45,633 nucleotides of DNA from Thiobacillus sp. 65-1402. Lineage in GTDB: Bacteria; Pseudomonadota; Gammaproteobacteria; Burkholderiales; Thiobacillaceae. This document shows positions 1 through 45,633 of the stretch, in pieces. The stretch lies in assembly GCF_001897685.1 (NCBI RefSeq), contig NZ_MKUG01000192.1, positions 1-45,633 on the forward strand, read 5' to 3'. The translations under genes were made by a program, and so were the position numbers. Position 1 is the first letter of the stretch. Each line of letters begins with the position of its first letter. The notes beneath the pieces are model-generated. The model saw only the letters and a list, made by a program, of their open reading frames with translations. It ran no database searches and had not been told where the DNA came from.

Positions 1-31
1 CGTTCCTGGCGATGAGCAGCGCTTCGGTCAT
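1..31 (-). CDS. 5' end of an unidentified leftward gene (partial)
   Basis: A minus-strand ATG at 29-31 is preceded by a Shine-Dalgarno-like AGGAA at usual distance. It opens a frame reading MTEALLIARN up to the window edge. Ten codons are too few to recognise a family. The gene would be transcribed divergently from the NADH dehydrogenase at 161. Confidence 0.35.
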   Translation of the reverse strand, partial: MTEALLIARN

Positions 32-160
32 GGTGCGGGTTCCTGATTCGTTGATGCAGGAATTTTAGCGAGTTCGGCGGCGCCCCGTGTCAAGCAATGT
101 ATAGAAGCGGTCGCTAATATCCCGGGTATCATCGCGGCATGATGAAAACAGGGGGAAACC

Positions 161-1483
161 GTGGCAACTGAGCAGCGAATGCATGAAATCGTCATTGTGG
201 GCGGCGGTGCGGGCGGGCTGGAACTGGCCACCCGGCTGGGTGACAGGCTGGGCAGGAAGAAACGCGCAAACATCACGCTGATCGATGCCTCGCCTTCGCA
301 TCTGTGGAAGCCGCTGCTGTACGAAGTCGCCGCGGGCAGCCTCGATTCCTACGCCGAACGGCTGGAATATCTGGCGCAGGGCCACTGGCATGGCTTCACC
401 TTCCGCCTCGGCCGCATGGACGGGCTCGACCGCTCGCGGCAGGAAGTCAGCGTCGCCCCCACCTGCGACGATGACGGCGTCGAGATCATTCCGCGCCGCA
501 GCTTCCGCTACGACACCCTGATCATCGCGGTCGGCTCGGTCGGCAACGACTTCGGCGTGCCGGGCGTGAAGGAGCACTGCATCATGCTCGATACCCCCGA
601 GCAGGCGCGCGAATTCCATCGCCGCCATATCAACGCCTGCCTGCGCGCCAACACCCAGGCCGAGGCGGTCGCACCCGGCCAGCTCACCGTCGGCATCGTC
701 GGCGCCGGCGCCACCGGCGTCGAGCTCGCCGCCGAACTGCACGACACCACGCGCGAGCTGTCGGCCTACGGAATGGACAACATCGAGCCTGACAAGAGTT
801 TGAAGCTGCTCCTCGTCGAAGCCTCCGACCGCATCCTGCCGGGGCTGCCGCCGCGCCTGTCGAATGCGGCCGCCGAACGCCTGGCCGAACTGGGGGTGGA
901 AATGCACACCCGCGAGCGTATCGTCGAAGTGCGCGCCGACGGCATGCTGACCGCCGATGGCAAGTTCATCCCTGCCAGCATGATGGTGTGGTCGGCCGGC
1001 ATCAAGGCGCCGGACTTCCTGCACGACATCGACGGCCTGGAAACCAACCGCATCAACCAGCTGGTGGTGCGCCCCACCTTGCAGACCACGCGCGACGACA
1101 ACATCTTCGCCTTCGGCGACTGCGCCGCCTGTGTGATGCCGGACGGCAAGGGCTTTGTGCCGCCGCGCGCGCAGGCGGCGCACCAGCAGGCGTCGATGCT
1201 GGTGAAGTCGGTGTGCCGCCGCCTGCGCGGCAGGCCCCTGCCCGAATATGTCTACCGCGACTACGGTTCGCTGGTCGCGCTGGGCCGCTTTTCCACCATC
1301 GGCAACCTGATGGGCGGGCTCACCGGCGGCAGCATCATGATCGAAGGCGCGATGGCGCGGCTGGTGTACTGGTCGCTGCACAAGATGCACCAGATCGCGC
1401 TGCACGGCTGGGTCAAGACCTCGCTCACCACCTACGCCCATTTCATCAGCACGCCGACGCGGGCGCGCATCAAGCTGCACTAG
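161..1483 (+). CDS. ndh: Type II NADH dehydrogenase (NDH-2), NAD(P)/FAD-dependent oxidoreductase
   Basis: 440 aa, the usual NDH-2 length. This single-subunit, non-proton-pumping enzyme passes electrons from NADH to quinone at the inner face of the membrane. Two Rossmann motifs are visible: GGGAGGLELA at about residues 13-22 for FAD, and GAGATGVELA at about 181-190 for NADH. The segment HLWKPLLYEVAAGSLD near residue 47 is typical of the family. The C-terminus is amphipathic and rich in Trp, Tyr, His and Lys (YWSLHKMHQIALHGW), as in the membrane-anchoring tail. The GTG start at 161 has a GGGGGA ribosome site just upstream. An in-frame ATG at 179 (MHEIVIVGG) is an alternative. It stands alone, with no other respiratory gene adjacent. 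Confidence 0.9.
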   Translation: MATEQRMHEIVIVGGGAGGLELATRLGDRLGRKKRANITLIDASPSHLWKPLLYEVAAGSLDSYAERLEYLAQGHWHGFTFRLGRMDGLDRSRQEVSVAPTCDDDGVEIIPRRSFRYDTLIIAVGSVGNDFGVPGVKEHCIMLDTPEQAREFHRRHINACLRANTQAEAVAPGQLTVGIVGAGATGVELAAELHDTTRELSAYGMDNIEPDKSLKLLLVEASDRILPGLPPRLSNAAAERLAELGVEMHTRERIVEVRADGMLTADGKFIPASMMVWSAGIKAPDFLHDIDGLETNRINQLVVRPTLQTTRDDNIFAFGDCAACVMPDGKGFVPPRAQAAHQQASMLVKSVCRRLRGRPLPEYVYRDYGSLVALGRFSTIGNLMGGLTGGSIMIEGAMARLVYWSLHKMHQIALHGWVKTSLTTYAHFISTPTRARIKLH

Positions 1484-1600
1484 GGCGCGCTACACAATCT
1501 GGTCACTCCACCCGCAAGGGGTGGGCCGTGGTTGTCCCCGTAAAGGGGAGGCCATGGTTGTATAGCCGCTGAAGCGTCAACAACCACGCGCTAAAGCCGA

Positions 1601-2605
1601 TCAATCGGCAACAACCACGCTCCACAGCCACGCCGCGCCGCGCACCCCGCTGGAGTCGCCGTGCTGCGGCGGCACCAGCTTCGTGTCGACGCGGTCGGAA
1701 AACACGTAGCGCGGCCACAGCCGCGGCACGCTGTCGTACAGCCGGGCGATGTTGGACAAGCCGCCGCCGAGCACGATGACGTCGGGGTCGATGAGGTTGA
1801 TGACCCCGGCGAGCGCGCGCGCCAGCCGTTCCTCGTAGCGCGCCAGCGTTGCGCTGCACGGGCCGTAGCCGGCGTTCGCCAGCTGCACGATTTCGTGCGC
1901 GGGCAACTCCTCGCCGCCGTAGCGCACGTGGTCGGCGGCGAAGCCGGGGCCGGACAGCCAGGTTTCGATGCAGCCTTTCTTGCCGCAGTAGCAGGCCGGC
2001 GCGGCATCGAGCTCGCGCAGGTTCGGCCACGGGTGCAGGATGGCCTCGCCGGTGGCGGGGTGCTGCCCGGTGGAGGCGCGGTCAGCCTGGGCGTGGGCGA
2101 ACTGGAAGTAGGGCAGCGGCGAATGGCCCCATTCGCCGGCGATGGCGTTGGCGCCCTTGAGCAGCTGGCCGCGCACGACTACGCCGCCGCCGACGCCGGT
2201 GCCGAGGATCACGCCGAAGACAATGTCCGTCCCGGCGGCCGCGCCGTCGACGGCTTCGGACAAGGCGAAGCAGTCGGCGTCGTTGGCGAGCCGCACGTTT
2301 CGGTTCAGCGCGCGTTCGAGGTCCTGCTGCAACGGCCGCCCGTTGAGGCAGGTCGAATTGCAGTTCTTCATCAGGCCGCTCGCGGGCGAGATGGCGCCGG
2401 GGGTGCCGACGCCGATGCTGCCGCTCTGCCCGAGATCGAATTCGGCCGCGTGCACCAGCGCGGCGACCGCAGCCACCGTGGCGAGATAGTCGTTCTGCGG
2501 GGTCGGCACGCGGCGGCGCAAGATTTCCCGTCCGCCGGCGTCGAGCGCGATCAGTTCGATTTTGGTGCCGCCGAGGTCGACGCCGAAACGTAGAGGGGGA
2601 GCCAC
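1601..2605 (-). CDS. ROK-family sugar kinase (fructokinase / Mak-like)
   Basis: About 334 aa. The N-terminus carries the phosphate-binding motif DLGGTK. The ROK zinc motif is present as [10 protein letters not shown] (Cys-x-Cys-x4-Cys), and [10 protein letters not shown] matches the hexose-binding GxxGH motif. ROK kinases phosphorylate hexoses such as fructose, glucose, mannose or N-acetylglucosamine. Fructokinase/Mak is the closest type by motif, but the substrate cannot be fixed from sequence. The GTG start at 2605 is chosen because CGGAGA lies about 9 nt upstream on the minus strand; a TTG at 2629 would add eight residues but has no clear ribosome site. It is divergent from yebC with about 41 bp between starts, so the two promoters must overlap. 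Confidence 0.85.
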
Positions 2606-2646
2606 GGTGTAAAATCTCCGGCTATTCAAATTGCGTTGGAATCGAC

Positions 2647-3378
2647 ATGGCAGGACATTCGAAGTGGGCCAACATCCAGCACCGCAAGGGGCGCCAGGAT
2701 GCCAAGCGCGGCAAAATCTTCACCAAGCTTATCAAGGAAATCACCGTGGCCGCCAAAATGGGCGGCGGCGATCCCGCGATGAACCCGCGTCTGCGGCTGG
2801 CGATCGAAAAGGGCAAGGCCGAGTCGCTGCCGAAGGACAACATCGAGAATGCGATCAAGCGCGGCACCGGCCAGCTTGAGGGCGTCAACTACGAGGAAGC
2901 GCGCTACGAGGGCTACGGCATCGGTGGCGTCGCGGTGATGGTCGACTGCCTCACCGACAATAAGACGCGCACCGTCGCCGACGTGCGCCACGCCTTCGTC
3001 AAGTACGGCGGCAACATGGGCACCGACGGCTGCGTGGCGTTCCAGTTCAAGCACTGCGGGCAGATCATCCTGGAGCCGGGCGCCAGCGAGGAAGCGGTGA
3101 TGGACGCCGCGCTGGAGGCCGGCGCCGACGACGTCATCCCCAACGAGGACGGCTCGATCGAGGTGCTCACTTCGCCCGACCCCAAGGCCTTCGAGGCGGT
3201 GAAGGAGGCGCTGGAGAAGGCCGGCTTCAAGCCGGCGGTGGCCGAGATCACCATGCGCCCCGAAGCCGAGACCGAACTCGCGGGCGACGACGCGGTGAAG
3301 ATGCAGAAAATTCTCGACGCGCTGGAGTCGCTCGACGACGTGCAGGATGTCTACACCAACGCCGTGCTGCCCGAGTAA
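2647..3378 (+). CDS. yebC: YebC/TACO1-family regulatory protein
   Basis: 243 aa, the normal length. It begins [20 protein letters not shown], the family signature, and continues with the acidic patches of the second and third domains ([22 protein letters not shown]). YebC proteins were first treated as DNA-binding transcription regulators. Newer work links the family to helping ribosomes through difficult sequences such as polyproline. The gene starts the ruv cluster, ending 9 bp before ruvC, a common arrangement in proteobacteria. The ATG start has GTTGGA upstream. Confidence 0.95.
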
Positions 3379-3387
3379 CTGATCCTC

Positions 3388-3903
3388 TTGCGCATCCTCG
3401 GCATCGACCCCGGTCTGCGCCTCACCGGCTTCGGCGTGATCGAGCAGAGCGGCCAGAAGCTGGCCTACGTCGCCAGCGGCGTCATCAAGAGCGGCGAGGG
3501 CGAACTGCCGACGCGGCTCGGCGTGCTGTTCGCGGGCCTGAACGAGGTGATCGCCACCTACCGGCCCGATGCCTGCGCGGTGGAAATCGTCTTCGTCAAC
3601 GTCAATCCGCAATCCACCCTGCTGCTCGGCCAGGCGCGCGGCGCGGCGGTCTGCGCGGCGGTGTCGAACGAACTGACGGTTTCCGAATACACCGCGCTGC
3701 AGATCAAGCAGGCGGTGGTGGGCCACGGCAAGGCGGCCAAGGAGCAGGTGCAGGAAATGGTCAAGCGCCTGCTGGGCCTGCCCGTTGCGCCGAAGGCCGA
3801 CGCCGCCGACGCGCTCGCCTGCGCCATCGCCCATGCGCACGGCAGCCGCCTCGGCACGCACTCCACCGCGGGCTATCGCGTCAAGGGCGGGCGCCTGGTA
3901 TGA
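3388..3903 (+). CDS. ruvC: Crossover junction endodeoxyribonuclease RuvC
   Basis: 171 aa. RuvC dimers cut Holliday junctions symmetrically during recombinational repair, working with RuvAB. All four catalytic acids known from E. coli RuvC are at matching positions: Asp7 (GIDPGL), Glu66 (AVEIVFV), Asp138 and Asp141 (KADAADALA). The start codon is TTG at 3388, giving MRILGIDPG, exactly the expected N-terminus. It sits 9 bp after yebC and 13 bp before ruvA, so it is co-transcribed with both. Confidence 0.95.
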
Positions 3904-3916
3904 ACAAGGATTTCAC

Positions 3917-4492
3917 ATGATAGGCAGAATCACCGGCACCCTCGCCGCCAAGCATCCGCCGCAAGTCCTGGTGGATTGCAACGGCGTCGGCTACGAAATC
4001 GACGTGCCGATGAGCACCTTCTACAACCTGCCCGCGCTGGGCGAAAAGATCAGCCTGCTGACCCACCTGGCGATCCGCGAGGATGCGCACCTGCTGTACG
4101 GCTTCGGCAGCGAGATCGAGCGCGCGGCGTTTCGCGAACTGCTGAAGGTCTCCGGCATCGGCGCCAAGACGGCACTTTCGGTGCTGTCCGGGCTGTCGGT
4201 CAACGACTTGTCGGCGGCGATTGCGGCGCAGGAAATCGGCCGCCTCGTCAAGGTTCCCGGCATCGGCAAGAAAACCGCCGAGCGCCTGCTGCTCGAACTC
4301 AAGGGCAAGCCGGTGTTCGCCGGCGCGATTGCCGGCGCGGCGCCCGCCGGCATGTCGGACGACGTGCGCCAGGCCTTGCTGGCGCTGGGCTACAACGACC
4401 GCGAGACCGCCGAAGCCTTGCGCCAGCTGCCGTCCGATCTGCCGGTGGGCGAGGCGATCCGGCAGGCGCTGCGCGCCTTGTCGCGCGCCTGA
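3917..4492 (+). CDS. ruvA: Holliday junction branch migration protein RuvA
   Basis: 191 aa. The N-terminus [12 protein letters not shown] and the OB-fold are followed by two helix-hairpin-helix motifs ([15 protein letters not shown] and [16 protein letters not shown]) that grip the junction DNA. A C-terminal three-helix domain ([15 protein letters not shown]) contacts RuvB. A longer open frame runs upstream inside ruvC, but the ATG at 3917 with AAGGA upstream gives the conserved start. The next gene begins 2 bp after the stop, yet it is not ruvB but a diguanylate cyclase. Confidence 0.95.
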
Positions 4493-4494
4493 AC

Positions 4495-5994
4495 ATGGCG
4501 CTCAACACCGGTTCCGCACTGGTGTCGCTGCGCAAGCGTTTCATCTGGCTGCTGACGGGCGTGGTCGGTTTGTTTGCAGCCGGCATGGCGCTGAGCCTGC
4601 TGTTCAGCCTGCGCACCAACAATGCCGCCGAACTGCATCTGTTGAAGGTGGAGGCCGCGCAGGCCCGCACCAGCGTGATGCGGCGGTGGAATTATTACCG
4701 CGAGGTGGTCGACCATCTGGCAAGCGATCCGCAACTGCTCGATCTGATGCTGGTCGGATCGACCGAAGACAAGCAGCAATGGGCGATGTCGCGGCAGCGC
4801 CTGCTGCCCAACATCCTGGGGCTGGCGATCGTGAGCCCGCAGGGCGAGGTCTATGGCGATACCAGCCTGCTGCGCGTGGGACCGAGCTGCCAGCGCGACC
4901 TGCTTCAGCGCGGCCTGAGCGTGCAGAATCAAGTGCTGATCCATCGCGACGTGCCCGGGCTGGAGCATGTCGATCTGAGCGCATCGGTGCGCGAGGCGGG
5001 CGGCGAGGTGCTGGGCCAGGTGTTCTTGAGCGTGCGGCTGGCGCAACTGCAGCGCATCGTCGACGACTCCACCCAGCCCGGCCATGCCATCGCCCTCATC
5101 GATGCGGCCGGCGAGCCGGTGGTCAGCAGCGGCAGCCTGCAGGGGGCGGTGCGCGAGATCAGCGTGGCGTTGCCGGCGATGGGCTGGACGCTGCGGGTGC
5201 AGTCCCCGGTGCAGCGGATCACGCACAACGGCCGTTTGCAGATATTGGCGGGAGTGCTGACCCTGGTGGCCGTTCTGCTGTTGCTGGTCGTGGTGGTGAT
5301 GCGATTGCGGCGCCCGGTGCTGCAGGACATCGACGCCGCGATGGAGGCGCTCGCGTGCCTGACCCGCAACGAGTCGGCGCCGCCCATCGTGACGCGCTAT
5401 GTCGAATTCGCCCCTGCAGCCGCGAACATCAACCGCATCGCGCAGCAACTGCACGATCAGCGCGAACAGCTGGCCAGGCTAAGCCTGACCGACCCGCTTA
5501 CCGGATTGCCCAACCGGCGCGCCTTCGAGAACCGGTTTCCGCAGATGCTCGGCCTGGCGGAGCGCGGCAATCCCATTGCGCTGGTTTTGCTGGACGTCGA
5601 TCATTTCAAGTCGATCAACGACCGGTTCGGCCACGGCGCGGGCGACCGGGCGCTGATTGCATTGGCGGATTCGCTCAAGGCCCTCACGCGCAGTTCCGAC
5701 ATGGCCGCCCGCCTGGCCGGGGACGAGTTTGCGGTATTGCTGTCCGGGCTGGACGACGACGGCGTGCTCGCCTGGTACCGGCGCCTGGCCGGCCAGCTCC
5801 AAAGCGAACTGCTCGCCGCGGATCTGGAAGGGGACAGCACGGTCAGCGCAGGCCAGACCTGGCTGCGGGATACGGCAGGCGACAACATCGAGCAGGCGCT
5901 CGCGCGCGCGGATCGCGCGCTTTACCGGGCCAAGGCGCTGGGCCGGGGCCAATTGGCCTTCTCTTCCTCGGTGAGCGCAAAAGACGCAGGGTAG
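4495..5994 (+). CDS. Membrane-bound diguanylate cyclase (GGDEF domain) between ruvA and ruvB
   Basis: 499 aa. TM1 is at about residues 16-39, TM2 at about 248-271, with a roughly 200-residue periplasmic sensor region between them. A short HAMP-like linker leads to a GGDEF domain starting near residue 332 ([14 protein letters not shown]). The active-site motif reads AGDEF at 408-412, a variant often seen in active cyclases. The inhibitory I-site RSSD lies exactly five residues before it, so product inhibition by c-di-GMP is likely. No EAL domain is present. The ATG is 2 bp after the ruvA stop, and ruvB starts 35 bp after its own stop, so it is probably transcribed with the ruv genes. The sensed signal is unknown. 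Confidence 0.88.
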
Positions 5995-6029
5995 AATCGG
6001 CGCATGTCTGCAGAAACCCGTCCGGCGCC

Positions 6030-7057
6030 ATGATCGAAACCGACCGCCTCATCGCCCCCGCCGCCGCCAGCCCGCAGGAAGAGCAGGTCGAGCGCGCGCT
6101 GCGGCCGCGCACCCTGGCCGAATACGTCGGCCAGGCGAAGGCGCGCGAGCAGCTCGAAATCTTCATCCATGCCGCGAGGAAGCGCAGCGAGGCGCTCGAC
6201 CACGTGCTGCTGTTCGGCCCGCCGGGGCTGGGCAAGACCACGCTGGCGCACATCATCGCGCGCGAGATGGGCGTCAACCTGCGCCAGACCTCCGGCCCGG
6301 TGCTGGAACGCGCCGGCGACCTGGCGGCCTTGCTGACCAATCTGGAGCCGCACGACGTGCTGTTCATCGACGAGATCCACCGTCTTAGCCCGGTAGTCGA
6401 GGAGGTGCTGTATCCCGCGCTGGAGGACTTCCAGATCGACATCATGATCGGCGAAGGCCCGGCGGCGCGCTCGGTCAAGCTCGACCTGCCGCCGTTCACC
6501 CTGGTCGGCGCGACCACCCGCGCAGGCATGCTCACCAACCCGCTGCGCGACCGCTTCGGCATCGTCGCGCGGCTGGAATTCTATTCGGCGGAGGAACTCG
6601 GCTTCATCGTGCATCGCTCGGCCGGCCTGTTGCAGATGAACCTGGAAGAAGCCGGCGCGCTGGAAATCGCCCGCCGTTCGCGCGGCACCCCGCGCATTGC
6701 CAACCGCCTACTGCGGCGGGTGCGCGACTACGCGGAAGTGAAAGCGGGCGGGCAGGCCAGCGGCGCGGTGGCCGACGCGGCGCTGGCGATGCTCGACGTC
6801 GACCGCGCCGGGCTCGACGTGATGGACAGGAAGCTCTTGTCGGCGGTGGTCGAGAAGTTCATGGGCGGCCCGGTCGGGCTGGACAACCTCGCCGCTGCCA
6901 TCGGCGAGGAGCGCGATACCATCGAGGACGTGCTCGAACCCTATCTCATCCAGCAGGGCTACCTGCAGCGCACCCCGCGCGGACGCATCGCGACGCCGCT
7001 GGCGTATCGCCATCTCGGGCTTGCCGCGCCCGCCGGCGAGGCTGGCGCGGACCTGTT

Positions 7058-7061
<4 letters not shown>
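6030..7061 (+). CDS. ruvB: Holliday junction branch migration ATPase RuvB
   Basis: 343 aa. Walker A is [12 protein letters not shown], Walker B is LFIDEIHRL, sensor 1 is GATTRAG and the arginine finger region is [11 protein letters not shown]-terminal winged helix follows (YLQRTPRGR). RuvB hexamers drive branch migration of Holliday junctions bound by RuvA. The ATG at 6030 gives the typical N-terminus MIETDRLI. The stop overlaps the TTG start of the next gene (ybgC), which links the ruv and tol-pal groups. Confidence 0.97.
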
Positions 7062-7461
<400 letters not shown>

Positions 7462-7465
<4 letters not shown>

Positions 7466-8154
7466 ATCCCGAACTCAGCCAAGACCTCTCCCTGCTGCAT
7501 CTCATTCTGCACGCTTCGCTGCCGGTGCAGATCGTCATGGCGCTGCTGCTGGGGGCATCGCTGATGTCCTGGTGGTTCATCTTCATCAAGCTGTTCGCGC
7601 TGAAGCGCGCCCTGCGCGTGACCGACCGTTTCGAGCGCGAATTCTGGGGCGGCGGCGACATCAACGCCATGTACCAGCGGGTGGCCGCCGAGCGCGAGGA
7701 TGCAGGCGAAATGGAGCGCATCTTCGAGGCCGGTTTCCGCGAATTCATGAAGCTGCGGCGGCAGACCGGCCTGTCGCTCAACGTCATCATCGACGGCACC
7801 CGCCGCGCCATGCGCGCGACTTACCAGCGCGAACTCGACGGCCTGGAGTCGCACCTGTCGTTTCTCGCCACCGTCGGCTCGGTGTCGCCCTACGTTGGCC
7901 TGTTCGGCACCGTGTGGGGCATCATGCTGGCATTCCAGGGACTCGCCACGGTCGCGCAGGCGACGCTGGCGCAGGTCGCGCCCGGCATCGCCGAAGCCCT
8001 GATCGCCACCGCGATGGGCCTGTTCGCCGCGATTCCCGCGGTGGTCGGCTACAACCGCTACACCCACGACATCGACCGCCTGGCCAACCGCATGGAGAGC
8101 TTCATGGAGGAGTTTTCCAACATCCTGCAGCGGCAGGCGACCAAGCCGGCCTGA
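7462..8154 (+). CDS. tolQ: Tol-Pal system inner membrane protein TolQ
   Basis: 230 aa. It has three membrane segments: about residues 19-41 (VMALLLGASLMSWWFIFIKLF), about 137-158 (TVGSVSPYVGLFGTVWGIM) and about 172-192. The last two belong to the MotA/TolQ/ExbB proton-channel domain. TolQ with TolR uses the proton motive force to energise TolA and thereby outer-membrane constriction at division. GTG start overlapping the ybgC stop; tolR begins 3 bp after its stop. Confidence 0.96.
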
Positions 8155-8157
8155 TCC

Positions 8158-8568
8158 ATGGCGCGGACCCGCAAACAGGTCGCCCAGATCAACGTCGTGC
8201 CGATGATCGACGTGATGCTGGTGCTGCTCGTCATCTTCATGGTGACGGCGCCCTTCATCAACCCCGGCCAGGTCGATCTGCCGAGCGTCGGCAAGACGGC
8301 GCAGCCGCCGGCGCAGCCGCTGGAAATCCTCATCAAGGAGTCGGGCGAGTACCGGCTGCGCAATCGCGCGACCGGCGGCGCCGAACGGGTGGTGGCGAAG
8401 GCGGCGCTGGCGGACGAAATCGCTGCGCTGCATCGCGCCTTGCCGGATCAGCCGGTGGTCATCGCGGCGGACAAGAATGTCCGCTATGAGGAAGTGATGA
8501 ATACGATGACGCTCTTGCAGCAGGCGCAGATCACCCGCATCGGACTGCTTGCCCGTCCGGTCCCATGA
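8158..8568 (+). CDS. tolR: Tol-Pal system protein TolR
   Basis: 136 aa ExbD/TolR family protein. A short cytoplasmic N-terminus is followed by one membrane helix carrying the essential Asp (VVPMIDVMLVLLVIFMV, residues about 14-30), then a periplasmic domain. The Asp is the proton-responsive residue of the TolQR motor. The ATG is 3 bp after the tolQ stop, and the stop overlaps the tolA start (ATGA). Confidence 0.96.
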   Translation: MARTRKQVAQINVVPMIDVMLVLLVIFMVTAPFINPGQVDLPSVGKTAQPPAQPLEILIKESGEYRLRNRATGGAERVVAKAALADEIAALHRALPDQPVVIAADKNVRYEEVMNTMTLLQQAQITRIGLLARPVP

Positions 8569-9443
8569 ACCTTCCGGCGGACGCGCCTTTCGTCTCCCGC
8601 CCAGCCCCCCGCCTTGCGGCCGGCGTGCTGGCGCTGGGGGTGCACGCGGTCTTTGTGCTGCTGCTGGTGTTCGGCGTGTCATGGCAGACCCAGCGCCCCG
8701 CGCCGGTGATGGTCGATTTGTGGGAAACCCTGCCCAAGGCAGCGCCGCCTGCCGCGCTCAAGCCCCCCGAGCCGCCGCCTCCGCCACAGGTGAAAACGCC
8801 CGCGCCGGCCAAAGTCGCGCCCGCACCCAAAGCGGCGGCGGACGAACCGCCGCCGCCCAGGGCGCCCGACATTGCGCTGGAAAAAAAGAAAGCCGAGGTC
8901 GAGCGCCTGCAAAGATTGAAAGCCATCCAGGCAGAGGAAGAGAAAGCCCGGGCCGAGGCCGCGCGCGTGGAGGCCGAGGCTGCCAGGAAGGCGCACGAAA
9001 AACAGCTGGCCGAACAGAAAAAACGTGAGCTGCTGCGCCAGATGGAGGAAGAGGATTTGATGCGGCGGATGGCGGACGAGGAGGCGGCCAGCGAGGCGCT
9101 GGCCATGAGGCAGGCTGAGGCGCGCGCCGCCGCCGGCAAGCGGCAGGCCGAGGTGGCGCGCGTCGTGGGGCAGCACCGCGACCAGATCAGCGCCAAGGTG
9201 CGCGGCAATACCCGTCTGCCCGACAACCTGAAAGGCAACCCCGAAGTGCGCTGCGCGGTGAGGCTGCTGCCCACCGGTGAAGTGCAGAGCGTACGGGTGA
9301 CGCAGAGCAGCGGGAATGCGGCGTACGACGAGGCGGTGGTGCGCGCCATCGTGAAATCCTCCCCCCTGCCGTTGCCTGCCGATCGCGACGCGCGCGCCGC
9401 ATTCGTGCCGGAACTTTCTTTCGTCCATCGCCCCAAAGAGTGA
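8565..9443 (+). CDS. tolA: Cell envelope integrity protein TolA
   Basis: 292 aa. An N-terminal membrane anchor lies at about residues 20-43 (GVLALGVHAVFVLLLVFGVSW). A Pro/Ala/Lys-rich linker and a long charged alpha-helical stretch rich in Glu, Ala, Lys and Arg follow (about 105-205). The compact C-terminal TonB-like domain (VRCAVRLLPTGEVQSVRV) binds Pal/TolB. TolA spans the periplasm and transmits force from TolQR to the outer membrane. The gene overlaps tolR by 4 bp. Confidence 0.93.
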   Translation: MNLPADAPFVSRPAPRLAAGVLALGVHAVFVLLLVFGVSWQTQRPAPVMVDLWETLPKAAPPAALKPPEPPPPPQVKTPAPAKVAPAPKAAADEPPPPRAPDIALEKKKAEVERLQRLKAIQAEEEKARAEAARVEAEAARKAHEKQLAEQKKRELLRQMEEEDLMRRMADEEAASEALAMRQAEARAAAGKRQAEVARVVGQHRDQISAKVRGNTRLPDNLKGNPEVRCAVRLLPTGEVQSVRVTQSSGNAAYDEAVVRAIVKSSPLPLPADRDARAAFVPELSFVHRPKE

Positions 9444-9556
9444 GCCGGAGGTGTCCGGCGCAAGGCCGCAGGCGGTGCGCAGCAAAAAACCCGGCATGCG
9501 GCCTATGCTAAACTGGCCTACCCTATCAAGTGCTTTCGATCGAGATTCCCGTCCCC

Positions 9557-10831
9557 ATGTTGCGTGCTGTTTTACTGCTGCCCCTGTTGTGTTTTGCCTT
9601 GCTGGGCGCATCGTTTTCTGCGCGAGCGGCAATGGAGATCCAGGTGATCGGCGGTGCGGCCAACAAGATTGCGGTGGCAATGGTGCCGTTCAAGGCCGCG
9701 CCGGGCCAGCCTGTCCCCGCGCTGACCCAGATTGCGGGGGACGACCTCGACCGCAGCGGCCAATTCAGGCTGGTGGATGTCGGCGGGATGCCGCAGCCGG
9801 CCGAGTCCGCGCAAATCAACTACGGTGCCTGGCGTAGCAAGGGGGCGGACGCCATGGTGGTCGGCCAGGTGGCCGCATTGCCCGGGGGCCGATTCGAAAT
9901 CCGGTTTCGACTACTCGACGTGCTCAAGCAGACGCAGCTGGCAGGCTACAGCTACACCATTTCGGCGGCGCAATGGCGCGCGACGGCGCACCAGATTGCC
10001 AATATCGTGTACGAAAGGCTGACCGGCATCCCGGGCGCATTCGGCAGCCGCATCGCTTATGTGCAGAAGCAGGGCAAGTCCTTCGAGCTGCGCGTGGCCG
10101 ATGCCGACGGACAAAACCCGCGCACCGTCGTGCGCTCCGTCGAGCCGCTGATTTCGCCGATGTTCTCACCCGACGGCACCCGCCTGGCGTACGTGTCGTT
10201 CGAAGACAAAAAGCCCATTGTGTATGTGCAGTCCTTGCAGGATGGCGCTCGCCGCAAGCTTGCGGCATTCAAGGGATCCAATTCGGCGCCGGCCTGGTCG
10301 CCCGACGGCAGGCGTCTGGCCGTGGTGCTGACGCGCGACGAGGCGTCGCAGATCTATCTGATCAACGCCGACGGCAGCGGGCTCGTCCGGCTGACCCAGG
10401 GCGGGAACATCGATACCGAGCCGGTGTTTTCGCCGGATGGACAAACCGTGTATTTCACCTCGGATCGCGGCGGCAGCGCGCAAATTTATCGGGTGGCGGC
10501 CAGCGGCGGCGAGCCCAAGCGCGTGACCTTCAACGGCAGCTACAATGTTTCCCCCGCGATCAGCCCGGATGGGCGGCACCTCGCCTACATCGGCCGCGAG
10601 GGGGGGCGGTTCAGCGTGGTGCTGCATGAAGTGGCCTCCGGGCAGACCCGCGTGCTAACCGATACCGTGCGCGACGAATCGCCCAGCTTTGCGCCCAACG
10701 GCCAGGCCGTCCTGTATGCCACCGTAGAGGGCGGACGCGGGATACTCGGCACGGTGAGCCTGGATGGCAAAACGCGTGCGCGCCTGTCCGAACCGGGCGT
10801 CGATGCCCGCGAGCCGGCCTGGGGGCCATAA
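9557..10831 (+). CDS. tolB: Tol-Pal system beta-propeller protein TolB
   Basis: 424 aa periplasmic protein. A signal peptide ([20 protein letters not shown], cleavage near ARA-A) precedes the N-terminal alpha/beta domain. A six-bladed propeller with repeated S-PDG motifs follows ([41 protein letters not shown]). TolB cycles between Pal and TolA. The ATG at 9557 is chosen because it starts directly at the signal peptide; an in-frame GTG at 9530 would add nine residues before it. The 113-bp gap after tolA may hold a secondary promoter. Confidence 0.95.
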
Positions 10832-10924
10832 GGGTGCATTTTGTTTCGAGGCGGGAGACGCCGCAGGGGTGCAGGCCCGTGCCGCTCGCGCCAGACCGTT
10901 TTCATTAATAGGGAGGAGCGACTG

Positions 10925-11512
10925 ATGAACAAGATTTTCTGGCCCGTTCTGCTGGCATTGACCCTGTCCGCGTGCGGCACCACCGGCGGCACGCAAGCCA
11001 CCGTTGAAGACCGCACCGGCGGCAAAACCGGCGCTGCCGGTGCGGGGCAGGCCGGCGGCAGCGGCAAGGCCGCCGGCACCGAAACCGTTGCGCTGGGTGG
11101 CGCGGGCGTGGCAGGCAGCTCGCTGGACGGCAGCGGCAGCTATGCCGGCGACCCGCGCAAGAACCCGGCCAGCCCGCTGTCCACCCGCAGCATATTTTTC
11201 GATTACGACAGCTTCGTGGTGAAGGACGAATACCGTCCGGTGCTCGAAGCGCATGCGGGCTATCTGCTGTCCAAGCGCGATGCGCGCGTGATTCTGCAGG
11301 GCAATGCCGACGAACGCGGCAGCCGCGAATACAACCTGGCGCTGGGGCAAAAGCGCGCCGAAGCGGTGCGCAAGGCGCTGGCCGTGCTGGGCGTGGGCGA
11401 AGCGCAGCTGGAAGCGGTCAGCTTCGGCGAGGAAAAGCCGCGCAACGAAGCCAGCACCGAGGAAGCGTACGCCGAGAACCGCCGCACCGATGTGGTGTAC
11501 GCCGACGAGTAA
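10925..11512 (+). CDS. pal: Peptidoglycan-associated lipoprotein Pal
   Basis: 195 aa. A lipoprotein signal ends in the lipobox LSAC (lipidated Cys near residue 18). A Gly/Ala/Thr-rich linker of about 65 residues follows, longer than in E. coli. The OmpA-like peptidoglycan-binding domain then begins (SIFFDYDSFVVKDEY ... GNADERGSREYNLALGQKRA). Pal anchors the outer membrane to peptidoglycan and recycles through TolB/TolA. The ATG at 10925 has a strong GGGAGGAG site upstream. cpoB starts 9 bp after the stop. Confidence 0.95.
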   Translation: MNKIFWPVLLALTLSACGTTGGTQATVEDRTGGKTGAAGAGQAGGSGKAAGTETVALGGAGVAGSSLDGSGSYAGDPRKNPASPLSTRSIFFDYDSFVVKDEYRPVLEAHAGYLLSKRDARVILQGNADERGSREYNLALGQKRAEAVRKALAVLGVGEAQLEAVSFGEEKPRNEASTEEAYAENRRTDVVYADE

Positions 11513-11521
11513 GCGGTTTTG

Positions 11522-12304
11522 ATGCGCTACGCTTTGATTCTCGCTTCCGTGTTCGCGCTGGCCCAGCCCGCGCGGGCGGACACCGCCGAGCTTGCCCGCC
11601 AGGTGCAGGCGCTCGATACCCGCCTCGGCAAGCTGGAGGGGGCGATGCTGCAAAACCAGCAATTGCTGGGCCTGCTGACGGAAGTCGAAGCGCTCAAGGC
11701 CGAAATCGCCCGGCTGCGTGGCCAGGCGGAAGTCCAGGTGCACCAGCTGGACACGCTGGGCAAGCGGCAGAACGATCTGTATGTCGACCTCGACCAGCGC
11801 CTGACGGATCTTGCCAAGGCAGCCAGGCCTGCGCCGGTTGCCGCTGCGGTTCAGCCCGCTGCGCCCCCCAGCGCGCCTGCCGCCGCACCCGCGCCTGCGG
11901 TTGCCGCTGCAGCCACGCCAGCGGACCCGCAGCTTGAGTCGCGCAGCTATGAAGCGGCGCTCGGCCATTTCCGCGAAGCCAACTACGCGGGCGCCATTGC
12001 CGGATTCAAGGGCTTTCTCAAGGCCTATCCCGACAGTGCGCTGGCCTCCAATGCGCAATATTGGATCGGCTATTCGTATTACGCCCTGAAGGATTACAAA
12101 TCCGCGCTGGCCCACCAGCAGAAACTGGTGGCGGCCTATCCCGCCAGCGCCAAGGTGCCCGACGCGCAACTCAATATCGCCGCCAGCCAGATCGCGCTGG
12201 ACAACATCGACGGAGCGCGCAAAACGCTCGAAGAGCTGGTGGCCAAATATCCCGGCACCAACGCGGCCAATATCGCCACCCGCCGGCTGGCCGCATTCAA
12301 GTAG
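11522..12304 (+). CDS. cpoB: Cell division coordinator CpoB (YbgF), TPR protein
   Basis: 260 aa. A signal peptide (MRYALILASVFALAQPARA) is followed by an N-terminal trimerising coiled coil (about 22-90) and an Ala/Pro-rich linker (about 100-138). C-terminal tetratricopeptide repeats follow (YEAALGHFREANYAGAI, YWIGYSYYALKDYKSAL). CpoB links Tol-Pal activity with peptidoglycan synthesis during division. The ATG at 11522 is preferred over the TTG immediately before it. It is the last gene of the standard tol-pal operon. Confidence 0.93.
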   Translation: MRYALILASVFALAQPARADTAELARQVQALDTRLGKLEGAMLQNQQLLGLLTEVEALKAEIARLRGQAEVQVHQLDTLGKRQNDLYVDLDQRLTDLAKAARPAPVAAAVQPAAPPSAPAAAPAPAVAAAATPADPQLESRSYEAALGHFREANYAGAIAGFKGFLKAYPDSALASNAQYWIGYSYYALKDYKSALAHQQKLVAAYPASAKVPDAQLNIAASQIALDNIDGARKTLEELVAKYPGTNAANIATRRLAAFK

Positions 12305-12424
12305 GCTGGCGTGTCCGGACCCGTTACGCTCCACCCGCCAGAAACAGGCCGTGCTTGCCACCGCGAGCACCCTGCGGGGCATGAAGGGCCGGCCGAGCGG
12401 CAACATGAAGACGCTGAAGCCCAT

Positions 12425-13090
12425 GTGGAGTCGTATGCCCCTGCAAGCACAAGCACGCTGCGCCTGACGGAGGTGTTTTTTTCCCTGCAGGGCGAAACCA
12501 GCCGCACGGGCTTGCCGACGGTGTTCATCCGTCTGTCTGGCTGCCCGCTGCGCTGCCGCTGGTGCGACACGCCTTACAGCTTCCAGGGTGGCGAAACCGT
12601 CGCCCTGGGCGCATTGCTGGCGCGGGTGGCGGAATACGGCGCGCCCACGGTGTGCGTCACCGGCGGCGAGCCGCTGGCGCAGAAAAACTGCCTGCCATTG
12701 CTGACCGCGCTGTGCGACGCCGGCTATTCGGTGTCGCTGGAAACCAGCGGCGTGCTCGATATCGGCAAGGTCGATCCGCGGGTGTCGCGCATCGTCGACA
12801 TCAAGCCGCCGGCATCGGGCGAGGCGGCGCGCAACCGCTGGGAAAATATCGCCCATCTCACGCCGCACGACGAAATCAAGTTCGTCCTGGCCGACCGCGC
12901 CGACTACGAATGGGCGCGCGAGATCATTCAGGCCCGGAGCCTCGCGCGGGTTTGCCCGATCCTGTTTTCGCCGGTGCAGGGCGAACTGCCGCCGGCGCAG
13001 CTGGCCGACTGGATTTTGGCCGACAGGCTGCCGGTGCGGTTGCAGGTGCAGTTGCACAAGGTGCTGTGGGGCAACGCGCCAGGCAAATGA
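12425..13090 (+). CDS. queE: 7-carboxy-7-deazaguanine synthase QueE (radical SAM)
   Basis: About 221 aa with a GTG start at 12425. QueE converts 6-carboxytetrahydropterin to 7-carboxy-7-deazaguanine on the queuosine path. The substrate-loop motif FFSLQGET and the iron-sulfur motif CPLRCRWC (Cys40, Cys44, Cys47) are visible, followed by VTGGEPL. An open frame continues upstream to a GTG at 12311, but those 38 residues (Pro/His/Glu-rich) are not family-like, so the shorter start is preferred; no strong ribosome site decides it. The stop overlaps the queC ATG. Confidence 0.9.
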
Positions 13091-13776
13091 AACCCGCCGT
13101 CATCCTGCTTTCCGGCGGGCTGGACTCCGCCACCGTGCTCGCGATCGCGCGCGCAGCCGGCTACGCCTGCCACGCGCTGAGCCTGGACTACGGCCAGCGC
13201 CACAATGCCGAACTCGCCGCCGCGGCGCGGCTGGCCGCAAGCCTGGGGGCCGCCGGACACCGGGTGGTGCGGCTGGGGCTGGGGGATTTCGGCGGCTCGG
13301 CGCTGACCGATGCGGCCATTGCCGTGCCCGAAACGCCGACCGCGGGCATTCCGGTCACCTACGTGCCCGCGCGCAACACGGTGATGCTGGCGCTGGCGCT
13401 CGCCTGGGCCGAAGTCCTGGGCGCACGCGACATCTTCATCGGAGTCAATGCCGTCGATTATTCCGGCTACCCCGACTGCCGCCCCGAATTCATCGCCGCA
13501 TTCGAACACATGGCCAACCTGGCGACCCGCGCCGGAATCGAAGGCGCGAAGCTTCGCATCCACGCGCCGCTGCAGCATCTGTCCAAGGCGCAGATCATCC
13601 AGCGCGGCGCCGCGCTTGGCGTCGACTACGCGCAGACAGTGAGCTGCTACCAGGCCGATGCCGACGGGCGTGCCTGCGGCGTGTGCGATGCCTGCCGCCT
13701 GCGGCGCCAGGGATTCGCACAGGCAGGGGTGCCCGATCCCACGCTGTATAAGAGCATCCCCGCGGATCCGGCCTGA
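13087..13776 (+). CDS. queC: 7-cyano-7-deazaguanine synthase QueC
   Basis: 229 aa ATP-dependent enzyme that turns 7-carboxy-7-deazaguanine into preQ0. The N-terminal PP-loop is SGGLDS (residues 9-14). Mid-protein [16 protein letters not shown] and [17 protein letters not shown] are family signatures. The C-terminal zinc site is formed by Cys in SCYQ and CGVCDAC. It overlaps queE by 4 bp and forms a two-gene unit after tol-pal. A queD-like gene lies about 15 kb away at 29236. Confidence 0.95.
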
Positions 13777-13858
13777 GCGACCGGGCGTTCTGTCGGCGTA
13801 TCCCGCCCGTGCGGCGCACGGCATGACGGGTGTTTCTTACAAAAAACCGTCATAAGGC

Positions 13859-13888
13859 TTTACCCGGCCGCGCAGCTTCAGATATAAT
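13859..13888 (+). promoter_or_regulatory. Probable promoter of tRNA-Lys
   Basis: A perfect -10 TATAAT at 13883-13888 has a weaker -35-like TTTACC at 13859-13864, 18 nt apart. Transcription would start near 13895, about 45 nt before the tRNA. The rest of the 164-bp queC-tRNA gap shows no coding potential. Confidence 0.6.
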
Positions 13889-13940
13889 TTCGCGCTTTCG
13901 CGGATGCGGCTTCTGCCATGCAGGTTCAGGCCAAATCCAC

Positions 13941-14016
13941 GGGTCGGTAGCTCAGCCGGTAGAGCAGCGGACTTTTAATCCGTTGGTCGCGAGTTCGAAT
14001 CTCGCCCGACCCACCA
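13941..14016 (+). tRNA. tRNA-Lys (anticodon TTT), CCA encoded
   Basis: The 76-nt sequence folds as a standard cloverleaf. The acceptor stem is GGGTCG(G)/(C)CGACCC and the D-loop region is TAGCTCAGCCGGTAGAGCA. The anticodon loop CTTTTAA carries TTT at 13974-13976, and the T-arm contains GTTCGAATC. The 3' CCA is encoded. It is a single tRNA followed directly by a strong hairpin terminator, which is also one of the two copies that bracket the toxin-antitoxin pair. Confidence 0.97.
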
Positions 14017-14020
14017 ATTC

Positions 14021-14048
14021 AAAAAGCCACGGTTCGCCGTGGCTTTTT
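14021..14048 (+). terminator. tRNA-Lys terminator, bidirectional (repeat copy 1)
   Basis: A perfect 12-bp stem (14021-14032 with 14037-14048) closes a TTCG tetraloop, with A5 on one side and T5 on the other. It can therefore end both tRNA-Lys transcription and the leftward toxin-antitoxin transcript. The 35-nt segment 14014-14048 is repeated at 14791-14825. Confidence 0.88.
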
Positions 14049-14095
14049 ACTTTTCCACGCTATGGCGCAATTGCTTAGCGCTGGAGCCTGGGGAA

Positions 14096-14431
14096 TCAGG
14101 TTTTGGCGATGCGTACAAGCCGTCTGGTGAGGTGCGACTTCATGTCTCTCCTCGTGTTGCACACAATGTGGATATAGACGATTTCCTGCCGCACTTCATA
14201 GATTATTCTGTTCATGCCCGCGATAACTTGACGGTATTGCGTGAGGTTAAGGCGATCGAGTTCTTCGGGAACGTTGCCGCCAAGCGGAAATGTCCCGATG
14301 GACTTTACAGCGTCTTTAATCTTTGCGTAGCTGACTTGCCAGGCGTCCTTGCCGAACTGCTTGACCATGTAGCCTTGAAGTTCCTTCAGGTCGAGTTCCG
14401 CCGACTTCAGGAACACGATTTGAAAGCTCAT
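14096..14431 (-). CDS. RelE/ParE-superfamily toxin (module 1)
   Basis: 111 aa. The fold pattern matches RelE-type toxins: an N-terminal beta strand (FQIVFLKSAELDL), a helical pair, then the strand series YRQVIAGMNRIIYEVRQEIVYIHIVCNTRRD with the usual basic residues. These toxins are mRNA interferases or gyrase poisons; which applies cannot be told. Its ATG overlaps the antitoxin stop by 4 bp (ATGA), showing translational coupling. It ends 48 bp from the bidirectional tRNA-Lys terminator. By eye the DNA is less GC-rich than its neighbours, which suggests acquisition. Confidence 0.85.
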   Translation of the reverse strand: MSFQIVFLKSAELDLKELQGYMVKQFGKDAWQVSYAKIKDAVKSIGTFPLGGNVPEELDRLNLTQYRQVIAGMNRIIYEVRQEIVYIHIVCNTRRDMKSHLTRRLVRIAKT

Positions 14432-14700
14432 TGAGCGGCTTCCCTGTCGATGTCGGCGAACGCCTCATCGGCGGTGCGGAAATGCCCCTGTTCAATTTCA
14501 CGGTTGCCCAAAGCCAGCAGCTTGAGCAGCGCCAGCGTCTCCTCCTGTTCCTCGTATGAGCGGACATCCATCACCACGAGTCTGGCTTCCCCGTTCTGGG
14601 TAATAAGCATGGGTTCCCGGCTTTCGGTGATATCCCGGATGATTTCAGCTGCGTGGCTTTTGAGATAACTGATGGGCTTGACTTGAGTTGAAAATTTCAT
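14428..14700 (-). CDS. Phd/YefM-type antitoxin (module 1)
   Basis: 90 aa. The N-terminus MKFSTQVKPISYLKSHAAEI is the DNA-binding Phd/YefM fold, followed by EPMLITQNGEARLVVMDV, a family hallmark. The C-terminal half is acidic and would wrap the toxin. Antitoxin first and toxin second with a 4-bp overlap is the standard order. Antitoxin and toxin together normally repress their own promoter. Confidence 0.9.
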   Translation of the reverse strand: MKFSTQVKPISYLKSHAAEIIRDITESREPMLITQNGEARLVVMDVRSYEEQEETLALLKLLALGNREIEQGHFRTADEAFADIDREAAQ

Positions 14701-14737
14701 GGTTTGGCTCCTGTCTGGACGAGCGCCGACAAGACCG

Positions 14738-14743
14738 ATTATA
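14738..14743 (-). promoter_or_regulatory. -10 element of toxin-antitoxin module 1
   Basis: On the minus strand a perfect TATAAT lies 38 nt upstream of the antitoxin ATG. No good -35 is visible, so the promoter may be weak or assisted. The promoter lies inside the copy-2 terminator, so upstream readthrough would be blocked. Confidence 0.5.
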
Positions 14744-14790
14744 GTCCGAATTAAGGTTGGAGCGGGATGTGGTGTCTGCCCCCATTTCTG

Positions 14791-14831
14791 CCAATTCAAG
14801 AAGCCACGGTTCGCCGTGGCTTCTTTTTTTC
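14791..14831 (+). terminator. Second copy of the tRNA-Lys terminator (repeat copy 2)
   Basis: Stem 14798-14809 / 14814-14825 with TTCG loop, followed by T-rich sequence to 14831. The 35-nt segment 14791-14825 equals 14014-14048 except at two positions, 14800 (G for A) and 14823 (C for T). These two pair with each other, so the stem is preserved. It lies between toxin-antitoxin module 1 and the pilin gene. Confidence 0.85.
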
Positions 14832-14983
14832 CCGAATGACTGCCGAAAAATGTCACCCCGTGCCGTATAGGGGCAGGGCATGGGCGCGGGATTCCGCTGC
14901 GGCCGCGTCCGGTTTTGGGGGAAGCGCAAGCAATATCAAGGCGTTCGGCCTGCCAGCGCAATTTTCCCCGGCGCACGCTAAAG

Positions 14984-15000
14984 TTGGCACAGCCCCTGCT
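14984..15000 (+). promoter_or_regulatory. Sigma-54 promoter of the pilin gene
   Basis: TTGGCAC at 14984-14990, five bases, then CTGCT at 14996-15000 matches the -24/-12 consensus (TTGGCAC-N5-TTGCW) with one mismatch. It lies 62 bp before the pilin ATG. Major pilin genes are commonly transcribed by sigma-54 with PilR. The other part of the 360-bp gap 14701-15061 holds the module-1 promoter, a 12-nt motif shared with module 2 (14772-14783) and the second terminator copy. Confidence 0.7.
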
Positions 15001-15061
15001 CGTTAATGAACCAGACACGGCAGGCTCGTGTTCAACTTGCCCAAACTTAAGGAGATTTGAA

Positions 15062-15496
15062 ATGCGTAAAGTTCAACAAGGTTTTACCCTGATCGAACTG
15101 ATGATCGTGGTGGCGATCATCGGTATTCTGGCTGCGGTGGCGATTCCGGCTTATTCGGACTACACCGTCAAGGCCAAGGTGGGCAACGCACTGACCGCGG
15201 CTGACAGTCTCAAGACAGCTGTGGGCCTTTGCTCCCAAGAGGCGGGAGGGGTTCTGGACTCTTGTGATACTGGCAGCAGCGGAATTCCCGCATTCAACGC
15301 GACCAAAGAAGTTGCATCGGCATCGGTTACGGATGGCGTAATTACGCTTACCCTCGCAACCGGCATTGGTACGGGCGTGGATGGTAAGACGATTACCATG
15401 ACGCCGACGGTGGGCACTACCAGCCTTACCTGGAAGAACACGACCGGTGTTACGCATACTGCAGGCTTGGCCGCGATCGAGAAGAACAACATCTAA
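15062..15496 (+). CDS. pilA: Type IV major pilin (PilA/PilE family)
   Basis: 144 aa prepilin. The short positive leader MRKVQQG is cut before Phe8 by prepilin peptidase. The mature N-terminus [20 protein letters not shown] carries the conserved Glu5 and the hydrophobic assembly helix. The C-terminal globular part is Thr/Gly-rich with two Cys near residues 57 and 67 and lacks the usual C-terminal Cys-bounded loop. The ribosome site AAGGAG lies about 7 nt upstream of the ATG. A sigma-54 promoter precedes it and a strong terminator follows, so it is monocistronic. Confidence 0.92.
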
Positions 15497-15533
15497 CTCG
15501 CGGAGAAATATAGGGACTAACCCCTAGTCAGCC

Positions 15534-15560
15534 AAGCCCCTCCTCGGAGGGGCTTTTCTT
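15534..15560 (+). terminator. Pilin gene terminator
   Basis: Ten complementary bases (15534-15543 with 15546-15555) form a tight GC-rich hairpin followed by TTTTCTTT. It lies 37 bp after the pilin stop. Confidence 0.85.
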
Positions 15561-15571
15561 TATTCAGGCCC

Positions 15572-15599
15572 AAAAAACCCGCCTTCGTGAAAAGACGGG
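15572..15599 (-). terminator. Terminator of toxin-antitoxin module 2 (copy A of the gdhA terminator)
   Basis: Read leftward, an 8-bp stem (15592-15599 with 15578-15585) is followed by six T. The stem-loop is identical over 22 nt (15578-15599) to the terminator downstream of gdhA (16228-16249). The flanking ATTCAGGCC is also shared (15562-15570 and 16209-16217). Confidence 0.8.
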
Positions 15600-15662
15600 A
15601 ATAAAGGGGGGCAGACACGATATTGTTGAGGGGTGAAGCAAGAAAGTTATGCCCCATCTCGG

Positions 15663-15932
15663 TCAGCGATAAACCCCGCGCCGGTTGCCGAGACGTACCA
15701 CGGTGATCAGTATTTTTGCGTCTTTGATCTGGCAGACGAGGCGCCAATCGCCTACACGATATTTCCAGAACTCGCCCAGTTCGCTACCCCTCAACGCCTG
15801 CCCGATGCTTCTGGGGTCGTCCAGGGAGGCCAGGCGCTCGCGCATAAAGCCGAGCAATCGCTTGGCGACAGGCTTGTCCGGTTTGGCGAGTTGTTTTTCA
15901 GCAGTTTCGGAAAGCTCAATCGGCCAAGCCAA
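15663..15932 (-). CDS. RelE-family toxin (module 2)
   Basis: 89 aa. The N-terminus MAWPIELSETAEKQLAKPDK, the central SIGQALRGSELGEFWKYRVGDWRLVCQI and the end ILITVVRLGNRRGVYR match RelE-type mRNA interferases (W-x-YRVGDWRLV strand, basic C-terminus). It overlaps the antitoxin gene by 17 bp. RelE toxins cleave mRNA in the ribosomal A site. It is unlike the toxin of module 1 in sequence. Confidence 0.9.
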   Translation of the reverse strand: MAWPIELSETAEKQLAKPDKPVAKRLLGFMRERLASLDDPRSIGQALRGSELGEFWKYRVGDWRLVCQIKDAKILITVVRLGNRRGVYR

Positions 15933-16140
15933 GTCGTGCCTCCACTTCCTCTAGGGGGTGGGTGCGCTCCTCGCCGCTGTCCAGGCGACGCACCACCTGT
16001 TCAGCGAGGTAGAGGTCTTCCATGTCTTCCAGGTATTCCAGAATGGCTTCGCGGGCATAAAAGGTCTTGCTGCGTCCCGTGCGCTTTGCAAGATTATCCA
16101 GCCTGGCTTCGAGGTCTTCCGGCAAGCGAATCGCTAGCAT
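15916..16140 (-). CDS. Ribbon-helix-helix antitoxin, RelB/CopG type (module 2)
   Basis: 74 aa. The N-terminus MLAIRLPEDLEARLDNLAKR is a ribbon-helix-helix DNA-binding domain, continued by TGRSKTFYAREAILEYLEDMEDLYLAEQ. The acidic C-terminus (EERTHPLEEVEARLG) is the toxin-binding part. Dimers would bind inverted repeats upstream. A 6-bp inverted repeat lies 46 bp upstream at 16186-16198. Confidence 0.9.
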   Translation of the reverse strand: MLAIRLPEDLEARLDNLAKRTGRSKTFYAREAILEYLEDMEDLYLAEQVVRRLDSGEERTHPLEEVEARLGLAD

Positions 16141-16185
16141 GGCGTGTTCCTTAAAAAATGCCGCTATACAAGTAGCGCGTAAATG

Positions 16186-16198
16186 GGATCAGTGATCC
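16186..16198 (-). promoter_or_regulatory. Candidate operator of toxin-antitoxin module 2
   Basis: GGATCA-G-TGATCC is a perfect 6-bp inverted repeat with a one-base centre. It lies 46-58 bp upstream of the antitoxin ATG. A -10-like TATAGC lies between it and the gene on the minus strand. Its position suits autorepression by the antitoxin. The assignment is by position only. Confidence 0.45.
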
Positions 16199-16217
16199 TG
16201 TTTAAACTATTCAGGCC

Positions 16218-16252
16218 AAAACAAAACCCCGCCTTCGTGAAAAGACGGGGTT
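16218..16252 (-). terminator. gdhA terminator (copy B)
   Basis: Read leftward after gdhA, an 11-bp stem (16242-16252 with 16225-16235) is followed by TTTTGTTTT. It is the longer partner of the copy at 15572-15599. Confidence 0.82.
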
Positions 16253-16265
16253 TGCCGGCAGTCCG

Positions 16266-16289
16266 AGACCGCCCAAGCGGTCTTTTTTT
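16266..16289 (+). terminator. Rightward hairpin terminator between module 2 and gdhA
   Basis: A perfect 7-bp stem AGACCGC/GCGGTCT with CCAA loop is followed by seven T on the plus strand. No rightward gene ends here, so it may shield gdhA mRNA from antisense transcription or be a remnant. Confidence 0.6.
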
Positions 16290-16324
16290 AGCCCGTAGTG
16301 ACCCGCTGCGGGGCCCAGGCTGCT

Positions 16325-17668
16325 TCAGATCACGCCCTGCGCCAGCATGGCGTCGGCCACCTTGATGAAGCCGGCCAGGTTGGCGCCGTCGACGTAGCTG
16401 ATGCTGCCGTCTTCGCGCCGGCCGTGTTGCAGGCAGGCCTGGTGGATGCCCTGCATGATGCCGAGCAGGCGGGCATCGACCTCTTCGCGCGGCCACGACA
16501 GGCGCATGGCATTCTGGCTCATTTCCAGGCCCGAGGTGGCCACGCCGCCGGCATTGCTGGCCTTGCTGGGGGCGTACAGGATGCGGTGCTTGTCGAAGAG
16601 CCGGGCGGCATCGGCGGTCGAGGGCATGTTGGCGCCTTCGGCCACGGCAACCAGGCCGTTCTTGATCAGCATCGCCGCATCGTCGCCGTTGAGTTCGTTC
16701 TGGGTGGCGCAGGGCAGCGCCACCTCCATCGGCACGCTCCAGGGGCGCATGCCGGCATGGAATTCGGCGCCGACGCGCTCCGCGTATTCACTGACGCGGC
16801 CGTGGAGGTGGTTCTTGACCTCCATCAATTCGGCGAGCTTGTCCGGGGTGAAGCCGGCGTTGTCCACCACCGTGCCGCTCGAGTCCGATACCGTGACGAC
16901 CTTCGCGCCCAGGGCCATGGCTTTTTCGATGACGAATTGCGCCACGTTGCCCGAGCCGGAGACGCCGACCCGCAGGTTCTCGATCGAGCGGCCGGCATGC
17001 TTGAGCATTTCGTCGGCGAAATAGACTGCGCCGTAGCCCGTGGCTTCCGGGCGAATGAGCGAGCCGCCGTAGCTCAGGCCTTTGCCGGTGAAGACGCAAT
17101 CGGCGCGGTTGGTCAGCTTCTTCACCATGCCGGCCATGAAGCCGACCTCGCGCGCACCGACGCCGATGTCGCCCGCCGGGACGTCGGTTTCGGCGCCGAT
17201 GTGGCGATGCAGTTCGGTGATGAAGGCCTGGCAGAAGCGCATCACTTCGCCGGGGCTCTTGCCTTTGGGGTCGAAATCCGAACCGCCCTTGCCGCCGCCC
17301 ATGGGCAGCGTGGTCAGGGCGTTCTTCAGGGTCTGCTCGAAAGCCAGGAACTTGAGGATGGACAGGTTGACCGAGGGATGAAAGCGCAGTCCGCCCTTGT
17401 AGGGGCCGATGGCCATGCTGTGCTGGATGCGGTAGCCGCGGTTGACCTGGACGTCGCCATGGTCGTCGACCCAGGAGATCCGGAAAATGACGATCCGCTC
17501 CGGTTCGATCAAGCGATCCAGCAGGCCGTGTTCGGCGTACTTGGGGTGCTGGGACACGAACGGCCACAGGCTTTCGATGACCTCGGTAACGGCTTGCAGA
17601 TACTCCGGTTGCCCAGGGTTGCGCTCGGCGGCGCGGCGGATGAATTCGTCCGGATGCTGGTATTTCAT
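16325..17668 (-). CDS. gdhA: NADP-specific glutamate dehydrogenase
   Basis: 447 aa, the standard length of hexameric bacterial GdhA. It makes glutamate from 2-oxoglutarate and ammonia with NADPH. The substrate region reads GPYKGGLRFHPSVN and PMGGGKGGSDFDPKGKS, with the catalytic Lys. PAGDIGVGAREVGFM follows, then a Rossmann motif VSGSGNVAQF. The C-terminal ASNAGGVATSGLEMSQN is also typical. Single-gene unit with its own terminator pair; the ATG start is at 17668. Confidence 0.97.
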   Translation of the reverse strand: MKYQHPDEFIRRAAERNPGQPEYLQAVTEVIESLWPFVSQHPKYAEHGLLDRLIEPERIVIFRISWVDDHGDVQVNRGYRIQHSMAIGPYKGGLRFHPSVNLSILKFLAFEQTLKNALTTLPMGGGKGGSDFDPKGKSPGEVMRFCQAFITELHRHIGAETDVPAGDIGVGAREVGFMAGMVKKLTNRADCVFTGKGLSYGGSLIRPEATGYGAVYFADEMLKHAGRSIENLRVGVSGSGNVAQFVIEKAMALGAKVVTVSDSSGTVVDNAGFTPDKLAELMEVKNHLHGRVSEYAERVGAEFHAGMRPWSVPMEVALPCATQNELNGDDAAMLIKNGLVAVAEGANMPSTADAARLFDKHRILYAPSKASNAGGVATSGLEMSQNAMRLSWPREEVDARLLGIMQGIHQACLQHGRREDGSISYVDGANLAGFIKVADAMLAQGVI

Positions 17669-17759
17669 GTTGCGTCGACTCGGTGGTTTGAAAAAGGGAA
17701 AAGCGAGACTGTATCACCCCTTGCCGGGCGGAGTGTGCGGCATCGGGAGGCGGGCGGTT

Positions 17760-18215
17760 TCAGGGGCGGTCTGCGTCCTGGAAGATGCGCCGGATGAGCT
17801 CGGCTGCAAATCCGCGGCTTTGCAGGAAGCGCATCTGCCTGGCTTTCTCCGGCGCGTCGGCGGGCATGGAGCCGAATTTCTTCTGCCATACTTCGCGCGC
17901 GCGCTCAAATTCGCTGTCGCGGTTCTCGCTCAGCACGGCTTCGATGATGGTGTCGCCCACGCCGCGCTGCCGCAGATCGTAGGCCAGCTTCATGCTGCCG
18001 GCGCGGGCGCGGTGGTCGGCAACCCAGCTTTCGGCGAAGCGGCGGTCGGACAGCCAGTTCCGGACCTCGAATGCGTCGAGCAGGGCGGCGATGTCGGGGC
18101 TGGCGAAGCCCGCCTGCCCGAGCTTGCGGGCGAGCTCGAAGCGGCTGTGCTCGCGCCGCGCCAAAAGGCGCAGGGCGCGCTCGCGCAGCTCGCCGGGCTC
18201 AGGCGCCGGCTTCAT
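17760..18215 (-). CDS. recX: Regulatory protein RecX
   Basis: 151 aa all-helical protein with the three RecX repeats ([41 protein letters not shown] and [18 protein letters not shown]). RecX binds inside RecA filaments and limits recombinase activity. The ATG lies 17 bp inside the 3' end of recA, so the two are co-transcribed and translationally coupled. Confidence 0.93.
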
Positions 18216-19239
18216 CCTCGTCCGCCATGGGGTTGTTGACGCCGACCGCGGCGCGGACCTTGGCCTCGATCTCGTGGGCGATTTCCGGGTGTTCCTTGAG
18301 GAATTCGCGCGCGTTGTCCTTGCCCTGGCCGATCTTCTCGCCGTTGTAGGCGTACCAGGCGCCGGACTTGTCGACCAGCTTGTGGGCGACGCCGAGTTCG
18401 ATGATCTCGCCTTCGCGCGAGATGCCCTGGCCGTAGAGGATATCGAAGAAGGCTTCCTTGAACGGCGGCGAGACCTTGTTCTTGACGACCTTGACCTTGG
18501 TTTCGTTGCCGATGATCTCGTCGCCCTTCTTGATCGCGCCGACGCGGCGGATGTCGAGGCGCACCGAGGCGTAGAACTTGAGCGCATTGCCGCCGGTGGT
18601 GGTTTCGGGGTTGCCGAACATGACGCCGATCTTCATGCGGATCTGGTTGATGAAGATCACCAGCGTGTTGGTGCGCTTGATGTTGGCGGTGAGCTTCCTG
18701 AGCGCCTGGCTCATCAGCCTGGCCTGCAGCCCCATGTGCGAATCGCCCATCTCGCCTTCGATTTCGGCCTTGGGGGTGAGCGCGGCTACCGAGTCGACCA
18801 CCACCACGTCGACCGAGCCGGAACGCACCAGCATGTCGGCGATTTCCAGCGCCTGCTCGCCGGTGTCGGGCTGCGAGACCAGGAGGTTGTCGACGTCGAC
18901 GCCGAGTTTCTGCGCGTAGACCGGGTCGAGCGCGTGCTCGGCGTCGATGAAGGCGGCGGTGCCCCCCATTTTCTGCATCTCGGCGATGACCTGCAGGGTG
19001 AGCGTGGTCTTGCCGCTTGACTCCGGGCCGTAGATCTCGATCACGCGGCCGCGCGGCAGGCCGCCGACGCCGAGCGCGATGTCGAGGCCGAGCGAGCCGG
19101 TGGAGACGGCCTGGATGTCGCGCGACACGTCGTGGTCGCCGAGGCGCATCACCGAACCCTTGCCGAACTGCTTTTCGATCTGTCCGAGCGCGGCGGCGAG
19201 CGCCTTCGATTTGTCTTCTGCCAATGCGGGGGATGCCAT
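18199..19239 (-). CDS. recA: Recombinase RecA
   Basis: 346 aa. The Walker A motif is [13 protein letters not shown] and Walker B is [12 protein letters not shown]. The L1/L2 loop region is [26 protein letters not shown]. The acidic C-terminus ends [11 protein letters not shown]. RecA forms filaments on single-stranded DNA, catalyses strand exchange and triggers LexA cleavage. The ATG at 19239 is chosen ([14 protein letters not shown]) with AGGAGAGAGA upstream. A longer upstream frame is not family-like. No LexA-type CTGT-N8-ACAG site is visible upstream. Confidence 0.98.
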
Positions 19240-19307
19240 GGTTTCTCTCTCCTGATCAGTCGGTTTGCGTGAGTGGGGCAGTCGGCAAAGCCGCCTGCAT
19301 GGCTTGC

Positions 19308-19336
19308 AATGTAGGCCATACATCCATTGGCGTCAA
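19308..19336 (-). promoter_or_regulatory. recA promoter
   Basis: On the minus strand -35 TTGACG (19331-19336) and -10 TACATT (19308-19313) are 17 nt apart. This is the only good match in the 197-bp gap between recA and the WYL gene. Confidence 0.6.
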
Positions 19337-19358
19337 TAAAAAATATCACCTGCATAAA

Positions 19359-19383
19359 AAATACAACTTGATTGATTGTATTT
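19359..19383. promoter_or_regulatory. Perfect inverted repeat, candidate operator of the WYL regulator
   Basis: AAATACAA (19359-19366) and TTGTATTT (19376-19383) form an 8-bp inverted repeat with a 9-nt spacer. A plus-strand -10 TATAAT lies at 19398-19403, and a -35-like TTGTAT at 19376-19381 sits in the right arm. A bound dimer would therefore block the WYL gene. The recA -35 is 22 bp away on the other side. Confidence 0.6.
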
Positions 19384-19436
19384 GATGCCGGCCACCCTAT
19401 AATTTCGGCCATACTGGCTCGAGCGGAGCGAGCTCT

Positions 19437-20327
19437 ATGATTGCAAAAGAAAAAATGCATCTGGATGTGAAGTGGGCGACACGCCAGCGGCTGCAGTACA
19501 TCGAAATCATGGCCTGGTATGCCGGGGTGGTGACCCGCAGCGACGTCGCCCGCGCCTTCGGCCTGTCCGATCCGGCTGCGACCAAGGATCTCAAGCTCTA
19601 CGGCGATCTGGCCCCCGGCAACCTCGTCTACCAGCACAGCGTGTTCGGCTTCGTGCCGGGCGCGGATTTCGGCGCCGTCTTTGCCGACCTGGCGCCCGCT
19701 GTCGTGCTGCCGGTCATCGCCGCCAATCTGGCGGTGGCAAACGGGCCGTACGGAAGTGAGTCGATATATGGACTGGCGACCGCGGCGCTGCCGCTGCCCG
19801 CCCGCTTGCCGGGCGCGCAGACCCTGGCGCAGATCACCCGTGCCATCCACGGCCGGCGCAAGTTGCGCGTCAGCTACCGCTCCCTGTCAGGGCGGGAGGG
19901 CGGGGCGGAGCGGGTGCTGGAGCCGCACACCCTGGTCAATACCGGGCTGCGCTGGCATGTGCGGGCATATAGCGAGGACACCTGCGATTTCCGCGATTTC
20001 GTGCTGTCGCGCGTCGTCGAGGCGGAATGCCTGGATACGCCCGCCGAATCGGGCGAGCAGTACGACGACGACTGGGTGGAGACGGTGAGTCTCAAGCTCG
20101 CCCCGCACCGCGGGCTCGATGCGCCCAGGCGCGAGAGCCTGCTGCTGGATTACGGCGCAAGCGGCGAGGCCATCGAAGTGACGGTGCGGCGCGCCCTGCT
20201 CGGCTATGCGCTGCAGCGGCTCGGCGTCGACGCCACGCCGGAGCATGCGCTGAATCCGAACGCCTACCAGCTGATGCTGCTGAACCGCGACGAGATCGAA
20301 CCGTTCGCCGCCTGGGCTTTCGGCTAG
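19437..20327 (+). CDS. WYL-domain transcriptional regulator (BrxR/CapW-like)
   Basis: 296 aa. An N-terminal winged helix (RLQYIEIMAWYAGVVTRSD, then VARAFGLSDPAATKDLKLY and APGNLVYQHSVFGFVPGADF) is typical of the BrxR/CapW group. A WYL domain at about 135-210 follows (LEPHTLVNTGLRWHVRAY; the WYL triplet is WHV here), then a WCX-like C-terminus. Family members bind inverted repeats as dimers and are thought to sense a ligand, often next to defence systems such as BREX or CBASS. Here no defence gene is adjacent: the partner is divergent recA. The ATG at 19437 gives the shortest family-like N-terminus. Confidence 0.85.
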   Translation: MIAKEKMHLDVKWATRQRLQYIEIMAWYAGVVTRSDVARAFGLSDPAATKDLKLYGDLAPGNLVYQHSVFGFVPGADFGAVFADLAPAVVLPVIAANLAVANGPYGSESIYGLATAALPLPARLPGAQTLAQITRAIHGRRKLRVSYRSLSGREGGAERVLEPHTLVNTGLRWHVRAYSEDTCDFRDFVLSRVVEAECLDTPAESGEQYDDDWVETVSLKLAPHRGLDAPRRESLLLDYGASGEAIEVTVRRALLGYALQRLGVDATPEHALNPNAYQLMLLNRDEIEPFAAWAFG

Positions 20328-20332
20328 ATTCA

Positions 20333-20353
20333 GGTTGTAACTTGCGACTTGCC
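20333..20353 (+). repeat. Heptameric CTTG repeat, 3 units
   Basis: Three 7-nt units in tandem: GGTTGTA, ACTTGCG, ACTTGCC. They fill the gap between the convergent WYL gene and pncC. Related four-unit arrays lie at 22287-22314 and 28313-28340. Confidence 0.6.
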
Positions 20354-20354
20354 G

Positions 20355-20852
20355 CTATTCAAGCAAATCGATCAGCCCGCGCAAGGCCGCCGCCACCGCG
20401 CGCGAGCGGATTTCCTCGCGGTCGCCGTCGAGGCGGCAGGTCGACGACATGAGCGTGCCATCTTCCAGCGCCCAGCCGTAGCACACCAGTCCGACGGGTT
20501 TTTGCGGGGTGCCGCCGCCGGGTCCGGCGATGCCGGAAATGGCGAGCGTGGCCTGGGCGTGGCTGTGCGCCAGGGCGCCGGCCGCCATCGCGCTGGCGGT
20601 TTCCTCGGAGACGGCGCCGTATTGGTCGAGGGTTTCGGTGGGCACGCCGAGCATCTCGATCTTGGCGGCGTTGGCGTAGGTGATGAAGCCGCGCTCGTAC
20701 CACTGCGAGCTGCCGGGCAGCGCGGTGAGCAATTGCCCGACCCAGCCGCCGGTGCAGGACTCGGCGGTGGCCAGCATCCAGCCGCGCGCGCGCAGCCTGT
20801 CGCCGAGTTCGGCGGCGAGCTGCTGCAGTTCTTCGTTGCTTACACGAGCCAT
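20355..20852 (-). CDS. pncC: Nicotinamide-nucleotide amidohydrolase PncC (CinA C-terminal family)
   Basis: 165 aa, the usual length of stand-alone CinA-C enzymes. Family signatures are MLATAESCTGGWVGQLLTALPGSS, GFITYANAAKIEMLGV and AISGIAGPGGGTPQKPVG. The enzyme deamidates nicotinamide mononucleotide to nicotinate mononucleotide in pyridine nucleotide recycling. It overlaps the end of pgpA by 13 bp and is the last gene of the rib-nus-thi-pgp run. Confidence 0.93.
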   Translation of the reverse strand: MARVSNEELQQLAAELGDRLRARGWMLATAESCTGGWVGQLLTALPGSSQWYERGFITYANAAKIEMLGVPTETLDQYGAVSEETASAMAAGALAHSHAQATLAISGIAGPGGGTPQKPVGLVCYGWALEDGTLMSSTCRLDGDREEIRSRAVAAALRGLIDLLE

Positions 20853-21346
20853 TGCATTCCTTTGATCGCGGCGATTGCGTACGCTGCCGCCAGCAGGTCG
20901 TCGAACATCACGCCGAAGCCGTTTTTCAGATGCGCATCGGCGAGCCGGATCGGCCAGGGTTTCAGGATATCGAACAGGCGAAAGAGTGCAAAGGCCAGCG
21001 CAATCCATGGCCAGCCGGCGGGGGTGAACAGCAGCGCCGGAATAAACATGAGAACGAGCGCGAAGGCGACGATTTCGTCCCACACCATGCCGCCGTGGTC
21101 GGCGACGCCGAGCGCACGGCCGGTGCGCCCGCAGGCCCACACGCCGAGCAGGAAGGCTGCGATCAGCAGAATGATCCGGTTCGGCAGGTCGGGCGCGGCG
21201 GCAGCGATCAGCCAGAACAGCGGCAGGCCGAGCAGGGTGCCGACGGTGCCGGGCGCTTTCGGTGCGAGTCCGCTGCCGAAGCCGAAGGCGATCAGGTGCG
21301 CCGGGTGGGCGAAAAGAAATTTGAAATCAGGCTGCAAAGTGGTCAT
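20840..21346 (-). CDS. pgpA: Phosphatidylglycerophosphatase A
   Basis: 168 aa membrane protein with about four hydrophobic helices. The motif FGFGSGLAPKAPGTVGTLLGLPL and the acidic HGGMVWDEIVAF, plus RLFDILKPWPI, identify PgpA, which removes phosphate from phosphatidylglycerophosphate. The ATG at 21346 lies inside the 3' end of thiL (20-bp overlap). The thiL-pgpA-pncC order is common in betaproteobacteria. Confidence 0.94.
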   Translation of the reverse strand: MTTLQPDFKFLFAHPAHLIAFGFGSGLAPKAPGTVGTLLGLPLFWLIAAAAPDLPNRIILLIAAFLLGVWACGRTGRALGVADHGGMVWDEIVAFALVLMFIPALLFTPAGWPWIALAFALFRLFDILKPWPIRLADAHLKNGFGVMFDDLLAAAYAIAAIKGMQWLV

Positions 21347-22280
21347 ATCCGGTGTGTTCGACGGCCAGCCGCTGGCCGTCGGGGCCGACGACCGCGAGTC
21401 CGGCTTCGGCGGTGATGTGGCCGATGCGGGTGACCGCGACGCCGGCATTTTTGGCGGCCGTCTGCACGGCATCGCGCTTGGCGGGCGGCGCGGTGAAGCA
21501 CAGCTCATAGTCATCGCCGCCCGCCAGCACGCAATCGCGCGCGACTTTTTCATGCAGATACGCCCGCACCACCGGCAGCGTGGGCAGCGCAGCGAATTCG
21601 AGTCCGGCACCGGCCTGCGAGCGCTCCAGAATGTGCCCGAGGTCGCCCAAGAGGCCGTCCGAGATGTCGATCGCGCTGGAGGCGACGCCGCGCAGTGCGA
21701 TGCCGAGCGCCACCCGCGGCGTCGGCAGGTAGAGTGCGGGCAATACCTTGGCGGCGTCGATCTGCTCCATGAACAGGCGGCCCTGGCGATACGCCAGCGC
21801 CATTGCCGCCGAGCCGATCACGCCGGATACCCAGACGTCGTCGCCGGGCTTGGCGCCGTCACGCCGCAGCGCTTCGCCCGGCGGGACTTCACCGATGACC
21901 GTGATGCTGATCGTCAACGCGCCGCGCGTGGTGTCACCGCCGACCAGTTCGATGCCGTGCTGGTCGGCCATGCGGAAAAAGCCGCGCGCAAACGCGGTGA
22001 GCCAGGCGTCGTCCGCGGCCGGCAGCGCGATGGAGAGCGTGGCCCAGCGCGGCGTCGCACCCATCGCGGCGAGGTCGGACAGGTTCACCGCCAGCGACTT
22101 GTGGCCGATGCCGGCGGGGCTGTCCTGCGGCGAGAAGTGGCGGCCTTCGAGCAGCATGTCGGAGGACACCGCGAGCTGCATGCCCGGCGTCGGCGCCAGC
22201 AGCGCGCAGTCGTCCCCCACGCCCAGCACCGCGCCGGGCGTGGCGCGGGTGAAGTGGCGGGCGATGAGGTCGAATTCCAC
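21327..22280 (-). CDS. thiL: Thiamine-monophosphate kinase
   Basis: About 317 aa with GTG at 22280 (VEFDLIARHF, the usual N-terminus). A TTG at 22298 would add six residues and falls inside a heptameric repeat. ThiL phosphorylates thiamine monophosphate to the diphosphate. Motifs: GVGDDCALL, SSDMLLEGRHFSP, GHKSLAVNLSDLAAMGA, GGDTTRG, and the C-terminal GGDDYELCF. It lies downstream of nusB. Confidence 0.93.
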   Translation of the reverse strand: MEFDLIARHFTRATPGAVLGVGDDCALLAPTPGMQLAVSSDMLLEGRHFSPQDSPAGIGHKSLAVNLSDLAAMGATPRWATLSIALPAADDAWLTAFARGFFRMADQHGIELVGGDTTRGALTISITVIGEVPPGEALRRDGAKPGDDVWVSGVIGSAAMALAYRQGRLFMEQIDAAKVLPALYLPTPRVALGIALRGVASSAIDISDGLLGDLGHILERSQAGAGLEFAALPTLPVVRAYLHEKVARDCVLAGGDDYELCFTAPPAKRDAVQTAAKNAGVAVTRIGHITAEAGLAVVGPDGQRLAVEHTGYDHFAA

Positions 22281-22286
22281 GCGAGA

Positions 22287-22314
22287 CTCAAGAGGCAAGG
22301 TTCAAGGGACAAGG
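22287..22314 (-). repeat. Heptameric CTTG repeat, 4 units
   Basis: On the plus strand CTCAAGA, GGCAAGG, TTCAAGG and GACAAGG stand in tandem; on the coding (minus) strand each has a CTTG core. It lies between nusB and thiL and touches the possible TTG start of thiL. Confidence 0.65.
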
Positions 22315-22360
22315 CGGAACGCGTGACGAGGGCCGTTCATGGCCGGCCGCAACCCTGTCC

Positions 22361-22798
22361 CTAGTCTTTCTTGCGTGCATGCCCGATTTCCACTGCGCGC
22401 ACGTCCTGCGCCAGCTTGTCGAGCACGCCGTTGATGTATTTGTGGCCGTCGGTGCCGCCGAACTTCTTGGCGAGCTCGACACCTTCGTTGATGGCGACGC
22501 GCCACGGCACGTCGGGGCAGTGCAGCAGCTCGTAGGCGCCGATGAGCAGGATGCCGCGCTCGATCGGCGAGAGTTCGGCGAGCGGGCGGTCGAGCAGGGG
22601 GGTGACGCGCGAGCTCAGCAAGTCCTCCTCTTTCAGCACGCCGTAGAGCAGGGTGCGGAAGTAGGCCTCGTCGGCGCGTTTGAACTGCTCGTCTTCCTTG
22701 AGGTTGGCGGCAATCAGGGTGACGTCGGCGCCGCCCACCAGCCAGGCGTATACCCCTTGCAGCGTGAATTCGCGGGCAATTTTGCGGGAGCCGGCCAT
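22361..22798 (-). CDS. nusB: Transcription antitermination factor NusB
   Basis: 145 aa all-helical protein. It begins MAGSRKIAREFTLQGVYAWL and ends with the conserved PWRVAINEGVELAKKFGGTDGHKYINGVLDKL. NusB binds boxA RNA with S10 (NusE) and supports rRNA antitermination. It starts 2 bp after ribH, the classic ribH-nusB pair. Confidence 0.96.
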   Translation of the reverse strand: MAGSRKIAREFTLQGVYAWLVGGADVTLIAANLKEDEQFKRADEAYFRTLLYGVLKEEDLLSSRVTPLLDRPLAELSPIERGILLIGAYELLHCPDVPWRVAINEGVELAKKFGGTDGHKYINGVLDKLAQDVRAVEIGHARKKD

Positions 22799-22800
22799 TG

Positions 22801-23268
22801 TCAGAGACGCTTCAGCAGGTTGGCCATTTCGACCGCCACGCGCGCGGCGTCGCGGCCTTTTTCAGCCATGCGCACGTGGCCCTGCTCTTCGGTGTCGACG
22901 GTGAGGATCGTGTTGGCGATCGGCACGCCGGTCTCCAGCTGCACGTCGAGGATGCCGCGCGCGGATTCGTTCGACACCACTTCGAAGTGATAGGTGTCGC
23001 CGCGCACCACCGCGCCGATGGCGATCAGTGCATCATACTTTCCGGACTGCGCCATTTTTTGCAGCACCAGCGGGTGCTCCAGCGCGCCGGGCACATCGAC
23101 CAGCAGCACGTCGTCGCGGGCGACGCCGAGCCGGGCCAGTTCGATTTCGCAGGCCGACAGCAGGCCTTCGCAGATGTCCCGGTTGAAACGGCTCATGACG
23201 ATGCCGATTTTGAGCCCGCCGCCCTGGTAGACCGGATCGAGTTCGGAGAAGTGGTTGGTGGTTCCCAT
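22801..23268 (-). CDS. ribH: 6,7-dimethyl-8-ribityllumazine synthase
   Basis: 155 aa. It condenses 5-amino-6-ribitylaminouracil with 3,4-dihydroxybutanone phosphate. Motifs: [32 protein letters not shown], and [21 protein letters not shown] with the catalytic His, plus [17 protein letters not shown] at 23268. It lies 38 bp downstream of ribBA and 2 bp upstream of nusB. Confidence 0.97.
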
Positions 23269-23306
23269 GGGATGTCCTTTGAATGATCGTCTCGATCGGA
23301 TCGAGC

Positions 23307-24392
23307 CTATGCCTTTTCGGAATAGCCGGTGACTTCCAGCCCGAACCCGTCCATCGCGGGCATCTTGCGCGGGCTGGCCAGCAGCTTCATTTTGCCGACG
23401 CCGAGGTCGCGCAGGATCTGCGCCCCGATGCCGTAGTCGCGCAGATCGTATTTGCGGCTGTCGACCGGCGCCGGGTTGATACGGTGCAGCAGCGCATCGG
23501 CGGTTTCCGGCCGATGCAGCAGAACCAGCACGCCGGACTGCGATTCGGCGATGCGTTCCATCGCGCCCATGATCGGCCACGAATGGCCGCCGCCGGTGAC
23601 GTCGAGGAAGTCCATCACCGAGAGCGGCTCGTGCACGCGCACCAGGGTTTCATGGTCGGCATGGATCGTGCCCTTGACCAGTGCGAGGTGGGTCTCCTTG
23701 GCGCATTTGTCGCGGTAGGCGATCAGGCGGAAGGCGCCGTACACCGTCTGGATCAGGCGGTCGGCGGCGCGCTCGACCAGGCTTTCGGTCTGGTTGCGGT
23801 AGTGGATGAGGTCGGCGATGGCGCCGATCTTCAGGCCATGTTCCTGCGCGAACGGGATCAGATCGGGCAGGCGCGCCATGGTGCCGTCGTCCTTGAGGAT
23901 TTCGCAGATGACGGAAGCGGGCTGCAGTCCGGCCAGTCCCGCGAGGTCGCAGCCGGCCTCGGTGTGGCCGGCGCGCACCAGCACGCCGCCGGGCTGCGCG
24001 CGCAGCGGGAAGATGTGGCCGGGCTGGATGATGTCGGCAGCCCTGGCGTCGCGCTTCACCGCGGCCTGGATGGTCACCGCGCGGTCGGCCGCGGAGATCC
24101 CGGTGGTCACGCCTTCGGCGGCCTCGATCGACACCGTGAACGCGGTGCCGTGCGGGGTCTGGTTGTCGGAGACCATCTGCTTCAGGCCAAGCTGGCGGCA
24201 GCGCTCGTCGGTCAGCGTCAGGCAGATCAGTCCGCGCCCGTACCTGGCCATGAAGTTGATCGCCTCGGGGGTGACGTGCTCGGCCGCCATCACCAGATCG
24301 CCCTCGTTTTCGCGGTCTTCCTCGTCGACCAGCACGACCATGCGGCCGGCCTTGAGTTCTTCGATAATTTCCAGGGTGGAGGCGAGGCTCAT
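23307..24392 (-). CDS. ribBA: 3,4-dihydroxy-2-butanone 4-phosphate synthase with a degenerate GTP cyclohydrolase II half (RibBX-like)
   Basis: 361 aa. The N-terminal half (about 1-200) is intact Rib[66 protein letters not shown]. The C-terminal half (about 205-361) has the cyclohydrolase II fold, but where true RibA has the zinc-binding RVHSEC and RCDCG segments this protein reads [14 protein letters not shown] and lacks those Cys. The second activity is therefore probably lost. Such RibBX forms are known in proteobacteria. Another ribA is expected elsewhere. Confidence 0.9.
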
Positions 24393-24409
24393 CGGTCGTT
24401 GTCCCTAAC

Positions 24410-25015
24410 TTAATCTTTATCCGCGGGGTTCGTGAATTGCATCATGCGCTCGACATAGCGCGCGATCATGTCGACTTCCAGGTTGACGCGGCTGCCCGCC
24501 TGCAGATGCTTGAGCGTGGTCATTTCCAGCGTATGCGGGATGAGGTTGAGCGCGAAGCGCGTGCCGGCGACCGTATTGACCGTGAGCGATACACCGTTCA
24601 CCGTGATCGAGCCCTTGCGGATGATGTAGCGCGCGAGTTCGGCCGGGGTGTCGATTTCCAGCAGGTGCGACTCGCCTGCCGGCGCGAAGCGGTGCACCGT
24701 GCCGACGCCGTCGACGTGTCCCGACACCAGATGCCCGCCGAGCCGGTCGGCCAGCCGCAGCGCCTTCTCCAGATTGACCTCGGCGCCTGGCATGAAACCC
24801 GCCGTGACGCGCAGGGTCTCGGCGGAGACGTCGACGCTGAAGCTGTCGGGCGCCAGCGCCATCGCGGTCAGGCACACGCCGTTGACCGCGATGCTGTCGC
24901 CCAGGCCGACGTCGGTGAAGTCGAGGCCGCCGCCATGGATGGTCATGCGCGCGTCGGCGCCGTGCGCTTCGTATTCGTGGATGCGGCCAATAGCTTGGAT
25001 GATGCCGGTGAACAT
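24410..25015 (-). CDS. ribE: Riboflavin synthase (alpha chain)
   Basis: 201 aa with two lumazine-binding repeats. The N-terminus is MFTGIIQAIG. The first repeat contains GDSIAVNGVCLTA and the second GSITVNGVSLTVN. HLVSGHVDGVG joins the two. It dismutates two lumazines to riboflavin. ATG at 25015; the stop is 17 bp before ribBA. In most betaproteobacteria ribD lies directly upstream; here ribD is about 19 kb away, beyond an inserted block. No FMN riboswitch is recognised in the 165 bp upstream. Confidence 0.96.
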   Translation of the reverse strand: MFTGIIQAIGRIHEYEAHGADARMTIHGGGLDFTDVGLGDSIAVNGVCLTAMALAPDSFSVDVSAETLRVTAGFMPGAEVNLEKALRLADRLGGHLVSGHVDGVGTVHRFAPAGESHLLEIDTPAELARYIIRKGSITVNGVSLTVNTVAGTRFALNLIPHTLEMTTLKHLQAGSRVNLEVDMIARYVERMMQFTNPADKD

Positions 25016-25136
25016 GCGGTAAGAGGCCAGCCAGTAAGACCCCGCATTGTAGGCGTTTAGGCTGGGCGGGAGAACCCCGGCCTTGCGCGCGCGGAAACGG
25101 ATCGATGTTCATATAAGGATAAGCGGGTCTTCAAGT

Positions 25137-25145
25137 TGCTATAAT
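25137..25145 (+). promoter_or_regulatory. Extended -10 promoter of the first flavin oxidoreductase
   Basis: TGC followed by TATAAT (25140-25145) is an extended -10. No good -35 is seen. It is 36 bp before the ATG at 25181 and would start the nmo-yhcC-ubiU-ubiV run. Confidence 0.6.
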
Positions 25146-25180
25146 GGGCGTCAATTTCTGTAGAGGATGGAAAGACCGAC

Positions 25181-26344
25181 ATGCTTGCGTCCAGATCGTT
25201 TGCCATTCGCGGCCATACCCTGCTGCCCATCGTGCAGGGCGGGATGGGCGTGGGCGTGTCGGCCCACCGGCTGGCGGGCGCGGTGGCGCGCGCCGGCGCG
25301 ATGGGAACGATAGCGAGTATCGACCTGCGGCATCATCACGCCGATCTGTCGGAGCAGTCGCAGCGCTGCCGCGACAAGGACGAACTCAACCGGCTCAACT
25401 TCATCGCGCTCGACCGGGAAATCAAGGCTGCGCTCGCTATCGCGGCCGGCCATGGTCTGGTCGCGGTCAACGTGATGAAGGCAGTGGACGCGTATCCGGC
25501 CTACGTGCGGCAGGCGTGCGCCTCGGGCGCGCAGGCGATCGTGATGGGCGCGGGGCTGCCGCTCGATCTGCCGGAGCTCGCCGAAGGCTATCCCGGCGTT
25601 GCACTGATTCCGATCCTGTCGGATGCGCGCGGCGTCGCCGTCGTGCTGAAGAAATGGGCGCGCAAGGGGCGACTGCCGGATGCCATCGTGATCGAGCACC
25701 CGCGCTACGCAGGCGGCCATCTCGGCGCGCCGGACCCGGCCGAGTTGACGAATGCGCGTTTCGATTTCGCCGCGGTGTTGCCCGGCATTTTCAAGGTTTT
25801 CGACGAGCAGGGCATCGCGCGCGGGCAGATTCCGATCATCGTCGGCGGCGGCTTCAACAGCCACGAGAAGGTGCTGGCTGCGCTGGCGCTGGGGGCGAGC
25901 GCAGCGCAGGTCGGCACGCCGTTTGCCGTGACCGAGGAAGGCGATGCCCACCCCAACTTCAAGCGCGTGCTGCTGGATGCGAAACCCGAAGACATCGTCA
26001 CTTTCATGAGCGTGGCCGGGCTGCCCGCGCGCGCGGTGAAAACGCCATGGCTCGCCAACTACCTCAAGCGCGAATCCAGGCTGCAGGCGGTGGCGAAGGC
26101 CGACCCCGGGCGCTGCGCCATCGGCCTGCATTGCCTGGCGCAATGCGGCCTGCGCGACGGCCTCAGGAAAGCCGGCCAGTTCTGCATCGACTCGCAGCTG
26201 GTGGCCGCGCTCAAGGGCGACGTCAACAAAGGCCTGTTCTTCCGCGGCAGCGAAAGCCTGCCGTTCGGCCGCGCGATCCGGCCGGTGCAGGATCTGATCG
26301 ACTATCTGCTCACCGGCGGGAAGCCGGCGGCCACGGCAGCGTGA
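25181..26344 (+). CDS. Nitronate monooxygenase-like FMN oxidoreductase, Cys-rich C-terminus (I)
   Basis: 387 aa TIM-barrel flavoprotein of the nitronate monooxygenase / 2-nitropropane dioxygenase family. FMN-binding segments are PIVQGGMGVGVSA near residue 16, HPRYAGGHLG and the phosphate loop GGGFNSHEKVLAALALGASAAQVGT. Unusual for the family is a Cys cluster in the C-terminal 80 residues: Cys312, Cys318, Cys322 and Cys335 (C-x5-C-x3-C-x12-C), suggesting a metal or Fe-S site. The stop overlaps the GTG of yhcC, and ubiU follows, so it may serve anaerobic metabolism rather than nitronate detoxification. Its substrate is unknown. Confidence 0.8.
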   Translation: MLASRSFAIRGHTLLPIVQGGMGVGVSAHRLAGAVARAGAMGTIASIDLRHHHADLSEQSQRCRDKDELNRLNFIALDREIKAALAIAAGHGLVAVNVMKAVDAYPAYVRQACASGAQAIVMGAGLPLDLPELAEGYPGVALIPILSDARGVAVVLKKWARKGRLPDAIVIEHPRYAGGHLGAPDPAELTNARFDFAAVLPGIFKVFDEQGIARGQIPIIVGGGFNSHEKVLAALALGASAAQVGTPFAVTEEGDAHPNFKRVLLDAKPEDIVTFMSVAGLPARAVKTPWLANYLKRESRLQAVAKADPGRCAIGLHCLAQCGLRDGLRKAGQFCIDSQLVAALKGDVNKGLFFRGSESLPFGRAIRPVQDLIDYLLTGGKPAATAA

Positions 26345-27291
26345 GCAGCCTCGCCGATCGCATCCACACCTTCGGCCGCGCCATGCTGGAACGGCACGGC
26401 GAGCGGGTGCACAAGATCGCGCTCGATGCCGGCTTCACCTGCCCCAATCGCGACGGCAGCAAGGGCATCGGCGGCTGCACTTTCTGCAACAACAAGTCCT
26501 TCGCCCCGGGCGCGCGCGACCCGGCGCCGCTCGCCGCGCAGTTCGAGCGCGCGCGCGGCCGCATTGCGCGGGGCACCGGCGCGCGCCGCTTCATCGCCTA
26601 TTTCCAGGCCTACACCAATACCTATGCGCATGTGGACGAGCTGCGCGCGCTGTACGACGCCGCGCTGGCGGCGCCCGACGTGATGGGGCTGTCGATCGGC
26701 ACGCGGCCCGACTGCGTGCCGCTGCCGGTGCTGGATCTGCTGGCGGAATACCGCGACCGCGGCCACGAGGTGTGGCTGGAACTCGGCCTGCAGTCGTCCT
26801 TCGACGCCACCCTGGCACGCGTCAACCGCGGCCACGGCTTCGCCGAATACGAGGCGGCGACGCGGGCGGCGCGGGCGCGCGGCATCCCGGTGTGCTGCCA
26901 TCTCATCGTCGGCCTGCCCGGCGAGGACGCATCCCACAGTCACATCAGCCTCGACCGCGTGCTGGGGATCGGCGTCGACGGCCTCAAGCTGCATCCGCTG
27001 CACGTGGTGAAGCACACCCGGCTGGCGATCGAATGGAAGCGCGGCGAGTACACCCCGCTGGCCGAGGCGGATTACCTGCGCATCGCCGCCGATCTGATCG
27101 AGCGCACGCCGTGGCAGGTGGTCTACCACCGCGTCACCGGAACCGCCGCGCCCGACGTGCTGCTGGCGCCCGCGTGGTGCGCGAAGAAGTGGGACGTACT
27201 GAACGGCATCGCCGACGAGTTGGCGCGGCGCGACAGCCGCCAGGGCGCCCGCGCAGGCCAAATCTGGAAGGAGAAAAGTCATGCCGCTTGA
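26341..27291 (+). CDS. Radical SAM protein, YhcC family (TIGR01212-like)
   Basis: 316 aa. The N-terminal cluster motif has the family's wide spacing: CPNRDGSKGIGGCTFC (Cys-x11-Cys-x2-Cys). FIAYFQAYTNTYA and LSIGTRPDCVPLPVLDLL follow, then ELGLQSSFDATLARVNRGH. These are hallmarks of the YhcC group, whose function is unsettled; in many bacteria it is linked to anaerobic growth or tRNA/translation. GTG start at 26341 overlapping the previous stop; the 3' end overlaps ubiU by 11 bp. Confidence 0.87.
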   Translation: MSSLADRIHTFGRAMLERHGERVHKIALDAGFTCPNRDGSKGIGGCTFCNNKSFAPGARDPAPLAAQFERARGRIARGTGARRFIAYFQAYTNTYAHVDELRALYDAALAAPDVMGLSIGTRPDCVPLPVLDLLAEYRDRGHEVWLELGLQSSFDATLARVNRGHGFAEYEAATRAARARGIPVCCHLIVGLPGEDASHSHISLDRVLGIGVDGLKLHPLHVVKHTRLAIEWKRGEYTPLAEADYLRIAADLIERTPWQVVYHRVTGTAAPDVLLAPAWCAKKWDVLNGIADELARRDSRQGARAGQIWKEKSHAA

Positions 27292-28282
27292 TCTGATCTG
27301 CCCGGCGGGCAGCTTGGTTTCGCTCAAGGCCGCCATCGACAACGGCGCCGATGCGGTCTACATGGGGTTCCGCGACAACACCAACGCGCGCGCCTTTCCC
27401 GGCCTCAACTTCGACGAGGCGCAGGCGGCCGAAGGCCTGCGCTACGCGCACGAGCGTGGCCGCAAGGTGCTGCTCGCGCTCAACACCTATCCGCAGTCCG
27501 ACAGCTGGCAGCGCTGGACCGGCGCGGTCGACCGCGCCGCGAAGCTCGGCATGGACGCGGTGATCCTCGCCGACCCCGGGCTGATGCGCTACGCGGTCAG
27601 GCATCACCCGCAGCTCAGGCTGCACCTGTCGGTGCAGGGCTCGGCCACCAGCTACGAGGCGGTGAATTTCTACCGCGAGCATTTCGGCATCCAGCGCGCC
27701 GTGCTGCCGCGCGTGCTGTCGCTGCCGCAGGTGGAAAACGTGGTCAAGAATACCGCCGTCGAGATCGAGCTGTTCGGCTTCGGCGGCCTGTGCGTGATGG
27801 TGGAAGGGCGCTGCCTGCTGTCGTCGTATTGCACCGGCGAATCGCCCAACTCGGCGGGCGTGTGCTCGCCGGCGAAAGCGGTGCAGTGGAAGGACACCCC
27901 GGCCGGCCTGGAATCGCGGCTGAACGGCGTGCTGCTCGACCGCTACGGCAAGGACGAAAAGGCCGGCTACCCGACGCTGTGCAAGGGCCGCTTCGACGTC
28001 GGCGGCGAGACCTATTACGCCATCGAGGAGCCCACCAGCCTCAATACCCTTGACCTGCTGCCGGACATGCTGAAAATCGGCATCGCCGCGATCAAGATCG
28101 AAGGCCGCCAGCGCAGTCCGGCCTACGTGGCGCAGGTGACGAAGGTGTGGCGCGCCGCCATCGATGCGGTGAAGAAGGACGCCGCCGGCTTCAAGCCCGC
28201 GCCGGCCTGGCAGGACGAACTCAACAAGCTGTCGGAAGGGCAGAGCCATACGCTCGGCGCCTACCACCGGCCGTGGAAGTGA
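27281..28282 (+). CDS. ubiU: O2-independent ubiquinone hydroxylation protein UbiU (U32 peptidase family)
   Basis: 333 aa. It begins MPLDLICPAGSLVSLKAAID like other U32 proteins. Four Cys at 171, 178, 195 and 234 have exactly the spacing of the 4Fe-4S ligands of E. coli UbiU (169, 176, 193, 232). With UbiV it hydroxylates the ubiquinone ring without oxygen, so the cell can make ubiquinone under denitrifying conditions. ATG at 27281 with AAGGAG upstream. The gap to ubiV (66 bp) is filled by a heptameric repeat. Confidence 0.93.
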   Translation: MPLDLICPAGSLVSLKAAIDNGADAVYMGFRDNTNARAFPGLNFDEAQAAEGLRYAHERGRKVLLALNTYPQSDSWQRWTGAVDRAAKLGMDAVILADPGLMRYAVRHHPQLRLHLSVQGSATSYEAVNFYREHFGIQRAVLPRVLSLPQVENVVKNTAVEIELFGFGGLCVMVEGRCLLSSYCTGESPNSAGVCSPAKAVQWKDTPAGLESRLNGVLLDRYGKDEKAGYPTLCKGRFDVGGETYYAIEEPTSLNTLDLLPDMLKIGIAAIKIEGRQRSPAYVAQVTKVWRAAIDAVKKDAAGFKPAPAWQDELNKLSEGQSHTLGAYHRPWK

Positions 28283-28312
28283 GAGGCGAGGGGCGGGTGA
28301 TGCATCCTCTTT

Positions 28313-28340
28313 TCTTGAATCTTGTAACTTGAATCTTGCC
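28313..28340 (+). repeat. Heptameric CTTG repeat, 4 units
   Basis: Four 7-nt units in perfect register: TCTTGAA, TCTTGTA, ACTTGAA, TCTTGCC. It lies between ubiU and ubiV, ending 8 bp before the ubiV ATG, so it also forms the ribosome-binding region. Confidence 0.7.
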
Positions 28341-28348
28341 CCTGTGAA

Positions 28349-29242
28349 ATGAACCTCAGCCTCGGCCCCCTCCTGTATTACTGGTCGCGCGACGACGTCC
28401 TCGCTTTCTACGACGAAGCGAAACACTGGCCGGTGACGCGCGTGTATCTGGGTGAAAGCGTGTGTTCGCGCCGCCATCTGCTGCGCTTGCCGGACTGGCT
28501 TGCATTGGCGGAGCAACTTACCGCGGCCGGCAAGGAGGTGGCGCTCTCCACCCAGACGCTGATCGAATCGGAATCCGATCTCAAAACGCTGCGCCGGATC
28601 GTGGGCGACGGCCGTTTTCTGGTCGAAGCCAACGAATGGGGCGCGGTGCGGCTGCTGTCCGAGGCGGGCGTGCCCTTCGTCGCCGGCCCGACGCTGAATA
28701 TCTACAATCCGGAAACACTGGAAGTGCTCGCCGGCCTCGGCGCACAGCGCTGGCTGCCGCCGGTGGAAACCTCGCGTGCCGCGCTGGCGTCGCTGCTCGA
28801 ACGCGCGCCGGCCGGCATGGAAACGGAATTGTTCGCCTACGGCCGCCTGCCGCTGGCGTATTCGGCGCGCTGCTTCACCGCGCGCCACTACAACCTGCCC
28901 AAGGACGATTGCCAGTTCCGCTGCCTCGACCATCCGGACGGGCTGCCGCTGGCTACCCGCGAGGGTGCGCCTTTCCTCACGCTCAACGGCATCCAGACGC
29001 AGTCCGCCGGGGTCTACAACCTGATCGGCGAACTGCCGGCCCTGCGCCAGCTCGGCATCGCCAGCCTGCGCCTGTCGCCGCAGTCGCGCCACATGGGGCG
29101 CGTGGTCGAGGCTTTCCGGGCGGCGCTGGCAGGCGAGGGCAAGGCTGCCGATGCGCTGGCGCGCGTCATGCCCGGGCCGTCGGTCGACGGCTACTGGCAT
29201 GGCCGGGCGGGACTGGAATGCGGGACGCAGCAAGCATGCTGA
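28349..29242 (+). CDS. ubiV: O2-independent ubiquinone hydroxylation protein UbiV
   Basis: 297 aa U32-family protein. Cys39, Cys175, Cys188 and Cys192 match the 4Fe-4S ligands of E. coli UbiV (39, 180, 193, 197) in spacing for the last three. Other signatures: RVYLGESVCSRRH, FVAGPTLNIYNP, ELFAYGRLPLAYSARCF. It forms a heterodimer with UbiU. The stop overlaps the next gene (queD-like) by 7 bp. The ATG at 28349 lacks a strong ribosome site because of the upstream repeat. Confidence 0.92.
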   Translation: MNLSLGPLLYYWSRDDVLAFYDEAKHWPVTRVYLGESVCSRRHLLRLPDWLALAEQLTAAGKEVALSTQTLIESESDLKTLRRIVGDGRFLVEANEWGAVRLLSEAGVPFVAGPTLNIYNPETLEVLAGLGAQRWLPPVETSRAALASLLERAPAGMETELFAYGRLPLAYSARCFTARHYNLPKDDCQFRCLDHPDGLPLATREGAPFLTLNGIQTQSAGVYNLIGELPALRQLGIASLRLSPQSRHMGRVVEAFRAALAGEGKAADALARVMPGPSVDGYWHGRAGLECGTQQAC

Positions 29243-29676
29243 TTACGCGCAGACTGGAATTCGACGCCGGCCACCGCATTCCCCATCACGCCAGCCAGTG
29301 CCGGCACCTGCACGGCCATCGCTACGCCATCGAGATCAGCCTCTCCGGCGAGATCATCCGCGCCGAAGGCGCGGCGGAGCAGGGCATGGTGATGGATTTT
29401 TCCGAAGTGAAGAGCATCGCCAATGCCGCGCTGGTCAGCCGCTGGGATCATGCCTTCCTGGTGTACCAGGGCGATCGCGAAGTGGTCGAGTTCCTGGCGA
29501 CGCTGGCCGGACACAAGACCGTGGTGCTGCCGGTCGTGCCCACTGCGGAAAACCTTGCGAACGAGGCGTTCCGCATCCTCGACGCGGCCTACCTCGACGG
29601 CTACGGCAACCGGCTGCGGCTGCAGCGGGTGCGCTTGTACGAAACCCCCAACAACTGGGCCGACGCCGAGCGCTAG
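29236..29676 (+). CDS. queD: 6-carboxytetrahydropterin synthase-like protein (QueD/PTPS family)
   Basis: 146 aa. Zinc-binding histidines are in GHRIPHHASQCRHLHGH, with the catalytic Cys in QCRHLHGH. The catalytic Asp-His pair is in SRWDHAFLVY and the substrate Glu in VRLYETPNNWA. QueD makes 6-carboxytetrahydropterin, the substrate of QueE (gene at 12425). It overlaps ubiV by 7 bp and is followed 37 bp later by ubiT, an unexpected place for a queuosine gene. The residues favour QueD over eukaryotic-type PTPS, but the function is by family only. Confidence 0.85.
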   Translation: MLITRRLEFDAGHRIPHHASQCRHLHGHRYAIEISLSGEIIRAEGAAEQGMVMDFSEVKSIANAALVSRWDHAFLVYQGDREVVEFLATLAGHKTVVLPVVPTAENLANEAFRILDAAYLDGYGNRLRLQRVRLYETPNNWADAER

Positions 29677-29713
29677 CAAGCAGGCCGCCGACCCATCGAG
29701 CACAGGAGCCATC

Positions 29714-30166
29714 ATGCCGAACCTTGTCTTGTCCCCGCAGCTTGTCAACGCGGTCGCCCGGCTTCCCGCCGCGCCGCCCAGCCTGGCGTTTTCGCTGGCC
29801 GCCAACCGGCTGCTGTGGCCGGCGCTGAAAACGCTCGACTGGCGGCCGCTGGCCGGCCGGCGCTACGCGATCCGCGTCAAGGATCTCGGGCTCAGCCTGC
29901 GCTTTACCGTCACGGCGCGCGGATTCGCGCCGGACAGCGGCGCGCCCGAACTCACCATCAGCGCCACCGCCCGCGATTTCCTGCTGCTGCTGGGCCGGCG
30001 CGAAGACCCCGACACCCTCTTTTTCAGCCGCCGCCTGGTGAGCGAAGGCGACACCGAGCTTGGCCTCACCGTCAAGAACCTGCTCGACGCCCTCGACCCC
30101 GAGGCGGTGCTGCGCCGCCTGCCCGCGCCGCTGGCCCGCATGGTGCGGCGCCTGATGGCGGCATAG
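29714..30166 (+). CDS. ubiT: Anaerobic ubiquinone accessory factor UbiT (SCP2 lipid-binding domain)
   Basis: 150 aa with an SCP2 sterol-carrier fold (RYAIRVKDLGLSLRFTV, LTISATARDFLLLLGRREDPDTLFFSRRLVSEGDTELGL). UbiT binds isoprenoid ubiquinone intermediates and is required with UbiU and UbiV for O2-independent synthesis. ATG at 29714 with AGGAG 6 nt upstream. The FFSRRLVSEGDTELGL segment is typical of UbiT and separates it from UbiJ. Confidence 0.9.
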   Translation: MPNLVLSPQLVNAVARLPAAPPSLAFSLAANRLLWPALKTLDWRPLAGRRYAIRVKDLGLSLRFTVTARGFAPDSGAPELTISATARDFLLLLGRREDPDTLFFSRRLVSEGDTELGLTVKNLLDALDPEAVLRRLPAPLARMVRRLMAA

Positions 30167-30218
30167 CCGGCCGGGCAGTCGGGAAAAGGGCTTTGCGGCG
30201 AACCGCAGCGCATGCGCT

Positions 30219-31463
30219 TCAGGGCGGCAGCGCGATTTTCTGGTCGACGCTGAACTGGTAGTCGTGGAATACCTGTTCGGCACTGAGCACCTGATAGCTG
30301 CCGTCCGGCGCACGCCGGGTGGTGTCCTTCAGGCGCCAGGTGGTCTGGCCGCAGGTCCAGATGTCGAAGTTGCGCATGTGGGTGCACAGGCAGGTCTTGT
30401 CGTGGACTGAAACCTTCTTTGCGCCCGGGTGCAGTTCCACCTGGCTGTTGTAGGCGTCGATGTAAGCGCAGCGGCCCTTGGCGTCGAGCAGATAGCCGTA
30501 GGCTTCGCAGTTGGGGCGGATGCCGGCGCCGATGCCGGGGCTGCCCTTGAGCATGCGCATCGGGTAGCCGGTCGGCGAAATGGTGTTGACCTCGATGTCG
30601 TCCTCGCTGGCCCTGAAGTATTCCTGCTTGACCTTGTCCGGCAGGCCGCACTCGCGGGTGACGGTGAAGCGGGTCGCCACCTGCACCGCGGCCGCGCCCT
30701 GTTCGAGGAAGGCCGCGGCATCGCTGCCGGTGAAAATGCCGCCGGCGGCGATCACCGGAATGTCGAGGTGCTCGGCTTTGAGGAAGGCCAGCACCTCGGC
30801 GACGATGCTGCGCAAGTCGTATTGCGCCCAGTCCATGCCGAAGCCGAGATGGCCGCCGGCGAGCGGGCCTTCCACCACGACATAGTCCGGCAGCCGCTGC
30901 AGCCGCGCGTTCTTGCGCAGGAACATCGCCAGCGCGCGCGGCGAGGAGACGATGATGCCGAGCTTGGCGTCGCGAAAGCGCGGATGGTCCTCGATCAGCG
31001 CGAACGAGCCGAGGTGCAGGCCGGCGGACAGGGTGATGCCGTCGATGCCGGCGTCGAGCGCGGCGGAAAGGCGCATGCGCAGCGTCTCGCGCGGCGCGTT
31101 CATGGTCAGCTTCTCCATGCAGTTGATGAAGATCATGCCGTCGCCGCGCTTGGCGTCCATGGCATGGAGGACGTGGCTGCGCGTCGCCTCTTCGAGTTCC
31201 GCGAGGTTGAAGTGGACCGCGGACTTGTCGCTGCTGGCGACGTTGGCCTTGTATTTCTTCAGCTTCTGGCTGACGAAATTGGTGTCGAAGCGGCGGTCGG
31301 ACACGGTCTGCACCATGGCGTCGGAAATATGGCCGATGCCGCCGAGGCGTGCCACTTCGAGCGCCAGTTCGACGGTCGAGATGTCCACTCCCATGCCGCC
31401 GATGACGATCGGCACCAGCTCCTGTTTGCCAAAGCGCAGGCGGAAATCATCCACGCGTTTCAT
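30219..31463 (-). CDS. Nitronate monooxygenase-like FMN oxidoreductase, Cys-rich C-terminus (II)
   Basis: 414 aa, distantly similar to the flavoprotein at 25181. FMN-site segments: PIVIGGMGVDIST, EGPLAGGHLGFG and AAGGIFTGSDAAAFLEQGAAAVQVATRF. The C-terminal 100 residues carry Cys319, Cys332, Cys358, Cys360 and Cys371, again an unusual Cys cluster. It is transcribed leftward, converging on ubiT. Function unknown; oxidation of nitronates is the family reaction, but the Cys-rich tail and the neighbours suggest another redox role. Confidence 0.8.
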   Translation of the reverse strand: MKRVDDFRLRFGKQELVPIVIGGMGVDISTVELALEVARLGGIGHISDAMVQTVSDRRFDTNFVSQKLKKYKANVASSDKSAVHFNLAELEEATRSHVLHAMDAKRGDGMIFINCMEKLTMNAPRETLRMRLSAALDAGIDGITLSAGLHLGSFALIEDHPRFRDAKLGIIVSSPRALAMFLRKNARLQRLPDYVVVEGPLAGGHLGFGMDWAQYDLRSIVAEVLAFLKAEHLDIPVIAAGGIFTGSDAAAFLEQGAAAVQVATRFTVTRECGLPDKVKQEYFRASEDDIEVNTISPTGYPMRMLKGSPGIGAGIRPNCEAYGYLLDAKGRCAYIDAYNSQVELHPGAKKVSVHDKTCLCTHMRNFDIWTCGQTTWRLKDTTRRAPDGSYQVLSAEQVFHDYQFSVDQKIALPP

Positions 31464-31706
31464 TCTGATCCTTTAAATGTCGTTGACAGGCCCGGCCGGC
31501 GCTTGCGCGCCCGCACCGTGTCCCGTATTGATTCTGAGCGGCGGTATGCCGCTGAAAAAGGCTGCTGCGAACTCGCTCAGCACCTTGTCAGGCTTCGATT
31601 CGCTGCCCGAATGATGAAATTGTATCCGGACGCCGCGCGAATGGCACCGGAATGATTGCGGGCGGATGCCGCCGTGGCCGCGCTTTATACGGACTTCAAG
31701 ATCCTC

Positions 31707-31736
31707 TTGCATTCTTTAAAAGTTCATTTATATAAT
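31707..31736 (+). promoter_or_regulatory. Promoter of the cytochrome c'-like operon
   Basis: -35 TTGCAT at 31707-31712 and a perfect -10 TATAAT at 31731-31736 are 18 nt apart. Transcription would start near 31743, inside the palindrome that follows. Confidence 0.7.
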
Positions 31737-31740
31737 CGAC

Positions 31741-31770
31741 CGAACACGTGATCAGCCGATCATGTGTTCG
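31741..31770. promoter_or_regulatory. Large palindromic operator
   Basis: CGAACACGTGATC (31741-31753), four bases, then GATCATGTGTTCG (31758-31770) form a 13-bp inverted repeat with one mismatch. It covers the expected start site, so a bound repressor would block transcription. The TetR-family gene at 34018, downstream of the same gene run, is the best candidate ligand-responsive regulator. Confidence 0.65.
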
Positions 31771-31799
31771 ACCTGTGCCATCACAATCCTGGAGACCTC

Positions 31800-32396
31800 A
31801 TGAAAAAAATCCTGTTAACCCCCCTGATACTGGCCGCCAGCCTTGCTTCGTCCGGACTCGTCGCCGCCGAATCGCCCCAGGGCGCGGCCCCCATGCCGGC
31901 CGAGATGCAACAGATGATGAAGACGTACAAGCCGGAGCTGCGCCAGAAGGTGATGGCGCTGTCGCCCGAACTCAAAGGCACCATCCAGAAGCTGCATGCG
32001 GGCCATATGCGGCGCGCCAAGGAGACGACCCTGCGCCAGGTCATGCATGAAATCCTGTCCGAATACCAGAGCATCGCTTCGGCGCTGGCGACCGACAACG
32101 CCGAACAGGCGGCCGAGGCGGCCCGGAGGCTGGCCAACCATCGCATACCCAAGGGCGGGTTGCTGCCTTATTTTTCGCTGAATCAGGTCACCGACAACGA
32201 CCTTGGAGTGCTGCCGGCGATGAACGACATCGTCGAGGGCAGCGCGCTCAAGCTGGCGGACGCGGCGGATGCGGGGGATATGCCGAGAGCGGCCTCCTAC
32301 ATGAGCGACATCATGACGGGATGCGTCGCCTGCCATCAGAAATTCCGCGGCGTGCCCGGCATTTCGGCCAACCTGATGACCCCGCTGTCCAAGTAA
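31800..32396 (+). CDS. Cytochrome c'-like periplasmic heme protein
   Basis: 198 aa. A signal peptide (MKKILLTPLILAASLASSGL, cleavage near VAA-E) is followed by a helical bundle and a single heme c motif CVACH close to the C-terminus (about residue 180), as in cytochrome c'. Such proteins often bind nitric oxide or carry electrons. ATG at 31800 with TGGAG upstream. It is first in a run with a FadL-type porin (28 bp later) and a small membrane protein. A second protein with the same architecture lies at 42396. Confidence 0.82.
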   Translation: MKKILLTPLILAASLASSGLVAAESPQGAAPMPAEMQQMMKTYKPELRQKVMALSPELKGTIQKLHAGHMRRAKETTLRQVMHEILSEYQSIASALATDNAEQAAEAARRLANHRIPKGGLLPYFSLNQVTDNDLGVLPAMNDIVEGSALKLADAADAGDMPRAASYMSDIMTGCVACHQKFRGVPGISANLMTPLSK

Positions 32397-32424
32397 CGCG
32401 CCCCTAGACTGAGGAGAACCGAAT

Positions 32425-33609
32425 ATGAATAAAAAAATTGTTGCAGCTGCCGTATCGACCGCGCTCTTTGCATTGACACACCACGCCCACGCCACCAACG
32501 GCGACCAGATGTTCGCCATGTCCGCGGCGCAGGCCGGGATGGGCGGCGCCACCGTGGCGCAAGCCCAGGACGCCGCCACCGTGCTGGTCAACCCGGCCGG
32601 CATGGCGGGCCTCGGCATCAAGGACGTGCGCATGGACCTCGGCTTCGGCCTCTTGAATCCGCCGCGCGAGGTCAACGGCAACAAGAGCGACTCGAACTGG
32701 TACATGATGCCGGCCGGCGCGGCGGTGTTCAACGTCAACGACCGGCTGTTCCTCGGCATGGGCCTGGGCGGCATTTCGGGCATGGGGGTGAACGTGAGCG
32801 ACATCGTCGCTGCGCCCAATAGCCAGCCCGTAGTGACGACCAAGCAGGTGTTCCGCTTCTCGCCCGCCGCCGCATACAAGGTCAATGACGCCTTCACCCT
32901 CGGCGCCTCGCTGAACGTCGTCAGCCAGAGCCTGGCGATGTCGATGGCCGCGATGACCAATCCCGGCCCGCCCCCGGTCTTCACCCAGGTCAACCTGCCG
33001 CAGAACCAGCAGTTCGGCTTCGGTGCGACGCTGGGTGCCACCTACACGATCAATCCCAAGCTGCAGGCGGGGTTCACCTGGGTGAGCAAGACCGAGATTT
33101 CCGAAATGGAATACCACACGCCCACGGGGACGACCCGTTTCGACATGGACATGCCCGCCTCGGTCGCCTTCGGCCTGGCGTTCAAGCCGATGCCGGGACT
33201 TCTCGTCGAGGTCGACATCAAGCGCATTTTCTTCAGCGACGTGATGCAAAGCATCAGCGTGAGCAATCCGCCGCCCGGATTTCCGAACCCGATCCGCTTC
33301 GGCTGGGACGACCAGACCGTATATGCCATCGGCGTGAAGAAGGAGATGGGTCCGATGGCGGTCAGCGTCGGCTACAACTACGGCAAATCGCCGATCGGCC
33401 CCGAGGACGTCAACTTCAACCTCGGTTCGACCGCGATCGTCGAGCATCATCTGTCGTTTGGCCTCACGCGCAAGTTCAGCAGCAAGGTGAGCGGCAGCTT
33501 CGCCTACACCCATGCCTTTGAAAACGACATGACCGCAAGCGTCGGGCCGGCCAACACAATCAAGATCAACCAGAACCAGTACAACGTCAACATTTCGTAC
33601 GCGTTCTGA
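32425..33609 (+). CDS. FadL/TodX/OmpP1-family outer membrane transport protein
   Basis: 394 aa. The signal peptide is MNKKIVAAAVSTALFALTHHAHA. The mature N-terminus (TNGDQMFAMSAAQAGMGGA and VLVNPAGMAGL) is the hallmark hatch region of FadL-type barrels, with many amphipathic strands and a C-terminal aromatic end (NVNISYAF). These channels import hydrophobic compounds such as long-chain fatty acids or aromatic hydrocarbons. The ribosome site GAGGAG is just upstream. Its TetR neighbour could sense the transported compound. Confidence 0.88.
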   Translation: MNKKIVAAAVSTALFALTHHAHATNGDQMFAMSAAQAGMGGATVAQAQDAATVLVNPAGMAGLGIKDVRMDLGFGLLNPPREVNGNKSDSNWYMMPAGAAVFNVNDRLFLGMGLGGISGMGVNVSDIVAAPNSQPVVTTKQVFRFSPAAAYKVNDAFTLGASLNVVSQSLAMSMAAMTNPGPPPVFTQVNLPQNQQFGFGATLGATYTINPKLQAGFTWVSKTEISEMEYHTPTGTTRFDMDMPASVAFGLAFKPMPGLLVEVDIKRIFFSDVMQSISVSNPPPGFPNPIRFGWDDQTVYAIGVKKEMGPMAVSVGYNYGKSPIGPEDVNFNLGSTAIVEHHLSFGLTRKFSSKVSGSFAYTHAFENDMTASVGPANTIKINQNQYNVNISYAF

Positions 33610-33676
33610 TCGGGGCCGCGACGCGGTCGCGGCCAGTTTCGCTGGTATTTGCAACAACCCTAGAATGGAGGTTCTC

Positions 33677-33880
33677 ATGACCGTAGACCGTACCGTGCAT
33701 CTGATGGCGGGCCTGATGGTGCTGCTCAGCATCGCCCTGGCCCATTTCTCCAATCCGGCCTGGCTCTGGCTCACGGCCTTTGTCGGTGCCAATCTGGCGC
33801 AAAGCGGCGTGACCGGATTCTGTCCGCTGGCTTTCATGCTCAAAAAAGCGGGCGTCAAGGAAGGCAACTGCTGTTCCTGA
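33677..33880 (+). CDS. Small membrane protein, DUF2892 (YgaP transmembrane-like)
   Basis: 67 aa with two hydrophobic helices (HLMAGLMVLLSIALAHF, WLWLTAFVGANLAQSGVT) followed by GFCPLAFMLKKAGVKEGNCC. The motif FCPL with C-terminal Cys pair is typical of DUF2892 proteins, often associated with rhodanese or sulfur genes. ATG at 33677 is chosen because TGGAGG lies directly upstream; an in-frame ATG at 33665 is possible. Function unknown. Confidence 0.85.
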   Translation: MTVDRTVHLMAGLMVLLSIALAHFSNPAWLWLTAFVGANLAQSGVTGFCPLAFMLKKAGVKEGNCCS

Positions 33881-33901
33881 TAATGACCTGATGCGGCACC
33901 T

Positions 33902-33929
33902 TTCGGCAGCGGCGCGCGCCGCTGCCGAA
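33902..33929. repeat. Perfect 28-nt palindrome
   Basis: Fourteen bases starting TTCGGCAGCGG are followed directly by their exact reverse complement. It lies 21 bp after the small membrane protein gene. No T-run follows, so it may be a mRNA-stabilising or attenuating hairpin rather than a classical terminator. Confidence 0.7.
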
Positions 33930-34017
33930 CCCTTGCGTCCGGACGCGGCAAACTTCCGCAACGGCCACAAGACACTTATATTCACTGTGTTGCAATTGCG
34001 CCAGACCTCCGGATACC

Positions 34018-34629
34018 GTGACCGTTAAGAAAAGGAAACCCGCAGAAATCCGCCGCCATGACATCATCGAGGCGGCCATGGAAATCATTCGCCACGAAGG
34101 GGTGGCCAGGCTTACCACCCGTTCGCTTTCCAGGGCGGTCGGCATCGCGCAGCCCACCCTGTTCCTCCACTTCGGCAACAAGAGCCATGTCCTGGTTGCC
34201 CTGGTGGACACCATTCAGGAACGGTTGCAGAAAGAAATGGCCGGCCTCGGCCTGTCGCAACTGACTCCGCTGGAACGCCTGAAGGCAGCCATCCGCGCCC
34301 ATCTGAATTTCATCCAGCGGCAACCCGGCATCCCCCGCCTGCTGTTCTCGGAAGAACTGCAAAGCGGGGATCCCGTTTTCCGCGACCGCATGAACGAACT
34401 GGTGCAGTTCTTTCTGAATTTCATCGCCGGCCTGATCAGCGCCGCGCAGGCGCAGGGCGAAATCCGTCCCGACATCGTTCCCCAGCAGAACGCCTGCATC
34501 CTGATTGCGGCCGTGCAGGGACTGGCTTTCCGCTGGGTTCTTTCGGACCAGCGTTTCGAGCTGACGGAGCAGGCCGACGCCGTCATCACCACCCTGATCG
34601 AAGGCTGGGCGCCGAGACGCGGAAGTTAA
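34018..34629 (+). CDS. TetR/AcrR-family transcriptional regulator
   Basis: 203 aa. The N-terminal helix-turn-helix reads IRRHDIIEAAMEIIRHEGV, LTTRSLSRAVGIAQPTLFLHFGNKSHVL, typical of TetR. The C-terminal ligand domain is helical (about 70-200). GTG start at 34018. It follows the cytochrome c'-FadL-DUF2892 genes by 137 bp and probably represses them through the palindrome at 31741-31770. The ligand is unknown; the FadL neighbour suggests a hydrophobic compound. Confidence 0.9.
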   Translation: MTVKKRKPAEIRRHDIIEAAMEIIRHEGVARLTTRSLSRAVGIAQPTLFLHFGNKSHVLVALVDTIQERLQKEMAGLGLSQLTPLERLKAAIRAHLNFIQRQPGIPRLLFSEELQSGDPVFRDRMNELVQFFLNFIAGLISAAQAQGEIRPDIVPQQNACILIAAVQGLAFRWVLSDQRFELTEQADAVITTLIEGWAPRRGS

Positions 34630-34649
34630 TCCGGCGCCGGCCGACGAGG

Positions 34650-35264
34650 TCAGGCCGGGTCGTCCCGGCACGCGAGCAGCGCCGGATCGCCGCAGTGGTC
34701 GATCAGGATGCGCTTGACCCGCATTTGCCAGAGCCGGCCGAATTCCATCCGTTCCGCGTCGCTTGCCGCCCCCGCCAGCATTTTCGGCATCAGTGCCTGC
34801 AGTTCCGGCGGCGCGGGGACGACTTCGGGATGATAGGCGAGGGCCACGCGCGCGCCGGTGTCGAGGCGGCTGAAACGGATTTCGGCGGGGTCTGCCGCCG
34901 CGAAGGCCAGCAGGTTGCGGCGGCTGAACCGCCCCGCCAGGCCCTTGAAGCCGCCTTCGCCCGCCGCACCGGTCAGCAGGCCGGTTACGGCGGCGATGAC
35001 GCCGGTGACGCCGTCGGTCTGCGCCGCGCCGAATTCGACGCGGATGGCGCCGCGCTCCGCAAGGCTGTCCGGGTAGAGCCTGCCGAGCGCCCGCCGGGTC
35101 ATCAGGTAGGCGCCCGCCACCGTGGGGCAGGAATGCCCGGCGAGCTTGACCGCGTCGAGGTAGCCGTATTCGATCCGGCTGCTGCCGGCGGTGCCGAGGA
35201 ATTCGGCCAGCGGGTCGTACAGCGTGATGCGGGCGACGGCATCGAAAAAGGCGGGGTAGCTCAT
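34650..35264 (-). CDS. FmdE-like domain protein
   Basis: 204 aa. The segment YLDAVKLAGHSCPTVAGAYLMTRRAL is the FmdE signature (Cys and His for metal binding). VEFGAAQTDGVTGVIAAVTGLL and a C-terminal helix follow. FmdE was named from formylmethanofuran dehydrogenase operons, but this organism shows no such pathway here, and bacterial homologues have no settled role. The start overlaps the stop of the polytopic protein gene (ATGA), third in the operon controlled from 36668. Confidence 0.8.
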   Translation of the reverse strand: MSYPAFFDAVARITLYDPLAEFLGTAGSSRIEYGYLDAVKLAGHSCPTVAGAYLMTRRALGRLYPDSLAERGAIRVEFGAAQTDGVTGVIAAVTGLLTGAAGEGGFKGLAGRFSRRNLLAFAAADPAEIRFSRLDTGARVALAYHPEVVPAPPELQALMPKMLAGAASDAERMEFGRLWQMRVKRILIDHCGDPALLACRDDPA

Positions 35265-36403
35265 GACGGACTCCTTGGCCGGACGATCAAGGCCTGCGCC
35301 AGCGCGACGCAGGCCTGTAGCAGAAACAGGATCAGCGTGACGGCGCCCAGCAGCAGCCCCCATTCCCGGCCGATCCCGGCCGCGCCGCCGGCGATGCCGA
35401 ACAGTACGGCACGGGCGCCGCCGTAGCGCCCCAGATTGTCGCGCAGCCTGACGTGCCAGCCGTCCTGCACGCCGGGACGCAGCCATACCGGCAACAACTG
35501 GCTGGCCGCTCCGGATACCAGGGGCAGGATGAAGCCGGCGACGAAGGCCCATGCCGGCTGGAGCGAATGCAACGTGGCCGTTGCGGGGATGGCGTTCACG
35601 GCGCCGAGCATCGCGCTGCCGACCAGCCCCGCCAGCGCGGCGGCGAGTAGCGGCGCCGCGCCGTGCAGCGCGACGATTTCGACGCGACAAGACCGCAGCC
35701 AGCCGGCCGCCAGGCGCGCCGGCGGGATCGTCCATAAGGCGCCGCCGACCCAGGCGAGCGGGCCGTACCACGCCGCGCCGAGGGCGACCAGCAGCGTGCC
35801 GGCGACCGCCCAGGACAGATCACGGCGCAGCCGTGGGCCGGTTTGCGGGTGGGGCCTGCCGGCAACGGTCGGCAGCAGCACGGCGAGGGTGCCCATGGCG
35901 GTCAGTCCGACGAAGCCGAGCGTGTTGAGATGGAGGTGGAGGCGGCGCAGGGCGGACGCCTGCTGCGGCCAGAGCGCGCTGGCGAGAATCGCCAGCAGGG
36001 CCGCCACGAGGCAGGCCAGCGCCGCTTCGTACCAGGCCAGGCAGGGGTGGGGGCGGCCCAGCATGCCGGCGCGCCGGCGGCGGCTCCAGACGAACAGCGC
36101 GCCGGCAGCGGTCACGGCCAGCAGCGCGCCTGCCGGTTGTCCCCAGAGCATGCCGGGAAACCCGAGCGCGGCCACCACCAGTGCACCGCCGGCCAACGCC
36201 AGGACGGGGAGGATGGCCAGTGCGCTGGGGGCGCTGCGGGTGCGGGTGAGCACCGGGATGAAATGGCCCATGGCGCCGAAGATCAGCGGCATGGCGCCTA
36301 CCGCCAGAATCAGGTGCAGGGCGGCGGCGCGGCCGGCGTGGGGCGACCACAGCAAGGCCGCGGCAAACGCGGCCAGGGCAAGGAACACCAGCGCCGGCAG
36401 CAC
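35261..36403 (-). CDS. Polytopic membrane protein, NnrS / heme-copper oxidase subunit I-like (I)
   Basis: 380 aa with about 10-12 hydrophobic helices. Conserved His residues sit in helices (LHLILAVGAMPLIFGAMGHF; LHLHLNTLGFVGLTAMGTLA). The pattern resembles NnrS and heme-copper oxidase-I-like proteins that protect against nitric oxide. Confident subfamily assignment is not possible. GTG start at 36403, 10 bp after the DUF2249 gene. A protein of similar design is encoded at 37200-38489. Confidence 0.7.
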   Translation of the reverse strand: MLPALVFLALAAFAAALLWSPHAGRAAALHLILAVGAMPLIFGAMGHFIPVLTRTRSAPSALAILPVLALAGGALVVAALGFPGMLWGQPAGALLAVTAAGALFVWSRRRRAGMLGRPHPCLAWYEAALACLVAALLAILASALWPQQASALRRLHLHLNTLGFVGLTAMGTLAVLLPTVAGRPHPQTGPRLRRDLSWAVAGTLLVALGAAWYGPLAWVGGALWTIPPARLAAGWLRSCRVEIVALHGAAPLLAAALAGLVGSAMLGAVNAIPATATLHSLQPAWAFVAGFILPLVSGAASQLLPVWLRPGVQDGWHVRLRDNLGRYGGARAVLFGIAGGAAGIGREWGLLLGAVTLILFLLQACVALAQALIVRPRSPS

Positions 36404-36413
36404 CTTGGGCGGT

Positions 36414-36668
36414 TCAGGTGCGGACGAAGTCGATCACGATTTCCCCGGGGTTGCGCTGCAGGTACTGGATCGCAACGGCATCGCCATAGCGGGCGCGCAA
36501 CTGGTCGAGCAGCGGAAGCGGGTCGTGATCGTTGACGAAGCGCATGCGCTCGCCCGAATTCAGCGCGTCCAGCGCACCGAAAATGGCCGCGTGGCGGAAA
36601 CGCTTGGCGATTCCGCGCGCGTCGAACGGATAGACCTGGTCCTGGCGAAGATGCAGATGTGCAGTCAT
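36414..36668 (-). CDS. DUF2249-domain protein (I)
   Basis: 84 aa TusA-like fold. It contains YPFDARGIAKRFRHAAIFGALDALNSGERM and FVNDHDPLPLLDQLRARYG, the DUF2249 signatures. Such proteins accompany hemerythrin, NnrS and Rrf2 genes in denitrifiers. The ATG at 36668 is used; a longer upstream frame would cross the promoter region. First gene of the leftward operon divergent from the Rrf2 regulator. Confidence 0.88.
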   Translation of the reverse strand: MTAHLHLRQDQVYPFDARGIAKRFRHAAIFGALDALNSGERMRFVNDHDPLPLLDQLRARYGDAVAIQYLQRNPGEIVIDFVRT

Positions 36669-36684
36669 GGCTGTCGTCCTATAG

Positions 36685-36701
36685 ATGTAAATGGAATACA
36701 T
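36685..36701. promoter_or_regulatory. Candidate NsrR-type operator
   Basis: ATGTA-N7-TACAT is a perfect 5-bp inverted repeat in the 99-bp region between the DUF2249 gene and the Rrf2 regulator. It resembles the AT-rich ATGYATNT-type half-sites known for NsrR. From here the regulator could control both directions. Confidence 0.5.
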
Positions 36702-36767
36702 ATTATAAACACGGGATATTGTTTTTCTGCGCCTATAATTTGTTTTTGTTAAGCGTGTTTCACCTCC

Positions 36768-37244
36768 ATGCAACTCACCCGCTTTACCGATTTTTCCCTG
36801 AGGGTGCTGATTTACCTGGGCGGACATCCCGATGCGCTGGTCACGGTAGCGGCGATCGCCAGCGAATATGGCATTTCCCGCCATCACCTCACGCGCGTGG
36901 TGCACCAGCTGGGCATCAAGGGCTACATCGAAACGGTGCGCGGCAAGGGGGGCGGCTTCCGCCTGGCGCGCCGCCCCGACCAGATCCGGATTGGCGATGT
37001 CGTGCGCGACATGGAAAGCGGGTTCGAGCTGGCCGAGTGTTTCCGGCCGGGCGACAATACATGCCGCCTGTTGCCCGGCTGTGCGCTCAAACCCGTTCTG
37101 CTCGATGCGGGGCGTGCCTTTCTGGCAAGTCTTGACGGCTACACCCTGGCGGATTTGTTGCCTGCCTTTGCCCTGCCCGCCAGGGCCGCCTCCCCGAAAC
37201 TAGGAAAAACGCCCGCCGTGGCGGGAAAAGCGCCGCACGGCTGA
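36768..37244 (+). CDS. nsrR: Rrf2-family regulator, NsrR-like (nitric oxide sensing)
   Basis: 158 aa. Begins MQLTRFTDFSLRVLIYLGGH, the NsrR-type N-terminus. The helix-turn-helix is ITVAAIASEYGISRHHLTR-like (about 25-50) with the wing RGKGGGFRLAR. Three Cys at about 91, 99 and 105 (ECF...TCRLLPGC) fit the Fe-S ligands of NsrR, though the first spacing is longer than in E. coli. NsrR senses nitric oxide by its cluster. Its 3' end overlaps the convergent membrane protein gene by 45 bp. Confidence 0.87.
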   Translation: MQLTRFTDFSLRVLIYLGGHPDALVTVAAIASEYGISRHHLTRVVHQLGIKGYIETVRGKGGGFRLARRPDQIRIGDVVRDMESGFELAECFRPGDNTCRLLPGCALKPVLLDAGRAFLASLDGYTLADLLPAFALPARAASPKLGKTPAVAGKAPHG

Positions 37245-38489
37245 CAGCAGGTTGAGTTCCAGCAGCAGCGCCGAGAGCGCCAGTGTGGTTCCCGCCGGGA
37301 CGGCCAGCAGCGCTGGCCAGAACGTGGCGGCGACGAGCAGCATGCAGGTGCCGAGGTGGAGACGGAATTGCCAGCGCCTTGCGCGTTCCGCAATCATGTC
37401 CTTCATGGTGGGGATGCTGCCCGCGCGCGCCTGCAACTGGGCTTGCAGGTGAAACCAGGCGAGGAAGGGCACGATCTTGTAGAGCATGCCGCAGACCACG
37501 CTCACGGCGAAGCCACCGATGAACAGCACGCCGAGCAGCAGCGGATAGGCATCGCTGCCCGCCCACGCCGGCCAGAGCCGAGCCAGCAGCCAGACGGCGA
37601 CGCAGGCGATGAGGCTGGCCATGCCGACGCGCCAGAAATCCAGGGTGACGTCGGGCAGCTTTCTGCGGCGCCGCGACTGCAGGCGCAAGGTGACCAGCGC
37701 GAAGGCCAGCCCCCCGGCGGCGAGCCCGCTTTCGGCGAACAAGGCGATCCCCGCTGCCGCGGGCAGCAGCGGAGCCATGGTACGGAGCAGCAGCAATCCG
37801 AGCATGACGCCGGCCAGCCAGCGCATGAGCCGGGGAGGGTAAGGCGGCGTGATCTGGAACATCGGCACGACTTGGTAGGCGACGCCGATCACCAGCAGCA
37901 ATACCCAGCCGAACAGACCGAAGACGACATGCGCGGCGATGAAGATTTCGTCTTTGACCGGGGTCCACCAGCCGGCACGCATGGTCGCGAGCGCAATGCC
38001 GAGGATGAGGGTCAGGCCGAGGCTGATCGCGGCGAGCCGCATGCCCGTCACCGTGGCGCTGGCAACCGCGCGCCGCAGGCCGATCGCCGTTGCGGCGAGA
38101 AAAACCGCAAAGCCGCAGCCCAGCAGGATCATTGCTGCGGCGAGCGCGTGCGCGCCTGCGCCGAGGAAGCCCGCCATCAGGGCCGCGGTTCCGGCAGCAA
38201 GCAGGAAATGGGTGGACCTGGCCACGCCGCGGGACGCGGGCAATGCCGCGCCTGCCACCACCGGCAGCATCTGCAGCAGCGCACCCAGCATCGTCATGGC
38301 GAGGAAGCCCAGCGTCAGCGCGTGAGTGAGCGCGAGCGCGGGCGGCGTCCAGCGCGAGGCCAGCGCAGCGGGAGCCAGCACGATCAGGCCCGCGGCGGCC
38401 AGCAGGTACAGCGGTGCGGTGAGAAAGAACCGCAGCGGCAGCGCGAACGGCGGCGCCTGTTCGAAGGAAAGTCCGGTCTGCATGCTCAT
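37200..38489 (-). CDS. Polytopic membrane protein, NnrS / heme-copper oxidase subunit I-like (II)
   Basis: 429 aa with about 12 hydrophobic helices. His residues in helices include ALTHALTLGFLAMTMLGALLQMLP and AAHVVFGLFGWVLLLVIGVAYQVVPMF, a pattern like NnrS and heme-copper oxidase-I-like proteins. It shares the HALTLGF / HLNTLGF design with the protein at 35261 but is longer. Third gene of a hemerythrin-DUF2249-membrane protein operon (17 bp after the DUF2249 gene). A role in nitric oxide or oxygen handling is inferred from context. Confidence 0.7.
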   Translation of the reverse strand: MSMQTGLSFEQAPPFALPLRFFLTAPLYLLAAAGLIVLAPAALASRWTPPALALTHALTLGFLAMTMLGALLQMLPVVAGAALPASRGVARSTHFLLAAGTAALMAGFLGAGAHALAAAMILLGCGFAVFLAATAIGLRRAVASATVTGMRLAAISLGLTLILGIALATMRAGWWTPVKDEIFIAAHVVFGLFGWVLLLVIGVAYQVVPMFQITPPYPPRLMRWLAGVMLGLLLLRTMAPLLPAAAGIALFAESGLAAGGLAFALVTLRLQSRRRRKLPDVTLDFWRVGMASLIACVAVWLLARLWPAWAGSDAYPLLLGVLFIGGFAVSVVCGMLYKIVPFLAWFHLQAQLQARAGSIPTMKDMIAERARRWQFRLHLGTCMLLVAATFWPALLAVPAGTTLALSALLLELNLLSAVRRFSRHGGRFS

Positions 38490-38506
38490 GGCTGGGCGGG
38501 CATCAC

Positions 38507-38770
38507 CTATGCTGCGGGCGGGTTTCGCGGCGCGGCGCCTGGCGCCTGGCGGATCAGCACCACATAGCTTCCATCCGCCTGCGGCACGGTGTCGTGACGG
38601 TAGCCGCGGCTGTCCAGGATGGAATAGAGCGGAAACGGTTCGCGATGCAGCAGCAGCCGGATGTGCTGGCCGGGCTGCAGCAGGGCCAGCGCGCGCAACG
38701 CCTGCTCCATCGGCTCCGGCGGTTCCAGCCAGCGGGCGTCGATGAGGATTTCGTCAGCCGGTGCGACCAT
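38507..38770 (-). CDS. DUF2249-domain protein (II)
   Basis: 87 aa. ILIDARWLEPPEPMEQALRAL and LQPGQHIRLLLHREPFPLYSIL match DUF2249 with the HREPFPL loop in place of NDHDPLPL of the first copy. The end is Pro/Ala-rich. It lies 15 bp after the hemerythrin gene. Together with the copy at 36414 it gives two DUF2249 proteins in two parallel operons. Confidence 0.83.
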   Translation of the reverse strand: MVAPADEILIDARWLEPPEPMEQALRALALLQPGQHIRLLLHREPFPLYSILDSRGYRHDTVPQADGSYVVLIRQAPGAAPRNPPAA

Positions 38771-38785
38771 CGACGCTGCGTGCGG

Positions 38786-39226
38786 TCACTTCGCAACCGC
38801 ATCCATGCTGCGGATCAGCGCTTCGCAATCGGCCGCAAGCACCTGATCGGACATCGGGTAGAGCATGTTTTCCTCCTTCAGGTTGTGTTGCTGCATCAGC
38901 ATGTTGAGCGTTTCCGACAGGCCGAGATAGCCGCTGTGGTCGGCCGCCAGCGCCGCGCGCGCCATGTCCTGCAGCAGGGCGCGCATCTGCTCGTGCTCCA
39001 TGCGCATGACGTGGGTCGGCCCCATCGTGTTGCCGGTACGGGCTTCGAACGCGGGGAACAGCACCTCTTCCTCCATCCGCAGATGGTGCGCCATCGCCGC
39101 CTGAAAGCGGTCGGACAGGCTGCGCGCGCTGTCCCAGTCCTTCTGCGCCACGGCGGCTTCGGCGGATGCAAACAAATCGTCGCAGGCGCGGTGGTCGCCG
39201 CCCAGATACTCCAGAATCATACCCAT
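38786..39226 (-). CDS. Hemerythrin-like (HHE) domain protein
   Basis: 146 aa four-helix protein. Iron ligands are seen in GDHRACDDLF, HHLRMEEEVLFP (H-x3-E), HVMRMEHEQM and QQHNLKEENMLYP (H-x3-E). Bacterial hemerythrins bind oxygen or nitric oxide or help repair Fe-S centres (as in RIC/YtfE). ATG at 39226 with GGAGG 8 nt upstream. First gene of the operon with DUF2249 (II) and membrane protein (II). Confidence 0.9.
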   Translation of the reverse strand: MGMILEYLGGDHRACDDLFASAEAAVAQKDWDSARSLSDRFQAAMAHHLRMEEEVLFPAFEARTGNTMGPTHVMRMEHEQMRALLQDMARAALAADHSGYLGLSETLNMLMQQHNLKEENMLYPMSDQVLAADCEALIRSMDAVAK

Positions 39227-39250
39227 GCTGTGCCTCCATAAGTTGATGAA

Positions 39251-39281
39251 AAAATGCATATTTAAGTTTATCAGGATATGC
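39251..39281 (-). promoter_or_regulatory. AT-rich inverted repeats upstream of hemerythrin gene
   Basis: An NsrR-like half-site AAAATGCATATTT (39251-39263) contains GCATAT, repeated inverted as ATATGC at 39276-39281 (14-nt spacer). It lies 25-55 bp upstream of the hemerythrin ATG. This could place the hemerythrin operon under the NsrR-like regulator. Confidence 0.4.
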
Positions 39282-39297
39282 CAACCTGAATTTCTTC

Positions 39298-39325
39298 TTG
39301 ACTTGAACACAAGATGTCGTATGTT
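39298..39325 (+). promoter_or_regulatory. Probable nrdD promoter
   Basis: -35 TTGACT (39298-39303) and -10-like TATGTT (39320-39325) are 16 nt apart. The start would be near 39332. NrdR-like box 1 overlaps the spacer and -10, and box 2 lies just downstream of the start. Confidence 0.5.
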
Positions 39326-39354
39326 TGTTGTCTGCAACACACAAAATGTTGACA
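39307..39354 (+). promoter_or_regulatory. Tandem NrdR-box-like sites
   Basis: ACACAAGATGTCGTAT (39307-39322) and ACACAAAATGTTGACA (39339-39354) match the NrdR consensus ACACWATATWTTGTGT at 12 and 11 of 16 positions. They start 32 bp apart (16-bp gap), the three-turn spacing usual for NrdR sites, and share ACACAARATGTYG with each other. NrdR itself is encoded at the right end of this window. Confidence 0.65.
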
Positions 39355-39368
39355 AGGAGACAAAGGGA

Positions 39369-41384
39369 ATGAATTCAGTGATAGCAGTTCTGCCCCGCGA
39401 AGTCATCAAGCGCGACGGGCGTCAGGCAATATTCGATGCCGCGAAGATACGTTCGGCCATTCTGCGTGCCGGGCAGGCCAGCGGCGAATTCGGCGAAGCC
39501 GAAGCCGACTTGCTCACCGCCCAGGTGGTGAAGGTGCTGATTCACAAATTCCGCAACGCCCCGCCGAGCATCGAGCGCATCCAGGATGTGGTCGAGCAGA
39601 GCCTGATCGCCGCCAACCACCTGGCTACCGCGCGTGCCTACATCGTCTATCGCGAAACGCACAAGAAGCTGCGCGAGGACCGCAAGACGCTGGTCGACGT
39701 CGAAGCCTCGATCAACGAATACCTGTCGCGCCAGGACTGGCGGGTCAACGCCAACGCCAACCAGGGCTACAGCCTCGGCGGCCTGATCCTCAACGTCTCC
39801 GGCAAGGTGGTGGCCAACTACTGGCTCAACCACGTCTACCCGCCCGAGCTCGGCGAGGCGCACCGCGACGGCTCGATCCACGTCCACGACCTCGACATGC
39901 TGGCCGGCTACTGCGCCGGCTGGTCGCTGCGCACCTTGCTGCACGAAGGCCTGAACGGCGTGCCGGGCAAGGTCGAGGCGGGGCCGCCGAAGCACATGTC
40001 CTCCGCGGTCGGCCAGATCGTCAACTTCCTCGGCACACTGCAGAACGAATGGGCCGGCGCGCAGGCGTTCAGCTCGTTCGACACCTACATGGCGCCGTTC
40101 ATCCGCAACGACGGCATGAGCTACGAAGCGGTCAGGCAGTGCATCCAGGAGCTGATCTACAACCTCAACGTGCCGTCGCGCTGGGGCACCCAGACGCCGT
40201 TCACCAACCTGACCTTCGACTGGACCTGTCCCGAAGACCTGCGCGACCAGGTGCCGATGATCGGCGGCAAGGAAATGCCCTTCACCTACGGCGAGCTGCA
40301 GGTCGAGATGGACATGATCAACCGCGCCTACATCGAGGTGATGACCACCGGCGACGCCAAGGGCCGGGTGTTCACCTTCCCCATCCCGACCTACAACATG
40401 ACGCCGGATTTCCCCTGGGAATCGGAAAATGCCGAACGCCTGTTCGCCATGACCGCGCGCTACGGCCTGCCGTACTTCCAGAACTTCATCAATTCCGAGA
40501 TGAAGCCGAACCATATCCGCTCGATGTGCTGCCGCCTGCAGCTCGACCTGCGCGAACTCCTGAAGCGCGGCAACGGCCTGTTCGGTTCGGCCGAGCAGAC
40601 CGGCTCGGTCGGCGTGGTGACGGTCAACTGCGCGCGCCTCGGCTACGAGTACAAGGGCGACGAAGCGGGCTTGCTGCGCCGCCTCGACGCGCTGCTCGAC
40701 ATGGCGAGGAACGGCCTGGAAATCAAGCGCAAGGAAATCCAGCGCCTGATGGACAACGGTCTGTTCCCCTACACCAAGCGCTACCTCGGCACCCTGCGCA
40801 ACCACTTCTCGACCGTCGGCGTCAACGGCGTCAACGAGATGATCCGCAACTTCACGGATGACCAGCACGACATCACCACCGCATGGGGTCATGACTTCGC
40901 GGTGCGGCTGCTCGACCACATCCGTGGACGCATCGCCGCGTTCCAGGAGGAGACCGGCCACATGTACAACCTGGAAGCCACGCCGGCCGAGGGCACCACC
41001 TACCGTTTCGCCAAGGAGGATGCCAAGCGCTACCCGGGCATCCTGCAGGCGGGCAGCGGCGAGGCGCCGTACTACACCAACTCGACGCAGCTGCCGGTGG
41101 GCTTCACCGACGACGCCTTCGAGGCGCTGGAACGGCAGGACGACCTGCAGCGCAAATACACCGGCGGCACCGTGCTGCATCTCTACATGTCGGAGCGCAT
41201 CTCCTCCGTCGACGCTTGCCGCAACCTGGTGCGCCGCGCGCTGACGCGCTTCCGTCTGCCCTACATCACCGTCACGCCGACTTTTTCCATCTGTCCCAAA
41301 CACGGCTACCTCGCCGGCGAGCACGAATTCTGTCCCACGTGCGACGAAGAGGCCCTGTCCCGCAAACGCGCTGTTTCAGCCTGA
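39369..41384 (+). CDS. nrdD: Anaerobic ribonucleoside-triphosphate reductase NrdD, core lacking the glycyl-radical loop
   Basis: 671 aa class III reductase. An N-terminal ATP-cone (about 10-100: VIKRDGRQAIFDAAKIRSAI) is followed by the ten-stranded barrel (GYSLGGLILNVSGKVVANYW; HMSSAVGQIVNFLGTLQNEW; NVPSRWGTQTPFTNLTFDW). Catalytic Cys candidates are Cys387/Cys388 (SMCCRLQLD). The C-terminal zinc site is Cys642, His645, Cys655 and Cys658. The protein ends 13 residues later. The RVxGY glycyl-radical segment, expected about 16 residues after the last zinc Cys (E. coli Gly681), is absent here and encoded by the next cistron. ATG at 39369 has AAGGAG upstream. Confidence 0.92.
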   Translation: MNSVIAVLPREVIKRDGRQAIFDAAKIRSAILRAGQASGEFGEAEADLLTAQVVKVLIHKFRNAPPSIERIQDVVEQSLIAANHLATARAYIVYRETHKKLREDRKTLVDVEASINEYLSRQDWRVNANANQGYSLGGLILNVSGKVVANYWLNHVYPPELGEAHRDGSIHVHDLDMLAGYCAGWSLRTLLHEGLNGVPGKVEAGPPKHMSSAVGQIVNFLGTLQNEWAGAQAFSSFDTYMAPFIRNDGMSYEAVRQCIQELIYNLNVPSRWGTQTPFTNLTFDWTCPEDLRDQVPMIGGKEMPFTYGELQVEMDMINRAYIEVMTTGDAKGRVFTFPIPTYNMTPDFPWESENAERLFAMTARYGLPYFQNFINSEMKPNHIRSMCCRLQLDLRELLKRGNGLFGSAEQTGSVGVVTVNCARLGYEYKGDEAGLLRRLDALLDMARNGLEIKRKEIQRLMDNGLFPYTKRYLGTLRNHFSTVGVNGVNEMIRNFTDDQHDITTAWGHDFAVRLLDHIRGRIAAFQEETGHMYNLEATPAEGTTYRFAKEDAKRYPGILQAGSGEAPYYTNSTQLPVGFTDDAFEALERQDDLQRKYTGGTVLHLYMSERISSVDACRNLVRRALTRFRLPYITVTPTFSICPKHGYLAGEHEFCPTCDEEALSRKRAVSA

Positions 41385-41400
41385 TCCCTAGGAGACCGAT

Positions 41401-41586
41401 ATGAACGACATGAGTGTTTCGAGCCAAATCCAGACCGTTGCCCTGAAGGACGAGGAGCGCACCCGCTGCGAAGTGTGGACCCGCGTGATGGGCTACCACC
41501 GCCCGGTGACGAGCTTCAACAAGGGCAAGCAGAGCGAGCATCGCGAGCGCCAGTTCTTTGTCGAAGGCCGCTGCACGCTCGGATAA
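41401..41586 (+). CDS. Separate glycyl-radical domain of class III ribonucleotide reductase
   Basis: 61 aa. Residues 20-50 read RTRCEVWTRVMGYHRP then VTSFNKGKQSEHRERQ, which is the C-terminal glycyl-radical tail of NrdD (RVxGY with the radical Gly at 31, then the N-x-GK-x2-E-x3-R pattern). It starts 16 bp after the nrdD stop, in a different reading frame, with its own ribosome site AGGAG 6 nt before the ATG. It is therefore an independent cistron, not a simple extension. NrdG would generate the radical on Gly31, which would then serve the NrdD core in trans, like the spare part YfiD/GrcA of pyruvate formate-lyase. That mechanism is inferred. Confidence 0.88.
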   Translation: MNDMSVSSQIQTVALKDEERTRCEVWTRVMGYHRPVTSFNKGKQSEHRERQFFVEGRCTLG

Positions 41587-41613
41587 GAGCGACATGCTGC
41601 GCCAATACCAGAA

Positions 41614-42309
41614 ATGACGCTGCGCGTGGGCGGCCTGACGCCGCTGTCCACCACCGACTGGCCCGGTCTGCTGGCCGCGGTGGTGTTCTGCCAGGGCTGT
41701 CCCTGGCGCTGCGGCTATTGCCATAACCCCGATCTGATTCCGCCGCGCGGCGCCGACGAAATCCCCTGGGAAGAGGTGCTGGCTTTCCTGCGCCGCCGCC
41801 AGGGATTGCTCGACGGCGTGGTGTTTTCCGGCGGCGAGCCGACGCTGCAGGCAGCGTTGCCGGATGCGATGCGCGCGGCGCGCGGACTTGGCTTCAAGAT
41901 CGGCCTGCACACCGGCGGCATGTACCCCGGGCGGCTGGCGGCGGTGCTGCCGCTGGTCGACTGGGTGGGGCTCGACGTGAAAGCGCCGTTTGCCGATTAC
42001 GCCGGCATCACCGGCGTGGCGGAAAGCGGAACGCGCGCCCGCGAGAGCCTGGAGCAGGTGCTGGCTTCCGGCGTGGCGCACGAAATCCGCACCACCGTGC
42101 ATCCGGCGCTGCTGGCCGATGCGGAGGTGGTCGGCCTGGCGCACGACCTGGCCGCGCGCGGCGTCCGGCGCTACGTCATCCAGGCCTTTCGCAGCCAGGG
42201 CTGCCGGAATGACGAGCTGTGCCGGAATCCGGCGCGCGAGCGCCCCCTAGAGGAGGTGGGCGGGGAACTGGCCGGGCTGTTCGAGAAATTTTCGGTGCGC
42301 GTGGCGTAG
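41614..42309 (+). CDS. nrdG: Anaerobic ribonucleotide reductase-activating protein NrdG (radical SAM)
   Basis: 231 aa. The cluster motif CPWRCGYC (Cys-x3-Cys-x2-Cys) lies at about residues 29-36, preceded by STTDWPGLLAAVVFCQGC and followed by HNPDLIPP. GVVFSGGEPTLQAAL matches the GGE motif. NrdG uses S-adenosylmethionine to make the glycyl radical of NrdD. It is longer than E. coli NrdG (about 154 aa) and resembles the NrdG2/PFL-activase-like form. It starts 27 bp after the small glycyl-radical gene. Confidence 0.92.
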   Translation: MTLRVGGLTPLSTTDWPGLLAAVVFCQGCPWRCGYCHNPDLIPPRGADEIPWEEVLAFLRRRQGLLDGVVFSGGEPTLQAALPDAMRAARGLGFKIGLHTGGMYPGRLAAVLPLVDWVGLDVKAPFADYAGITGVAESGTRARESLEQVLASGVAHEIRTTVHPALLADAEVVGLAHDLAARGVRRYVIQAFRSQGCRNDELCRNPARERPLEEVGGELAGLFEKFSVRVA

Positions 42310-42395
42310 GCCGGATGCGGAATGCCGTCGCCGCGGTCCCGCCGGAAGGGACGCAGCACAGCGACACGCAGCATGCCGATATGCTGGAACGCCGA

Positions 42396-42875
42396 TCATT
42401 TCAATCGATAGGCGGCGTGGCAGCTCACGCAACTTGCCTGCACCTGCGATAGCGCGCGCAAAGCCGGACCGACGTCGCCGGTGGCCCCCGCTTCCTGTGC
42501 CACCACCGCAAACCGGCTCGCGGCCTGATGCATGCCGTGGCCGATTTGGCGCATACCCTCCGGCATGTATCGGGCCACTTCGTGGGCGCCATGGCGCTGC
42601 AGCGAACTGATGCCGAGACGGGTTTCGGCCACCTCGGCGGCGGCATCGAACTGCTTGTCGGCGAGGTGGGCGGTGATTTCCTGGATGGCGAGGAGGTGGT
42701 CGCGCATGTTGGCCAGCGTTTCCGCCTTGAGCGCGGGCGGAAAGCTTAGGGGCTTGCGCGCGGCCGGTGCGACGCCGGGAGGGCTGCCAGTATGGTGGCC
42801 GGCGTGAGAGTCGGCGGCGGCCCAGACGGCCGTGCTCATGGCCAGGCCGAGTGCGAGGGTCAGGCAGGTTTTCAT
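42396..42875 (-). CDS. Cytochrome c'-like periplasmic heme protein (second copy type)
   Basis: 159 aa. A signal peptide (MKTCLTLALGLAMSTAVWAA) is followed by a His/Pro-rich linker (ADSHAGHHTGS), a helical bundle and one heme c motif CVSCH near the C-terminus (about residue 151). The layout parallels the protein at 31800 (CVACH), though sequence similarity is limited. ATG at 42875 is used because it begins the signal peptide. It is divergent from the Crp/Fnr regulator, which may control it. The 86-bp gap to nrdG shows no clear terminator. Confidence 0.8.
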   Translation of the reverse strand: MKTCLTLALGLAMSTAVWAAADSHAGHHTGSPPGVAPAARKPLSFPPALKAETLANMRDHLLAIQEITAHLADKQFDAAAEVAETRLGISSLQRHGAHEVARYMPEGMRQIGHGMHQAASRFAVVAQEAGATGDVGPALRALSQVQASCVSCHAAYRLK

Positions 42876-42941
42876 GCGTGCTCCATGTGATGCGCCATAG
42901 GTGGTCCGAACGAAGTGTAGGACGCGGCACGACGAACGCGT

Positions 42942-43535
42942 ATGATTTCGCTCATGCCTCGACAGGATGCCCTGACCGATATCGAAACCTGGCTCGCGCG
43001 CCATGCCGAATCACGCATGATCGCCAAAGGCACGCGGGTGTTCGGCAGCGACAAAAAGCCTGCCAGCCTGTTCTGGGTAACGGCCGGGGAACTGCAGCTG
43101 GTCCGCCACACGCCGCAGGGCGAACGCGTGATTCTGCAGCGCTGCTCGCGCGGCGCGCTGGCCGAGGCGTCGCTGTTTTCGGATCGCTACCATTGCGATG
43201 GCGAGGCGGCGGTGGACAGCCTGGCGTGGGTGCTGCCGCTGGCGGATTTTCGTGTCGCGCTGAGCGAGGCGGATTTCAGCCGCGCCTACACGAGGTGGCT
43301 GTCGCATACCATCCGCGATCTGCGCGGGCAGTGCGAGCGCCTGAGCCTGCCGCGCGCCGAGGATCGCGTGCTGCATTACCTGCGCGAGCATGGCCGCTTT
43401 GCACGGCAAGGCTGCTCGCTCAAAACCTGGGCCGGCGCGCTGGGCATGACGCACGAGCACTTGTATCGCACCCTGTCGACGCTGCACAGGCAGGGGCGTA
43501 TCCGTCGTAGCGAGCGCGAGATCACCCTGGCCTGA
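42942..43535 (+). CDS. Crp/Fnr-family transcriptional regulator without Fnr cysteines
   Basis: 197 aa. An N-terminal cyclic-nucleotide-like beta barrel (LFWVTAGELQLVRHTPQGERVILQ) precedes a C-terminal helix-turn-helix (SLKTWAGALGMTHEHLYRTLSTLHRQG, about 160-185). No N-terminal Cys cluster exists, so it is not an oxygen-sensing Fnr; a Dnr/NnrR-like or other role is possible. The start is uncertain: ATG at 42942 or ATG at 42954 (MPRQDALTD). Divergent from the cytochrome c'-like gene. Its ligand cannot be told. Confidence 0.85.
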   Translation: MISLMPRQDALTDIETWLARHAESRMIAKGTRVFGSDKKPASLFWVTAGELQLVRHTPQGERVILQRCSRGALAEASLFSDRYHCDGEAAVDSLAWVLPLADFRVALSEADFSRAYTRWLSHTIRDLRGQCERLSLPRAEDRVLHYLREHGRFARQGCSLKTWAGALGMTHEHLYRTLSTLHRQGRIRRSEREITLA

Positions 43536-43542
43536 ACGCAGT

Positions 43543-44292
43543 TCAGGCGACGCGTCCCGCGCGCAAAAACAGCGGCCATCGCAGCGTTCGGGCCGCTTCC
43601 GGAGTGCCCCACAGGGGCGCCAGTTCGGCCCGCAGCGGCGGCAGCGGGTCGTGCCCTCGCGCGGCCCGGTAGCGCCTCACCGCCGACCAGGTGGAGAGGT
43701 AATCCAGCAGCCGCGGCAGCGTCCACGCGACCTCGATGGCAAAAGCCGGCGCCTCGATTTCCATGAAGGGAAAATCCAGGCTGCGGTAGGCGTCGTCGAT
43801 CAGCGCGCGTTCGGCCGGCCAGTAGGGGCCGACGGTTTCGCCGTAGAAGCGCAGGAATGGCGCGTCCATTTCCCCCGGCAGCACCATCCGCCCGTAACCC
43901 CACAATGCGACCATGCCGTCCGGCTTCAGCACGCGCGCTGCTTCGGCGTAAAAAGCCGGCAGGTCGAACCAGTGCGCCGCCTGCGCGACGGTGACGAGGT
44001 CGATGCTGTGGTCGGCGAGGCCGCTGGCTTCGGCGGGCGCCACCCGGTACGTGATGGCGGGATGCGGCGCGGCATGACGGATCTGTTCGGCCGAGGCGTC
44101 GGTGGCGACGACCCGGCGGAAATGCGCCGCCAGCCCCAGCGCCGCCTGGCCGCTGCCGGTGGCGCAATCCCAGGCGAGGTCATGCCCAGAGCACTGGCCG
44201 GCAAGCCAGGCGAACAGCGCGGCGGGGTAGTCCGGGCGATAGGCGGCGTAGCGATCGGACCCCGACGAGAAGTGATCCTTGAATGAACTCAC
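43543..44292 (-). CDS. Class I SAM-dependent methyltransferase
   Basis: 249 aa. The SAM-binding motif I is DCATGSGQAALGLA at about residue 42. VVATDASAEQIRHA follows, then DLVTVAQAAHWFDLPAFYAEAARVLKPDG, typical of UbiE/TAM-like small-molecule methyltransferases. The substrate is unknown. GTG start at 44292 overlaps the ribD stop by 4 bp, so it is co-transcribed with ribD and takes the place where ribE is usually found. Confidence 0.85.
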   Translation of the reverse strand: MSSFKDHFSSGSDRYAAYRPDYPAALFAWLAGQCSGHDLAWDCATGSGQAALGLAAHFRRVVATDASAEQIRHAAPHPAITYRVAPAEASGLADHSIDLVTVAQAAHWFDLPAFYAEAARVLKPDGMVALWGYGRMVLPGEMDAPFLRFYGETVGPYWPAERALIDDAYRSLDFPFMEIEAPAFAIEVAWTLPRLLDYLSTWSAVRRYRAARGHDPLPPLRAELAPLWGTPEAARTLRWPLFLRAGRVA

Positions 44293-45380
44293 GCGGGCAG
44301 CAGCGTCAGGCGCAGGTCGCCGCCGACCTGGCGCACGTCGGCCAAGGTGAAGCGTGCGGCGTCGCCCAGTGCCGCCAGCGGCGCGTGGGCGAACAGTCCG
44401 CGCGCATCGTCGCCCACTGCCAGCGGCGCCAGATAGGCCACCCATTCGTCGACCAGCCCGGCCTTGAGCAGGGCGCCGTTGAGCGCGGCGCCGGCTTCGA
44501 CGTGCAGTTCGTTGACGCCGCGCTGCGCCAGCAGTGCGAGCAGGGCGGCGAGGTCGACGCGGCCATCCGTCCCCGGCAATGCGACCACCTCGGCGCCCGC
44601 CTGTTCGAGCAGCGAACGCATGCCGGGCTCGGCGTGGTGGCAGGCGACGAGCGCGGGCAGGATTGCCGCGTCGGCCGGCGTGCGCAAGGCGGAATCGACG
44701 ACGACCCTGAGCGGCTGCCGGCCGATGTCGAAATCGCGCACATTCATGCGCGGATTGTCGGCCAGCACGGTGCCGCTGCCGGTGAGGATGGCGCAGGCAC
44801 GCGCGCGCAGCGCCTGCACGTCGGCGCGCGCGGCCGTGCCGGTGATCCACTGCGAGGCGCCGTTGGCGAGCGCGGTCTTGCCGTCGAGCGTCGCGGCGGT
44901 CTTGAGGCGCACCCATGGGCGTTGCCGCGTCATGCGCGAAACGAAGCCGGGGTTGAGCGCGCGCGCGCCGGCCTCCATCAGCCCTACTTCGGCCGGGATG
45001 CCCGCCAGCGTCAGCATGGCGATGCCGCCGCCCGCGACCAGCGGATTGGGATCGTTCATCGCCGCCACCACGCGCGCCACGCCGGCCTGGATCAGCGCCT
45101 CGGCGCACGGCGGGGTGCGGCCGTGGTGCGAGCAGGGCTCCAGCGTGACGTACACCGTCGCGCCGCGTGCGGCGTCACCGGCGGCCTGCAGCGCGTGGAT
45201 TTCGGCGTGCGGGGTGCCGGCGCGTTCGTGCCAGCCTTCGCCGACGACGCGGCCGTCCCTGACGATGATGCAGCCGACGCGCGGATTGGGGCTGGTGGTG
45301 TTGAGGCCGCGCGCCGCGAGTTGCAGCGCGCGCGCCATGTGGGCATGGTCGGCGGCGCTGAAGCGGTCGGCGCTGGGCAT
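44289..45380 (-). CDS. ribD: Bifunctional diaminohydroxyphosphoribosylaminopyrimidine deaminase / 5-amino-6-(5-phosphoribosylamino)uracil reductase
   Basis: 363 aa. The deaminase half has the zinc motifs HAEIHAL and PCSHHGRTPPC. The reductase half (about 150-363) shows RPWVRLKTAATLDGKTA, GSGTVLADNP and the C-terminal HVEAGAALNGALLKAGLVDEW. RibD performs steps 2 and 3 of riboflavin synthesis. It lies next to nrdR, as in many proteobacteria, but is separated from ribE by about 19 kb. ATG at 45380 immediately follows the nrdR stop codon region. Confidence 0.96.
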   Translation of the reverse strand: MPSADRFSAADHAHMARALQLAARGLNTTSPNPRVGCIIVRDGRVVGEGWHERAGTPHAEIHALQAAGDAARGATVYVTLEPCSHHGRTPPCAEALIQAGVARVVAAMNDPNPLVAGGGIAMLTLAGIPAEVGLMEAGARALNPGFVSRMTRQRPWVRLKTAATLDGKTALANGASQWITGTAARADVQALRARACAILTGSGTVLADNPRMNVRDFDIGRQPLRVVVDSALRTPADAAILPALVACHHAEPGMRSLLEQAGAEVVALPGTDGRVDLAALLALLAQRGVNELHVEAGAALNGALLKAGLVDEWVAYLAPLAVGDDARGLFAHAPLAALGDAARFTLADVRQVGGDLRLTLLPA

Positions 45381-45633
45381 TTACTGGTCGATGTCGCGGA
45401 TGACGTCGCGGAAGTCCTCGACGTCCTGGAAACTGCGGTACACCGAGGCGAAGCGGATGTAGGCGACCTTGTCGAGCTTCTTCAGTTCGTTCATCACCAG
45501 CTCGCCGACTGCGCGCGCGGGGATTTCGCGCTCGCCCAGCGTCAGCAGGCGCTGGCGGATGCGGTCGACCGCGGCGTCGACCAGCTCGGTGGAAACCGGA
45601 CGCTTGTGCAGCGCCCGGCGAAAGCCTTCACGC
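45381..45633 (-). CDS. nrdR: Transcriptional repressor NrdR (3' part)
   Basis: The visible 83 codons encode the ATP-cone part of Nrd[62 protein letters not shown]. The N-terminal zinc ribbon lies outside the window. NrdR represses all classes of ribonucleotide reductase genes by binding tandem NrdR boxes when loaded with dATP/ATP. Candidate boxes are in front of nrdD in this window (39307-39354). It directly precedes ribD. Confidence 0.95.

Follow-up and report, generated by a model that had tools for sequence, protein, structure and literature searches.

The nrdD locus

The window, meaning the whole 45,633-nucleotide stretch of Thiobacillus sp. 65-1402 analysed here, carries a class III ribonucleotide reductase (RNR) operon whose features are collected in Table 1. 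A sequence-only reading had described a core that stops early, a small glycyl-radical ORF behind it and then nrdG, and its coordinates and lengths for the ORFs hold. The core chain continues for just 13 residues after the zinc motif before its stop. The small ORF follows after a gap of 16 nt, in a different frame and with its own ribosome site and ATG, and nrdG starts 28 bases past the last base of the small-ORF stop.

Table 1. Features of the nrdD operon in the window
Feature	Position	Strand	Remarks
nrdD core, 671 aa	39369..41384	+	ATG 39369, TGA 41382-41384; ATP-cone, class III catalytic barrel and zinc site, without radical glycine
ATP-cone domain, core residues 11-100	39399..39668	+	PF03477, 79.9 bits
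Cys387-Cys388, candidate active-site thiyl cysteine	40527..40532	+	both invariant in 52 rows of the core alignment
Zinc motif C642-x2-H645-x9-C655-x2-C658 (CPKH-x9-CPTC, residues 642-658)	41292..41342	+	predicted; C-terminal end of the core
AGGAG, likely ribosome site of the small ORF	41390..41394	+	read from the sequence
Small glycyl-radical ORF, 61 aa, proposed NrdD radical subunit	41401..41586	+	including stop
Gly31, predicted radical glycine	41491..41493	+	by alignment to class III NrdD C-termini
nrdG, radical SAM activase (NrdG2)	41614..42309	+	TIGR02495, 217.4 bits

The core reading frame is also open from an ATG at 39225, and the start at 39369 was chosen for the AAGGAG upstream of it and for the start of the profile match. 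The four residues of the predicted zinc site (C642, H645, C655 and C658) are invariant in the 52 alignment rows. Cys387-Cys388 presumably include the thiyl cysteine, an assignment we carry over from T4 and E. coli NrdD. As for the small ORF, a variable N-terminal arm is followed by C23, the RVMGYHRP loop and an FNKGK tail. Gly31 is invariant in 15 diverse alignment rows, all of which were selected as relatives with this loop.

Upstream of nrdD, positions 36768-39235 hold an Rrf2-type regulator, a membrane protein and a hemerythrin protein. The best NCBIfam equivalog of the regulator is NsrR, at 127 bits and thus below the cut-off of 182. The membrane protein is without family matches and looks NnrS-like by eye. 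A Crp-type regulator also lies near the nrdD genes, and this neighbourhood of regulators and hemerythrin would fit nitrate or nitric-oxide respiration. At the window end, the reverse strand encodes at 45384-45632 the C-terminal portion of NrdR, which represses reductase genes, followed by ribD at 44292-45380.

Family assignment of the core and the small protein

The core matches NF006126 at 1138.8 bits (model positions 3-657 of 684, cut-off 548), and its residues 129-661 correspond to positions 2-530 of 562 in PF13597. It has the class III family match over its length, together with the zinc-site residues and an NrdG activase partner. The radical glycine is absent from this chain and its loop sits in the separate ORF, so we class the window NrdD as a two-chain variant and not as an ordinary member of the family. 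The core is not of the B12-dependent class II type either, since class I and class II models cover only about residues 10-117, the ATP-cone region.

The missing last part of the class III model is found in the small ORF. It matches PF13597 at positions 532-562 of 562 with 34 bits, above the cut-off of 26.2, and TIGR02487 at positions 549-579 of 581 with 29.5 bits, far under the whole-protein cut-off, as expected because the small ORF is a fragment. Among its Pfam matches at E ≤ 1 PF13597 is the only family, with no match to the glycine-radical family of pyruvate formate-lyase (PFL) type. The distance from zinc Cys to radical Gly, put at about 16 residues by the sequence-only reading, lies within the 12-19 that we read in three fused relatives (L198, L259 and L252).

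Distribution of the split arrangement

Of the 117 genomes of the same family, 57 (counting the window's own) have a match to the small protein and 58 to PF13597. One of the 57 (G086) gives a weak match with a stop inside. Fetching the loci of the remaining 56, again with the window's own, gave 54 split cases, 2 truncated by contig ends and no fused one. Close relatives with an intact fused nrdD at this locus, which the earlier reading had named as grounds for giving up a real split, are thus not found among these 56 genomes.

The same reading had called for a genome search for split nrdD with a small ORF. Across the family, order, class and phylum samples, 173 genomes have fetched and classified loci; 153 of these are split and 10 are fused. 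The rest comprise 5 with the small gene and no core in the fetched stretch (1 of them also at a contig end), 3 with contig ends only and 2 unclassified, one of which (G959) has the small gene beside the core according to a later search. Most sampled genomes have no match: the small-protein profile has matches in 33 of the 369 genomes of the class sample and in 83 of the 300 of the order sample, and the phylum sample, searched with the core, gives matches in 16 of 398.

Named organisms were covered by the best 80 of 559 relatives, 76 of which are split according to the motif script. The four exceptions consist of two orphans, L101 and L142, and two loci where a core does lie immediately upstream, L108 with its core partly masked and L123 with a variant motif. 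The split was seen, for example, in Thiobacillus thioparus, Ralstonia pickettii, Thauera linaloolentis, Pseudomonas carbonaria and Allochromatium palmeri. Plasmid-borne cases are those of Cupriavidus necator H16 (pHG1), Sulfuricurvum kujiense and Shinella zoogloeoides, the last two of which extend the arrangement to Campylobacterota and Alphaproteobacteria. Fused relatives were found on plasmids of Acidiphilium, Actinomyces and Geoalkalibacter. The two-piece class III reductase is a real, widespread variant of a known enzyme.

In the family of genome G901, PF13597 is present in 52 of 148 genomes. Ten of the 52 were read directly and all ten are split, and the rows listed for this family contain no single stop-free match spanning both parts. 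Three of its cores are 83-86% identical to two named Pseudomonas cores.

The three genes are not always contiguous. In three genomes (G538, G492 and G546) the small gene does not directly adjoin the core; in the first two (L236 and L238) it is paired with an nrdG-like gene, and the core lies elsewhere in the genome. In G631, with short contigs at that place, the small gene is present and the core was not found.

Other neighbours were seen at single loci. A B12-binding radical SAM protein (DUF4070) adjoins the small gene in L262 (1276-3424), L108 (3500-5650) and L205, confirmed by Pfam in L262 only; in L108 its gene separates the small gene from nrdG. The plasmid nrdD operons L379, L380 and L384 adjoin napA (Sulfuricurvum) or catalase genes (Actinomyces and Shinella).

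A proposed enzyme of two polypeptides

We consider it highly probable, from the genes and their conservation, that this is a class III RNR of two polypeptides in which the 61-aa protein serves as obligate radical carrier in trans. Gene structure, conservation, selection and co-occurrence are observed; docking, activation by NrdG in trans and turnover are what we infer from them. Since the core lacks a radical glycine, the small protein would be an essential component and not a spare. The proposal of a radical subunit acting in trans, already made from the window alone, is well supported by conservation, the spread of frames, selection, the apparent re-fusion and the presence of nrdG.

In terms of mechanism, the 671-aa core would contribute the zinc site, the ATP-cone and the barrel that holds the active-site cysteines, and would stay idle without a radical. 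The 61-aa protein would supply the radical glycine loop and the C-terminal tail, presumably docking where the radical domain would sit in a one-chain enzyme. NrdG would then install the radical on Gly31 in trans, and catalysis would proceed by the known class III route. Our docking model was built on a fused relative and not on two chains, and its alignment took in fused rows.

A 76 kDa NrdD was reportedly described by Siedow et al. in 1999. A citing passage in PMC2864759 locates the nrdDG genes of eutrophus H16 on pHG1, where the operon order is core, small gene, nrdG. Given that this nrdDG operon is of the split type, a split enzyme of the pHG1 kind very likely works in cells.

Stand-alone and phage-borne copies

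A scan of IMG/VR, whose contigs are predicted viruses, with the small-protein alignment gave 192 relatives, of which we kept the best 80. No match to the window core lies in the flanks fetched for these 80 of 192 (at most 5 kb per side, often less). The PHROGs scan covered 102 neighbouring ORFs drawn from 60 distinct loci. Among the first 25 of the 126 families matched, portal proteins appear in 5, along with several endolysin families, terminase, Rz-like spanin, tail and head proteins. Neighbours checked with Pfam comprise lysozyme (L243, L293), GH19 (L253), Mu portal (L329), a capsid E protein nearby (L273) and a tail protein (L186). A CHAP gene, likewise checked with Pfam, adjoins the copy on an Allochromatium vinosum plasmid (L382). 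Three of these loci (L243, L253 and L186) are in bacterial genomes that carry the split operon as well.

At L243 (1979-2992), L253 (2353-3502) and L293 (4085-5551) the small gene lies within or adjoins phage lysis genes, recognised as lysozyme or GH19 by Pfam and as Rz-like ORFs by eye. Four phage copies (L312, L313, L329 and L305) have a cysteine-rich N-terminal arm before the radical loop, perhaps a metal site of their own.

The window small protein aligns to positions 116-153 of phrog_4132, a 179-position profile without a function in PHROGs, and three phage copies fall within 115-155. This family finds matches in 13 of the 185 class genomes searched, among them that of the window. Its positions of about 115-155 read as the class III radical loop. 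In the phage isolate collection, the window small protein found 1 record and a phage copy used as query found 3, two annotated as reductases and the third unannotated; a stand-alone small gene was not demonstrated among these few records.

Predicted phage sequences that hold the small gene without a nearby core suggest a replaceable part, which viruses may supply too. In a fuller version of the two-chain reading, oxygen would cleave the small chain and a fresh one would dock on the intact core, as the sequence-only reading had suggested, with orphan and phage copies raising the supply, as with YfiD or T4 Y06I but obligate and for class III. We regard such exchange as an even bet. An exchangeable part gains plausibility from the orphan and phage-borne copies, from the missing core matches in the viral flanks, from the adjoining lysozyme, GH19, CHAP and Mu portal genes, and from the extra orphans that accompany the split operon in 7 of 173 genomes (G088, G383, G559, G585, G650, G722 and G733). 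These seven are few, however, and some are MAG-like or fragmented assemblies such as G088 (86% complete, 7% contamination), and the isolate records contribute no demonstrated stand-alone gene. PMC8683613 regards spare parts as possible for further glycyl radical enzymes as well.

A damaged small part could then be swapped for a fresh one, and a phage could supply it with a gene of only roughly 150-270 bp. Our broadest proposal is tentative, with a chance that we put somewhat short of even: a large class III clade would have an exchangeable radical subunit that many phages carry alone, recharging the host core during infection at low oxygen, and phrog_4132 would be this subunit, the first spare part outside pyruvate formate-lyase.

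Phages often target host nucleotide metabolism, and the phage copies could instead be inhibitors that switch off the host reductase by taking up the docking site or NrdG. This explanation would suit their shortness and the fact that no core turned up around the best 80 of 192 loci, as far as the flanks were fetched. A blocker would have no need of the glycine, yet the viral copies keep glycine and loop, with Gly in 50 of 50 FN-motif matches. This count weighs little: 48 of the 50 hold the TRVMGY search motif too and only 2 do not, and the conservation is largely built in because either the radical loop or the FNxGK tail forms part of the scan patterns. We consider inhibition improbable. Counts of 133/133 and 65/65 for the glycine were set aside, as the search motif itself contains Gly.

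Reading frames, selection and phylogeny

Relative to the core stop, the loop is in frame 0, 1 and 2 in 45, 51 and 58 of 154 distinct split operons from 153 genomes, at a distance of 31-460 nt (median 106). These 154 are a non-redundant recount, since the 175 split loci included repeats of the same operon. The 78 named loci give 25, 26 and 27.

A programmed frameshift or stop read-through would make one fused NrdD chain and the split only apparent, a thought encouraged by the adjacency and order of the ORFs and by the small ORF sharing the core's frame in 45 of the 154 operons. A conserved event of either kind is disfavoured because all three frames are used about equally, and the variable distances speak against it as well. 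Furthermore, 57 of the 58 same-family loci have an in-frame ATG at 17-34 codons ahead of the loop (the script sought ATG only), and stand-alone copies occur without a core in their flanks. A tally of ATG in 57 of 57 was set aside as circular, given this restriction of the script. We reject this explanation on the even frame spread and judge it very unlikely.

The small ORF is held by purifying selection. A comparison of 57 same-family ORFs, taken from 58 loci, puts pN/pS at 0.25 for the 36 codons around the loop and at 0.48 for the N-terminal arm; both ratios are rough because pairs are related and the orphan L186 is included. Sequencing error or gene decay, for which one could point to the 222 contigs and 9% contamination of the window genome, is refuted by the conservation of the same split across classified genomes, named organisms and pHG1; this selection speaks against it too, and its probability is next to nil.

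In the tree of cores, a fused clade is nested inside a split clade, and re-fusion is suggested as the simplest reading. The tree includes 75 of 185 usable core sequences. We use only this nested clade from it, because inner branches are open (30 of 72) and long branches meet near the root. L375 was counted there as 'nosmall'; a genome search places its small gene 64 nt from the core. L383 is a fused locus.

A Neisseria origin of five fused sequences was ruled out, what we take to be the Neisseria uptake motif having 0 or 1 copies on both strands in the five genomes.

Comparison with known systems

The closest known relatives are class III NrdD proteins of the NF006126/PRK08270 type, which share core family, zinc motif, glycyl loop and NrdG partner with the window enzyme. 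One-chain NrdD (for example T. maritima 4coi) has the radical glycine in the same chain, whereas in the window it is on a separate gene product.

NrdJa/NrdJb of Pseudomonas aeruginosa, in the excerpt of PMC4520616 consulted, is likewise a proteobacterial RNR split into two genes of one operon, both needed. It differs in being class II and B12-dependent, with NrdJb mediating thiol-disulfide exchange, while the window enzyme is class III.

YfiD/GrcA and T4 Y06I, as described in the accessible text of PMC8683613, resemble the window small protein as small free glycyl-radical proteins that are phage-carried too; only YfiD and T4 Y06I are given there as validated spare parts, both for PFL. YfiD/GrcA belongs to a different enzyme and family and repairs an enzyme that has its own glycine, unlike the window core. 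Lastly, phage nrdD also occurs in pieces, but the portion of PMC3653736 at hand describes introns, inteins or unexplained fragmentation, with no separately maintained radical subunit.

Annotation and significance

In the open-licence literature, with most subscription papers outside our scope, we found no account of a bacterial class III reductase that is split and has its radical subunit as a separate protein. The pHG1 records annotate the core as 'ribonucleoside triphosphate reductase' and give the name 'nrdD' to the small gene alone, so annotation is affected. The section of the Cupriavidus metallidurans genome paper that we consulted names genes Rmet_5137 and Rmet_5139, with one locus number between them. 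The arrangement is thus visible in plasmid annotations, yet without explanation as far as the searched literature goes.

Oxygen destroys glycyl radicals and cuts the chain, according to the passages of PMC8683613 on pyruvate formate-lyase. If the radical sits on its own subunit, of about 7 kDa as estimated from 61 aa, this damage would be limited to an inexpensive component, an arrangement that would fit the life of facultative denitrifiers with their frequent exposure to air. The YfiD work, in those same passages, asked about spare parts for other glycyl radical enzymes, and split genes make the question directly testable. The phage side of the two-piece reductase is unexpected, and phrog_4132, a phage family with no assigned function, gains a function hypothesis. 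The two genes also offer a natural two-chain system for the study of radical installation and transfer in trans.
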